A DNA stretch of 49,073 bases from Deltaproteobacteria bacterium (GTDB lineage Bacteria; Desulfobacterota; DSM-4660; Desulfatiglandales; Desulfatiglandaceae), in the NCBI GenBank assembly GCA_021737785.1, contig JAIPDI010000041.1:1-49073 (forward strand). The letters are read 5' to 3'. Position 1 is the stretch's first letter. Each line of letters opens with the position of its first letter. The position numbers and the translations under genes were made by a program. A model generated the notes under the pieces. The model was not told the DNA's origin, did not search any database, and worked only from the letters and a program-made list of their open reading frames with translations. Positions 1 through 49,073 of the stretch are shown one piece after another.

Positions 1-385
1 TCTCGCCAGCAAAAAAACCTGGCTTTCAGGCACAGTTGACGTGTGTCCAAAAACCCATTCAGTTTCTAACCTCTTGTTTTCTCTGATTTTTTTCTGATCC
101 ATTTTTCTTCTTGACAGGAACAATATAGGATTGTCCCCCTTTTTCTGTCGCCCTCTTTCTTCAAGATAGTTATTTATTAATGCCCGTCCGCCATCTCCAC
201 GTCCCCCATCTCCATAAGGTTCGGAGAAAAACGGCCCTTTTGGCCCCAAAATATTCGATACAGGCCTGTTCTAATCGTCAAAATCAATAGCTATTGAAGT
301 GATATCAACCACTTGATTTGGCCCGACCCCCAGCCACCAGCCACCAGCCAAGCCCGAGTTAGTGCGATTGTTGGGCAGCCGTCAC
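1..385. other. Gene-free left edge with short repeats
   Basis: No convincing gene is visible. The stretch lies downstream of the leftward SLOG gene, which ends at 386. It contains low-complexity tracts: repeated 'catctccac/cccccatctcc' words around 190-225 and a short 7-nt tandem (cagccac three times) near 330-350. Nothing here looks like a strong terminator. It is probably intergenic DNA of the repeat-rich kind seen throughout the window. Confidence 0.5.
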
Positions 386-934
386 TCAAAACAAACTCCT
401 CTGCGTCCCGCCTGCCTCTTGTAGGTGGCCTATCGCAGCTGTGAGTACCTTCTCTCTTACATCCCTCCCACATCCAATTAGGAGACCCTGCCAATCAGCC
501 TCGCCCTTCAAAGTGAAAAACCGTTTGGCCGGCACGGCGTAGACCACGACGCTCTTATGTTGGCGCAAGAGGCGTGCGGCATTCGCAAGGGTTCCAGCGC
601 TCTTTCCATCCCAGATCATGAGACCCACGGAAGCCTCTTGGGCCATCTGTTCGTCTTTGGCGGCATAGTAGCTGAAATCTCTTCGGGTCTGACTGGTAGC
701 TACAGCCCGAACCGGCCACTTGCCCAAATTGTTCCTACATTCTCCACCTGAACAGAACACCTCGACCGCCTCGTAACCGCGACTTTGTAGGTACTTCTGA
801 ACAGCCTTGTCCACACCGTTGGCATCGCCGACAACCACGGGAAACCCTTGCTCGACGATTCGATCAATTCGCCGCCTGACTTCCTTGCTCAATCGCGATA
901 TTCGTCGAGATCCTCCTATGAACACCTTGGTCAT
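386..934 (-). CDS. SLOG-fold (DprA/LOG-like) nucleotide-binding protein
   Basis: 182 residues. The N-terminus runs beta-strand then GGSR (residues 7-10), followed by the glycine-rich GDANGVD segment (36-42) and a later GKSAGT motif (about 110-115) before a 'VVVY' strand. These are hallmarks of the SLOG/DUF2493 branch of the Rossmann-like LOG-DprA-TIR-related superfamily, which binds or cleaves nucleotide derivatives. No DNA-binding or membrane segment is evident, so it is likely cytosolic. Its ATG overlaps the phosphoribosyltransferase stop (ATGA at 931-934), so the two are almost certainly translationally coupled. The substrate is unknown. Nucleotide salvage or nucleotide-signal sensing in defence are both possible; family assignment is firmer than function. 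Confidence 0.75.
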   Translation of the reverse strand: MTKVFIGGSRRISRLSKEVRRRIDRIVEQGFPVVVGDANGVDKAVQKYLQSRGYEAVEVFCSGGECRNNLGKWPVRAVATSQTRRDFSYYAAKDEQMAQEASVGLMIWDGKSAGTLANAARLLRQHKSVVVYAVPAKRFFTLKGEADWQGLLIGCGRDVREKVLTAAIGHLQEAGGTQRSLF

Positions 935-1521
935 GATCTGCTCCGCGTTCGAGTTAGGGCCAGGGCGTATACGTCCGCAACAGCTCCCTCATCATAGAGC
1001 GCTGCTGTGATCGCGTTCATTGTAGCTCCTGACCGATACAGGTCATCGAATAGGAGAACCTTCTGCCCTTTGAGGACCGATGCATCGACCGTATGTGCAC
1101 CATAGAGGAGACGGAGCCTTTCATCGTAGGCGTAAACGTTCTTAAGCTCGGGTGTCTCCTTGACTCGCGTGACACCGTTCCAGCGAACGGGAATGCCGAT
1201 CGTTGTTCCAAGCCTCTCCGCGATGAGGTGGAGTGGCTGTTCAGCCCGCACTCGGGAGGGAGGAACAGGAACAAGAATGGTCACTTCAGGATTCCATTCT
1301 CGAACAAATCTTGCAGCGACCTCAGCAAGTTGGTTAAGCGCGCTCTTGTCCGAGCGGTACTTAAGGCGGTATAGCAACTCGCCGACCTGGCTTCTCTTGG
1401 TGTCAAACATCGCATGGCCGTATTCGTCATCACCAAGATACGTGCTGCTAAGTGTGTGGTAATCCAACACGTACCCTGTACGCCATCGGCCGGGAATCTG
1501 CATTGGTCTAATGTTCACCAT
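931..1521 (-). CDS. ComF-like phosphoribosyltransferase
   Basis: 196 residues. The type I phosphoribosyltransferase PRPP loop is clear: a hydrophobic strand then DDLYRSGAT (residues 159-167). A 'LVPVPPSR' strand-turn (83-90) is typical of ComF/GntX-like members. The N-terminal zinc-finger cysteines of true ComFC are absent, so this is not simply the competence protein. Such enzymes join or exchange a base with 5-phosphoribosyl pyrophosphate. The start is ATG with GGAG eight bases upstream. It is the first gene of a two-gene operon with the SLOG protein. Because LOG-type SLOG enzymes split a base from ribose phosphate, a paired salvage or signal-turnover cycle is plausible but unproven. Confidence 0.75.
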   Translation of the reverse strand: MVNIRPMQIPGRWRTGYVLDYHTLSSTYLGDDEYGHAMFDTKRSQVGELLYRLKYRSDKSALNQLAEVAARFVREWNPEVTILVPVPPSRVRAEQPLHLIAERLGTTIGIPVRWNGVTRVKETPELKNVYAYDERLRLLYGAHTVDASVLKGQKVLLFDDLYRSGATMNAITAALYDEGAVADVYALALTRTRSRS

Positions 1522-1607
1522 CGATCATCTCCAAAGAAAAAGGCCCATCGCTGGACGAAGTCAGCATTGTCGGAGCTGTTGTGCTCGAAAAGAAATACCG
1601 AACTAAG

Positions 1608-1637
1608 ATTATTTAACGTAATGACGAAGTATGTAAA
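1608..1637 (-). promoter_or_regulatory. Possible sigma70 promoter of the PRTase-SLOG operon
   Basis: Reading leftward, TTTACA (1632-1637) and AATAAT (1608-1613) are separated by 18 bases, each matching five of six consensus positions. The site is about 87 bases upstream of the phosphoribosyltransferase ATG, in an AT-rich stretch. Found by eye only. Confidence 0.3.
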
Positions 1638-1868
1638 CGGATGCATTTCCACCACCATTTACCTTAAAAACCAACCTATGTGGTGCTTCCCTCTGATCGT
1701 CACCCCTACAACAAAAGTCTACGTTCACAGGGAGTATCTCTGATATTTGCAATGGTCCTGTCATTCTCTTACGAATTACTGTCGTAGAACTAACAATGAT
1801 GCAATCGTCCGTTGTTCTCTCCCGCGCTTGGCACTATTGGTTCAATTATTACCTGCACTGGCGAAATA

Positions 1869-1995
1869 GGAGCGTGCCATATTAACCGTCTCAAAAAAAT
1901 AACTACACAAGCACTTCCGGCAAAAGCTTTTTTTCATAAAAACGGATTTTACTATGTCAATACTATTATGAGACGGTTAATATGTAGCACGCTCC
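1869..1995. repeat. 127-bp element with 25-27 bp inverted ends (MITE-like)
   Basis: The left arm at 1869-1893 starts GGAGCGTGC and ends ACCGTCTCA. The right arm at 1969-1995 is its reverse complement apart from a two-base indel. A few more bases outside each arm (aata / tatt) also pair. The interior of about 75 bases is AT-rich and non-coding. The form fits a miniature inverted-repeat element or a very stable transcript hairpin. No clear target duplication could be assigned. It sits in the roughly 575-bp gap between the phosphoribosyltransferase gene and the AT-rich orphan gene. Confidence 0.65.
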
Positions 1996-2097
1996 CGTAT
2001 TTGAAGAGAATACTGCCCGTATGAGCAGATATTAAAGTTTTTCCGCGCCTTACAGCAACTTGCTGCGATAACGTTTGAGTGAGACGAGTGAATGCCC

Positions 2098-3114
2098 TTA
2101 GCGGTTCTCGGCTTTTTCCAGCGAGTTGTTAGCTGCCCGTTCAATCTTATTCAGATGATCATTTATAATTTTTAAGAAAGGGCGATCTTCTTTTATGGAA
2201 TAACCACTACTGCCTATTTCAATAGATTCCAATTCGGTTAGATAATCGTGTTGTGAAATCTCCCAAACAATTCCATAGAGATCTGCAAGATAAAGAATGA
2301 TTTCTGCGTATTCATAGAACTCATTCTGCGTATGATTTATTACGTTTCTGCCATTTTCAACTCGCAAGAAATCAAAATGGCTTTTATAATCTATGTGTGT
2401 TTTTTTACTCAAAAAGCCATAAAGCTGGCCTGCCACAGGTTGAGTCTTTTTAAGCGCTGATATAGTTTTGGTTGTAGATATTTTGCTTATATCCTCAATG
2501 TTGTCTAAACAGCATGCTGTATGTGCCCATGCTATTTGCTCCAAAATTAGTCGTGAAACAGCGTGGCCTTCATACCGATGACCAAGAGAATACAGTAAAT
2601 GTGAAGAGAAAAAACTATACAACAATCTTTCAAGAACAACGGATGCACCAAAGACACCATTTGAAGGAAGTGGTAGCTCTTCATCTGAATCCACAAATTT
2701 TGATATCATTGATAAAATGAAACGTTTTGCGGACATATATGCTTTAATATATTGTATTCTGGCGCTTTTCTCCTCTGACGAAGTATCAACAGGCTCTGAG
2801 TCGCAATATCGTTTCTTAGCGTAATCAATACTTTCGAGACCGTATGAAGAAGCGATAACAGCCGCTTCAACATTTTCACTCAAAGTCCGAACGTTAAAAA
2901 AACGTGGGATTAAGGCAGTGTATAGATTTGTTGAAAGAACCTCATAATCTTCTAAAAGGCGATGAACGTTTTCAGCTATACTGTTCCTAACCCTCAAAAA
3001 AGTTTTGTCTTTGGTATACACAGTGTTCAGTTGCCTCTTAACTCTAATGAAAGAGAGCTGGGATGCAGGTCCCGATATCGTATCGTGCGACCTTAAGGGC
3101 TTTGCATCGATCAC
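2098..3114 (-). CDS. Unknown helical protein with HEPN-like RNxxxH motif
   Basis: 338 residues from a GTG at 3114. No family is recognised with certainty. The gene is markedly AT-rich compared with its neighbours, suggesting separate acquisition. The protein is predicted all-helical. Residues 256-261 read RNVINH, matching the R-N-x3-H pattern of HEPN ribonucleases, and a 'LSKKTH' segment (235-240) recalls DUF5677/AbiV-like proteins. The start is uncertain: the same frame runs upstream to a TGA at 3136-3138 that closes the restriction-enzyme remnant, no good ribosome site precedes 3114, and a GTG about 30 codons in is an alternative. Its place beside a decayed restriction module suggests a defence or toxin role, as inference only. 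Confidence 0.55.
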   Translation of the reverse strand: MIDAKPLRSHDTISGPASQLSFIRVKRQLNTVYTKDKTFLRVRNSIAENVHRLLEDYEVLSTNLYTALIPRFFNVRTLSENVEAAVIASSYGLESIDYAKKRYCDSEPVDTSSEEKSARIQYIKAYMSAKRFILSMISKFVDSDEELPLPSNGVFGASVVLERLLYSFFSSHLLYSLGHRYEGHAVSRLILEQIAWAHTACCLDNIEDISKISTTKTISALKKTQPVAGQLYGFLSKKTHIDYKSHFDFLRVENGRNVINHTQNEFYEYAEIILYLADLYGIVWEISQHDYLTELESIEIGSSGYSIKEDRPFLKIINDHLNKIERAANNSLEKAENR

Positions 3115-3135
3115 CCTCGCACAATCGTGTCCGAC

Positions 3136-3312
3136 TCACTTCCATCCTTGTTCATAGGGTCCAAAAAACCGTTCACCGTCAAAATGTATCAAATGAGGTG
3201 GGGCGTCTCCAACCCATACCTCCCTCTCCCATGCAATATCGGCAAGATCTCAGGCCAGCATTTGCGGCCGGAAATAATTGGTATCCCCCACATGGGCACC
3301 TTTGTCACTCAT
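3136..3312 (-). pseudogene. Remnant of BsuBI/PstI-type restriction endonuclease
   Basis: An ATG overlaps the methyltransferase stop (ATGA at 3309-3312) and opens 20 codons. These end at an in-frame TGA (3250-3252), after which the same frame continues for 37 codons to TGA at 3136-3138. The second part contains DIAWEREVW, then HLIHFDGERFFGPY, matching from memory the conserved extreme C-terminus of BsuBI/PstI endonucleases. A whole enzyme is about 300 or more residues, so most of the gene including its catalytic part is missing, and one internal stop (perhaps CGA to TGA) has been gained. The upstream methyltransferase is the usual partner of this endonuclease family, which supports the call. 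Confidence 0.65.
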
Positions 3313-4796
3313 GCTGCCATGCCCTCCAATTTCTCATCGATGGTTTCCTGGCTGAGTTCCGAGCGTCCCAAGGCCCATTCACCGACGGCGATCAGCGTTT
3401 CACGGCTCGGATACCTCATCCGGTTAAGATCCGTTGCGTTAACCTGCGTGTGGCCGTTGAACGCCCGAAAATTCTCGTCAACCGCGGTCGTGTTAAGAAA
3501 TACGGCGAGACCGGCGGCCACTGCTTTTGGTAACCCCTTCTTGTCTTGATGGAAGACGTTCAGATGGTTCTCGAAGCCAATCAAGGGGGAGCCCCCGAAT
3601 TTGGAAGGGTCGACAATATTGGCCACAACCCGTCTTCTTTCTTCTTTGGACGAAAATCGGCGTACCACGCAATAACATCCATTCGGATAAAGCCATTTTT
3701 CGGTTTCGCTGTTTCGCCGGATGGCATTCGGTTTCTTCATGGCCGGCTTAGGCCATTCAGTCCCCTTGCTACTAAAATGACCGGGGTAGAGCAGCGGCAC
3801 GGTACCCGCCTCTGGCATTTGACGCAAGTGTTCTTTTACGCGGAAATCAACCACCGGTCCAGTGGAAACCCTTATGTTGAGGTCATTCAAGGAATAACGG
3901 ATAGCCGGGGAGGATTCAATGGCATTTATTTCAAACGAGGTGGGCACGCGAATGAATCGTTCGGGATCGTCCGGAAAAATGATCCGTTCCAATGGATATT
4001 CCTGAACGGTTAAGTCATCGAAACTCTCGTCTGTTGACGTTGAAATGCGTATCGGACCCTGGCGACCACCACGCTCCAATCGAATGATGATATTTTCCTG
4101 CAGGACATCGTCGTCCTTGAATGCCTTGTTGCGCGAGCTAAACAGGTGAATCTGTTTGATCACGGCCTGCTCAAGCATAAAATTGCGAAAAGGGCGATAA
4201 TACGGCCCATTGCAGAAGCTGCGGGGGATGATCGCAACGAGTTCTCCTTGGTCATCAAGGAGAGACAGCGATAAGGCGACAAAGGCAGAATATAAATTGA
4301 CAGTCTCGATTCCCACTTTCCGTAATGCGGCCCGGTGTGCGGAGTCGCTTCTTATTTTTTTGTAAGGCGGATTCAAGATTGCGTGCGTGTAGCCAGGTAG
4401 TGCCGCGGCGAAGAGATTACCAAAAAGGCTATCTGCCGCGGCGTGAACGAAATCGACATTTCGGATCAGCGGCACCAAACCGGCTTGGTCCTCATATGCC
4501 GCAAGCGTCTTATTCAAATACGGCAGGAGGGCCTTGTCAATTTCAAAGGCATGGAGTTCAATTCGCCGAAAATTGAGGCCACCAGACACCCATCTATCCA
4601 AAAACGCTGCGGAAAGAGACCCAATCCCGGCTCCTGGGTCAAGGAGTCGACAATCTTCCTTTCCGCCTACGTCAAACATTTCTGCCATGAAGCGGGCGAT
4701 GGATGCGGGGGTAAAGAACTGACCGAACTGCGACTTCCTTTTGGGATCCATGGCCCTTGATACGGTCAGCCTTGTCTGATCAACCTCTGAAAGCAA
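3309..4796 (-). CDS. PstI/BsuBI-type N6-adenine DNA methyltransferase (orphaned)
   Basis: 495 residues. The N-terminal GQFFTP (25-30) precedes motif I DPGAGIG (53-59), which binds S-adenosylmethionine, and motif IV NPPY (142-145), the catalytic site of gamma-class N6-adenine methyltransferases. A C-terminal target-recognition half follows. The layout matches the Eco57I-like branch containing M.PstI/M.BsuBI, which methylate CTGCAG; that target is predicted, not shown. The start is TTG at 4796 with AGGAG eight bases upstream. Directly downstream, overlapping by four bases, is the remnant of the matching endonuclease, so the enzyme probably acts alone, for epigenetic marking or protection from incoming PstI-like restriction. 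Confidence 0.85.
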   Translation of the reverse strand: MLSEVDQTRLTVSRAMDPKRKSQFGQFFTPASIARFMAEMFDVGGKEDCRLLDPGAGIGSLSAAFLDRWVSGGLNFRRIELHAFEIDKALLPYLNKTLAAYEDQAGLVPLIRNVDFVHAAADSLFGNLFAAALPGYTHAILNPPYKKIRSDSAHRAALRKVGIETVNLYSAFVALSLSLLDDQGELVAIIPRSFCNGPYYRPFRNFMLEQAVIKQIHLFSSRNKAFKDDDVLQENIIIRLERGGRQGPIRISTSTDESFDDLTVQEYPLERIIFPDDPERFIRVPTSFEINAIESSPAIRYSLNDLNIRVSTGPVVDFRVKEHLRQMPEAGTVPLLYPGHFSSKGTEWPKPAMKKPNAIRRNSETEKWLYPNGCYCVVRRFSSKEERRRVVANIVDPSKFGGSPLIGFENHLNVFHQDKKGLPKAVAAGLAVFLNTTAVDENFRAFNGHTQVNATDLNRMRYPSRETLIAVGEWALGRSELSQETIDEKLEGMAA

Positions 4797-5062
4797 AGAT
4801 CTTCTCCTATTGGCTCCCAGCGCCTTCCGTCATCACCGGATTCAAATCTGCTGAATTCCTGGTACCAAGTTGAACAGCGGGAATAATCCGGGGTCGCACC
4901 GCTGCTGTGAATGCTTCTTATGTCAGAATAGGCGAATGAAATGGATAATGTCAACAAATTTAAAATCAAATAAGAACGGTTTGATAGACTATTACAAGGC
5001 CTGGGGCAGCGGCCTTTTTGACTCATTTCGTGGGTTGGGTGGTTGATCGTTAACAATTCCGT

Positions 5063-5190
5063 GTTATCACATTATTATGAAATCAAGAGGTGGGCGGTTT
5101 TCGGGATTTTTGTTGAACCGCAAAGAACGCCAAGAGTGGTTTGGGTGTTTCTATACACCACTGCCGGAGGCATGGTGGTTTTCGTTTGTC
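5063..5190. repeat. Dispersed repeat copy R1 (GTTGAACCGCAAAG family)
   Basis: The segment contains an AT-rich lead, gaggtgggcgg, then tgttgaaccgcaaagaacgccaag, and after about 30 bases ccactgccggaggcatggtggttttcgtttgtc. Its first half recurs in direct orientation at 7064-7125 and its second half recurs inverted at 7168-7243. A shorter relative lies at 8139-8170. It overlaps the end of the degenerate copy of the ATPase tail. Confidence 0.7.
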
Positions 5191-5430
5191 GGGGATGGTG
5201 CGCTCTACCAGTCCGTCGGCAAGGGCTGGGTCGATGTAGCGCTCACGGAGATGAGCACGGTCTCTAAGCCCCAGATTTGTAAGGATTTCCGAGTTTCCGA
5301 GAGGGCCACTTGAGCCAATCAGACGAATCAAAACAACCACCGCGACTGGTGGGGCGACTGGTAGCGTGACTATGGCCTCATGGGCCTCGACTTGCCCGCT
5401 CACTTGTCCGGTAGCCGCAATGTTCTTCAT
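5083..5430 (-). pseudogene. Degenerate duplicate of the ATPase C-terminal winged helix
   Basis: The first 60-70 residues nearly repeat the tail of the next gene upstream: both contain VAVVVLIRLIGSSGPLGNSE and then YIDPALADGLVERTIP. After that the frame runs into dispersed repeat R1 and ends in unrelated residues. At DNA level about 170 bp at 5196-5366 copy 5524-5693 with scattered changes, offset by about 328 bp. This is a tandem duplication of a gene end, not an independent gene. Confidence 0.7.
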
Positions 5431-6329
5431 GGACGGCTCTTTCCCTTTTCCAACTGTTCCAGTAACCTGCGGCCCTTTTCCGTGAGCCGGTATTTCTGGA
5501 GGCGACTGGTGGGTTTCTCGGGAATGGTGCGCTCCACCAGTCCATCTGCAAGGGCTGGGTCGATATAATGCTCACGAAGATGCGTACGATCTTTAAGTCC
5601 CAGATTTGCAAGGATTTCTGAGTTTCCGAGAGGCCCGCTTGAGCCGATCAGACGAATCAGAACAACCACCGCGACTGGTGGGGTGACTGGTAGGTTGACT
5701 GGTAGGGTATCTTGCGGGGTGACTTGCGGGGTGACCTGGTCCCGACTTGGCCCCGACTTGGCCCATGGCTCAGGCTTTTTCCTCCGGATCGTCAACACAA
5801 AAAACCCTCCGTCAAGCCTGATTTCAGGTTCAGGAAGCCCGGCTTTACTGCATCGCCGGATCATATCACGGATTCCGGTGCCCATGCGTTCGATGTACTT
5901 GGTCAGGTACATGGGCTCGGCCAGAAGCGGATTATGGGGTACTGAGGCATGGGGGCCGCGCAGTTTTTCAAGCGTCAGGGTCGGCGGCAGGGTTCCGGGA
6001 TTCCAGACTTCGAGCCGATCTTTAAAGAGCATGACCTGCACGCTGGCATTGCTGGTGTAGTCGCGATGCACGACGGCATTGACGATGGCTTCGGCGACAA
6101 CTTCCTGCGGAATTTCGTATTTCGTCGGCGCCTGGGTGCTTTCCGCTCTTGTTCCCACCCAGAGGTCTATCTTGGAGAGCACGAAATCCTTGGCCTGATC
6201 CACGAGATCGAAAACCGTGCCTTTGTACACCTGATAAGAAGGAATGGGTTTTGCCACCGGTTTTCCTGGATTCCGGCCAAAACCGTGCCGGAATGACGGA
6301 AGGTAAACGTGCAGTGGAAGGATGGCCAT
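5427..6329 (-). CDS. RecG/Schlafen-like ATP-binding protein, 5'-truncated
   Basis: 300 residues. The core (about 70-150) carries a GHKL-type ATP-binding motif set: EAIVNAVVHRDY, then VWNPGTLPP, and YIERMGTGIRDMI (about 145-158). A linker with QVTPQVTPQ repeats and a C-terminal winged-helix segment follow. This matches the family annotated as 'ATP-dependent DNA helicase RecG-related', which normally begins with an AlbA/Schlafen DNA-binding domain and is about 400-480 residues long. Here that domain is missing; the first 25 or so residues are read from a palindromic repeat (6270-6294) and no good ribosome site precedes the ATG. It is probably a truncated remnant, though its reading frame is open. 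Confidence 0.7.
   Translation of the reverse strand: MAILPLHVYLPSFRHGFGRNPGKPVAKPIPSYQVYKGTVFDLVDQAKDFVLSKIDLWVGTRAESTQAPTKYEIPQEVVAEAIVNAVVHRDYTSNASVQVMLFKDRLEVWNPGTLPPTLTLEKLRGPHASVPHNPLLAEPMYLTKYIERMGTGIRDMIRRCSKAGLPEPEIRLDGGFFVLTIRRKKPEPWAKSGPSRDQVTPQVTPQDTLPVNLPVTPPVAVVVLIRLIGSSGPLGNSEILANLGLKDRTHLREHYIDPALADGLVERTIPEKPTSRLQKYRLTEKGRRLLEQLEKGKSRP
6270..6294. repeat. Palindromic repeat ATTCCGGC-n9-GCCGGAAT
   Basis: A perfect 8-bp inverted repeat with a 9-base loop, flanked by bases resembling the common 'cgtcattccgg...ccggaatcca' intergenic repeat. It sits exactly where the ATPase protein loses homology to its family, so it marks or caused the 5' truncation. Confidence 0.65.
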
Positions 6330-6369
6330 ATTTTCTTGTTTTTCATGACAGAAGACCAGTGATATAGTA

Positions 6370-6783
6370 CTAAAGATAGGCCACCTTAAGCTGTCTCATG
6401 GACTTCGCGATGATATCAAAGTGGGCGGCGTACTCTGTGTAAAGAACCGCACCGATGGAAACGGCCGTGTGTGCAATTTGAACATCGTTCAAGAAATCCG
6501 CTTTTTTGGAGAGGGCCTTGTACATGGGAGGGAGATCTGAAAAAAATTCTCCGATCCGGATGTATTGCTCAGGAGTCAACGTAACCATCCGACCGGCATC
6601 CATGTACGGTTTTTGGAGTTGATTAAGGAGCCTTTCCCCCCGCTTGTTTCTGATTCCGGCCCAAAGCTCCATTAAAACCACTCCGGAGAGGTACTTGGTG
6701 GTTCCACGGCGCAGGAGTTCGGTGCTGTGGGTCCTGTTGCGGATAAAAGAGATGTAGATGTCGGTATCGAACATCACCTTCAT
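6370..6783 (-). CDS. vapC: PIN-domain ribonuclease toxin, VapC family
   Basis: 137 residues, usual size for VapC. Acidic metal-binding residues are in place: D6 in FDTDIYI, E39 in VVLMELWAG, D100 in FLNDVQIAHTA and D123 in AAHFDII. PIN toxins cleave RNA, often tRNA or rRNA. The ATG overlaps the stop of the antitoxin gene by four bases (6780-6783), the classic vapBC layout with antitoxin first. The gene lies between repeat copies R1 and R2 together with the truncated ATPase, consistent with a mobile or recombining segment. Confidence 0.85.
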   Translation of the reverse strand: MKVMFDTDIYISFIRNRTHSTELLRRGTTKYLSGVVLMELWAGIRNKRGERLLNQLQKPYMDAGRMVTLTPEQYIRIGEFFSDLPPMYKALSKKADFLNDVQIAHTAVSIGAVLYTEYAAHFDIIAKSMRQLKVAYL

Positions 6784-6974
6784 CTGAAGATATCCTCAAT
6801 CAGATCCCCTTTGCCGGCTACCGACTCATGGGCCTCGATAATCTGATCATCGATAATCACCATCTCCAGGGCCTTGTTGACGGCCTGCTTGTCGGTCCTC
6901 ACCCCAAAGATCCGGCGGGCCATATCGATATGATCCTGATCCAGTTCAATGGTTTTCTTGACCATTCTGGGCAT
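6780..6974 (-). CDS. vapB: Ribbon-helix-helix antitoxin, VapB family
   Basis: 64 residues from ATG at 6974, chosen because AAGGAGGT lies seven bases upstream; a longer frame starting 60 bases earlier lacks such a site. The protein begins MPRMVKKTIELD and has the short strand plus two helices of VapB/DUF2191 antitoxins (ARRIFGVRTDKQAVNKALEM). The acidic C-terminus (EDIF) would bind the PIN toxin. It is expected to repress its own promoter together with VapC. Confidence 0.8.
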   Translation of the reverse strand: MPRMVKKTIELDQDHIDMARRIFGVRTDKQAVNKALEMVIIDDQIIEAHESVAGKGDLIEDIFR

Positions 6975-7063
6975 GTGCGCTACCTCCTTAGCCATATTTA
7001 TTGACATTTTATATGGGTGGAACGGAAATATCAAGAAAAATACGTGCGGTGCCGGCTTCTTGT

Positions 7064-7243
7064 ATTATCATAATGTTATAGGTTCGAGAGGCGGGGGATT
7101 TGTGGTATGTTTGTTGAACCGCAAGGTCGCAAAGGTATTTGTTTTTTTCGTTTGTCGTTGAGAGCCTGACAAACGAAAACCACCATGCCTCCGGCAGTGG
7201 GACATAAAGACAACCAAGACATCCTTGGTGTTCTTCGCGGTTA
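7064..7243. repeat. Dispersed repeat copy R2, with direct and inverted halves
   Basis: Bases 7064-7125 repeat 5063-5125 in the same orientation (ttatcata..., gaggcggg, tttgttgaaccgc). Bases 7168-7243 are the reverse complement of the second half of R1 (tttcgtttgtc at 7147-7157 faces gacaaacgaaaa at 7168-7179). The result is a head-to-head arrangement with a short hairpin at the centre. R1 and R2 bound the ATPase-VapBC segment. Confidence 0.7.
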
Positions 7244-7308
7244 ATGGGTTTATGCCATGAGAAAAAGCCATAATCGCACGGAGTTAGCGTAATAGGAGGG
7301 ATGATCAT

Positions 7309-7665
7309 ATGAACTGCGAAAAGTGTAACGCCGTGATCGAAGCGGGAGAGGAGAGGGAGTATTTCGGGCAGATCTTGTGTGAGGACTGTTATATGGATGC
7401 ATTATCCCCGGCCAAGGCCTGCGACCCCTGGGCAGTGTATACGGCCAAATCCATCAAGGAGCAGCCCGGAGCCGCCCAGCTCACGCCGGTCCAGGAAGAG
7501 ATCCTCAAAATACTGGAAGAGACGGGCGGCATCGAGCCTGGGGCCCTGGCCCGGCGGCTGGAATTAAAACCCTCGGACCTGGAAAGGGAGATCGCGGCCC
7601 TCCGGCACATGGAGAAGGTGCGGGGGGAGATGCGGGATGGGAGGAAGGTGGTGATCCTCTGGTGA
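7309..7665 (+). CDS. Small zinc-finger / winged-helix protein
   Basis: 118 residues, ATG preceded by AGGAGGG. The N-terminus has two CxxC pairs (C3, C6, C24, C27), a LIM- or zinc-ribbon-like knuckle. The C-terminal half (about 60-118) looks like a winged helix (VQEEILKILEETGGIEPGALARRL) and ends in a basic strand. Such small proteins are probably DNA-binding regulators. It precedes the flavoprotein-like gene by about 60 bases on the same strand, so the two may be co-transcribed. No named family is assigned. Confidence 0.65.
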   Translation: MNCEKCNAVIEAGEEREYFGQILCEDCYMDALSPAKACDPWAVYTAKSIKEQPGAAQLTPVQEEILKILEETGGIEPGALARRLELKPSDLEREIAALRHMEKVRGEMRDGRKVVILW

Positions 7666-7723
7666 AGGCCGGAGAATCCGTGATGAGTGGAAAGACATCA
7701 ACCCATAGCCAAGGAGGAGGATC

Positions 7724-8128
7724 ATGAATCGCAACGAAGTCATGGAGCTGTTCAACAAGCGGCCGCGGATCGGAACCTTGAGCACGGCAAACCAAAGAGG
7801 CGAGGTGAATGTCGCCGTGTTCGGATCACCGCAGATGATCGACGAGAATACCGTGGTCATGGGGATGGGCAAGAATCGATCCTTTAACAACCTGCAGGAA
7901 AACCCCCATGCTGTCTTTATTGTGATGGAACCGGGCGATACCCTCATGGATTGGAAAGGCGCCAGGGTCTATCTGGAGGCCCTGGACGTGGAAACCGGGG
8001 GCGGGTTTTACGAGCAGATTAAGGAGAATATCACCAAGGTGGCCGGGAAGGCGGCCGGAGACATGATCCACGCAGCCATCCGGTTCAAGATTGCCGAGGT
8101 CAGGCCGATTGTGGATGTGGGGAGTTAG
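7724..8128 (+). CDS. Pyridoxamine 5'-phosphate oxidase-like flavoprotein
   Basis: 134 residues, with GGAGGAGG just upstream of ATG. The sequence follows the split-barrel FMN-binding fold: an N-terminal helix, then IGTLSTANQRGEVNVAVFG, then MGMGKNRSFNNLQENPHAVF, which is the usual FMN-contact and strand pattern of the PNPOx-like superfamily. Members bind FMN, F420 or haem and often reduce small molecules. The precise substrate cannot be told. It probably shares a transcript with the preceding zinc-finger protein. Confidence 0.75.
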   Translation: MNRNEVMELFNKRPRIGTLSTANQRGEVNVAVFGSPQMIDENTVVMGMGKNRSFNNLQENPHAVFIVMEPGDTLMDWKGARVYLEALDVETGGGFYEQIKENITKVAGKAAGDMIHAAIRFKIAEVRPIVDVGS

Positions 8129-8138
8129 GCCCTCTGGT

Positions 8139-8170
8139 TGAACCGCAAAGACGCGAAGTACGCGAAGAGG
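8139..8170. repeat. Octamer-type dispersed repeat
   Basis: The segment ggttgaaccgcaaagacgcgaagtacgcgaag shows an 8-base period (cgcaaaga/cgcgaagt/acgcgaag) and belongs to the same family as the cores of R1 (5111) and R2 (7110). It begins 11 bases past the stop of the flavoprotein gene. Confidence 0.6.
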
Positions 8171-8341
8171 GTTTTGGTGGGTTTGTTCTGATCCTGGAAG
8201 AAAGGCCCCAGCGAAATGCGCTTCGCTGTCATTTGCATGAATTTCACGAGGCTCAGGATCTGAACAGCCCCAGCCCTGACGGGCGATGAACGCTTATAAG
8301 GATTGCAGATCCCTGGGGACCGATCTCACCTCATCCACCCA

Positions 8342-8644
8342 TCAGATCCCTTCCTGGTCTTGCAGGAGCTGAATGGATTTCAGCACTTCGCTCTTTTCAA
8401 CCAACTGGTTGGTGATGTATTTGTGAAGGATCATGCTGATGAGCGTCTGATAGGGGATCCCATCATTTTCGGCCTTTTCTTTAAGCTTTTCAAGGTCAAA
8501 CTCAGCGATTCTCAGGCTGATGGCCCTATTCTTTTTGGCCCGGCCGAGAATCGACTCAACCCGTTTCCGTTTGTCACCTGACACCGGCACCATGGAATCC
8601 ACGCTGTTTTCAATAGCCCGTTCTTCATTGGTTAGAGTCTTCAT
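8342..8644 (-). CDS. Ribbon-helix-helix antitoxin (BrnA-like)
   Basis: 100 residues from ATG at 8644, chosen because GGAGGGAAAC lies directly upstream. The middle (RAKKNRAISLRIAEFDLEKL) is a CopG/ribbon-helix-helix-type DNA-binding element followed by helices (GIPYQTLISMILHKY), as in antitoxins paired with BrnT-like toxins. It overlaps the upstream toxin gene by 20 bases, so the order is toxin first, then antitoxin, as in brnTA. Confidence 0.7.
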   Translation of the reverse strand: MKTLTNEERAIENSVDSMVPVSGDKRKRVESILGRAKKNRAISLRIAEFDLEKLKEKAENDGIPYQTLISMILHKYITNQLVEKSEVLKSIQLLQDQEGI

Positions 8645-8906
8645 GTTTCCCTCCATATCTGCCATGAAATTTTCTACTTGGAAAGGCGGTTTTCAGGACG
8701 ATCCTGTCTTTGTCATCCATCAGGAATGGAACCACCCATGTGTAGTCATGGATATTCAGTAAAAACACCATCTGGTTGTCTCTGCTTGGATTCTCAAGGA
8801 TTTCTAAGTAGCTGTTATCCATTATCCTGTCGGCGATCTCTTCAAAAGAAATTCCCCGGTTGGCTTGAAGCCAAATATTTTTCGCCTTGTCCCAGATGAT
8901 GTCCAT
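8625..8906 (-). CDS. BrnT-like ribonuclease toxin
   Basis: 93 residues. The N-terminus IIWDKAKNIWL followed by GISFEEIADRI fits the 'EWDPAK...HGVSFEEA' signature of BrnT toxins, small RelE-fold ribonucleases. The C-terminal RIVLKTAFPSRK segment corresponds to the last strand and basic patch. The pairing with a ribbon-helix-helix gene overlapping its end supports the call. It is more diverged than typical BrnT, so activity is uncertain. Confidence 0.65.
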   Translation of the reverse strand: MDIIWDKAKNIWLQANRGISFEEIADRIMDNSYLEILENPSRDNQMVFLLNIHDYTWVVPFLMDDKDRIVLKTAFPSRKFHGRYGGKHEDSNQ

Positions 8907-9042
8907 GGTAATATTTTAATGGGCCGTATATACATTGTCAATTCATTTGAATGCGGAAACCGCTAAAACCGCTGGATCTCATGTTGAAAGGGCGAACAAA
9001 ATGTGGTTAACTGTGGCCGTAAACAGAAAGGAGAACACGTGA

Positions 9043-9429
9043 ATGGCTGAGGCGGAAGGGAAGATCTTTGAATACGAGGGCCCGGAAAAGATCCGGACCG
9101 ATTTTCTGGAGACATTTGCGTTTGACAGTCCCCATCAATACATCAAAACAGAGACGCGTGAACTGATCGCCGCCTGCCCCTTCAGCGGGCTCCCGGACGT
9201 GGGCCGTCTGATTATCGAGTATTATCCTGAAGGGGGGAAATGCATCGAGCTGAAATCCCTTAAATATTATGTGGTCAGCTTCCGGACGGTGGGTCTGTTT
9301 CAGGAGGGCGTGACCAAACGGATCTACACTGACCTGAAGGAGACCTTGTCCACGAACCGGTTGAAGGTGACCACCATCTACAATACGCGCGGGGGGTTTG
9401 ACACCACCTGCAGCGAAGGATCTTTATAG
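9043..9429 (+). CDS. queF: NADPH-dependent 7-cyano-7-deazaguanine reductase QueF
   Basis: 128 residues, the short unimodular form. QueF reduces preQ0 to preQ1 in queuosine tRNA modification. The nucleophile C45 in [10 protein letters not shown] and the general acid D52, seven residues later, are present, as is the NADPH motif ELKSLKYY (69-76). The Bacillus enzyme has His-Glu in its 'FHE' segment; here the motif reads FQE (Q87-E88). AGGAG lies about nine bases before ATG. The gene stands alone and converges on the M16 protease gene. Confidence 0.9.
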
Positions 9430-9552
9430 GAGCTAAAAGCTGGAAGCTCAAAGCTGAAAGCCTTCTTTAATATCCTCCTCACACCCGCTTCGCTCGAGTT
9501 CACAGAGATCACCGAGATGAAATCCTCTGTGCCTCTGTGTGCTCTGTGAGAG
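9430..9552. repeat. Heptamer and octamer repeat block at queF / M16 protease ends
   Basis: Bases 9432-9462 run in seven-base steps (gctaaaa, gctggaa, gctcaaa, gctgaaa). Bases 9499-9552 run in eight-base steps, first cacagaga then inverted as ctctgtgc/ctctgtgt/gctctgtg. The second block lies inside the last codons of the M16 protease gene and contains its stop codon. Confidence 0.7.
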
Positions 9553-12253
9553 ATCCAGCTTGCGTGGGGCCGTCACCGGGTCCCACGGTGACCAGCACAT
9601 ATCTGTCCGGAAGGATGATCTCTTGGGCTGCATGGCGGATATCCTCCAGGGTGACCGCCTCAATGTCCCTGATGTGGTCAGGGAGGTGGTTGTAGCCCAG
9701 GCCGTAGAGTTCGTCCAGGGTCATCTGCATGGCCTGACTCCCGTTGGTCTGAAGTCCTATTTGGAGGTTCCCCAAAAGATAGCTCTTGGCCGCCGCCAGT
9801 TCCTTTTCTGTCAACCCTTCTTCCCTGATCCGCGCCATTTCTTCGAAAATCCCCTTTGCGGCGGCCTCCACTTTGGCGGGATCCGTTGCCATGTAGGCGC
9901 CGAAGGCCCCGGTTTCAAGGCCCGGACTCCTGAATGCCATGACCGCATAGGCCAGACTCTGCCTGTCCCTCAGCTCGGTGAACAACCTTCCCCCCTGACC
10001 GGCCAGGGCCGTCTTGATGAGCGACATGGGGGCATCGAGCCGGGTCCCGACCCCTGCCCCCAGATATCCCACCACCAGATGGGTCTGGGCCCCCGGCCGC
10101 TGGATATGGGCCATCCGGGCCTGTTTGAGGGGAGGTTCCGCCGGGATATGGGGGAGTTTCCTGTCTGTGGGCGAAAAGGTGGCGAAGAGGGTCTTTACAT
10201 AAGGGATCACCTGGTCCGTGTTCAGGTCTCCCACAATGGTCAGGACCAGATTGGAGGGGATGGCCACGGATTGGTACCATGTTTCAAGGTCTGACCGGGA
10301 AATGGATGAAATGGTCTCCGGGGTCCCTGACTGGGGGTGTCCGTAGGGATAATTGGGATACAGGGTTTCATAAAACAGGTCGAACAGCTCCCGGGTGGGC
10401 CGGTCCTTCTTGGCCTTGATGCCCGCGAGGATGTCCTCCCTGACCTTGTCGATTTCGGACGGGGGAAAGGCCGGGTTGAGGAGCACGTCGGCCAGGAGTT
10501 CCAGCCCGGCGTAGAGGTCTTTGCTCAGAAACCTCCCTGAAGCGCCGAGGCTGTTCCTCCCTGAAAACCCGTTCAATCTCCCTGCCCACGATTCCACGGT
10601 GGCGGCGATCTGGGCCGCGGTCCGCTCCTGGGTCCCCCGGGTCAGCATGGCGGCGGTAAACCCGGAGATGCCCCACTTGCCCGGGGTCTCCAGCCGCGTT
10701 CCCCCCAGAAAGGCGGCGGTCATGGATACCCCTGGAATGCCATGATCCTCTTTTAAGATCAGCCGCATGCCGTTTGGAAGGACCTCCATGACGGGCTTGG
10801 GTTCCTTTTCGGACTTTTTGACGACGTCCTGTAAGGCTTCCGCTTCCGGCGGTGTAAACATGGCCGCGATGGCCTGGTTTTCCAGGGCGATCCGGGTCCC
10901 CTCGGGGGCCATGATCCCGATAGTGAGATTTTCCGGTTTCAAATAGGTGCGGGCGACCCGGAGAATATCGGCCCGGGTCACCTTTTGGATCCGCTCCGTA
11001 TAGCTGTCCGCGTGATACATATCGCCGGTCATGGTCTGAAAAAACGCCAGGGTCCGGGCCTGTCCTCCCATGTCTTCCATATCAAAGACAAAATCGGCCT
11101 CGGAAATGGTCCTGGCCTGGGCCAACTCGGCATCGGAGACCGGCTCCGCGGCAATCCTGGAGATCTCCTCCCCGATGGCCCTGAGCGCGGGGTCCAGCTT
11201 GTCAGGACCGAGGGCCGCATCCAGGGAGAAGAGGCCCGGGTCTTCCAGGGCATAGGTCCCCGCATCCACGCTGTATACCAAATTGGCATCCATTTTAAGG
11301 CGGGTATAGAGTCTGGAACTCTTGCCGTGGTCCAGTATGGTTTCAAGGACATTCAGGGGGTAGATATCTTCGTGGTTCAAGGAGGGGATGTGCCAGACCA
11401 GATTCAGGTAGACCTGCTGGACCGGGTCGTTCTTGACGACCTTCCTGAGCCCTGTCTGGGGGGGCTCCTGGGGCCTGTCAGGGGCCTTTCCGGTCCTTTC
11501 GGGAAAATCCTTGACCAGGGCCGTGATGGTCTTGAGCGCCTTTTCCGTGTCAAAGTCCCCCACTGCCGCCAGCACCATGTTGCGGGGGGTGTACCATTTG
11601 TCCATATAATTGAGAATCGCCTGGCGATCAAAGGAACGGATCGTCTCTTCGGTTCCGATGATCGGCCGCCCATAAGGGTGCGCCTGATAGGAGAGGGCCA
11701 TCAGGTCCCACGCCAACTGCGTCTCAGGAATATCCAGGGAACGCCGGTATTCCTCCAGGACCACCTCCTTTTCCCGTTCCAGCTCCTCAGGGTCGAACAG
11801 GGAGTGCTGGACCGCGTCCAGGAGGACGCCCAGGCCCGTATCAAACTCGGCGCTGGGGATCTCCACAAAATAGACGGTCCTGTCAAAGGAGGTGTACGCA
11901 TTGATACGGCCCCCGGCGGACTCGATGGCCCTGGCGATCTCTCCGGTGGCCCTGGACGGGGTGCCCTTGAAGATCATGTGTTCAATGAGATGGGTGATCC
12001 CTGCCTCTTCAGCGGTTTCATTGGCGCTTCCGGTCTTGACCCAGACCTGGATGGCCGCCACGGGCGCGCTCTTGTCCTGTTTGAGAATGACGGTCAATCC
12101 GTTATCCAGGGTGAATCGTTGGGCCCCGTCCGTCACCGAGGCGGCATGAAGCCGGGCGGTGAGGAAAAGGATGAGAATGACCCAGAACATCTGCATGAGG
12201 AGCGCGTGGCGATGGCGCAACCGTGCCTTGATTTTTTTATTCAGAATTTTCAA
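9509..12253 (-). CDS. M16 family zinc metallopeptidase, two-module, exported
   Basis: 914 residues. Residues 1-38 form a signal peptide (basic start, hydrophobic LILFLTA, cleavage near LHAAS). The first M16 module carries the inverted zinc motif HLIEH (88-92) and the downstream acidic EEYRRSL segment; the second module lacks HxxEH, as expected for the inactive half that closes the chamber. Homologues are periplasmic pitrilysin-like proteases that degrade peptides. The start ATG is at 12253. The last 14-15 codons (from SLTEHTEAQR) are encoded by an octameric intergenic repeat, so the natural C-terminus has been extended or replaced. It is divergent from nrdJ. Confidence 0.88.
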   Translation of the reverse strand: MKILNKKIKARLRHRHALLMQMFWVILILFLTARLHAASVTDGAQRFTLDNGLTVILKQDKSAPVAAIQVWVKTGSANETAEEAGITHLIEHMIFKGTPSRATGEIARAIESAGGRINAYTSFDRTVYFVEIPSAEFDTGLGVLLDAVQHSLFDPEELEREKEVVLEEYRRSLDIPETQLAWDLMALSYQAHPYGRPIIGTEETIRSFDRQAILNYMDKWYTPRNMVLAAVGDFDTEKALKTITALVKDFPERTGKAPDRPQEPPQTGLRKVVKNDPVQQVYLNLVWHIPSLNHEDIYPLNVLETILDHGKSSRLYTRLKMDANLVYSVDAGTYALEDPGLFSLDAALGPDKLDPALRAIGEEISRIAAEPVSDAELAQARTISEADFVFDMEDMGGQARTLAFFQTMTGDMYHADSYTERIQKVTRADILRVARTYLKPENLTIGIMAPEGTRIALENQAIAAMFTPPEAEALQDVVKKSEKEPKPVMEVLPNGMRLILKEDHGIPGVSMTAAFLGGTRLETPGKWGISGFTAAMLTRGTQERTAAQIAATVESWAGRLNGFSGRNSLGASGRFLSKDLYAGLELLADVLLNPAFPPSEIDKVREDILAGIKAKKDRPTRELFDLFYETLYPNYPYGHPQSGTPETISSISRSDLETWYQSVAIPSNLVLTIVGDLNTDQVIPYVKTLFATFSPTDRKLPHIPAEPPLKQARMAHIQRPGAQTHLVVGYLGAGVGTRLDAPMSLIKTALAGQGGRLFTELRDRQSLAYAVMAFRSPGLETGAFGAYMATDPAKVEAAAKGIFEEMARIREEGLTEKELAAAKSYLLGNLQIGLQTNGSQAMQMTLDELYGLGYNHLPDHIRDIEAVTLEDIRHAAQEIILPDRYVLVTVGPGDGPTQAGSLTEHTEAQRISSR

Positions 12254-12303
12254 AGGATTAGCCTCCCAGCCATTTTAGGCTTAGATGTTGTATCTTTTTT
12301 TTC

Positions 12304-12331
12304 TTGACACACTATATATTGTGTATAAAAT
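12304..12331 (+). promoter_or_regulatory. Promoter of nrdJ transcript
   Basis: TTGACA (12304-12309) is a perfect -35 and TAAAAT (12326-12331) a five-of-six -10, with a 16-base spacer. It points toward nrdJ about 400 bases downstream. The spacer is filled by a palindrome that matches the NrdR box. Confidence 0.65.
12309..12324 (+). promoter_or_regulatory. NrdR box
   Basis: ACACTATATATTGTGT fits the NrdR consensus acaCwAtATaTwGtgt at every position. It lies between the -35 and -10 elements, where NrdR with bound ATP/dATP would block transcription. Only one clear box is seen; NrdR sites usually come in pairs about three helical turns apart, and no second good box was found on either side. Confidence 0.75.
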
Positions 12332-12724
12332 GAAACCCTCATTTGGTAAATGACACCATCAATTCCCTTGGCTGCTCAGCCTGCAGGCACATGGACTGCA
12401 TCAAAGCGCTCCGCCGGAAGGCGGGTGACACATCCTTCTTGCGGACATCCGAGGATCCGGATTGGGAGATTATGGATCATCTGACCGGCTTTCCGAATTT
12501 CAAGACTTGCGTGCGGCCGACAGGCGGATTTCCATTGATATTCGGCCATCCGCACGCGTTGTTTTAGTGTTAATATAATTCATTACCACACTACAGGCAA
12601 GGGCAGGACCGCACGGTGGGTCACGTTTGAAACGGATTTGTTCAATGCGAGGTCGGGGGACTCTGGTCCCCAAAGGTGAATGCAGGTCGTGGCGGGGCGT
12701 AAGTCGAATCCAAACAGGAGGAGG
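12332..12724 (+). other. Long nrdJ leader, with possible short reading frames
   Basis: About 390 bases lie between the promoter and the nrdJ ribosome site. They hold a seven-codon frame from 12330 (ATG AAA CCC ... TGA) and a 74-codon frame from a TTG at 12343 encoding a Cys-rich start (CSACRHMDC). Neither has a good ribosome site and neither is recognised. A cobalamin riboswitch was looked for because the enzyme uses B12, but no B12-box was identified by eye. Confidence 0.3.
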
Positions 12725-12730
12725 ATGTAC

Positions 12731-15229
12731 ATGGGACAGCAGGAAAAAATCTTGGTTACAGGGGAGGATTCATTTGACCTCCGCGCATACAGGTGGGATG
12801 ACGACCGGTTTTCCGATCTTCTGATCCGGACCAACCCTATCAATGCAGACCAGGCCATGGACATCAGCCGGTTCCTGCGCGAGGAGATCGCGAAGCTGGA
12901 GCTCCAGACCATTACCATGCCGATGATAGAACGTATGATCGAGGCCAAACTCCTGGAGTGGGGGCTCTCAAAGACCACGCCGATCCGTCTGGACAAGTCT
13001 ATCTTCGTAAGAAGGGGCCTTGAGCTTTCAGGAAACGCCGCCCGTGTGCTGGAGCGGCGGTATCTCAGAAAAGACAGCGAAGGCGAGGTCATCGAAACCC
13101 CGGAAGAGATGTTTGCCAGGGTGGCCGGGCATATTGCAAAGGCCGAGAAGGCCTATGGGGGGGATGCCCGGGTAAAGGAGATGGAGGAGATCTTTTACAG
13201 GATGATGACCGAGTTCAAGTTCCTCCCCAACTCCCCGACCCTGATGAACGCCGGCCGCCGGCTCGGGCAATTGGCCGCATGCTTTGTCCTCCCGGTGAAT
13301 GACAGCATGGACGGGATTTTCGATGCCCTGAAGAATGCGGCCCTGATCCATAAATCCGGCGGCGGGACCGGTTTCTCCTTCTCGCGCCTGCGGCCCAAGA
13401 GAGCCCGGGTGGGCACCACCGGAGGGGTGGCTTCAGGTCCTGTGTCATTCATGAGGATCTTTAATACCGCCACCGAACAGGTCAAGCAGGGGGGGACCCG
13501 CAGGGGGGCCAACATGGCCATCCTCAAGGTGGATCACCCCGATATCATGGAATTTATCCACTGCAAGAAGCAGAACCGCGAACTCAACAACTTTAATATC
13601 TCAGTGGCGGTTACCGATGACTTTATGGAAAGCGCCAGGAAGGGCGTCCCCTATGACCTGAAAGATCCCCGGGACGATCGAAAGGCGGGGACCCTGGATG
13701 CCGCAGAGGTGTATGGGTCCCTGGTGACTCAGGCATGGGAGAACGGAGACCCGGGCATCGTCTTTCTGGACAAGATCAACAAGGACAATCCCACTCCGGG
13801 GCTGGGAGAGATCGAGAGCACCAATCCGTGCGGAGAGCAGCCGTTGCTCCCCCTGGAGGCGTGCAACCTGGGGTCCATTAACCTGGCCAAGTTCGTCATG
13901 CGGACCGAGGAAGGTCCCATCATCGACTATGACGGCCTCAAGGAGGTGGTCTGGTGGAGTGTCCGGTTTCTGGACGACACCATCGATATGTCCCAATACC
14001 CCCTTCCTGAAATCTCCGCCATGGTCAAGGGGAACCGCAAGATCGGTCTCGGGGTGATGGGGTTTGCCGATATGCTGTACCAGCTGCGGATCCCGTATGA
14101 TTCTGAAAAGGCCCTTGAAACGGCCGAGGCGGTCATGGGGTTCATCCAGGAGGAGTCCCACCTGGCCTCCGCTGACCTGGCCCGGGAGAGGGGGGTCTTC
14201 GGTAATTTCGACCAGAGCATATTCAAGGACCGTGAGGGATGCGCCTTTCGGAACGCCACCACCACGACCATCGCCCCCACCGGCACCCTCAGCATCATCG
14301 CCGGGTGTTCCAGCGGCATCGAGCCGCTCTTCGCCCTCAGTTTTGTCCGCAATGTCATGGACAACGACAAACTGCTGGAGGTGAACCCCCACTTTGAAAA
14401 AATCGCCAGACAAAAGGGGTTTTACAGCCCGGAATTGATGGACGCCATCGCCAGGAAGGGGAGTATCCGGGGGATGACGGAGATCCCCGAAGAGGAGAGG
14501 GCGGTCTTTGTGACGGCCCACGACATTATCCCCGAATGGCATATCCGCATGCAGGCGGCCTTTCAGAAATACACGGACAACGCCGTGTCAAAGACGGTCA
14601 ATCTCCCCCGGGACGCGACCGCCGAGGATGTCAAGAAGGTCTATGACCTGGCCTATGAGCTTCAGTGCAAGGGGGTGACCATCTACCGGGACGGGAGCAA
14701 GGAGAACCAGGTACTCTCTTTTGCCGACACGGATAAACTCCCCCAGGAGAGCGGATTCATGACCGCTGTAAAGGAGCGGCCCGAGACCCTGGAAGGCTTC
14801 ACCACCAAGATGATGACCGGCATGGGCGCCCTCTATGTGACCGTGACGGAGTACGAAGGCCGGCCCTTCGAGGTCTTCGCCACCATCGGCAAGTCAGGGA
14901 GGTCCACCACTGCAAAGACCGAGGCGATCGGCCGGCTGGTGTCCCTGGCCCTGAGGTCCGGGGTTCAGGTGGAAAAGATCGTGGAACAACTCAAAGGGAT
15001 CGGGGGCGAGCATCCGGTATTTCAAAAGGACGGCCTGGTCCTCTCCATCCCCGACGCCATCAGCAGGGTTCTTGAAAAAAGGTATATGCAGGGCCAGCCC
15101 GTGAAGCGGAATGGCGGCAGGCCCAAGAACAGCCTCCTGGGGGAAAAGTGCCCGGAGTGCGGGCAGACCATCAGTTTTGAAGAGGGGTGTATGACCTGTC
15201 ACTTCTGCGGGTTTACCAAGTGCGGGTAG
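12731..15229 (+). CDS. nrdJ: Cobalamin-dependent (class II) ribonucleotide reductase
   Basis: 832 residues from ATG at 12731; GGAGGAGG ends six bases upstream, which favours it over the ATG at 12725. The enzyme makes deoxynucleotides using adenosylcobalamin to form a thiyl radical. Seen: substrate region PNSPTLMNAG (166-175), C184 and the active-site NPCGE (365-369) with C378, and a C-terminal CPECG...CMTCHFCGFTKC zinc-ribbon-like tail that shuttles electrons. An N-terminal helical segment of about 80 residues may be a reduced ATP-cone. It needs no oxygen, which suits an anaerobe. It is preceded by an NrdR-box promoter. Confidence 0.95.
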   Translation: MGQQEKILVTGEDSFDLRAYRWDDDRFSDLLIRTNPINADQAMDISRFLREEIAKLELQTITMPMIERMIEAKLLEWGLSKTTPIRLDKSIFVRRGLELSGNAARVLERRYLRKDSEGEVIETPEEMFARVAGHIAKAEKAYGGDARVKEMEEIFYRMMTEFKFLPNSPTLMNAGRRLGQLAACFVLPVNDSMDGIFDALKNAALIHKSGGGTGFSFSRLRPKRARVGTTGGVASGPVSFMRIFNTATEQVKQGGTRRGANMAILKVDHPDIMEFIHCKKQNRELNNFNISVAVTDDFMESARKGVPYDLKDPRDDRKAGTLDAAEVYGSLVTQAWENGDPGIVFLDKINKDNPTPGLGEIESTNPCGEQPLLPLEACNLGSINLAKFVMRTEEGPIIDYDGLKEVVWWSVRFLDDTIDMSQYPLPEISAMVKGNRKIGLGVMGFADMLYQLRIPYDSEKALETAEAVMGFIQEESHLASADLARERGVFGNFDQSIFKDREGCAFRNATTTTIAPTGTLSIIAGCSSGIEPLFALSFVRNVMDNDKLLEVNPHFEKIARQKGFYSPELMDAIARKGSIRGMTEIPEEERAVFVTAHDIIPEWHIRMQAAFQKYTDNAVSKTVNLPRDATAEDVKKVYDLAYELQCKGVTIYRDGSKENQVLSFADTDKLPQESGFMTAVKERPETLEGFTTKMMTGMGALYVTVTEYEGRPFEVFATIGKSGRSTTAKTEAIGRLVSLALRSGVQVEKIVEQLKGIGGEHPVFQKDGLVLSIPDAISRVLEKRYMQGQPVKRNGGRPKNSLLGEKCPECGQTISFEEGCMTCHFCGFTKCG

Positions 15230-15239
15230 CCCCGTTCGA

Positions 15240-15413
15240 CTCGAAGCCGAAAGCCGAAAGCGGAAAGCAAGGCGCAACTATCCTCTGAGCCTTGAGCTTC
15301 CATCTTTGCGCCTCAGGCTTTCCTCGTTAAGCTCGAAGCCTGAAGCTGAAAGCTGAAAGCCGGCTTAACTATCCTCTGAGCTTTGAGCTTCCATCTTTAC
15401 GCTTCAGGCTTTC
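15240..15413. repeat. Heptamer repeats plus a 47-bp direct repeat between nrdJ and purD
   Basis: Bases 15276-15322 and 15367-15413 are 47-bp direct repeats starting aactatcctctgagc, differing at about four positions. Between and before them are seven-base steps (gaagccg/aaagccg/aaagcgg; gctgaaa). The second copy contains the purD stop codon (15404-15406). Confidence 0.75.
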
Positions 15414-16696
15414 TTATATTCCCTTGCCACGGCCCGGTACCCGATGTCGGTGCGGTAGTAGACCCCGTCCCACTGTATCCCCTTTGCCTGTTCATACGCC
15501 CTGGCCTGGGCCTCACGGACCGTGGCCCCAAGGGCGGTGACGCAGAGGACCCTTCCGCCGTTGGTGACCACCTGATTGTTTTCCATCCGGGTCCCGGCGT
15601 GAAAGATCTTTATCCCCTCCGCCTCATGTTGGGGAAGACCGTAGATCCGGTCGCCTTTCCGGTAATTGAGCGGATACCCGCCGGCCGCCATGACCACCCC
15701 CAAGGCAACCCGCTGATCCCATTCCACCGCCACCTCATCCAGGCGCCGCTCCTGGGCGGCCAGGCAGATATCCACCAGATCGGACTTGAGTCTCAGGATA
15801 ATGGGCTGGGTTTCAGGATCTCCGAACCGGCAGTTGTACTCCAGTACCCGGGGGGTCCCATCCTCGGATATCATCAGACCTGCATACAAAAACCCGGTAT
15901 AGGGACAGCCTTCGGCCGCCATCCCCCTGACCGTGGGCCGGATGATCTCTTTCATGACCCGGTCGAACAGTTCGGGCGTGATCACAGGGGCGGGCGAGTA
16001 GGCGCCCATCCCTCCGGTGTTGGGGCCTCTATCGCCATTATCACGGGCCTTGTGATCCTGTGACGTGGCCAGGGGGAGGATGTGCTCCCCATCCACTATG
16101 GCAATGAAGCTGGCCTCTTCCCCCTCCAGGCACTCCTCGATGATCACCTTTTTCCCGGCCTCGCCAAAGTCCTTTCCGGAGAGCATCCCTTCAACCGCGG
16201 CGATGGCCTCGGATTCCGACCCTGCAATGATGACGCCCTTGCCCGCTGCAAGACCATCGGCCTTGACCACCACAGGGACCCCGTGTCTGCGGATGTAGGC
16301 GACGGCCGGTGCCAATTCGGTAAAGGTCTGGTACTCGCCCGAAGGGATATGGTGACGGGCCAGGAAGTTCTTGCAAAAGGCCTTTGAGCCTTCCAACCGG
16401 GCCGCATCTCTGGTAGGTCCGAAGCAGGTAAGCCCCGCCTCGTGGAATGCATCCGTGATGCCTGCCACCAGGGGCGCCTCCGGCCCGATGATGGTAAGGC
16501 CCACCCCCTGCTGCCGGACAAAGGCGATCAGGGCATCAATGCTATCGGACCCGATATCGAGGTTTTCCACTCCGGGTTCCTGCGCTGTCCCGGCATTGCC
16601 CGGGGCCACGAATACCTTTTGAACCTGGGGTGACCGGCCTGCCTTCCAGGCAAGGGCGTGTTCCCGGCCCCCGCTGCCGACGATCAATACATCCAT
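15404..16696 (-). CDS. purD: Phosphoribosylamine-glycine ligase
   Basis: 430 residues from ATG at 16696, chosen because GGAGGGAAAC directly precedes it. PurD joins glycine to phosphoribosylamine with ATP in purine synthesis. The N-terminus VLIVGSGGREHALAWK, the ATP-grasp loop PNTGGMGAYSP and the metal site LEYNCRFGDPETQ are all canonical, and length is normal. The last codons and stop lie within a 47-bp repeat copy. No other pur gene is nearby. Confidence 0.96.
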   Translation of the reverse strand: MDVLIVGSGGREHALAWKAGRSPQVQKVFVAPGNAGTAQEPGVENLDIGSDSIDALIAFVRQQGVGLTIIGPEAPLVAGITDAFHEAGLTCFGPTRDAARLEGSKAFCKNFLARHHIPSGEYQTFTELAPAVAYIRRHGVPVVVKADGLAAGKGVIIAGSESEAIAAVEGMLSGKDFGEAGKKVIIEECLEGEEASFIAIVDGEHILPLATSQDHKARDNGDRGPNTGGMGAYSPAPVITPELFDRVMKEIIRPTVRGMAAEGCPYTGFLYAGLMISEDGTPRVLEYNCRFGDPETQPIILRLKSDLVDICLAAQERRLDEVAVEWDQRVALGVVMAAGGYPLNYRKGDRIYGLPQHEAEGIKIFHAGTRMENNQVVTNGGRVLCVTALGATVREAQARAYEQAKGIQWDGVYYRTDIGYRAVAREYKKA

Positions 16697-16860
16697 GTTT
16701 CCCTCCATCCGAGTTGCGATATGCGATATGGGATGTGCGGGTCTGCGCATTGGGATTCAAATCTTTGTTATCCCACATCCCCATAGAGTTATAAAAACAA
16801 ACCGCAATCAGGTCAAGCCTTAAACAGCATGAGAATTGAGGCCGGGGATCCGTATTTCAT

Positions 16861-16889
16861 TTGGAGGAACGGTCAAAATCTGATATGAT
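16861..16889 (+). promoter_or_regulatory. Possible promoter of the YdcF-like gene
   Basis: TATGAT (16884-16889) is a good -10; TTGGAG (16861-16866) is a weak -35, 17 bases upstream. It lies about 48 bases before the ATG at 16937. Confidence 0.35.
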
Positions 16890-16936
16890 GACCGCCTACC
16901 ATTTGTGATGCGGTCTCCCATCCAGAGAGGTGCAGC

Positions 16937-17746
16937 ATGAAGGCGTCAAACAAAGATGGAAGTGCCGGGGATCTGACCGGTATTCTCTCGAAATGGATTG
17001 GTCCGGACTCGCAAGAGGAGGCCCGGCAGGGGGATTCAGGGAGCGGGGGGAGCGAGTACCCGGCGTCTGCGGAAAACAGGCCGATAGAACCGGAGGGGGG
17101 CCGGTCGAAAGGGCCGAGCATATGGAAATGGCTCCTGTTCCTCCTGGTGGTCGGTTACGCGGTCATCTCCTATTACCGGGTTCCCATTCTGACCGCCATG
17201 GGGGATTATCTTATTTTGGATCATCCCCTCAAAGAGGCCGATCTGATCGTATGTACGCCGGGTCCTCCCCTGGAACAAAGCCTGACCGCGGCCGAGCTGT
17301 TTCAGAAGGGGCTGGCCCCCCGGATCTTCATCCCTCAAGAACCCCCTCCGGCGGGCCTGGACATCCTGAGGGAGAAGGGGGGTCGCTATCCTGAGACCCG
17401 CCGGCTGTTCGTGGACACGCTGAAGTCCCTGAATGTCCCTGAATCCGCATATATTGTCGGCAAGGGTGTTGTGGACAGTCTAAGGGAAGAGGCCGAAGCA
17501 CTGAAGGAGCGGGTACAAAAAAAAGAGATCCGGTCCATGATCGTGGTCACCCCCCCATACAGCGCCAGGCGAACCTACCGGGTCTTCAGGAACATCCTGG
17601 AGGGGGAAGGGGCGGAAATCATGATATCTCCTTCCCGCTATTCCGGTTTCAAGGCCGATACCTGGTGGAAAAGGGATCGATATGTGAGCGCCGCCATTAT
17701 GGAATACCAGAAATTGATCTATTCTGCTGTCAGGGGCCTCTGGTAA
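16937..17746 (+). CDS. Membrane-anchored YdcF/DUF218-like protein
   Basis: 269 residues, GAGAGG upstream of ATG. A charged, Gly/Ser-rich cytosolic start of about 60 residues is followed by one transmembrane segment (WLLFLLVVGYAVISYY, about 64-80). The outer part has the DUF218 order: LILDHPLKEADLIV near the membrane, a middle ETRRLFVDTLKSLNVPESAYIV block, then MIVVTPPYSARRTYRVFRNIL. DUF218 proteins (SanA/YdcF/ElyC) act in envelope polysaccharide or peptidoglycan biology. It opens a rightward run with DUF3786 and a GT-C glycosyltransferase. Confidence 0.75.
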   Translation: MKASNKDGSAGDLTGILSKWIGPDSQEEARQGDSGSGGSEYPASAENRPIEPEGGRSKGPSIWKWLLFLLVVGYAVISYYRVPILTAMGDYLILDHPLKEADLIVCTPGPPLEQSLTAAELFQKGLAPRIFIPQEPPPAGLDILREKGGRYPETRRLFVDTLKSLNVPESAYIVGKGVVDSLREEAEALKERVQKKEIRSMIVVTPPYSARRTYRVFRNILEGEGAEIMISPSRYSGFKADTWWKRDRYVSAAIMEYQKLIYSAVRGLW

Positions 17747-17781
17747 GCGGGCCAGGCAAGTCATTCAAGGAGGCGCGCTTC

Positions 17782-18378
17782 GTGTCCACCGGCTATGAGA
17801 AGATTATCCGCGACAACCTCCAAGAGGCCTTTTCCCGTCCCCTCCCGGAACTGGAGAGATCGATGGGGGCGGAAAGGAGGGGGCGCACCCTCTTCTTCCG
17901 TGCCTTTGGACAGACGTGTTGTCTGGATCCCGACAAGATAATCCTGTCCGGGGCCCCGAGTGTGGATCCCAAAGCCCTCCTGGTCTCCCTGTATGCACGA
18001 CACGCCGCTCCTGAGGAGATCCGGATCGAACCCTTTACCTCGTTCAGGGATTTTCAGGGAAGCATGCCCTATCAGGGGGCATTCGGCGTTAACAGCGAAC
18101 AGGTGCTCGCTCCCCATGTCCCCCGGATCAAGGAAAAGGCCGGGACCCTCAAGGCGGCATTCGGCGGAGCAGACGGGGTCGGGGGCGACTTCTCCCTGAT
18201 CCTCTATCCCCTCCCCAAGATTGCGCTCTCCTATATATGTTATCTCGCTGACGAGGAGTTTCCCGCTGCCGCCACTATCCTCTTCTCTGCCAACGCCCTC
18301 TGTTTCATGCCCCTCGACGGCCTGGCGGATGTGGCCGAATACACGTCAAAGGAGATGATACACCTTGCCGGCGGATAG
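17782..18378 (+). CDS. DUF3786 protein
   Basis: 198 residues from GTG at 17782, with AAGGAGG seven bases upstream; this start fits better than one inside the preceding gene. The body matches DUF3786: a middle FTSFRDFQGSMPYQGAF and a late LYPLPKIALSYICYLADEEFPAAATILF segment. DUF3786 is found mainly in anaerobes and its role is unknown. It begins 35 bases after the YdcF-like gene and its end overlaps the next gene, so it is likely co-transcribed. Two adjacent cysteines (TCCLDPD) are visible. Confidence 0.75.
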   Translation: MSTGYEKIIRDNLQEAFSRPLPELERSMGAERRGRTLFFRAFGQTCCLDPDKIILSGAPSVDPKALLVSLYARHAAPEEIRIEPFTSFRDFQGSMPYQGAFGVNSEQVLAPHVPRIKEKAGTLKAAFGGADGVGGDFSLILYPLPKIALSYICYLADEEFPAAATILFSANALCFMPLDGLADVAEYTSKEMIHLAGG

Positions 18379-20179
18379 GCCTCGTTCAAGGGAAGGGGGA
18401 GGGGTCATTGCGGTCATGATCCTGGTGACGGTCCTGGCCGCAGGCATCTACTTCATCGGTCTGGACGGCTATCCGCTTCTGGATCCGGACGAAGGCCGGT
18501 ACGCGGAGATTTCCCGCGAGATGCTGGAGACCGGCGATTTTATCACCCCGCGCCTCAACTATGTGAAGTATTTTGAGAAGCCCCCCCTCTTTTACTGGTG
18601 TGTGGCCGGCGCCATGGCGCTTTTCGGACAGTCGGAATGGGTGGTGCGCATGGTGCCTGCCCTGGCGGGCTTTCTGACGGTGGTCCTGATCATGGCCCTC
18701 GGAAATTGTCTCTTCGGGAGGCGCGTGGGGGTTATGGCGGGATGGGTGTACCTCACCAGCGTCATTCCCCTGATACTGGCCCGCCTCCCGATCATCGACG
18801 GCCTCTTCAGCCTCCTTCTCACCGCCACCTGGGGGACATGGTGGTGCGGGTACCGGGCATTGCCGGGGGGAGCCAAGCGGCGCTGGTACATTGCGGCCTG
18901 GGCCCTCATGGGCCTCGCCGTCATGACCAAAGGGGTTGCGGCCATTGCCCTGACAGGAGGGATCGTCCTCGGCGTTATCGCCCTGAGGTCGGACTGGCGC
19001 GCCCTGGGGTCCCTGTGCTGGATTCCCGGTCTCCTGGTGTTTGCCGTCATTGTCCTCCCCTGGCATCTGGCCGCAGGATTCCGCAATCCCGAGTTTTTTC
19101 ATTTTTACTTTGTGGTCCAGCATTTCGGGCGTCTGATGCAGGAAGAACATGCCAAACCGTTCTGGTTTTTCCTGGTCATCTTCCCTTTCGGCATGCTGTT
19201 CTGGACCGCCTTTTTTTTCCCCTCGGCGCTGTCGAGCCTCAGGCGCGGAATGAAAGCCGTTCGTCTGCCCCGGGTCCTGTTCCAAGGGAGGGATAAGTCT
19301 CCGGACGATCCGAACGCCGCCCGGCAGTCCGAAGGGATTCTTTTTTTGATCCTGTGGGCCGGGGCCGTGGTCGGTCTCTTCAGCCTGAGCCGAAGCAAGC
19401 TCGTGCCCTATATCCTCCCCGCCTACCCGGCCATGGCAATGCTGATGGCCTTCCACCTGGTAAACGGGGGGCTGGCAAGGAGGTCGGCCCGATGGTGCGC
19501 CGGGATCACGGGAGTCTTCCTCCTGGCGGCGATTCCGGTGGTCTCCTATTACGCCCGGTCCCAGGACATGCTCCCTGGGACCGCACTGGAATGGCCTGTC
19601 AGGCTGGCCCAGGGCGCCCTGTTGCTGGGCGGCGCCCTCCTGGTCATGGCAATGTTCAAACGTCGCATGATACCGGCCGCCGCAGGCCTGGTCCTGGTGA
19701 TGCTCATCCCCGGCATGGTGATGATGGTTCCGGTAGCGGCCACCTACAGAAAGGTGGGGGGGCTCATGAAGGAGATGCCTCTGCCCCTGCCCAAGGAGAT
19801 ACGTGTGGCAGAATGGCGCACCTTTGACCAGGGGTTGAGTTTCTACACCCGGCGCCGCACCATTCTGGTGGACAATATGGGCGAACTCCGATTTGGAAGC
19901 ACCCTGGGGGATCATGCTGATTTTTTTCTAAAGGGGGAAGAGAATCTGAAACGCCTTGGAAGGGAAGGGCCTCTCCTGGTGAATCTGCGGCCCGGCGACT
20001 GGCCCAGGGTCCGGGAGTGGGGACTGTTCCGGCCGGCGGCGGCCAACAGCACCAATGTGATGGTAGGGAATGACGCCTTTTTCCGTCTTGCAGGGCTGAT
20101 TCCATGGCCGGATGATGCAATGACACCGCCTCCGCTGCTCCTGATGCCGCGGTCTCCGAGTCCGGGGAAGAACGGGTGA
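18365..20179 (+). CDS. ArnT-like GT-C glycosyltransferase (GT39/GT83)
   Basis: 604 residues. The first periplasmic loop has the catalytic LDPDEGRYAEISREM motif and YFEKPPLFYW that define ArnT-type lipid-linked sugar transferases; about 12 hydrophobic segments follow, then a C-terminal periplasmic domain. Such enzymes move a sugar from undecaprenyl phosphate to lipid A or another acceptor outside the inner membrane. The start is uncertain: TTG at 18365 with AAAGGAG upstream, overlapping the DUF3786 stop by 14 bases, or ATG at 18416. It is distinct from the true arnT at 21707, so its sugar or acceptor may differ. Confidence 0.8.
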   Translation: MPADRPRSREGGGVIAVMILVTVLAAGIYFIGLDGYPLLDPDEGRYAEISREMLETGDFITPRLNYVKYFEKPPLFYWCVAGAMALFGQSEWVVRMVPALAGFLTVVLIMALGNCLFGRRVGVMAGWVYLTSVIPLILARLPIIDGLFSLLLTATWGTWWCGYRALPGGAKRRWYIAAWALMGLAVMTKGVAAIALTGGIVLGVIALRSDWRALGSLCWIPGLLVFAVIVLPWHLAAGFRNPEFFHFYFVVQHFGRLMQEEHAKPFWFFLVIFPFGMLFWTAFFFPSALSSLRRGMKAVRLPRVLFQGRDKSPDDPNAARQSEGILFLILWAGAVVGLFSLSRSKLVPYILPAYPAMAMLMAFHLVNGGLARRSARWCAGITGVFLLAAIPVVSYYARSQDMLPGTALEWPVRLAQGALLLGGALLVMAMFKRRMIPAAAGLVLVMLIPGMVMMVPVAATYRKVGGLMKEMPLPLPKEIRVAEWRTFDQGLSFYTRRRTILVDNMGELRFGSTLGDHADFFLKGEENLKRLGREGPLLVNLRPGDWPRVREWGLFRPAAANSTNVMVGNDAFFRLAGLIPWPDDAMTPPPLLLMPRSPSPGKNG

Positions 20180-20318
20180 GACCGCCGTTCCCACGGGCAA
20201 TTCAGATTTTTGCAGCGGTTTAAATGAGACCCCCCTGCGAACGCAATGTTAAGCGGTTTTTTTATCACAAAGCCGGAGTGATACGAACGGATAGTGGGCA
20301 GGTGACTGGAATTTACCA

Positions 20319-20366
20319 AATAGTGCCTGAACGAAAATCACGCCTTGGCGTGATTCAGGCACTATT
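20319..20366. terminator. Nested perfect hairpin after the GT-C gene
   Basis: Outer arms aatagtgcctgaa (20319-20331) and ttcaggcactatt (20354-20366) are perfectly complementary. Between them ATCACGCC and GGCGTGAT form a second perfect stem with a two-base loop. Folded RNA would be a long stem with one small bulge. No T-run follows, so it is either an atypical terminator for the rightward genes, an mRNA-stabilising structure, or a REP-like element. Confidence 0.6.
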
Positions 20367-20478
20367 GAATATTCAAGAATTGAAAATTGAAAATTGATGG
20401 AACGAAATTTACATTAACAAACCTCTTCTCATATTTCACTGTTTCTTGATTTTCCAGGATTCCGTTCGGGTACCAAAT

Positions 20479-21555
20479 ATGAATATTTTAACGCGATATC
20501 TTGTCCAGGAGTTTTTCAAACTCTTTATCATCTGCCAGATGGTGTTTATCGCCATCTATCTGATGATAGACTTTACCAGCGGGATCGACGACTTCATAAA
20601 GGCACAGGCGCCCAGGGGCGTGGTGGTCTCCTACTTTCTGTACAAGATCCCCGCCATCACTGTGCAGATGCTCCCTGTGGCCACCCTCACCACCGTCATC
20701 ATCGCATTCAGCCTGATGAAACGAAACAATGAGATCACCGTCCTGAGGGCGTGCGGGACCCATGTCTGGAAGATCTCTCAGCCGGTTATTGTCACGGCCG
20801 TATTTCTTTCCATGGCCATGTTCCTCCTTTCAGAAACCCTTGTCCCCTATACCAGCTCCCACGCCAACAGGATATGGCGGGAGGAAGTCAAAAAGGAAAA
20901 GACCGGCCAGTTCCACGGGCAGCGTCATATCTGGTACAAGGGGGATAATGGCATCTACTGGATGAGACAGTTCGATGACCAGACCCGTACCATGATCGAT
21001 CCTGCCTTTTACTTCTTTGATGATTCTTTTCATCTGATCCGGAGGATCGATGCGCGGTCAGGAACCTGGGTGGACGGGGTGTGGCAGCTGAGGGAAGGCA
21101 TCGTTCAAAACCGTGAACAAGACGGGAGCTACGATCTGAGCCGGTTCCAACGACTGGAACTGAAGATCCCCGAAGGGCCGACGGACTTTGTGAGAAAGGA
21201 AATCGAGCCCGAAGAGATGGGCTATAACCAGTTGAAACGGTTTGCCAAAAGGCTCAGGGTGGAAGGATACGACGCCAGCCGTTATTTTGTGGACCTTCAT
21301 ATCAAGATCGCCTTCCCCTTTGTGGTCCTGATCATGGCCCTGATCGGAATCCCGATCGCCCTGTGGAAAAAAGAGATGGGCACGCCCATGGCCGTCTCCA
21401 TCGGCATTGCGCTCTGCTTTATATACCTCCTTGTGTTAGGGCTTTCCCGCACCCTCGGATTTGCAGGGATCCTCCCCCCGATCCTTGCAGCATGGCTGGC
21501 AAACAGCCTCTTTCTTTTTTTCGGAGTTTACCTCATGATAAACGTGAACCGGTAG
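20479..21555 (+). CDS. lptG: LPS export permease LptG
   Basis: 358 residues from ATG at 20479 (a longer TTG frame from 20446 lacks support). YjgP/YjgQ family: N-terminal MNILTRYLVQEFFKLF, a pair of membrane segments, MKRNNEITVLRACG coupling helix that contacts the LptB ATPase, a periplasmic beta-jellyroll (about 140-265), and three final membrane segments. LptG with LptF extracts lipopolysaccharide from the inner membrane. No lptF adjoins it; it follows a hairpin and converges on arnT. Confidence 0.88.
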   Translation: MNILTRYLVQEFFKLFIICQMVFIAIYLMIDFTSGIDDFIKAQAPRGVVVSYFLYKIPAITVQMLPVATLTTVIIAFSLMKRNNEITVLRACGTHVWKISQPVIVTAVFLSMAMFLLSETLVPYTSSHANRIWREEVKKEKTGQFHGQRHIWYKGDNGIYWMRQFDDQTRTMIDPAFYFFDDSFHLIRRIDARSGTWVDGVWQLREGIVQNREQDGSYDLSRFQRLELKIPEGPTDFVRKEIEPEEMGYNQLKRFAKRLRVEGYDASRYFVDLHIKIAFPFVVLIMALIGIPIALWKKEMGTPMAVSIGIALCFIYLLVLGLSRTLGFAGILPPILAAWLANSLFLFFGVYLMINVNR

Positions 21556-21590
21556 ACACGCCCACCACCCGGCAGCCCAAATCAAACCTA

Positions 21591-21625
21591 TCTCACACAG
21601 AGGCACAGGGACACGGAGAGATTGA
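21591..21625. repeat. Octamer repeat (cacagagg class)
   Basis: Seen as cacagagg/cacaggga/cacggaga between the convergent lptG and arnT ends. Confidence 0.6.
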
Positions 21626-21706
21626 GAATTCTCCCTATTTTGGTATCCCCCTAACTTTGTCGTGAGACATGGGGTTTTCTCAGGTCATGGCGATGGGGAC
21701 GGATTT

Positions 21707-23365
21707 TCATGGCTGAAATACCAGGAATACAAAGGCGCTGTCCGTATCCTTTACATCGGGTTCGGGAAGGCGGTCCTTATATTTCAGATAGTCTTTGGTT
21801 TCCAGGAAAAGGACCACCGCCCGCCTATCGGAATCCCCCGAAATGAGTTCCCGAAGGTCCGTCACGGTTAAGCGCCTGGAAGGATGTGAATCGTCCCGGT
21901 CCACCCCGTACCGGAGTTCACCCGCCTTTTCCAGCAGATGGATATCGTCCCGCTTATAGAACCAGCAGACCGCATGGACCAGATGAGGTCCGGTGACGAT
22001 CCGCGTGTGGGGATAAATCCGGTCGTGGTTGCGCAAAAGGAGACGTTCCGGGGTCCTGTCTTCCAGGACGTGATCCGGAAGGGCAAAATGCACACTGAAT
22101 AACAGGGGGACAGGCGCAAGGATGAAAAACAATAGCTTCCTTTTCCAGTCCGGGTGGACCGCGGAAAAAAAGGCGCCGGCCCCCCACGCCAGGAAACCGC
22201 CTGCAGCGATGGCCCACTTCCAGGACTCCAAGGGATCGTAAACCCTTACCCAGAGGATCCGGGTGGTCTGGTTCAGCATCAGGGCAATCGCGATTCCCCC
22301 CATGAGAACCGCCAAACACCAGGCAGCGACATTAAAGGCCCGTTTTTTCCCCTTCTCAAAGTAGTCTGCGAGCCCCATGGCGATGATCATTATAAAGGGG
22401 GGGAAACAGGGGAGGATATAGGGGATGAGCTTGCCGCTGCATGCCGAGAAGAAGAGGAAGGGAAACAGGAACCAGCAGACGGCGAAACGGACGAGGGGGT
22501 CCCGGCGGCGCACCCCGGCGGTGGTTTCCGAAACCACAGCAGGGACAAGAAAGAGCCAGGGGAGGGCGCCCCCCGCCAGTATGGGGAGGAAGTACCAGAA
22601 CGGTTTCGGGTGCTGGCCCGGAACCGGGGAGATAAACCGGCGGATGTGTTCGGTCCAGAAGAAGTAATTCCAAAAATCGCCCTCTTTCAGGTGAATCAGG
22701 ATGCCCCAGGGGAGGGTGACCAGGAGGAGGGCCAGCAGCGGGATCCAAAGGATCCGGAACAGCTCTTTGAGACGGCGTTCCCAGACCAGGAAGGGGACGA
22801 TGGCGATGCCGGGGACGGCAAAGGCCAAAAATCCCTTCATGAGAAATGCAAGCCCGCAGAATGCCCCGAACAGGGCGAGAAACCCGGATCTTTTTAGAGG
22901 ATGGCCTTCCTGGTAGGCGAAAAAAAAGGACGCCATGGCCCCGGTCAGAAAGAGGGTGAGCATGCTGTCCAGGATGCTGATGGTGCCGAGGGCCAGGACC
23001 AGCAAAGCGGTCAGATAGGCGGCGGCCCCGAGGGGCGCGGCCTCAGCCCTTGTGCCGAATCGCCGCATCAGAAAGAAGAGTATCATCGCCGTCATCCCTG
23101 CGGACAGGGCGGACGGGAGGCGGACGGCAAATGGGTTCTCGCCGAACACCATAATGGAGAGGGCATTGAGCCAGTATCCCAAAACCGGTTTTTCAAAGTA
23201 CTTGAGACCGTTCAGACGGGGGACCACCCAGTCTCCGGAGGCGATCATCTCCCTGGGAATCTCGGCGTATCGTGTCTCGTCGGGGATGGCGAGGGGCCGC
23301 CATCCGAGGGGAAGGATGTAGAGGATCAGAAAGAGAGAGATGACGGCAAGAGAATGCTTCCTCAT
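21707..23365 (-). CDS. arnT: Lipid A L-Ara4N transferase ArnT
   Basis: 552 residues, close to E. coli ArnT (550). PDETRYAEIPREM (D29-E30) and YFEKPVLGYW in the first periplasmic loop are the ArnT active-site signature; about 12 membrane helices and a soluble C-terminal domain follow. It transfers 4-amino-4-deoxy-L-arabinose from undecaprenyl phosphate to lipid A phosphates, lowering negative charge and giving cationic peptide resistance. It is the last gene of the arn operon, nine bases after arnD. Confidence 0.88.
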   Translation of the reverse strand: MRKHSLAVISLFLILYILPLGWRPLAIPDETRYAEIPREMIASGDWVVPRLNGLKYFEKPVLGYWLNALSIMVFGENPFAVRLPSALSAGMTAMILFFLMRRFGTRAEAAPLGAAAYLTALLVLALGTISILDSMLTLFLTGAMASFFFAYQEGHPLKRSGFLALFGAFCGLAFLMKGFLAFAVPGIAIVPFLVWERRLKELFRILWIPLLALLLVTLPWGILIHLKEGDFWNYFFWTEHIRRFISPVPGQHPKPFWYFLPILAGGALPWLFLVPAVVSETTAGVRRRDPLVRFAVCWFLFPFLFFSACSGKLIPYILPCFPPFIMIIAMGLADYFEKGKKRAFNVAAWCLAVLMGGIAIALMLNQTTRILWVRVYDPLESWKWAIAAGGFLAWGAGAFFSAVHPDWKRKLLFFILAPVPLLFSVHFALPDHVLEDRTPERLLLRNHDRIYPHTRIVTGPHLVHAVCWFYKRDDIHLLEKAGELRYGVDRDDSHPSRRLTVTDLRELISGDSDRRAVVLFLETKDYLKYKDRLPEPDVKDTDSAFVFLVFQP

Positions 23366-23374
23366 GGCAGAGCC

Positions 23375-24265
23375 CTACGCGACCTCTTCCTGACAGGAAA
23401 CCCATCCCTCGCGACCGGGAATCTCCATCGGCACCATTTTTGCCTCTCCGATATCACGGGCATCCATCAGCAATTCTCCGAGCGGCACCAGGGTCCCTCC
23501 GATGGACCGGACCTTTTCGAGAAACCGGTCGAACATCTCCAGGCAGATTATCCCCTCGGCCTCTGCATGAATGGTCAGGACATTGAGGCCTTCCGGTTTT
23601 AACAGGGAGATCAGATAGTCGTTGTATGTCTTGTCCGATATGTTGTTGCGGCCGATGACCTCGTCATAGGTGGGGAGGGTCGCCGGTATCTGGGGTTGCG
23701 GGAGGGCCTTTCCCCGGACCAGGGGATAGAAGATGTCGCGGCCCCGGCAATCGCTGTTATAGGTGAAGGGGAATTTCATCTTTTCCAGGAGAACCCGGTC
23801 GTTGCACTTCCATGCGGGGGCCGCGGAACCCACAGGGGTGAGCCCGATCGTCTCCCTCAGAAGCGCCGTCCCTTTCTCGATGGTGCGGCGTATCACATCC
23901 CCGGTCATCCGGTCGATCTTGGTCTGCCATTGATGGTGATCCCATGCATGCAGCCCGATCTCATGGCCGGCGTCGGAAGCAGACCGGATCACAGGACCGA
24001 GCTTTCGGCCGATTACAGGACCCGGCCAGAATGTCCCTCGCAGGAGGATGTCCCACCCGTACAGATTGGCCGCCCGTGTCCGGACCATCTTCAACAAGAA
24101 TCCGGGACGGATCAGCCGCCAAAGGTGCCGGCCCATGTTGTCCGGACCGACCGAAAAGAAGAAGGATCCCACGATTCCATGATCTGCCAGGACCCTGCAG
24201 AGGCCGGGGACCCCGTACCGGGTTCCCCTGAAGGTATCCACATCGATCCTCAGGCCGACCTTCAT
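23375..24265 (-). CDS. arnD: Undecaprenyl-phosphate-Ara4FN deformylase ArnD
   Basis: 296 residues from ATG at 24265, overlapping the arnA stop (ATGA). NodB-type polysaccharide deacetylase fold with metal-binding LRIDVDT at the start, [15 protein letters not shown] in the middle and TIHAEAEG near the end, all as in E. coli ArnD. It removes the formyl group from the lipid-linked sugar on the inner membrane, making the transfer pathway irreversible. The position between arnA and arnT is the standard order. Confidence 0.9.
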
Positions 24266-26316
24266 GAATCCTGCGCTCCTCTGGGGGATGTTGTGTCGCC
24301 GCATACCAGGGATTCCCCGGTCAGCAACTCAAACTCGCCGCAACGGATGGCCTCTCTCAGGAAGAAATCCAGGGTGTCTTCCACCGATTTTTCAAGTTCC
24401 ACCACAGGGGTCCAGTTCAAGAGGCGTCCGGCGTTCCGGATGCTCGGTTTGCGGTGGGCCATATCCTGGTAGCCCTGACCGTAATAGGCCCTGCTCTCCA
24501 CCTCCCTGAATCCTGCAAAGGGCGGGAACCTGGAATGGAGGGGGTGTTCCTTGAATTTCCGTACCAGAAGTTCAGCCAGTTCCCGAATGCTGGCCTCATT
24601 GTCCGGATTCCCGATATTGATGATCCGGCCGTCGCAGACCTCCCCTTTGTTTTCGATAATCCTGAAGAGGCATTCCACACCGTCGGACACGTCCGTGAAG
24701 CATCGCTTCTGATTGCCGGAATCGATCAACTGGATGGGGGAGCCCTCCACCAGATTCAGGATCAACTGGGTAATGGCCCGTGAACTGCCGATGCGTGCCG
24801 ACATCAGGCTGTCCAGCCGGGGACCGATCCAGTTGAAGGGCCGAAACAGGGTGAACTGGAGACCTTTCTGTGCCCCATATGCCCAGATGACCCTGTCCAG
24901 CAGCTGCTTGCAGCAGGAATAGATCCATCGCTGCATCCGGATGGGACCCAGGATCAGTCTGGAATCATCTTCGTCAAAATCCGCGTCGTCGCACATCCCG
25001 TAGACCTCGGAAGTGGAGGGAAAGATGATCCGTTTCCCGTATTTGACGCAATACCTCACCACCCTCAGATTTTCTTCGAAATCGAGTTCAAACACCCTCA
25101 GGGGGTTTCGGGTGTATTCTATGGGCGTGGCGATGGCCACCAGGGGGATAACGATGTCGCATTTTCGAATGTGGTACTCGATCCACTCCCGATGGATGGA
25201 GATGTCCCCTTCGTCGAAATGAAACTGCGGATTCTTGAGGAGCCGCTGGATATAGTCGGACCGCAGGTCCATCCCATGCACCTCGTATCTTCCGCTCTCC
25301 AAGAGCCGCTCGCTCAATGCATTTCCGATGAACCCGTCCACCCCCAGGATGAGGACGCTCTTTTTCCTCATGGCCTCGGCCCGGCTGGCTGCATGTTCTC
25401 CAAAGGACATCCCTTCCACCAGACCCAGTTCCGCAGCCAACTGGGACCCGCTCATGTAGACCCCGCCCTCTGTCTGGCCGAAATCGACGGCAATGGCGCC
25501 CTCTCCGCAGGCAATCACCAGGGGATCAGTGGACACGATGGTTCCCGGCCGTGCGCCCCGGTCACTCCCCTCCTCCTCGGAAACCGCCCAGAACAGGCAT
25601 TTCCGGTCACCCACATGGCTGAAGGCGCCGGGGTAGGGGAGCGTTACGGCCCGGACCAGGTCCCGGACTTGGGTTGCAGACCGGGTCCAGTCGATCTCGC
25701 CGTCCCGGGGAGACCGGCCTCCGAAATAGGTGGCGGCCGCGTGATTCTGGGGCGTCCTCGGGGCCGTGCCCGCCACGATCCGGGGGAGAATCTCATCCAG
25801 CATCTCTGAGGTAGCGGTTGCCGCCTTTTCATGAAGGGTTTTTGCCGTGTCCTCCCCGGATATGGGGATCTGTTTCTGATGGACAATGTCGCCGTCGTCA
25901 GGACGGGGCGTCATATAATGGAGGGTCACCCCGGTCTCTGTTTCACCGTTCACCAGGACCCAGTTGATCGGGACCCGTCCCCGGTATCTGGGGAGGAGGG
26001 ACCCATGGAGATTCAGGCACCCTCCGGGCGGGATCTCCAGTATGGGCGACTGCACCAGATGACGGTAGTAAAAGGAGAAGAGGATATCCGGTTCCATCTC
26101 CCGGATCTTTTTGACCCAGAGGGGATGGTTGATGTCTTCGGGGGCATATACCGGGATGTTTTTGAATGCAGCCAGTTGGGCGACCGATTCAAACCAGATG
26201 GTTTCCCCCGGGACATCCTTGTGGGTGAAGACCGATACAATTTCAAAACCGTTTCGGAGGAGGGCTTCAATCCCCCTGCATCCGATGGTGTGATAGGCCA
26301 AGACGACTGCTTTCAT
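24262..26316 (-). CDS. arnA: Bifunctional UDP-Ara4N formyltransferase / UDP-GlcA decarboxylase ArnA
   Basis: 684 residues. The N-terminal formyltransferase domain keeps N102, H104 (in [10 protein letters not shown]) and D140, the same positions as in E. coli. The C-terminal short-chain dehydrogenase domain starts near 320 with GVDGFIG, has SEVYG and the Y-x3-K pair in [10 protein letters not shown], and HRKPSI near the end carrying the decarboxylase Arg. One protein thus oxidises and decarboxylates UDP-glucuronate and later formylates UDP-Ara4N. It is slightly longer than the 660-residue E. coli enzyme. A 144-bp gap holding an octamer repeat separates it from arnC. Confidence 0.93.
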
Positions 26317-26369
26317 CTGTATATCCTTGTCTTAAATATTCTGCCCGGACAAGCCGGAATTGAAATAAT

Positions 26370-26402
26370 CTCACACGGAGACACGAAGGCACGGAGATAT
26401 TG
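26370..26402. repeat. Octamer repeat inside the arn operon
   Basis: cacggaga/cacgaagg/cacggaga in the 144-bp gap between arnC and arnA, the only large gap among arnB-C-A-D-T. It could carry a processing or stability signal; nothing specific is seen. Confidence 0.55.
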
Positions 26403-26460
26403 TAAAAAAAATATGTTTATTGTGATTATCCTCATCAAAGAAATGTTTCGTAAGTGACGT

Positions 26461-27426
26461 TCACTGTCTGTTTTCCAGCCCGCTTTTTCCGACGATTTCC
26501 TCCACAAAGTATCTGGGACGGGCCCTCACATCGCTGTATATCCGGCCGATATATTCTCCGAGCAGTCCCATGGCGAGGAACTGGGCACCGACAAAGATGA
26601 AGAGGATGGCAAAGAGGGTGAAGACCCCGGCAGCGGCCCAGTCAGGACCGTAAATCAATCTCATGACAAATAGAAATATGCCGAAACCCACCCCGAGGGC
26701 GGAGATGAGCACGCCCAGCACATTCAGAAGGCGCAGGGGAAAGGTGGTCATGCCGGTCAACAGGTCGAACTGGAGATTGATGAGTTTCCAGAGTCCATAC
26801 TTGGAGTCGCCGGCAGACCGCGGTGCATGGTGAACGTCGATTTCGGCCGTACGTGCGGCAAAGCTGTTGGCCAGGACAGGGATGAAGGTGCTCCGTTCAT
26901 GACACTTCAGCATGGCGTCCACAATGGGACGACGGTAGGCCCTGAGCATGCAGCCGTAGTCATGCATGTCCACACCGGTGGACATCTGCACAACCCTGTT
27001 GACCATATGGGAGGCCACCTTCCTGAAAAAGGTGTCGCGCCGGTTCATTCGGACCGTGCCCACCACATCGAACCCCTCCTCTGCCTTGGCCACCAGCCGG
27101 GCGATTTCCTCGGGCGGGTTCTGAAGATCGGCATCCAGGGTCACCACGATATCGCCTTTTGCCTGCGCGAATCCGGCCATGATGGCCGAGTGCTGCCCGT
27201 AATTTCTGTTCAGGAGCAGCGCGATAATCTTGCCGGGGTATCGGGCGGCCCCGGCCTTGATCATGTTCCGGGATTCGTCCGAACTCCCGTCATCCACCAG
27301 AATGATCTCAAAATTCCTATTGATCCCCTCACAGGTCTTCAGGCACCGGTCCATGAGTTCCGTGAGGTTTTCTTCCTCATTGAACACGGGGATGACAACG
27401 GAGAGTGTGGCCTGTTCTGGTTTCAT
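26461..27426 (-). CDS. arnC: Undecaprenyl-phosphate Ara4FN transferase ArnC
   Basis: 321 residues from ATG at 27426, overlapping the arnB stop (ATGA). GT2 fold: [22 protein letters not shown], and the metal-binding [11 protein letters not shown], followed by two C-terminal membrane helices (about 230-300). Length and motif order match E. coli ArnC (322). It loads Ara4FN from UDP onto undecaprenyl phosphate. DPM1/GtrB-like enzymes are similar, but the operon context makes ArnC the best reading. Confidence 0.9.
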
Positions 27427-28577
27427 CGGTTGCTCAACACGTCCTTGATGGCCTCCACCACATCGTCCACGTCGTCCTCTGTCATGTCCGGGAAGAGGGG
27501 GAGGGAGCATATCCGGTCTGAGTTCCATTCCGTGTTGGGGAGCATGCCCTGGTGCATGCCCATGGATTCTCTGTAGTATTTCTGGAGGTGAACGGCACGG
27601 AAATGGAGCCCTGTTCCGATGTTTCGTTGTTTGAGTCCGGCCATGAAATCATCCCGGCTGAGCCCTGCCTTGTTTGTATCCAGGCGTACAATGAAGAGAT
27701 GCCAGGCGTGCCGGGTGGTATGGGACGGGACCACAAGGGGAAGGATCTCATCCACCTCGGAAAGACGTTCCCGGTATATCATGGCAAGGGTTTCCCGCTT
27801 CCTGTTGAATTCATCCACACGGCCCAGCTGTCCCAGCCCCAGCACAGCGGCCATGTCCGTCAGGTTGTACTTATACCCCGGCTCCCATACCTCGGCCTGG
27901 GGGGCCCGTCCCTGTGCCTCCCGATCATAGGCATCCATCCCCAGCCCGTGAAACTTCAGCCGGTTGACTCGTTCCGCCAGTTGAGGGTCATCGGTGCAGA
28001 ACATCCCGCCCTCGCCGGTGGTGATGTTCTTGATGGGATGAAAGGAGAAGATCGACGTCCCTTCTCCCCCCACATGCCTCCCGGAATAGTGGGTCCCCAG
28101 GGCATGGGCCGCATCTTCCACTATCGGGACGCCGCTCTGCGCGGCGATCCGCTTCAGGGCCGCCATGTCGGCCGCGGCGCCGGCAAAATGGACCGGTACG
28201 ATCAGCCGGGTCCTGGGGGATACTGCATCCGCTACTGCATCGGGGAGGATCGTCAACGTATCCCTGTCGATATCCGCGAATACCGGTTTCGCCCCGGCCA
28301 GGACGATCAGGTTGATGGTGGAGACCCAGGTCATGGAGGGGGTGATCACCTCATCTCCGGGCCCGATTCCCAGGGCCTTCAGGACCAGATGCATTCCGGC
28401 CGTGGCCGAGCAGAGGCCGATGGCCCTTGAACAGCCGACATATCTGCTGAAAGCCTCTTCAAAGGCCGCTGTCCGGGGACCGGTGGTGATCCATCCCGAA
28501 CGGAGGACCTCTCCCACGGCGGCGATATCCGCTTCGGAGATGGAGGGCCTGGAAAATGGGAGAAACTCCGGCCTCAT
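27423..28577 (-). CDS. arnB: UDP-4-keto-pentose aminotransferase ArnB
   Basis: 384 residues. DegT/DnrJ/EryC1 family of PLP enzymes; the Schiff-base lysine is K183 in [13 protein letters not shown], with [11 protein letters not shown] holding the cofactor-ring aspartate. The start [16 protein letters not shown] and [10 protein letters not shown] are ArnB-like. It converts UDP-4-keto-pentose to UDP-Ara4N with glutamate. ATG overlaps the stop of the SMR gene (28574-28577), so expression is coupled. Confidence 0.92.
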
Positions 28578-28948
28578 GAGGCGCTCCTGGTGACCAGAAA
28601 GACCCCGAAGCAGATGACCAGGATGCCGGCCCAGCGCACAGGGGTCAAGGCCTCGTGAAAAAGGGTCTGCCCGGCAAAGGCGGCCACGATGTAGCCGACG
28701 CTGAGGAGGGGATAGGCATAGCTCACCTCCACCCGCGACAGGGCCAGAAGCCAGACAACCACGCTGATGACGTAGCAGAGGAGCCCGGCAAATATGAACG
28801 GGTTCAGCATCACCCGGGTCCCCACCGGGAGGATATTCTCCAGGGAAAAGGCGAAATGACCTATGGTCCGCATCCCCTGCTTGAGTGCGATCTGGGCAAA
28901 GGCATTCAGGAACACCCCCAGGAGGATCAGGGGCAGATATCGGTTCAT
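28574..28948 (-). CDS. SMR/EamA-type flippase subunit, ArnE/ArnF-like
   Basis: 124 residues from ATG at 28948 with GAGGAG nine bases before it. Four membrane helices of the small multidrug resistance fold; ALSRVEVSYAYPLLSVGYI in the third and the short final helix fit ArnE/ArnF, which flip undecaprenyl-phosphate-Ara4N. E. coli uses a heterodimer of two such proteins, but only one is encoded here, so a homodimer or a second subunit elsewhere is implied. It directly precedes arnB. Confidence 0.8.
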   Translation of the reverse strand: MNRYLPLILLGVFLNAFAQIALKQGMRTIGHFAFSLENILPVGTRVMLNPFIFAGLLCYVISVVVWLLALSRVEVSYAYPLLSVGYIVAAFAGQTLFHEALTPVRWAGILVICFGVFLVTRSAS

Positions 28949-29058
28949 GGTCAAGGTCTCCTCGAAAAGACTAATGTGAACAAGGGTGCCTGAAGTGTGG
29001 CGTTTGGGGTGTCCAGGCCGTCTCCTACCATCCGTCGAGAGCTGACAATAGTCAATAG

Positions 29059-30198
29059 TCAATCTTCCCCGGCAAAGTCAAGCCCTCTTTGCATCAGATA
29101 GACCGCTTCCACCTGATCCGCCACCCTGTCCCAGGTATGCCGGAGGGCCATGGACCGGGCCTGATCGCCCATCTTGATCCTTTGTTCCGGATCCAGAAGA
29201 ACGGCGATCTTTCTGCCGAGGTCTGCGGGCTCAGGGGGCTCACCCAGGACAAAGCCCTGAACGCCGTCTGTCACGAGGTCCCTGGCCCCCACGTTCCGGG
29301 TGATGATCACCGGAAGCCCGGCGGCCATGGCCTCGAGGACGGCCATGCCGAAGGCGTCGAAGAGGGACGGCATGACAAAGATGTCAGAGGCCAGGTAGTG
29401 GGTTTCCACCTCACGGGTGACGCCGGCAAAGATAATCCTGTCCCCTATCCCCAGACGCTGTGCCAGGGCCTGGTAGGGGGCCGGGTTTCCCTTGCCTGCC
29501 ACCAACAGCCTCAGTCCCGATGCCCCCTTTTCCTTTTGGACGAGGTGGGCAATCCCCTCAATGACCAGACCGAGCTGTTTGATCTCAAAGTTCATCCCCA
29601 CGAAGAGGACCACCACATCCGATTCAGACAGGCCGTGGCGATTCCGGATCTGTCGCCTGCAGGCCGTCCTGTCAAGGGAAGCGAAACGCTCCTGGGAGAT
29701 CCCGGGGTGGATCACGGCCATTCGGGAGGACGGGATCGGGTACATCCGGAGGAGTTCCTCCGCTACCAGCCCGGAAACCGGGAGCACCATCCGCAGGTTG
29801 GGGCCGGTCACTCCCCTCTGCTCCACCCATGCCATGGCCCTGTCAAAAAGGGTCATCCGTTTGTTTCTCACCTTCCGGATCCATGTTTTATGGGGGATGC
29901 CGTGCATGGTCAGGAGGTGCATTCGAAATATCCGGTCGTGGCTGTGGATCAGATCAAATCCGCCCCGCCTAATCCGGCGCTCGGCCCAATAGGCGAAGCT
30001 GATCTGCCGCAGGGATCGTGGAAAAGGGAGTATCGGGACCTTATGGAAGATGATGGGCGCCGTTCCCCGGCGAAATTGATTGGCAAAGAGATGCATCTCG
30101 AACCGCTTCCGCATGGCCAGCCGTTCCGTCAGTTCATATGAAAAGCCCTCGGCCCCCCCCACCAGGCCGTATTTAGGGATGACAACGGCAATTTTCAT
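29059..30198 (-). CDS. GT4-family glycosyltransferase heading the arn operon
   Basis: 379 residues from ATG at 30198 (GGAGG 11 bases upstream). GT-B fold: N-terminal VIPKYGLVGGAEGF, SHDR acceptor-side segment, and donor-side PSLFDAFGMAVLEAMAAGLPVI with the E-x7-E motif of GT4 retaining enzymes such as WaaG. It is a cytosolic, membrane-associated lipopolysaccharide-core-type transferase by similarity. It is the first gene of the leftward set with the flippase and arn genes, about 110 bases apart. Confidence 0.8.
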   Translation of the reverse strand: MKIAVVIPKYGLVGGAEGFSYELTERLAMRKRFEMHLFANQFRRGTAPIIFHKVPILPFPRSLRQISFAYWAERRIRRGGFDLIHSHDRIFRMHLLTMHGIPHKTWIRKVRNKRMTLFDRAMAWVEQRGVTGPNLRMVLPVSGLVAEELLRMYPIPSSRMAVIHPGISQERFASLDRTACRRQIRNRHGLSESDVVVLFVGMNFEIKQLGLVIEGIAHLVQKEKGASGLRLLVAGKGNPAPYQALAQRLGIGDRIIFAGVTREVETHYLASDIFVMPSLFDAFGMAVLEAMAAGLPVIITRNVGARDLVTDGVQGFVLGEPPEPADLGRKIAVLLDPEQRIKMGDQARSMALRHTWDRVADQVEAVYLMQRGLDFAGED

Positions 30199-30838
30199 GT
30201 GAGGATCGCCTCCGGCCGATAGCGACTCGTGGATTCCTGCATGTTCATTATGAGAGGTCATCTCTCACACCCCGGAAGCCGCCACCGATACCTTGCCGCC
30301 CGCAACGGGCCGCCCGCACCCACCACGAAACCTTCCGGAAATGAAACGTCTTCAAGTCCATAGATAATTTTTTTGTCTGATGGGCGCTTTGGTGTCTGTG
30401 GAGAGAAAAAACCTCAGTTTCAAGGAGATGGTCCTCCAAAGGGCCTGCACGTTTGTCCGGGCAGACCCGGGTTCTTTTCAGGTGCTTTCCGTGTTGCTTT
30501 CGCCGGGCCGTATCCTGTCTTACCCGGGCACTGTATTACTTTCCCGGATCCAGGTCAAGTCCGGCTGAGGCCTTTTGGCGGGGGCCGAGGGGCCGGCCCA
30601 CGCCGATCCTTGGTTCATCCGGTTCCATGTCAGGCAAGACCCCACAAACCCGCCATTTCTGCTGATGAAATTTCAAACGGCCGGACCGGAACCTGTGTCA
30701 TTGACACATCCTCACGGTTTCCATATACTCGCTTCCGGCTGGAGGTCTCTCAATGCCCGGGCGTGCCACGCGCCAACAATGGTGGATGAAAACCGGGCAT
30801 AATCCTTTTGCCGTTGTCAAAAAACCCCTTGATAAGGT
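30199..30838. other. Divergent intergenic region
   Basis: About 640 bases between the leftward GT4-arn operon and the rightward GT-C gene. It must hold promoters for both, but none stood out by eye. A short T-run near 30367 and several small open frames without ribosome sites are present. No convincing gene, RNA or PmrA/PhoP-type box was found. Confidence 0.4.
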
Positions 30839-32515
30839 TTGATCGTGCCCCAATCGCTTTTTCGCGCCACATCTTCGAACCACGATCCCCATACCCCCGG
30901 CCGCGCGGCAGGAGCGGGCATCGTCCTGATATTCCTGCTGGGGGTTGCCATACGGCTATTTGCATGCGGGCACACCTATATCATCAGTCCCGACGGGGTC
31001 TATTACATCCACCAGGCCAGGGCCATTTATTACGGCGAATGGCATAACCTGACCTCGTGCTGCCTCAGTTTCGTATCCAGCTATCCGTTCTTTATTGCCG
31101 GGGCATATCCCCTGATTCATGATTGGGTGGCCGCGGCCCAGTTGGTCTCGCTCCTTTTCGGTTCCATGACCCTGGTCCCCCTCTATCTTCTGTGCAGGCG
31201 CTTTTTCACCAGAGATGTCAGTGCCTTGACCCTCCTGGTAGTCGCCCTCCTTCCGCTCTTTGTTATCGGGAGCGGAGAGGTGATCCGGGATCCTGTATGC
31301 TGGTTTTTCCTATCGTTCGGCCTCTATTTTTTTGTCGCCTCATATGAGAAGAAGTTCCGGCTTCTCCTTCTCTTTTCGTGCCTTTCTTTTCTGATGGCCA
31401 CCTGGGCCAGGGTCGAGTCTTTTCTGTTCATCCTGGTCAGTTTCATCTTTCTGCTGCTGGTTCCCCAGGAACAGAGGATCAGGAGGCTGGCATGGTTTGC
31501 CATGCCCCTGATCAGCGCTCTGATCCTTATTTTCTGCGCCGTCGTATTCCTGGACCAACCGCTCCTCCACACCTTGCGGGTGCATGACATGGTCCATAAG
31601 CTGTGGGCCCCGATCATTTCTTATGAGGTCCTCAGGACGGATTTGGCGGAATTGATGAAACAGCCGCTGGAGGGCGTCATCCCCCATTTCCTCCACAAGG
31701 CCCGCAACATGGTCTGGCTGGTGGCCCTCGGGACCGTTGTGAGGTATATGATCAGGGCGTACTTTTATGTCTTTTTTATCTTTTTTGTTCTGGGCCTGGG
31801 AGGGATGTGGCATCGGTTACGGGAGGATCGGCGAATCTTATATCTCTGTGTCCTCTCTCTTTCGGTGGTTATCCTCTTTTATGTGCATGTCCTGCAGACA
31901 TGGATGATGTTCGACCGGTTCTGGGCGATTTTCATCCTTCCCGCCTTCGTGGTCATCGGGTTCGGCGTGCACAAGGCCCGCCTCATCATGACCGGGAAAT
32001 GGCACTTGAAACCGTCCATCGCCTTCTTCATAATGTGCGTCCTGATCTTGGTCTCCGCATTGCCCAAGGATCTGAGGGGGAGGGAGGCGGACAAGATGGT
32101 ATACAAGCGGATCGGCGAGCATATTGCCGAGAGAGAAGGCGGAGGCAAAGAGATCCGGATCCTGAAATCTCTGCGAACGCCCAACTGGACCCCTTTTTAT
32201 GCCAATCTCGGGTATGAGGGGGTGTCGTGCCCCATGATCGACTTCGGCATGGAGGCGCCCCAATTTGAGGAGACGGTATTCAAAGACTATGACGCATTTG
32301 TCCATTATCTGAGAAAAGGCGACATCGGGTACTTCCTTTGGGAAGAGACGGCCTGGCCTCAAGGGGGATTCAATTTTTTGGACAAAAAACACCCTGACCA
32401 TCTCAAAGAGATGGGGTCCTGGCATCATGCCGATGCCGGAAGACTGATCCTTTACCAGGTGGTCAAAAAGCGCTCTGACCCTTCCGGGGCCATCCCGCCG
32501 TTGCCGGCCGGATGA
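30839..32515 (+). CDS. PMT-like GT-C membrane glycosyltransferase
   Basis: 558 residues. About 11 membrane segments. The first loop holds SPDGVYYIHQARAIYYGEW, the acidic-residue loop of dolichyl-phosphate-mannose-type (GT39/PMT_2) transferases; RVESF and WTPFYANLGYEG are in later loops. The start is TTG at 30839, or GTG at 30845 with AAGG upstream. It would use a polyprenyl-phosphate sugar in the periplasm. It forms a run with the next GT2 and methyltransferase genes. It is less ArnT-like than its three relatives in the window. Confidence 0.72.
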   Translation: MIVPQSLFRATSSNHDPHTPGRAAGAGIVLIFLLGVAIRLFACGHTYIISPDGVYYIHQARAIYYGEWHNLTSCCLSFVSSYPFFIAGAYPLIHDWVAAAQLVSLLFGSMTLVPLYLLCRRFFTRDVSALTLLVVALLPLFVIGSGEVIRDPVCWFFLSFGLYFFVASYEKKFRLLLLFSCLSFLMATWARVESFLFILVSFIFLLLVPQEQRIRRLAWFAMPLISALILIFCAVVFLDQPLLHTLRVHDMVHKLWAPIISYEVLRTDLAELMKQPLEGVIPHFLHKARNMVWLVALGTVVRYMIRAYFYVFFIFFVLGLGGMWHRLREDRRILYLCVLSLSVVILFYVHVLQTWMMFDRFWAIFILPAFVVIGFGVHKARLIMTGKWHLKPSIAFFIMCVLILVSALPKDLRGREADKMVYKRIGEHIAEREGGGKEIRILKSLRTPNWTPFYANLGYEGVSCPMIDFGMEAPQFEETVFKDYDAFVHYLRKGDIGYFLWEETAWPQGGFNFLDKKHPDHLKEMGSWHHADAGRLILYQVVKKRSDPSGAIPPLPAG

Positions 32516-32521
32516 GGCATT

Positions 32522-33322
32522 ATGGTCAGTGTCATCATCAGTTTTTACGAAAGACTCCAACACCTGAGGTGTTGTCTGGACGCATTATCATTGTGCTCGA
32601 GTGCCTTTGATGAAGTCATCGTCACGGACGACGGCTCCTGCCATGAGACAGTGGATAAGGTCAGGGAATGTATTGCCGGGTATGGGTTTTCAATACGTCA
32701 TGTGTGGCAGCCGAATAGAGGATTCAGGGTGGCGGCAGCCCGCAACAACGGCATCCGGCATGCACGGGGAGACTACCTGATTTTTCTTGATTGTGATTTC
32801 GTCGTTCTCCCGGACACCCTCAACGCCCATTTGAAAGCGGCGAAGCCCGGTCGGTTTATCGCAGGGGGGTACATCAATCTCGATGAAGGAATCACCTCCC
32901 GATTACTGGGTTCCGCACTCTCCAGGGATGTATTGCTGGACATCGACCGACAACTCCCAAAAAGAGAGGTCGTAAAGACGCATCGAAGATTTATCAAACG
33001 GACCCTCCTGATGCGATTGCGCCTGGCAAGCCCGAGGAAACAGAGCATGGGGGGCCACTACTCCATCCACCGTAAAGACATGGAGCGTGTCAACGGGTAT
33101 GATGAAAACTTTGAGGGGTGGGGAGGCGAAGATGAGGATTTAGGGATTCGCCTGGTCACGGCGGGGATCTATTGCCGGTCAGCCATCCGTTATGCCCGGG
33201 TCCTGCACCTTTACCACCCGAGGGAATTGGGCGATAAACACTGGAGGGAAGGCCCTAATATAGACTATTTCAAGAGAAAGGAAGTCCCTTATTTTTGTGA
33301 ACAGGGACTGAAAAGATCCTGA
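32522..33322 (+). CDS. GT2 glycosyltransferase with galactosyltransferase-type C-terminus
   Basis: 266 residues. VSVIISFYERLQHL, VTDDGSCHET, LDCDFVVLP (DxD-like metal site) and FEGWGGEDEDLGIRL, the conserved acidic 'WGxEDxDL' block of Glyco_transf_7C proteins. A soluble cytosolic transferase probably acting on a lipopolysaccharide or capsule precursor. It starts six bases after the preceding gene, so they are one transcript. Sugar identity is unknown. Confidence 0.82.
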   Translation: MVSVIISFYERLQHLRCCLDALSLCSSAFDEVIVTDDGSCHETVDKVRECIAGYGFSIRHVWQPNRGFRVAAARNNGIRHARGDYLIFLDCDFVVLPDTLNAHLKAAKPGRFIAGGYINLDEGITSRLLGSALSRDVLLDIDRQLPKREVVKTHRRFIKRTLLMRLRLASPRKQSMGGHYSIHRKDMERVNGYDENFEGWGGEDEDLGIRLVTAGIYCRSAIRYARVLHLYHPRELGDKHWREGPNIDYFKRKEVPYFCEQGLKRS

Positions 33323-33393
33323 TCGCGGGAAACCCCCGAAATCGAGGAGATCCGACCCTTTATGCAGATGCTGCGTGAATATGGGAGGAATCC

Positions 33394-34098
33394 ATGAAAT
33401 TTTTCCGCCGAATGTACCGAAAGGGATGCGCGTGCTACTATTTTTACGAAATGCTCAGGGACACCCGCTCCCTGAAAACCGAAATTTCGTTGTTTCGCGA
33501 TCCCGGCAGGCACGCGCAGGCAAAGCAGCAGGAGCTGTTGCCGTATTATGAGCGATATATCTCTGAGGTTTCTCGCGATTACATGGCCATTTCCCTTGAA
33601 CTGTCTTCCTTGCTTGCGGTGTTCTGCGATGTCAACCGGCCTGTCACGATTGCAGATCTGGGAACCGGGTTCAGCTCTTTCGTGTTACGCCGGTATGCCC
33701 GGGAAGCCGGTCCGAATGCCTGCGTATGGTCTGTGGATGATTCCACTGAATGGCTGGGGAAGACACTGGAGTTTCTGAACCGGCACGGTTTGGATCATGA
33801 AAACGTCCTGACGTGGGACGATTTTGTGGCACAAGGCCACGGCGGGTTTGACCTGATCCTCCATGACCTCGGATCCATGGAAACAAGGGCAAAAACCCTT
33901 CCCTATGTATTGAGCCTCGCCAATCCAGGGGGATGGGTGATCCTGGACGACGTCCATATCACCGAATATGCGCCGATCGCCAAGAAAACCGTTAGGGAAT
34001 CAGGCCTCGATCTTTACTCCCTCCGTGGATTTACAAGGGATAAGTTCGGAAGATTTGCAAGCCTTGCCGTCCGGCAGGACAATGCCACAAGTGGTTGA
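33394..34098 (+). CDS. Class I SAM-dependent methyltransferase-like protein
   Basis: 234 residues, ATG preceded by GGGAGGAATCC. After a basic helical start, IADLGTGFSSFVLRRYA (about 85-101) forms the glycine-rich SAM loop, VWSVDDSTEWLGKTLEFL the second strand with its acidic end, and LILHDLGSMETRA and WVILDDVH later strands. Such proteins lie in many surface-polysaccharide clusters and O-methylate sugars; the target here is unknown. It ends a rightward run of three genes. Confidence 0.7.
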   Translation: MKFFRRMYRKGCACYYFYEMLRDTRSLKTEISLFRDPGRHAQAKQQELLPYYERYISEVSRDYMAISLELSSLLAVFCDVNRPVTIADLGTGFSSFVLRRYAREAGPNACVWSVDDSTEWLGKTLEFLNRHGLDHENVLTWDDFVAQGHGGFDLILHDLGSMETRAKTLPYVLSLANPGGWVILDDVHITEYAPIAKKTVRESGLDLYSLRGFTRDKFGRFASLAVRQDNATSG

Positions 34099-34151
34099 TT
34101 TAAGAGCGAAAGGATTACAGTGTAGCAGGGAGCGGGGGGCAGGGGGCAAAG

Positions 34152-34243
34152 ATGTCTCACACAGAGGCACAGAGGCACAGAGATGAAATTATTTTTCAAG
34201 CAGCCCCTTTCGGGGCGTCGGATGCCGGGTCTTCTGAACCCGG
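34152..34243. repeat. Octamer repeat followed by two GC hairpins at convergent gene ends
   Basis: cacagagg/cacagagg/cacagaga (about 34160-34183) is followed by hairpin GCCCC-tttc-GGGGC (34203-34216) and hairpin CCGGGT...ACCCGG (34225-34243). Both lie between the convergent methyltransferase and GT2 genes and may stop transcription from either side, although no strong T-run follows. Confidence 0.5.
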
Positions 34244-34247
34244 ATAT

Positions 34248-35024
34248 TTACCTTATCCTTAATTCCCATGCCTTGGCGTGTTTGAGAAAGACGTACCATG
34301 CAGAATTGACGGCAATGATAAACCCGGGGAGGCCGTCGAGAAACCCTAATTTCCACAGATAGCATTCCAGAAATTTGCCCGCCAGATGCGCCGCGCCCGT
34401 CAAAATGAAGAGGCTGCCTGCAGGGCCGTGCTGCTGGGCATAGATATTGGAAAAGCTGTTTATGGTATCCACCTGATCGCTGATGGAGCGATAGACATAA
34501 TGAAAGATCGGCTCTGACAGGGCGGCCACCTTCCCATCGACGTCGAGCCTGTCATGGGGATCGATGCCGCCCCAGGCTGCCTTTCCCCTTCGGACCAGAC
34601 GTACCTTGCGGTCCGGATACCACCCGCCGTGCCTGATCCATCTTCCCAGGTATCTGGACAATCTGGGCATTGAAAAGCCGCATATGTCCAAGGCCGCATT
34701 ATTCAGGCGGTATTGAATCTCTTCAGCAAGGCCGTCCGATATCTCCTCATCGGCATCGAGGCACAGGATCCACTCCGATGTCGCCTGCGCCATTGCAAAT
34801 TGCTTCTGGGCGACATAACCCGCCCATCGGTGGTGGATGACCCTGGCGCCATGGGCTTCACAGACAGCCTCTGTATCGTCGCTGCTTCCTGAATCCACCA
34901 CCACGATCTCGTCCGCAAACCCCACGCTTGTCAGCAGGCGAGCGATCCGATCCGCCTCATTCTTGGCTATAACAGCCACGCTGATGGTGGGTTTCTCCGC
35001 GGTCATATACAAATACTCATCCAT
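34248..35024 (-). CDS. WaaE/KdtX-like GT2 glycosyltransferase
   Basis: 258 residues from ATG at 35024; ATG at 35006 is an alternative, and neither has a clear ribosome site. ISVAVIAKNEADRIARLL, VVDSGSSDDTE and LCLDADEEIS are GT2 motifs; RHGGWYPDRKVRLVRRG and HDRLDV are typical of the WaaE/KdtX group that adds glucose or heptose residues to the lipopolysaccharide inner core. A hydrophobic C-terminal part suggests membrane association. It stands alone on the minus strand. Confidence 0.82.
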   Translation of the reverse strand: MDEYLYMTAEKPTISVAVIAKNEADRIARLLTSVGFADEIVVVDSGSSDDTEAVCEAHGARVIHHRWAGYVAQKQFAMAQATSEWILCLDADEEISDGLAEEIQYRLNNAALDICGFSMPRLSRYLGRWIRHGGWYPDRKVRLVRRGKAAWGGIDPHDRLDVDGKVAALSEPIFHYVYRSISDQVDTINSFSNIYAQQHGPAGSLFILTGAAHLAGKFLECYLWKLGFLDGLPGFIIAVNSAWYVFLKHAKAWELRIR

Positions 35025-35326
35025 AGGGTTGTGAGTCTGTATGTTTATACCGACTTGTCGACGCCGGGTCAATCAAAAGCCTCGGTCCTTTGGTTTGAAA
35101 CGGCTTGATTTTCATCGGGTTTCCCATATAATACGACCCCATACCCTTTCTGTAGCTTGCAGGGGAGTCTGTGCGACCTATTGGCGCACTTGTGAACATC
35201 CAGTAAGAGAACCTTTGTGTCTCTACTGGCTTTGTGTGAGAATGGTTTTGTGTGCGGCCGGTAGGCCGCCATAGGGGGAACAGACCTATCGCAATAAAAG
35301 ATATTGCATCGGCTTTCGTGGAAGGG
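35025..35326. other. Divergent intergenic region
   Basis: About 300 bases between the WaaE-like gene and the next GT-C gene. No clear promoter, RNA or hairpin was recognised. A short open frame exists on the plus strand before 35327 without a ribosome site. Confidence 0.35.
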
Positions 35327-36982
35327 ATGCTTCAGCGACATGACGTACTCCTCATATTTGTCCTGGGGGTTCTTCTTTTGATGCCCTGTATCTGGTGTGA
35401 AACCAGCATCACCGGTCAGGACGAATACTGGCTCTCCTTTCGAACACCCATGGAGACACTGGAGCGCGGCGACTGGTTCACCCCGTGGGTGAACGGGGAG
35501 CCCCGTCTCAAGAAGCCCCCGCTCCTTTACTGGGCCATGCTGTTGAGCTATAAGGTCTTCGGCATCAGCCTTTTTGCGGCCCGCATCTGGGGGGTGCTCG
35601 CAGGGGCGGGTCTGGCCGCCTGTTCCGCCCTTCTGTACCGGGAGCTGTTCAAGCGGAGCGGGATCCTGGCAGGCCTGATCACCCTGGGCACCATTTCCGT
35701 TGCCATTGAGGGCCGCAGGGCCATGCTGGATCTCCCCCTGGCCTTTTTTACGGCCCTGGCCGTCTACTTTGCCGTCCGATGGGGCAGATCGGGCCGCCCG
35801 GCCTGGATACTGTGGGCGGCCTTTTCATTGGGCCTCTCTTTTCTGGTAAAAGGACCGGTCGGAATCATCCTTTTCGCCGTGGCCGCTGCCGGTGCAATAA
35901 TCGTTTTCAGGAGGTGGCACTTTCTTGCGTCAAACTGGCGTCACGTCCTGTGGGCATGCCTCCTCCTTGTGGCGGTCTCTCTCCCCTGGCCCATCGTCAT
36001 GGCCTGGCTGTGGCCCGATTTCCTCAAGATCATTGACGGCGAGGTCGCTGCCAGGGGGATCGGGACCGTGCATGTGAAGTCCCCCTTTTCCACCTTGGGC
36101 GGGGCGTTCGGCCTTGTTTTCCCCTGGTCTCTGATATTGCTTGCCGCATTGATCCGGTCCATCTACCCGGCAGGAAACGATTCGGCCCGAAAAGATCTCT
36201 GGCTTTTCACCTGGTTTTTCGGGTGCGTCATCCCTTTTTTCTTCATCAGGTCCTTTGCCCGTTATATGACGCCGCTGATTCCCGCGGCAGCCGTCCTCTG
36301 CGCTTATTGGCTGGAACAGGTGAAAGGCCCCTGGAAAACCCGGCTGCTGGGCATATCCGTGTCATTAATGGCCATGGTGGCGGTTCCCTTCAGCATCTTT
36401 TTCATATGGTTCGAACGCGGGGTTCCGACGGCGGTGATGGCCTTGGCCGTGGTGGGCCTGATGCTGTGGCTCACCTTTACAAAAAGAGATGTTCAAATGG
36501 TGGCAGGTTCTGTAGCCGTCCTCTTCTGTCTTATTATGGGCGGTCTCTATCCGTCCCTGGGGGTGAACGCGCTGCCTGAAGACCTCGATGAAATCATCGG
36601 TTCAAGACCGGTCGCCGCATACAACAGCTCACAGCCCTCCATGCTCTCCATCCGTATGAAAAAAAGCGCAATACGGATCCAGTCATGGGTCGAGGAGGAT
36701 CAAAACAGGCTGAAGCACCTGGACGGGTTTGTCTTTGTGAGGGAGGCCGACGCCCGGGAATTCGAGGCCCTGGCTGGGAAGCTGGAAATCGATGCGGTCA
36801 TGGCAGGCCGGTTCAGGACCTTTTACTCCCGCCAGGCATGGATTCGATTCGCCCGGGAGGACGCTACGGCTGCAGACTGGAAAGAGGCCGTGGCCCGGCA
36901 CTCCCTGGAGGCCCTTAAACCCGCAATCCGGTACTATCGGGTAAGGCCTGGTGGGGGGAAGAAGCTCGAAGCTCGAAGCTGA
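35327..36982 (+). CDS. Third ArnT-like GT-C glycosyltransferase
   Basis: 551 residues from ATG at 35327; the start is uncertain (GTG at 35318 is possible). TGQDEYWLSFRTPMETLERGDW and LKKPPLLYWA match the ArnT catalytic loop, although Arg-Tyr of the classic 'DEGRYAE' is replaced. About 12 membrane helices and a soluble C-terminal part follow. The last residues (GKKLEARS) are read from a heptameric repeat (gaagctc steps), so the C-terminus is repeat-derived. The acceptor and sugar are unknown. Confidence 0.78.
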   Translation: MLQRHDVLLIFVLGVLLLMPCIWCETSITGQDEYWLSFRTPMETLERGDWFTPWVNGEPRLKKPPLLYWAMLLSYKVFGISLFAARIWGVLAGAGLAACSALLYRELFKRSGILAGLITLGTISVAIEGRRAMLDLPLAFFTALAVYFAVRWGRSGRPAWILWAAFSLGLSFLVKGPVGIILFAVAAAGAIIVFRRWHFLASNWRHVLWACLLLVAVSLPWPIVMAWLWPDFLKIIDGEVAARGIGTVHVKSPFSTLGGAFGLVFPWSLILLAALIRSIYPAGNDSARKDLWLFTWFFGCVIPFFFIRSFARYMTPLIPAAAVLCAYWLEQVKGPWKTRLLGISVSLMAMVAVPFSIFFIWFERGVPTAVMALAVVGLMLWLTFTKRDVQMVAGSVAVLFCLIMGGLYPSLGVNALPEDLDEIIGSRPVAAYNSSQPSMLSIRMKKSAIRIQSWVEEDQNRLKHLDGFVFVREADAREFEALAGKLEIDAVMAGRFRTFYSRQAWIRFAREDATAADWKEAVARHSLEALKPAIRYYRVRPGGGKKLEARS

Positions 36983-37064
36983 AAGCTCAAAGCTGAAAGC
37001 TCAAAGGGGAAAGTCACCATCCCCAATCCCTCATTCCCTCAATCCCCCAATTTCCCAATTCTTT
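36959..37064. repeat. Heptamer repeat block
   Basis: Runs gaagctc/gaagctc/gaagctg/aaagctc/aaagctg/aaagctc, then a C-rich part with tccctca/ttccctc/aatcccc steps. It starts inside the GT-C gene, supplies its stop codon (36980-36982), and extends to the end of the DUF481 gene. Confidence 0.75.
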
Positions 37065-38183
37065 TTAAAACGCCCATCCCAGGCCGAAGTTCCAGGACTG
37101 GTCGTAATTGGTTTTTCCGTCCGCCGGCTGGTTGTCATAGTCATAATTGAATTGAAAAGAGGCAAAAAGCTTCAGGACCATCGGGATGCGAATCCCGGTA
37201 CGGGTGCGGGCCACCCAGTTTTCGCTGTCCTGAAAACTGTATAAAATATCATCATGGTGATAAATCTGGAAGAACTTGTCAAAGAACCACATATCAAAAT
37301 CAAGGGCCCAGTAGCCGGCAAAATAGTCCCGCTGCGTTTCGTTATTCAAAAATCGCATGGGCCTGCTGTACTTTTCATATGCATAGGCGGGTCCCAATTT
37401 GGCGGAGAGATTTTTCATTTCCGATCTCCAGAACTGGTAGCCGGCCCCTGCCGCAACATTGGCAAGAAGGTCCAAATCCTTGAATTTGTCGGTCTGGGCC
37501 GTGGCGTTGCCGAATACAAACCACTTCTTGTCGAGAAAACGACTGTAGGTAGCCGAACCCAGGGCATTGTCCTTGCTGAGCTTGTCGTTGCTCCATTCCT
37601 TGTGGAATTCCCCGTAGAGTTTAATCTCATGAGGCAGTTTGGAAACCATCAGGTTCCCCATCAGACTGTACTTTTCAGTATTGGTATTCCCGGTTTCCTT
37701 GCCGGCCCCGGCCGAGATGTTGCCGGTGAATTCCCACCCGGCCGGCGGCTTGGGCTGTTCCAGACTCTTGACCTGGGCCGTGGAGACAGGGACCGGAGGG
37801 CTGCCGTCGGCCGGCTCCAGGATCAGGACGTTATCCTCTCCTGCTTTAATTTTGCCGATGAGTGTCTCTTCGTTTCGCAGATAGGCCTCCAGCGACGTTT
37901 CTGTGGTAAGGCTTTTCACCTCTTCCCATTTGATGGTGATCTTTCCTGCATAGGAGGTCTTGAACACCAGCTTGCCTAAAGACATGGAAACCACGCTCCC
38001 CTGGAGACGGTCGCCGTTTTTCATCATCAGTTCATCTGCGCCGGCCATGCCCACAAACAAGAAGAACAGAAGACCGGCGGACACCACTGACACGCTGCCT
38101 CTTATGCGTTTCCGGATTCGTCTTGGCCATACCTCTCTTTTACCGCTTACGTTCTGGTTGAATCGAATGTGACCGCTGTCCAT
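37065..38183 (-). CDS. DUF481 outer-membrane beta-barrel protein
   Basis: 372 residues from ATG at 38183, where GAGGGG precedes. A long basic start then a hydrophobic SVVSAGLLFFLFVGMAGA signal with likely cleavage before DELMMK. Residues about 50-125 form a small all-beta domain (LMMKNGDRLQGSV...). The rest is DUF481, an outer-membrane barrel similar to E. coli YdiY: alternating aromatic strands and a terminal phenylalanine (LGWAF) that is the barrel-insertion signal. The function is unknown, possibly linked to salt or osmotic response. Confidence 0.8.
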   Translation of the reverse strand: MDSGHIRFNQNVSGKREVWPRRIRKRIRGSVSVVSAGLLFFLFVGMAGADELMMKNGDRLQGSVVSMSLGKLVFKTSYAGKITIKWEEVKSLTTETSLEAYLRNEETLIGKIKAGEDNVLILEPADGSPPVPVSTAQVKSLEQPKPPAGWEFTGNISAGAGKETGNTNTEKYSLMGNLMVSKLPHEIKLYGEFHKEWSNDKLSKDNALGSATYSRFLDKKWFVFGNATAQTDKFKDLDLLANVAAGAGYQFWRSEMKNLSAKLGPAYAYEKYSRPMRFLNNETQRDYFAGYWALDFDMWFFDKFFQIYHHDDILYSFQDSENWVARTRTGIRIPMVLKLFASFQFNYDYDNQPADGKTNYDQSWNFGLGWAF

Positions 38184-38537
38184 TATCCCCTCTCCCCTTT
38201 CTGCAGGGATGTCCTCCAACAAAATCAGCGGAGGCCCCTTGTATTTCCATGCCGGACACGCCTGGGACAAAAAAAAATGGCCTTTGGCAAAGGCGCCCAA
38301 TGATTGGTATATCTATTTTTTGTTGTTATCCGCCTTACAGCGTTATGGTTTGCAGGACAACCCAGACGTTCTCCAAAATTACTTCCCCGGTGCGCACAGG
38401 AAGTCGTCCATCGGGCCTTGCGTCAGGGGACTATAGGCAAAGGAAAAGAGCGTGTCAACCCGCAACCGAAATATTCCGGGAGAAGATCCCTTTGACCCTT
38501 AGGCCACAGAAGGGACGGATGACGAGGGAGTGATTCT
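38184..38537. other. Intergenic region downstream of livH
   Basis: About 350 bases between the DUF481 gene start and the livH stop, both on the minus strand. It should contain the DUF481 promoter. No clear sites, hairpins or genes were recognised. Confidence 0.35.
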
Positions 38538-39419
38538 CTACACTCGTTCCTTGAATTCGGTGCCCAAGAGGCCTTCCGGCCGGATCAGCAGGACCAGAAT
38601 GATAATGAGGAAGGCCAGGGTGTTCTTGAACGCCACGGAGATGAAGCCCCCTGCCAGGCTTTCTGCCACACCGATGATCAGACCCCCCACAATGGCCCCG
38701 GGGAGACTGTTGAGGCCCCCTAAGATGGCTGCGGCAAATCCTTTGAGGAAGGGCTCCAGCATAAAGAAAGGATCGAGGAGCAGGGATGGCGCCAGAAAGA
38801 GTCCGGCCAGGACCCCCAGAGATGCGGCCAGGCCCCAGCTCAGGGCGAGGATCCTGCGAGTGGGGATACCCATGGTCTGGGCCGCAGGAAGGTTTTCAGA
38901 AGTGGCCCGCATGGCCAGTCCCAGCCGAGTCTTCTGGACCAGAAGAAACAGGAGGAGGCTTGCGGCCAGACCGATGCCCAGGGTGCCCAGGCTCAATTGG
39001 CTGATCACAATGCCGCCCACCCGGTAGATCTTTGTGTCTGAGAGGGGAAAGGGAAATGCCTGGGTTTCCGTACCCCCAAAGTAGGAAACCAGCCCCTGGA
39101 TGATCAGTCCCAGTCCCAGGGTCAGGATGATCTGGCCCAGCTGGGTGGCCTCGCGGCGCTGGGCCGGCACCAGGACGCAGAAATAAAAGGCCATGGCCAG
39201 GCCTGCCCCGGAGAGGATGGCCAGGGGGAAGGCGATGCCGTAGGGCAGATTGAATCCCAGGAACATGAAGGCAACAAAGGTGCCGGCGGTTGTCATATCG
39301 CCGTGGGCAAAATTGAGGATGCGCGTGGAGCGGTAGATCAGGGCCAGTCCCAGTGCCACCAGGGCGTAGATGGCGCCTGTGGAGAGACCTGAAACCGCAT
39401 ATTGAAGAAACTGGGTCAT
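38538..39419 (-). CDS. livH: Branched-chain-type ABC permease LivH
   Basis: 293 residues from ATG at 39419. QYAVSGLSTGAIYALVALGLALIYRSTRILNFAHGDM is split across the first helix and the LivH signature (NFAHGD); eight or so membrane segments. It pairs with LivM to form the inner-membrane channel of a HAAT-family importer. It is the last gene of the operon, 19 bases after livM. Confidence 0.92.
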   Translation of the reverse strand: MTQFLQYAVSGLSTGAIYALVALGLALIYRSTRILNFAHGDMTTAGTFVAFMFLGFNLPYGIAFPLAILSGAGLAMAFYFCVLVPAQRREATQLGQIILTLGLGLIIQGLVSYFGGTETQAFPFPLSDTKIYRVGGIVISQLSLGTLGIGLAASLLLFLLVQKTRLGLAMRATSENLPAAQTMGIPTRRILALSWGLAASLGVLAGLFLAPSLLLDPFFMLEPFLKGFAAAILGGLNSLPGAIVGGLIIGVAESLAGGFISVAFKNTLAFLIIILVLLIRPEGLLGTEFKERV

Positions 39420-39438
39420 GGGATGTGCTCCTCTGCTC

Positions 39439-40419
39439 TTAGCGGAATGGCCAGTTCCTGAAATACAGCCGCATCTTGAACCATCTGCCATACAGCCCCA
39501 TCGGCTCGAAAATCAGGACGATGAGTATGGTGACGCCGTAGACGACCGGGACCATCTCCTTGTAGGCGCTGAAGAATTGGGGTACCAGGATCACGAATGC
39601 GGCCCCCATGATGGATCCTTCCACAGAGGCCAGACCCCCGATGATCACGGCCACAAACAGGGTGATAGATTCCATGAAGGTGAACATGTTGGGTTCCAGA
39701 TATCCCAGGAAAAGACCGTACAGCCCCCCCTGGACCCCGGTATAAAAGGAGCTGACCGCAAAGGACAACAGCTTGTAACGGGTGAGGCTCACCCCGATCA
39801 CCTCGGCGGCAATATCATTGTCCCTGATGGCAATAAAGGCGCGGCCGATGTAGGACGACACGATGTTGTAGCTTAACAGGGTGAAGACAAGGGCGATCAC
39901 AAAATTGAAGTAGTAGTTGAAGGCGATATCCGAGAGACCGAACACAGGGGTAAGCTTGTTCACAATAATGCCCATCCGGCCGCCTGAAAGCAGCTCTGAA
40001 TTGACAAAGACCTGGTAGACCGCGATGCCGAATCCCATGGTGGCAATGGCCAGATAAGGGCCTTTGAGCCTCAGCGAGGGAAAGCCCACCAGTATCCCGA
40101 ACACCCCTGCTGTCAGGCCTGCGGCGAAAAGCCCTATGGGCCAGGGGACTCCCATCAGGTTGAGGTGACCGAAGGTAAAGGCCCCGATACAGAGAAATCC
40201 AGCCTGCCCGAAAGAAATCTGACCCGTATACCCGATGAGGAGGTTCTGTCCCTGGACACCGATGGCGTAGATGAAGATAATGGTGGTGATGTAGGTGACA
40301 TGCTCCGGGACGAACCAGGGGAGAAAGAGGAGACAAAGGACAAAAAGCCCCACCCAGACACGGGTCCATGTCTTTCGGATGAGCTGGAGTTCTTCCCGGT
40401 AACTTTCGATCAGGTCCAT
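39439..40419 (-). CDS. livM: Branched-chain-type ABC permease LivM
   Basis: 326 residues. GYTGQISFGQAGF near the start and GIPSLRLKG-like GFPSLRLKGPYLAIATMGFG are LivM hallmarks, and FIAIRDNDIAAEVIGV is the coupling loop to the ATPases. The N-terminus is a charged 20-residue leader before the first helix. A weak ribosome site precedes ATG. It is separated from the upstream acyl-CoA ligase gene by a repeat-rich gap of about 330 bases. Confidence 0.92.
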   Translation of the reverse strand: MDLIESYREELQLIRKTWTRVWVGLFVLCLLFLPWFVPEHVTYITTIIFIYAIGVQGQNLLIGYTGQISFGQAGFLCIGAFTFGHLNLMGVPWPIGLFAAGLTAGVFGILVGFPSLRLKGPYLAIATMGFGIAVYQVFVNSELLSGGRMGIIVNKLTPVFGLSDIAFNYYFNFVIALVFTLLSYNIVSSYIGRAFIAIRDNDIAAEVIGVSLTRYKLLSFAVSSFYTGVQGGLYGLFLGYLEPNMFTFMESITLFVAVIIGGLASVEGSIMGAAFVILVPQFFSAYKEMVPVVYGVTILIVLIFEPMGLYGRWFKMRLYFRNWPFR

Positions 40420-40435
40420 GTGATGTAAACCAATT

Positions 40436-40753
40436 TAGGGATTGCGAATTTAGGGATTGAGGAATTCCCAAATCCCTGAATTCCAGAATTCCTGAATACC
40501 TTTGGTTGGGTACTGGGTATTGGGCGCACCTTTTGCTCGTTGCTGGATGCCGTTACTAATTACTCGTTGCCGTTCACTGCTTATTGCCTACTGTTTACTG
40601 CTTACTCGTAGCGATTCCTGCTTGCCCGTTTTTGGGGTTTATTGAATCCGTCCGGTTTTTGCTGACCTCTGACTTCCGACTTCCGACTTCCGACTTCCGA
40701 CCTCTGCTCCCTGCCCCCTGCTCCCTGCTCCCTGCTTGCCTTGTGCCTTGCGC
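40436..40753. repeat. Large block of heptamer repeats inside the liv operon
   Basis: Almost all of this gap is periodic: gggtact/gggtatt/gggcgca near 40505, a ttactcg/ttgccgt/tcactgc/ttattgc/ctactgt/ttactgc run (about 40550-40615), four exact gacttcc copies (40671-40698) and gctccct/gccccct/gctccct/gctccct (40706-40735). No gene is present. It separates livM from the acyl-CoA ligase gene. Confidence 0.8.
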
Positions 40754-42556
40754 CTACTTCCCGTACATCTTATTTATCAGATCCTTGTAACGTTCTTCCA
40801 GGAAACGTCGTTTGACCTTCTTGGTGGGCGTGACGTCGCCGTCCTCTTCGTAAAACCGCCGGGGGAGGAGTTCAAACTTCTTGATGGTCTCCACCTTGGA
40901 GAGGGTTTTGTTGACTTTCTGAACTTCGCCCTCAATCAACTTTCGTATCTCCGGGTTCTGGGTCAGGTCGGCAAAGGTAGTAAATGGGACCCGGTTGTCC
41001 TGGGCATACTTGGTCACGTTGTCTTCGTCAATCAGGATGAGGGCGGTCAGATATTTGCGGCCGTCTCCGATGACCACCGCGTCCTGGATGTACTGGCCGA
41101 ATTTCAGCTTGTTCTCTATGAAGGCGGGAGTGATGTTTTTGCCGCCGCCGGTGATAATAATGTCCTTTTTGCGGTCCAGTATCTTGAGAAAACCGTCTTC
41201 CATGACCCCCACATCCCCTGTGTGGAGCCATCCGTCAATAACGGTCTCGGCCGTTAGTTCGGGGTTCTTGAAATATCCCTTGAAGACGCCTTCCCCCCGG
41301 CACAGGATCTCGCCGTCTTCTGCAATCCGGACCTCCACCCCCGGGAGCGGTTCTCCCACATATCCCCAGCGGGGCCGGTCGATCCTCTGGACCGCGATCA
41401 CCCCGGTGGATTCGGTCTGGCCATACCCCTCCCGCAGCGGTACGCCGAGGGCATTGAAGTACTGAAAAAGATCCGGAGAGGCGGGAGCGGCCGCACATAC
41501 TGCCCAGCGGACCCGCTCCAGGCCCATCTGTCGCTTGAGATGATAGAGGACCAGCCAGTAAAAGGGCCAGTACACAAGGGAGCGGAGGAACCGTTCCCCT
41601 TTCCCCTGTGCCGCGGACCGGACATAGGCCAGGCCGGCCCCGACCCCGAGGCGATAACACGCCCGTTTCACCAATGTGGAGTCGGACATCCGGATCTCCA
41701 CCATGGAGGCGAACTTTTCCCAGATCCGGGGGACGCTGGCAAAGACCGTTGGGGAGACCTCCCGAAGATTCTGGGGGAGGGTGTCCATGCTCTCCACAAA
41801 ATTGACCGTGGCCCCGGCCCGTATGGCCTGGAACAGGGAGATGAGGTTCTCATAGATATGGGCCAGGGGGAGGTAGGAGAGGAGTTCATCCGTAGGGTAC
41901 ATCGGGGTGGCTTCCGTGAAAGATTCGGTGATGCTCAGGATGTTTTGATGGGTGATCATGGCCCCCTTGGGCCGGCCCGTGGTCCCGGAGGTATAGATCA
42001 TCATGGCGGTATCGTGGGGATGGATCCCCTCCATGCGACGGAAGACGGCATCGGGGCGGGCGGCCAGATAGGCGGCGCCTGTTTTCAGAAATTCATCAAA
42101 AAAGAGAATCGCCTCGTGGGCAAATCCCCAGAGGCCTTTGGGGTCCCAGACCACGATCTGTTTCACGGAGAGGTCCGGGAGGATCTGGAGGACCTTGTCC
42201 ACCTGCTCCTCGTTTTCAACAAAGAGGATCTTTGATTCCGAATGGCCCACCACATAGTTGACCTGATCCGGAGCGGACGTGGAGTAGACCCCGCAGGTTA
42301 CGCATCCGATGGCCATGGCGGCCAGGTGACAGAAGAGCCACTCAGGCCGGTTGTCCCCCAGGATGGCCACCCGTTCTCCGGGCTGGATATCCAGCGCGAG
42401 CATGGCCGCTCCTGTCTCCAGGACCTTTTCCCCATATTCCTTCCATGAGATCCGGTTCCAGATGCCGTGTTCTTTCCGCCGGAGGGCCACACGGTCCTTA
42501 CGGGCGGATACCTGCTCGAAAAAGAGTGCCGGGAAGTTTGCAGGCGGGTTCGCCAC
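40754..42556 (-). CDS. Long-chain / aryl acyl-CoA synthetase (AMP-forming)
   Basis: 600 residues from GTG at 42556, which overlaps the livF stop as TAGTG and has AAGGAGG eight bases upstream. ANL superfamily: P-loop YTSGTTGRPKGAM, adenylation motif GYGQTESTG, hinge DRKKDIIITGGGKNI. Enzymes of this branch are about 600 residues and lack membrane segments, like bacterial FadD15-type ligases. Placed inside a liv-type importer operon, it probably activates the imported carboxylic acid to its CoA thioester. Exact chain or ring substrate is unknown. Confidence 0.9.
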   Translation of the reverse strand: MANPPANFPALFFEQVSARKDRVALRRKEHGIWNRISWKEYGEKVLETGAAMLALDIQPGERVAILGDNRPEWLFCHLAAMAIGCVTCGVYSTSAPDQVNYVVGHSESKILFVENEEQVDKVLQILPDLSVKQIVVWDPKGLWGFAHEAILFFDEFLKTGAAYLAARPDAVFRRMEGIHPHDTAMMIYTSGTTGRPKGAMITHQNILSITESFTEATPMYPTDELLSYLPLAHIYENLISLFQAIRAGATVNFVESMDTLPQNLREVSPTVFASVPRIWEKFASMVEIRMSDSTLVKRACYRLGVGAGLAYVRSAAQGKGERFLRSLVYWPFYWLVLYHLKRQMGLERVRWAVCAAAPASPDLFQYFNALGVPLREGYGQTESTGVIAVQRIDRPRWGYVGEPLPGVEVRIAEDGEILCRGEGVFKGYFKNPELTAETVIDGWLHTGDVGVMEDGFLKILDRKKDIIITGGGKNITPAFIENKLKFGQYIQDAVVIGDGRKYLTALILIDEDNVTKYAQDNRVPFTTFADLTQNPEIRKLIEGEVQKVNKTLSKVETIKKFELLPRRFYEEDGDVTPTKKVKRRFLEERYKDLINKMYGK

Positions 42557-43332
42557 TACCAGGTCCTCCTTTTCTTGTAGAGACGCCACCCCTTGGGCGA
42601 AGCGGTCTCCCCGCCGATGCCGAGGTAAAGTTCCTGCACATCCTCGTTTTGTTTCAGCTCGGTTGCGCTTCCTTCCAGCACGATCCTCCCCGATTCCATG
42701 ATATACCCGAAGGTGGCGATGCTGAGGGCCATTTTGGCGTTCTGTTCCACCAGCAGGAGGGTGGTCTCTTTTTGGCTGATCTGGGACAGGGCGTCATATA
42801 CATGCCGGGAGACCTTGGGGGCGAGGCCCAGGGAGGGCTCATCCAGCATCAGGAGCCTGGGACGGCGAAGCATGGCCCTGGCCACCGCGAGCATCTGCTG
42901 CTCTCCGCCGGAAAGGGTTTCGGCCTGCTGATGGGCCCGGGACTTCAGTATGGGAAAAAGCCCGAACACAAAGGCCATGTCCTCCTGGATTCCCTTGTCT
43001 TTTCTCCCCCAGCAGCCCAGATCCAGGTTTTCACTGACCGTCAATTCCCGGAAAAGACCCCTGTCTTCAGGGACGTACACGATGCCGAGGGCCGCGATCC
43101 GTTCAGGGGCCAGGCGGTGTATCCGCTTTCCGGCAAATTCAATGCTCCCCTTCTTGGGCTGATCCTTCAACAGCCCTGCAATGGTCTTGAGCAGGGTGGT
43201 TTTTCCTGCCCCGTTCGGCCCCAGCACGGCAAATATCTCCCGCTCCTTCACCTCCAGGGAGAGTCCGTGCAGGGCATATATCCGATCGTAATAAAGGGTC
43301 TCGATGCTCTGGATCTTCAACAACGGGGCCAT
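42556..43332 (-). CDS. livF: Branched-chain-type ABC ATPase LivF
   Basis: 258 residues. Walker A GPNGAGKTT, signature LSGGEQQM, Walker B LLMLDEPSLGL and the LivF-type C-terminus. The last residues (KGWRLYKKRRTW) are basic and specific to this copy; the stop overlaps the GTG start of the acyl-CoA ligase, which ties ligase synthesis to the transporter. About 90 bases separate it from livG. Confidence 0.92.
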   Translation of the reverse strand: MAPLLKIQSIETLYYDRIYALHGLSLEVKEREIFAVLGPNGAGKTTLLKTIAGLLKDQPKKGSIEFAGKRIHRLAPERIAALGIVYVPEDRGLFRELTVSENLDLGCWGRKDKGIQEDMAFVFGLFPILKSRAHQQAETLSGGEQQMLAVARAMLRRPRLLMLDEPSLGLAPKVSRHVYDALSQISQKETTLLLVEQNAKMALSIATFGYIMESGRIVLEGSATELKQNEDVQELYLGIGGETASPKGWRLYKKRRTW

Positions 43333-43420
43333 GGGGTCTCTTTCAATATAAGCTTCAAATGGTTATCCTGGCTTTCCACTGTCAAGGCGCCGGTCTCCGG
43401 TAATCATCAATCGACAATCG

Positions 43421-44194
43421 TCAATGATCCATCTTGTGGTCCGCCTCATCCCCCAGGTAGGCCCTGATCACCTCCGGGGTCTTTTGAACCGCTTCCGGAC
43501 TCCCCTCGGCGATCTTCTGACCGAAATCGAGGGCCACCATCCGGTCCGCAAGTTTCGATGCGATTCTGAGATCGTGCTCCACCAGAAGTATGGCGGTCTC
43601 GTATCTGCCGCGGATCTCAGTGATCCGGTAGGCCGTCTCCTCCTTTTCTTCGGAGGTGAGACCGGCGATCGGTTCATCCAAGAGGAGCAGTTTCGGCTCC
43701 GTTGCCAGGGCGCGTCCCACCTCGACCCGCTTCTGGACCCCGTAGGGACAATCCGAGACCCGGGCCTGCCGATAGGCCTGAAGATCCAGAAACTCGATGA
43801 TCTCTTCCACAACCTCCCTGTGGCGGAGTTCCTCTTTTCGCAACCGCAGAAAGGCATTGAATGGATTTTTATGAAATTTGATATGCCGTCCCAGGAGGAG
43901 ATTGTCCAGCACGGTCATGTGGAGGAACAGGCGGAGATTCTGAAAGGTCCGGGCCACCCCCCTCCGGGCGATGAAATCCGGCGAGAGTCCGATGAGCCGT
44001 TTCCCCTGAAACAGGATGTCGCCGCTATTGGGATGGTAAACACCGGACACGCAGTTGAAAAGGGTGGTTTTTCCGGAACCGTTGGGACCGATGATGGTCA
44101 GGATCTCCTTCTCTTCCATACCCAGGTCGAAATTCATCAGGGCCTGAATGCCGCCGAAGCTGATGGAGAGACCGCTGATTTCCAATAATGCCAT
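43421..44194 (-). CDS. livG: Branched-chain-type ABC ATPase LivG
   Basis: 257 residues. Walker A GPNGSGKTT, RGVARTFQNLRLF typical of LivG, and Walker B LLLLDEPIAGL. The signature reads CPYGVQKRVEV, the relaxed form usual in LivG proteins rather than a defect. It forms the ATPase dimer with LivF. It follows livK by about 110 bases. Confidence 0.92.
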   Translation of the reverse strand: MALLEISGLSISFGGIQALMNFDLGMEEKEILTIIGPNGSGKTTLFNCVSGVYHPNSGDILFQGKRLIGLSPDFIARRGVARTFQNLRLFLHMTVLDNLLLGRHIKFHKNPFNAFLRLRKEELRHREVVEEIIEFLDLQAYRQARVSDCPYGVQKRVEVGRALATEPKLLLLDEPIAGLTSEEKEETAYRITEIRGRYETAILLVEHDLRIASKLADRMVALDFGQKIAEGSPEAVQKTPEVIRAYLGDEADHKMDH

Positions 44195-44303
44195 AGGATG
44201 CCTTGGAATCCTTGATCGCCTGCACCGTGTTCAAGGCAGGGAGAGGGATGCGTGGCCCGCTCCCTGCCGAACCATATTACAGTCTCAACGTAATAAGACG
44301 GTA

Positions 44304-45503
44304 TTAGAAGTGGGATGGATGGATGGTGAACTGCTCGAGGGGCACATGTTTCCCCTTTTCAGCCCGGCCCATGCGCGAGGCATTGTTGCCGTGCCGCCTC
44401 TCCGGGCTGTAGGTCACCGGCGCGCCGATGCCTTCGGGTTTCCAGTCCTTGATTTTTTCCATTCCCTGGATCATGGTCTCTGGGGTCAGATCACGACCGG
44501 CGTTTTTCAGCCCTTCCACCAGGTGCATCATGGACATGGCGCCGAACAGGGCCAGGTATTCCTTCCCCTCCAGCTTGGGATTGTACTTCTTGAGGATTTC
44601 AACTACCCGGTCTGCCGCGGGCTCGGAGCCGGGAACCCCTGAATTGCCGGGGAGGGCGATGTAGGTCCCTTCCCAGGCGTCGCCGGCGATCTTGTACATG
44701 ATGGGATCGCCCAGGGTAAAGGTGGTCAGGGCCTGAGGCCGATAGTCGGCCTTGGCCATCTCCTTCAATATGAGGGCCCCGTGACTGGGGGTTGCATAGA
44801 TGATGACCGCTTCAGCCCCCGACTCCTTGAGCTTGAGGGCATGGGTCCCGAGGGATCTTTCCGTCACTTCATAGGGAACCGCGGCCACCAGCTCTGCCTT
44901 GCCCTGGGTTGCGGCCAAGGCGTTTTTGACACCGACCATGGCCATCTTTCCATAATCGTCATTCTGGTAAAAGAGGCCGATCTTCTTTGCGTTGAGGGTG
45001 TTGGCGGCGTAATTTGTGATGTAAATGGCCTCATCCTCATAGTCCGGATAGGCGATAAAGATATAGCGCAACTGGTCCTTGGGCATTCGAGCCCAGATGC
45101 GGATGTCGCCGTAAGCGGTGATCAGCGGGATCTTGTTCTCAGGGAAAAAGTTTTTGGCTGCGTGCAGTACCGCTGTTCCCAGCAGACCGCAGACAGCAAA
45201 GACCTTCCCCTTCATCTGCTGCAGGTTGACCATGGCGCGGGTGGGATTATAGCCGTCGTCCATCACGTCCACCTTGATCTTCCGACCGTGAATGCCGCCC
45301 TGGTCATTGATGTAATCGGCCCATGCCTTCGCGCCCAAGCCGGTAACGCCCCAAAGGGCGGCCGGTCCGGAGAGGGGGGTGGTCCAACCGACCACTACCT
45401 CGGTGTCTGTCACGCCGGGGACCGCTTCTTTTGCAAACAATGTTGAGGGAATGATTAAGATGAGCGCCAGCAGGATTCCAATCCAAAGTCTTCCTTTTCC
45501 CAT
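44304..45503 (-). CDS. livK: ABC transporter periplasmic substrate-binding protein, LivK family
   Basis: 399 residues from ATG at 45503, with a strong AAGGAGG. Signal peptide (RLWIGILLALILIIPSTLFA) with cleavage before KEAVPG. Type I periplasmic-binding fold (Peripla_BP_6): GVTDTEVVVGWTTPLSGPAA, DYINDQGGIHGRKI and IPLITAYG segments. First gene of the operon, so the transcript probably starts upstream of 45503. Context with an acyl-CoA ligase makes an aromatic or aliphatic acid a likelier ligand than an amino acid. Confidence 0.9.
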   Translation of the reverse strand: MGKGRLWIGILLALILIIPSTLFAKEAVPGVTDTEVVVGWTTPLSGPAALWGVTGLGAKAWADYINDQGGIHGRKIKVDVMDDGYNPTRAMVNLQQMKGKVFAVCGLLGTAVLHAAKNFFPENKIPLITAYGDIRIWARMPKDQLRYIFIAYPDYEDEAIYITNYAANTLNAKKIGLFYQNDDYGKMAMVGVKNALAATQGKAELVAAVPYEVTERSLGTHALKLKESGAEAVIIYATPSHGALILKEMAKADYRPQALTTFTLGDPIMYKIAGDAWEGTYIALPGNSGVPGSEPAADRVVEILKKYNPKLEGKEYLALFGAMSMMHLVEGLKNAGRDLTPETMIQGMEKIKDWKPEGIGAPVTYSPERRHGNNASRMGRAEKGKHVPLEQFTIHPSHF

Positions 45504-46071
45504 GTCGACCTCCTTATTGATGGTAAGGGTTTGGTAGATCAGGGGCACACGGTACCCCGAAATCAAAACATGAGACATCATATAATGACCCTGACAGAGG
45601 ATGGATGAGCGTTTACTCCCGTCAGGATTTATGTTAGCGTTCGAATGGACTCTTGAATCGGAATTGAAAAGAAATTTTAATGTGAACGTATACCCGATTC
45701 CGGCTGAATGGTCAACTAATTTTTTCCAATTCGACCGGCCGGCCGGAGAAGTACCCAAAAGTTCACAACCAGGAAAATGACTCACACAAAGACACGGAGA
45801 CACAAAGAGATAAAAAATTAACTTCCTTGTTTTTGTGAAAGAAGATTCAGGAAATGAGGCCTTGACGCCGTATGGCCGCAACAATCCGTGATGCCTTCTG
45901 CAAACGGCTCACAAACCCATCCTGCCATGGTCGTGGATTGCCCTGTTTATGATTGTGTGCACAAAGATTCCATAGGGCAGGCAGGGTGGGAGAGACACAA
46001 AAATTTGCCTTTTGTGAAAAAACTATTCTTCGTTTCCTTCGTTTTCTTCTGTAAAACGACGGCAACCGGTA
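45504..46071. other. Divergent intergenic region with octamer repeats
   Basis: About 570 bases between livK and the beta-lactamase-fold gene. An octamer repeat (cacaaaga/cacggaga/cacaaaga) is at about 45783-45810 and a fragment of the same kind near 45991. An AT-rich part (45640-45730) probably holds the livK promoter, but no clear -35/-10 or operator was assigned. Confidence 0.4.
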
Positions 46072-47199
46072 ATGATCACCCGGACTCAACAGATGAAACA
46101 TGAGACCATGTCGGGCATAGAGACCCTCCTTGAAAAGGGGAGGGAAGAAGGGATTTACCCGGGGGCCGTCCTTCTGGCGGCCTCACAAGGTGTGATCCGC
46201 ATTTTTCTCGCGGTCGGGAAGCGGGCCCTCGCCCCCCGTTCTCTTCCGATGGAAAAGGAGACCCTGTTCGACCTGGCCTCCCTGACCAAGCCTTTGGCCA
46301 CGACCATGGCCATGATGAAACTGGTGAATGACGGCAGGATCGGGCTGGATACCCCCCTTCAGGCACTTCTCCCCTGTACCCTGCCGGATGACAAGAGGGG
46401 AATCACTCCACGCCTCCTGTTGAGCCATGCCGCCGGGTTTGTCGACTGGATGCCCTTTTATCTCGAACTGGATCGTGCGGCCCCGAAAGATAGAAAGGCG
46501 ATATCGAGAAACCGGCTGCTGACCCTCCCCCTTGTATCTCCGCCGGGTAGACGGTCGCTTTACAGCGACCTGGGATTCATGCTGCTGGAGTGGGTGATCG
46601 AGGCGACTGCCGGCCTGGATCTCCCCCGGTTTCTGAATCAGGAGTTCTATACCCCTCTTGCCCTCGAGCACACCGGCTTTTTCAGCGCCGGGCCTCCCAG
46701 CCGGTTCACTCAGGATGGGTTTGCGGCCACAGAAGCGTGTCCCTGGCGAAAGCGGATCATTCAAGGGGCCGTCCACGACGAAAACGCCTGTGCCCTCGGC
46801 GGGTATTCGGGCCATGCAGGGCTCTTCGGCACAGCAGAAGAGGTGTATCGGCTTGCGAATCTCCTGAGAGAGCGCTGGCGGGGGGAGGGGGATGACTATC
46901 TCGGACCCGGGACCGTGAGGACATTTTTCACCCGGCAGGATATTGTCAAAGGGAGTACGTGGGCCCTGGGATGGGACACCCCGTCTGCTGAGGCTTCAAG
47001 CGCGGGAAGGCATTTTTCACCCTTCAGCGTGGGGCATCTTGGATTTACCGGTACGTCCCTCTGGATGGACCTGGAGCAGGATGTTATTGTTATTCTGCTG
47101 ACCAATCGGATACATCCGACGCGAAAAAACCAAAAGATCCGGGCCTTCCGCCCTCTGCTGCACGATCGGGTGATGGAGGCGTTCGGGCTGATCCAATAG
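46072..47199 (+). CDS. Serine beta-lactamase-fold hydrolase (class C / esterase type)
   Basis: 375 residues; ATGs at 46072, 46093 and 46108 are all possible and none has a strong ribosome site. The nucleophile motif SLTK is at 70-73, the second motif is YSD (164-166, Tyr kept, Asn replaced) and the third is HLG in VGHLGFTGTSLW (321-332) rather than KTG. This set fits the AmpC-like esterase/penicillin-binding group more than true beta-lactamases. No signal peptide, so probably cytosolic. Stands alone or before the next two genes. Confidence 0.82.
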   Translation: MITRTQQMKHETMSGIETLLEKGREEGIYPGAVLLAASQGVIRIFLAVGKRALAPRSLPMEKETLFDLASLTKPLATTMAMMKLVNDGRIGLDTPLQALLPCTLPDDKRGITPRLLLSHAAGFVDWMPFYLELDRAAPKDRKAISRNRLLTLPLVSPPGRRSLYSDLGFMLLEWVIEATAGLDLPRFLNQEFYTPLALEHTGFFSAGPPSRFTQDGFAATEACPWRKRIIQGAVHDENACALGGYSGHAGLFGTAEEVYRLANLLRERWRGEGDDYLGPGTVRTFFTRQDIVKGSTWALGWDTPSAEASSAGRHFSPFSVGHLGFTGTSLWMDLEQDVIVILLTNRIHPTRKNQKIRAFRPLLHDRVMEAFGLIQ

Positions 47200-47358
47200 G
47201 GCGTGTTGTGGGAAGAGCGGGTCGTCATGGAGTTAAACGCGGCTGCATTTGCGGTTCATGGGTTCCTCATCAAACAAAATCCGCATCCCGCGGATTTTGC
47301 TTTTGCGCCTGTTTGCGGCTATACTGGATAAAGGAAGATCAAGGAGGTAAATTATCCT

Positions 47359-47880
47359 ATGGGAGAGATCCGGAGCACTTTGGACATCATCATGGAAAAG
47401 GCCAAAGAGGTGGAGGTGACGGACGAAGACAAGGCGGCCTTTGTGAAACATGAGGTGGAAAAAAAGATAAGAGGACTTCTGCAAAAGGCCCTGGAGGGGT
47501 TTATGGACGTGGAAGGTTTTCAATCGGAGATTGAGGCCCTTGGCCCTGATCGGAATGAGATGGCTATGTCGGCTCTGAGGCGAGAATGCCTGGAACGGAT
47601 GGTCCTGGAGGGGGACAACCAGGGGCTTCTGGATATCCTGTCGCGTGTTGCCCGGTTTGATCCCACGCCCGTTGAAAAACTCCTACTGACATATCAAGGG
47701 GATCTGGATGAGAAGCGTGCCGACCGGCAAGCGGCCTTGAGGGAACAGCTGAAGACCCGAGGCATATGGGGTTCCGCCCTTGTCCCGAATCTAAAGGCCG
47801 ATCCGGATTGGATCAGCTACTCAGCCGAGGCCCGGGACCGGTTTCACCGGGAACTCCTCGGCCTATGCCAGGCGTCCTGA
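47359..47880 (+). CDS. Unknown helical protein
   Basis: 173 residues, with AAGGAGG 11 bases upstream of ATG. Not recognised. Strongly charged and helical throughout, no membrane segment, no cysteine pairs except single residues; a mid-protein GDNQGLLDILSRVARFDPTPVEKLL and a WGSALVPNLKADPDW near the end are distinctive. It is 34 bases before the crotonase gene on the same strand, so the two are likely co-transcribed. Rich in Glu/Lys at the start; possibly a small soluble partner protein. Confidence 0.7.
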   Translation: MGEIRSTLDIIMEKAKEVEVTDEDKAAFVKHEVEKKIRGLLQKALEGFMDVEGFQSEIEALGPDRNEMAMSALRRECLERMVLEGDNQGLLDILSRVARFDPTPVEKLLLTYQGDLDEKRADRQAALREQLKTRGIWGSALVPNLKADPDWISYSAEARDRFHRELLGLCQAS

Positions 47881-47914
47881 AATTATTGAATGTCTGCGGC
47901 CCAAGGAGTCTACC

Positions 47915-48697
47915 ATGTCGGATGCACCTATTCTCTATGAAGTAAAAGGGAGCGTCGCCCAGATCACCCTGAACCGACCCGATAATCGGAACAGCATGGA
48001 TGAGGAAACCCTCCCTCCCTTTTGTGATGCGGTGGAAGAGGTGGCGAAAAATAAGGACCTGAGATGCCTGATCATCACCGGAAGCGGCACGTCCTTCTGT
48101 TCGGGCGCCGATTTCAAGAGTGGCATTTTTGACAAAAAGGACCGGCTGCCCCATCAGATACTCATGGATGCCTATGGGCCGTTTCTGGCCGTTGGGGACC
48201 TTGAAATCCCAACCATCGCGGCCATGAACGGCCATGCCATCGGCGGCGGATTCGGACTGGCGCTCATCTGCGACCTGCGGATTGCCGATCGATACTCGAA
48301 GTACGGGGCCAATTTTGCCCGGCTGGGCCTCCATTCGGGGATGGCCGTCTCCTACATGCTCCCCCAGATTGTAGGGCTTCCCTTGGCCAATGAACTCCTC
48401 TTTACCGGCCGGCTTATCACCGGTGAAGCGGCCGGTGACATGGGAGTGGCCAACTATGTCCTGGAGGGAGATCAGGTCCTGAAAAAGGCCTGGGAACTGG
48501 CAGAGGAGATCACGACCTGCGCCCCAGTGGCCGTCAGAATGATCAAACGCGCCATCCGTCGCGGCATCGGGTGGGACCCTCGAAACCGGGCGGAGATCGA
48601 TACCCTCTACCAGTCCCGCACCTTTGAAATGGATGATGCAAAGGAAGGCATCCGCGCACTTCTCGAAAACCGGAAACCCGTTTTCACAGGACGGTGA
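47915..48697 (+). CDS. Crotonase-fold enzyme lacking hydratase glutamates
   Basis: 260 residues, AAGGAG before ATG. Enoyl-CoA hydratase/isomerase superfamily: oxyanion-hole segments FCSGADF (61-67) and GHAIGGGFGLA (106-116), then LRIADRYSKYGANFARLG. Compared with rat crotonase, the two catalytic glutamates (E144, E164) correspond here to G114 and F134, so ordinary hydration is unlikely. It may be an isomerase, thioesterase, decarboxylase or a CoA-binding partner. Downstream of an unknown helical protein. Confidence 0.85.
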   Translation: MSDAPILYEVKGSVAQITLNRPDNRNSMDEETLPPFCDAVEEVAKNKDLRCLIITGSGTSFCSGADFKSGIFDKKDRLPHQILMDAYGPFLAVGDLEIPTIAAMNGHAIGGGFGLALICDLRIADRYSKYGANFARLGLHSGMAVSYMLPQIVGLPLANELLFTGRLITGEAAGDMGVANYVLEGDQVLKKAWELAEEITTCAPVAVRMIKRAIRRGIGWDPRNRAEIDTLYQSRTFEMDDAKEGIRALLENRKPVFTGR

Positions 48698-49073
48698 GGA
48701 TTAACCTGGAGCAGCATGGCCGCAAGCCATAAGTTCTCTCACAAAGACGCCCCGGATCTTAATCCATAAGGCGCCGACCTCTCCGCATGGTGTCCCCCAA
48801 GGCGGCACTGCAAACAAAGATTCTAACGCGGATACCCGCAACCAATCCCGCCCAGGCGGGACTCACACAAAGCCACGAAGCCACAAAGGGGTTTTATTTT
48901 AGGGCCTTAAAATGAATTATTTTCGTTTTTCTCTGTGTCTTTGGTGCGCCAGGCTAAGCCTGGCTGATCTTGTAACCTGAAAGGAGGTTACCCTGTTAAT
49001 TGCTCGTTCAGCAGGTAGCGGAGCGGGCGGCCCGCGGAGTAATCCAAAGGGTCGAAGCCCCGCCGAGCGAACG
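48698..49073. other. Right edge: octamer repeat and hairpin, no gene seen
   Basis: An octamer repeat (cacaaagc/cacgaagc/cacaaagg) lies at about 48864-48890, with an inverted part (ctctgtgtctttgg) at 48930-48945. The palindrome ccaggctaagcctgg (48949-48963) and the hairpin GTAACCT-gaaagg-AGGTTAC (about 48974-48992) follow. The last 80 bases are GC-rich and could be the start of a structured RNA, intron or transposon end, but I cannot name it. Confidence 0.4.

Follow-up and report, generated by a model that had tools for sequence, protein, structure and literature searches.

The two genes at positions 386–1521 of the window, the 49,073-nucleotide stretch of DNA analysed here, very probably constitute a toxin–antitoxin module, with a ComF-like phosphoribosyltransferase (PRTase) as the toxin and a single-domain SLOG protein as the antitoxin. 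The computed basis of this assignment is a conserved operon, the two predicted folds, a PRPP site, HTH fusions, broken toxin genes beside intact SLOG genes, and the carriage of the pair by mobile elements. Toxicity, neutralization, a nucleotide-pool mechanism and triggering by phage would follow by analogy with ShosTA and RqlHI.

Both reading frames are intact on the minus strand, and the PRTase gene precedes the SLOG gene. The first gene (931–1521, minus strand) encodes the predicted toxin of 196 residues, and the second (386–934, minus strand) encodes the predicted antitoxin, a DprA/SMF-like protein of 182 residues. The PRTase stop codon overlaps the SLOG start codon in the sequence ATGA (931–934, minus strand), and a Shine–Dalgarno-like GGAG lies ahead of each of the two starts. 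Residues 155–167 of the PRTase (1021–1059, minus strand) form the PRPP-binding loop, VLLFDDLYRSGAT, which is evident in the sequence and in the family alignment; Asp159, Asp160 and Gly165 are invariant among 58 aligned relatives. The SLOG protein carries the motifs FIGGSR and GDANGVD. The coordinates, overlap, loop and motifs (GGSR and GDANGVD) reported in the initial annotation all agree with the open reading frames and their translations. A possible promoter, TTTACA-18-AATAAT (1608–1637, minus strand), matches the consensus at 10 of 12 positions about 90 nt ahead of the PRTase start; it comes from a consensus scan only, which yields about as many sites in shuffled sequences.

The annotation had also described a tight two-gene operon, and both the ATGA overlap and the conservation of the pairing bear this out. 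When one genome per species was searched with the PRTase profile alone, 80 loci were found, and a SLOG gene lies directly downstream on the same strand in 80/80. A search of viral contigs with the SLOG profile alone gave 20 loci, with the PRTase gene directly upstream in 18; one of the remaining two contigs is cut on the upstream side, and the other is a remote match. A single-sequence PRTase query gave no match among the viral contigs. Among the 107 pairs whose PRTase frame is open, 47 have the 4-nt overlap, and nearly all of the others are separated by 5 nt or less. In 58 pairs, the similarities of the two proteins are correlated with r = 0.85, against a highest value of 0.13 in 1000 shuffles. 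The pairing is far above chance, and the two genes are a conserved unit. Adjacency of the homologues across genomes, which the annotation had proposed to check and whose rarity it would have taken as a refutation, is therefore near-total.

The PRTase matches the TIGR00201 comF profile (6.5e-11). Its best match among the PADLOC models is PsyrT (1.2e-18), of which only the C-terminal PRTase part is matched (528–686 of 689), and it also matches ShosT (1.1e-7, profile positions 64–214 of 237). The AlphaFold model has a pLDDT of 94.1 (58-row alignment), and the nearest folds are H. pylori ComF (Z 16.8) and, in second place, ShosT with PRPP–Mg (Z 12.3); in a sequence search against solved structures, little was matched past the PRPP loop. 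PRPP binding by the PRTase is strongly suggested by the modelled fold together with the invariant DD and G residues. The PRPP loop is common to APRT and HGPRT, and the possibility that the PRTase serves purine salvage and is unrelated to its neighbour was considered. This reading is opposed by the invariable pairing, the patchy spread across phyla and the mobile context, and the profile scores favour ComF and PsyrT; purine salvage was rejected on profiles, pairing and spread, and we give it almost no credence. The salvage enzyme that the annotation had named as a possible refutation is therefore not what the profiles indicate. A RecQ part lost from ahead of the PRTase is likewise not supported, because relatives, which are also without a helicase, begin at the equivalent position (MVNIRPMQIPG in the window protein).

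Although H. pylori ComF is the closest solved fold, ComFC is a competence gene product with a four-cysteine zinc finger, whereas the window PRTase contains no cysteine at all and the CxxC...CxxC pattern is absent from all 107 PRTase relatives. The host genome encodes a separate ComF (C3) and a separate DprA (C34). A housekeeping ComF/DprA identity was rejected because both genes are found elsewhere in the genome and the zinc finger is absent. The same observations weigh against a DNA-uptake or repair pair, in which ComF-like and DprA-like proteins would handle single-stranded DNA on mobile elements. The ComF and DprA fold matches agree with such a role, ComFC binds single-stranded DNA and is in some species an interaction partner of DprA (PMC9005727), and solo PRTases encoded by phages and conjugative elements have been proposed to function in DNA entry (PMC5512222). 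However, the SLOG protein is without the other DprA domains, and its relatives have gained antitoxin HTHs instead; we regard a DNA-uptake pair as very improbable.

The SLOG protein is less readily placed by its sequence. Its match to Pfam DNA_processg_A (6.6e-5, 59 residues) scores 22.6 bits, below the cut-off of 29.6. Among the PADLOC models, ShosA is matched at 3.8e-4 across 42 residues of 303, and PsyrA weakly (2.8e-3); at E < 1e-3, ShosA matches three of 58 SLOG relatives and PsyrA none of the 58. A sequence search against solved structures gave no match. The AlphaFold model (pLDDT 89.4, 58-row alignment) resembles YpsA (Z 13.5), DprA (12.4), ShosA (12.3) and LOG (12.2), which are not clearly separated, and the fold matches also include the 3'cADPR-bound SLOG domain of BcThsA. 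The pocket is strongly conserved across the 58 relatives at Arg67, Asn69, Asp94, Trp108, Ser112, Gly114 and Thr115. The LOG motif PGGxGTxxE corresponds to DGKSAGTLAN in the window protein, with Ser112, Gly114 and Thr115 invariant, and asparagine occupies the position of the LOG catalytic glutamate in 57 of the 58 relatives. The LOG-type cleavage of base from ribose phosphate that the annotation had raised for this protein is consequently unsupported and was rejected, since the catalytic motif is not kept.

The conserved pocket bears on two further readings. In the first, the SLOG protein would be an enzymatic antitoxin, LOG-like or DarG-like, that destroys the PRTase product or strips a modification; this is a variant that overlaps the toxin–antitoxin reading. 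Its invariant polar pocket residues exceed the apparent needs of partner binding, and its fold is close to that of phosphoribohydrolases such as LOG. The replacement of the catalytic glutamate by asparagine argues against catalysis, as does the known relative RqlI, which physically binds RqlH (PMC4670107), and we consider an enzymatic antitoxin unlikely. In the second, the pair would be a nucleotide-signal defence unit, in which infection would lead the PRTase to produce a nucleotide that the SLOG protein then senses, in the manner of the SLOG domain of ThsA. The strength of pocket conservation and the 3'cADPR complex among the fold matches speak for it. On the other side, neither protein carries an effector domain, and a third conserved gene was not observed among the variable nearest neighbours; the only recurrent fusions are to antitoxin-type HTHs; and the PRTase is the half that is found broken, whereas a signal-maker would be expected to be broken no more often than its reader. 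A signalling unit is in our estimation highly unlikely. Thoeris ThsA (SIR2–SLOG) shares with the pair the use of a SLOG nucleotide-binding fold in defence, but the window pair is without a SIR2 effector and without a TIR partner. A composite proposal would have the conserved pocket bind or remove the nucleotide that the PRTase makes or depletes, making the antitoxin a sensor or an enzyme in a separate, helicase-free family to which HTHs were added twice for autoregulation; taken as a whole, this is speculative and rather doubtful.

ShosTA, PsyrTA and RqlHI are toxin–antitoxin systems. The annotation knew of no described system with exactly this pair, which was wrong in kind: ShosTA of E. coli (PDB 8zva–8zvd), PsyrTA/RqlHI (PMC4670107) and the 'DprA + PRTase' system of P2-like phages (PMC9122126) all combine a PRTase with a DprA/SLOG protein. 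In rqlHI, the PRTase gene is upstream of the DprA-like gene, the RqlH PRTase is required for genotoxicity, and RqlI binds and restrains RqlH (PMC4670107). ShosT is reported to disturb purine metabolism, with T7 Gp0.7 as the trigger of ShosTA (reviewed in PMC12593503). The P2-like phage system defends E. coli from both T7 and lambda (PMC9122126); it is of the ShosTA kind and occupies the same P2-like prophage hotspot as E. coli pairs of the present family.

We compared the window pair with each of these systems. As in ShosTA, a helicase-free PRTase with a PRPP site in the PRTase fold, the predicted toxin, is adjacent to a DprA/SLOG protein, the predicted antitoxin, in one operon. However, ShosA is larger (PADLOC model of 303 positions) than the single-domain SLOG protein of about 180 residues, the PRTase part of the PDB ShosT chain is preceded by further residues (its alignment begins at 160), and the identity of ShosT and ShosA to the window pair in structure alignments is only about 11–12%. 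With PsyrTA/RqlHI, in which toxicity depends on the PRTase and the antitoxin is DprA-like, the pair shares a gene order with the toxin first and often overlapping genes. The differences are the RecQ-like helicase on RqlH/PsyrT (model of 689 residues), which the window PRTase is without, and the larger PsyrA model (398 positions), which matches the window SLOG weakly. PADLOC, on which catalogue coverage was judged alone, matches no whole pair with its models, and the window pair gives no full-length match to its ShosT and ShosA models. The ShosT model found no match anywhere in 198 genomes of the phylum, a silence shared by the controls and hence without weight. No description of a compact PRTase–SLOG pair was found in the literature searched. 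Since RecQ, the zinc finger and the LOG glutamate are all absent and the ShosA and PsyrA matches are fragmentary, the pair was not filed as a ShosTA member; it probably works like ShosTA yet forms a compact, separate branch.

This separation is also seen in the tree, in which the PRTases of the pairs cluster together with support 96, to the exclusion of chromosomal ComF and RecQ-fused PRTases. The pair is present in at least 13 named bacterial phyla. The window PRTase clusters with proteins of Hydrogenedentota, Rokubacteriota and Myxococcota and of one genome from its own order, and a close copy was not found in two genus-mate genomes of the host; both are as expected of a mobile module.

The toxin–antitoxin assignment draws further support from fusions and decay within the family. 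A C-terminal HTH is present in 37 of the 105 SLOG proteins whose length allows this to be judged; 19 of these tails resemble PF21716, 'probable addiction module antidote', and 18 resemble PF13744, HTH_37. The two types belong to two distant clades of the PRTase tree, and therefore the fusion most likely took place at least twice; the window SLOG itself is without an HTH. The PRTase half is the one that is lost. For example, the PRTase gene of Enterobacter plasmid pM308-NDM1 is interrupted by an IS3-family transposase gene and the SLOG gene is intact (L157:3962-5932), and in Allorhizobium plasmid pAtS4c only PRTase remnants are left ahead of an intact gene annotated as 'antidote'. In five fetched loci the PRTase frame is interrupted and the SLOG frame is open, some of these being MAG or draft contigs with possible sequencing errors. 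On plasmids, SLOG was counted in 98 and the PRTase in 65, and SLOG genes without a PRTase are common on Mesorhizobium-type plasmids. These PRTase-free genes on Mesorhizobium and Methylobacterium plasmids are possible orphan antitoxins, or they may serve another function; they adjoin RES/Xre and VapBC modules (L031:4001-4537, L032:3932-4537). The family shows these features of type II-like toxin–antitoxin systems: a two-gene operon on mobile elements, a DNA-binding HTH on the predicted antitoxin half in some members and a loss-prone predicted toxin half.

Plasmid-borne pairs adjoin partition, recombinase and replication genes, and on Agrobacterium plasmid pAtl-11c the pair is immediately preceded by a CD-NTase/patatin (CBASS-like) operon (L023:172-2403). 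In 5426 complete E. coli genomes, 33 contain relatives of one prophage-borne pair and eight match another. Two inspected E. coli loci are flanked by the genes for the P2 portal and the replication endonuclease, the position of the published gpQ–gpA P2 defence hotspot, and a third is at a different P2-like cargo site. Outside P2-like prophages the nearest neighbours are mixed, and defence genes are only occasional. We compared 98 nearest-neighbour proteins of the genome loci with 40 neighbours of chromosomal ComF genes using PADLOC. Matches among the pair neighbours were few (capP twice, and helicase and RT types once each among the matches listed) against none of the 40 controls, so there is no strong defence-island enrichment; ParA matches in the mixed neighbour set were traced to the ComF controls. 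The hint of defence in the annotation was thus well directed with respect to the relatives and the P2-prophage location, but the defence signal among neighbours outside prophages is weak.

That hint had been drawn from a decayed restriction module beside the pair. The methyltransferase in question (3309–4796, minus strand) is of the Eco57I/Alw26I adenine type and full-length against its profile (PADLOC MTase_II, 4.4e-206), and is therefore not decayed; the absence of a restriction partner stood, as no recognisable restriction enzyme adjoins it. Between the pair and the methyltransferase is a 338-residue open reading frame (2098–3114, minus strand) with no significant family match in four libraries, and between the pair and this frame is a possible small MITE-like element (1869–1995), single-copy in the host genome, with inverted arms of 24 and 14 nt (86–88% complementary) flanking 59 bp. 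Beyond the methyltransferase are a RecG/Fic-like C-terminal-domain protein gene (5083–6329, minus strand), whose 3' end is partly duplicated such that a 115-residue copy repeats part of a 300-residue gene, and a second toxin–antitoxin pair of VapB antitoxin and PIN toxin (6370–7034, minus strand).

In the proposed mechanism of the toxin–antitoxin module, free PRTase would bind PRPP and would be expected to disturb the PRPP or nucleotide pool and thereby damage DNA synthesis; toxicity through the PRPP/purine pool is suggested by analogy with ShosT. The SLOG protein, translated from the same transcript just after the PRTase, would restrain it, most simply by binding. Such neutralization has its precedents in RqlI and ShosA, and the operon order, HTH fusions and toxin-only decay support it. 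The module may then be an addiction or abortive-infection device on plasmids, prophages and chromosomal loci, from which the PRTase toxin would be released when a phage infects or the element is lost; the phage trigger is likewise modelled on the known systems. The toxin reading calls for caution, as the PRTase domain of RqlH showed no toxicity by itself; either a stand-alone PRTase behaves differently or the model lacks something.

In summary, this analysis would extend the PRTase/DprA class of phage-defence toxin–antitoxin systems to a compact family that spans at least 13 phyla, many plasmids and E. coli P2-like prophages and mostly escapes the PADLOC models. Having just two short genes (about 190 codons apiece) and no helicase of the kind that complicated RqlHI, the pair would provide a minimal system for studying how a PRTase poisons the cell and how this is prevented by a SLOG protein.
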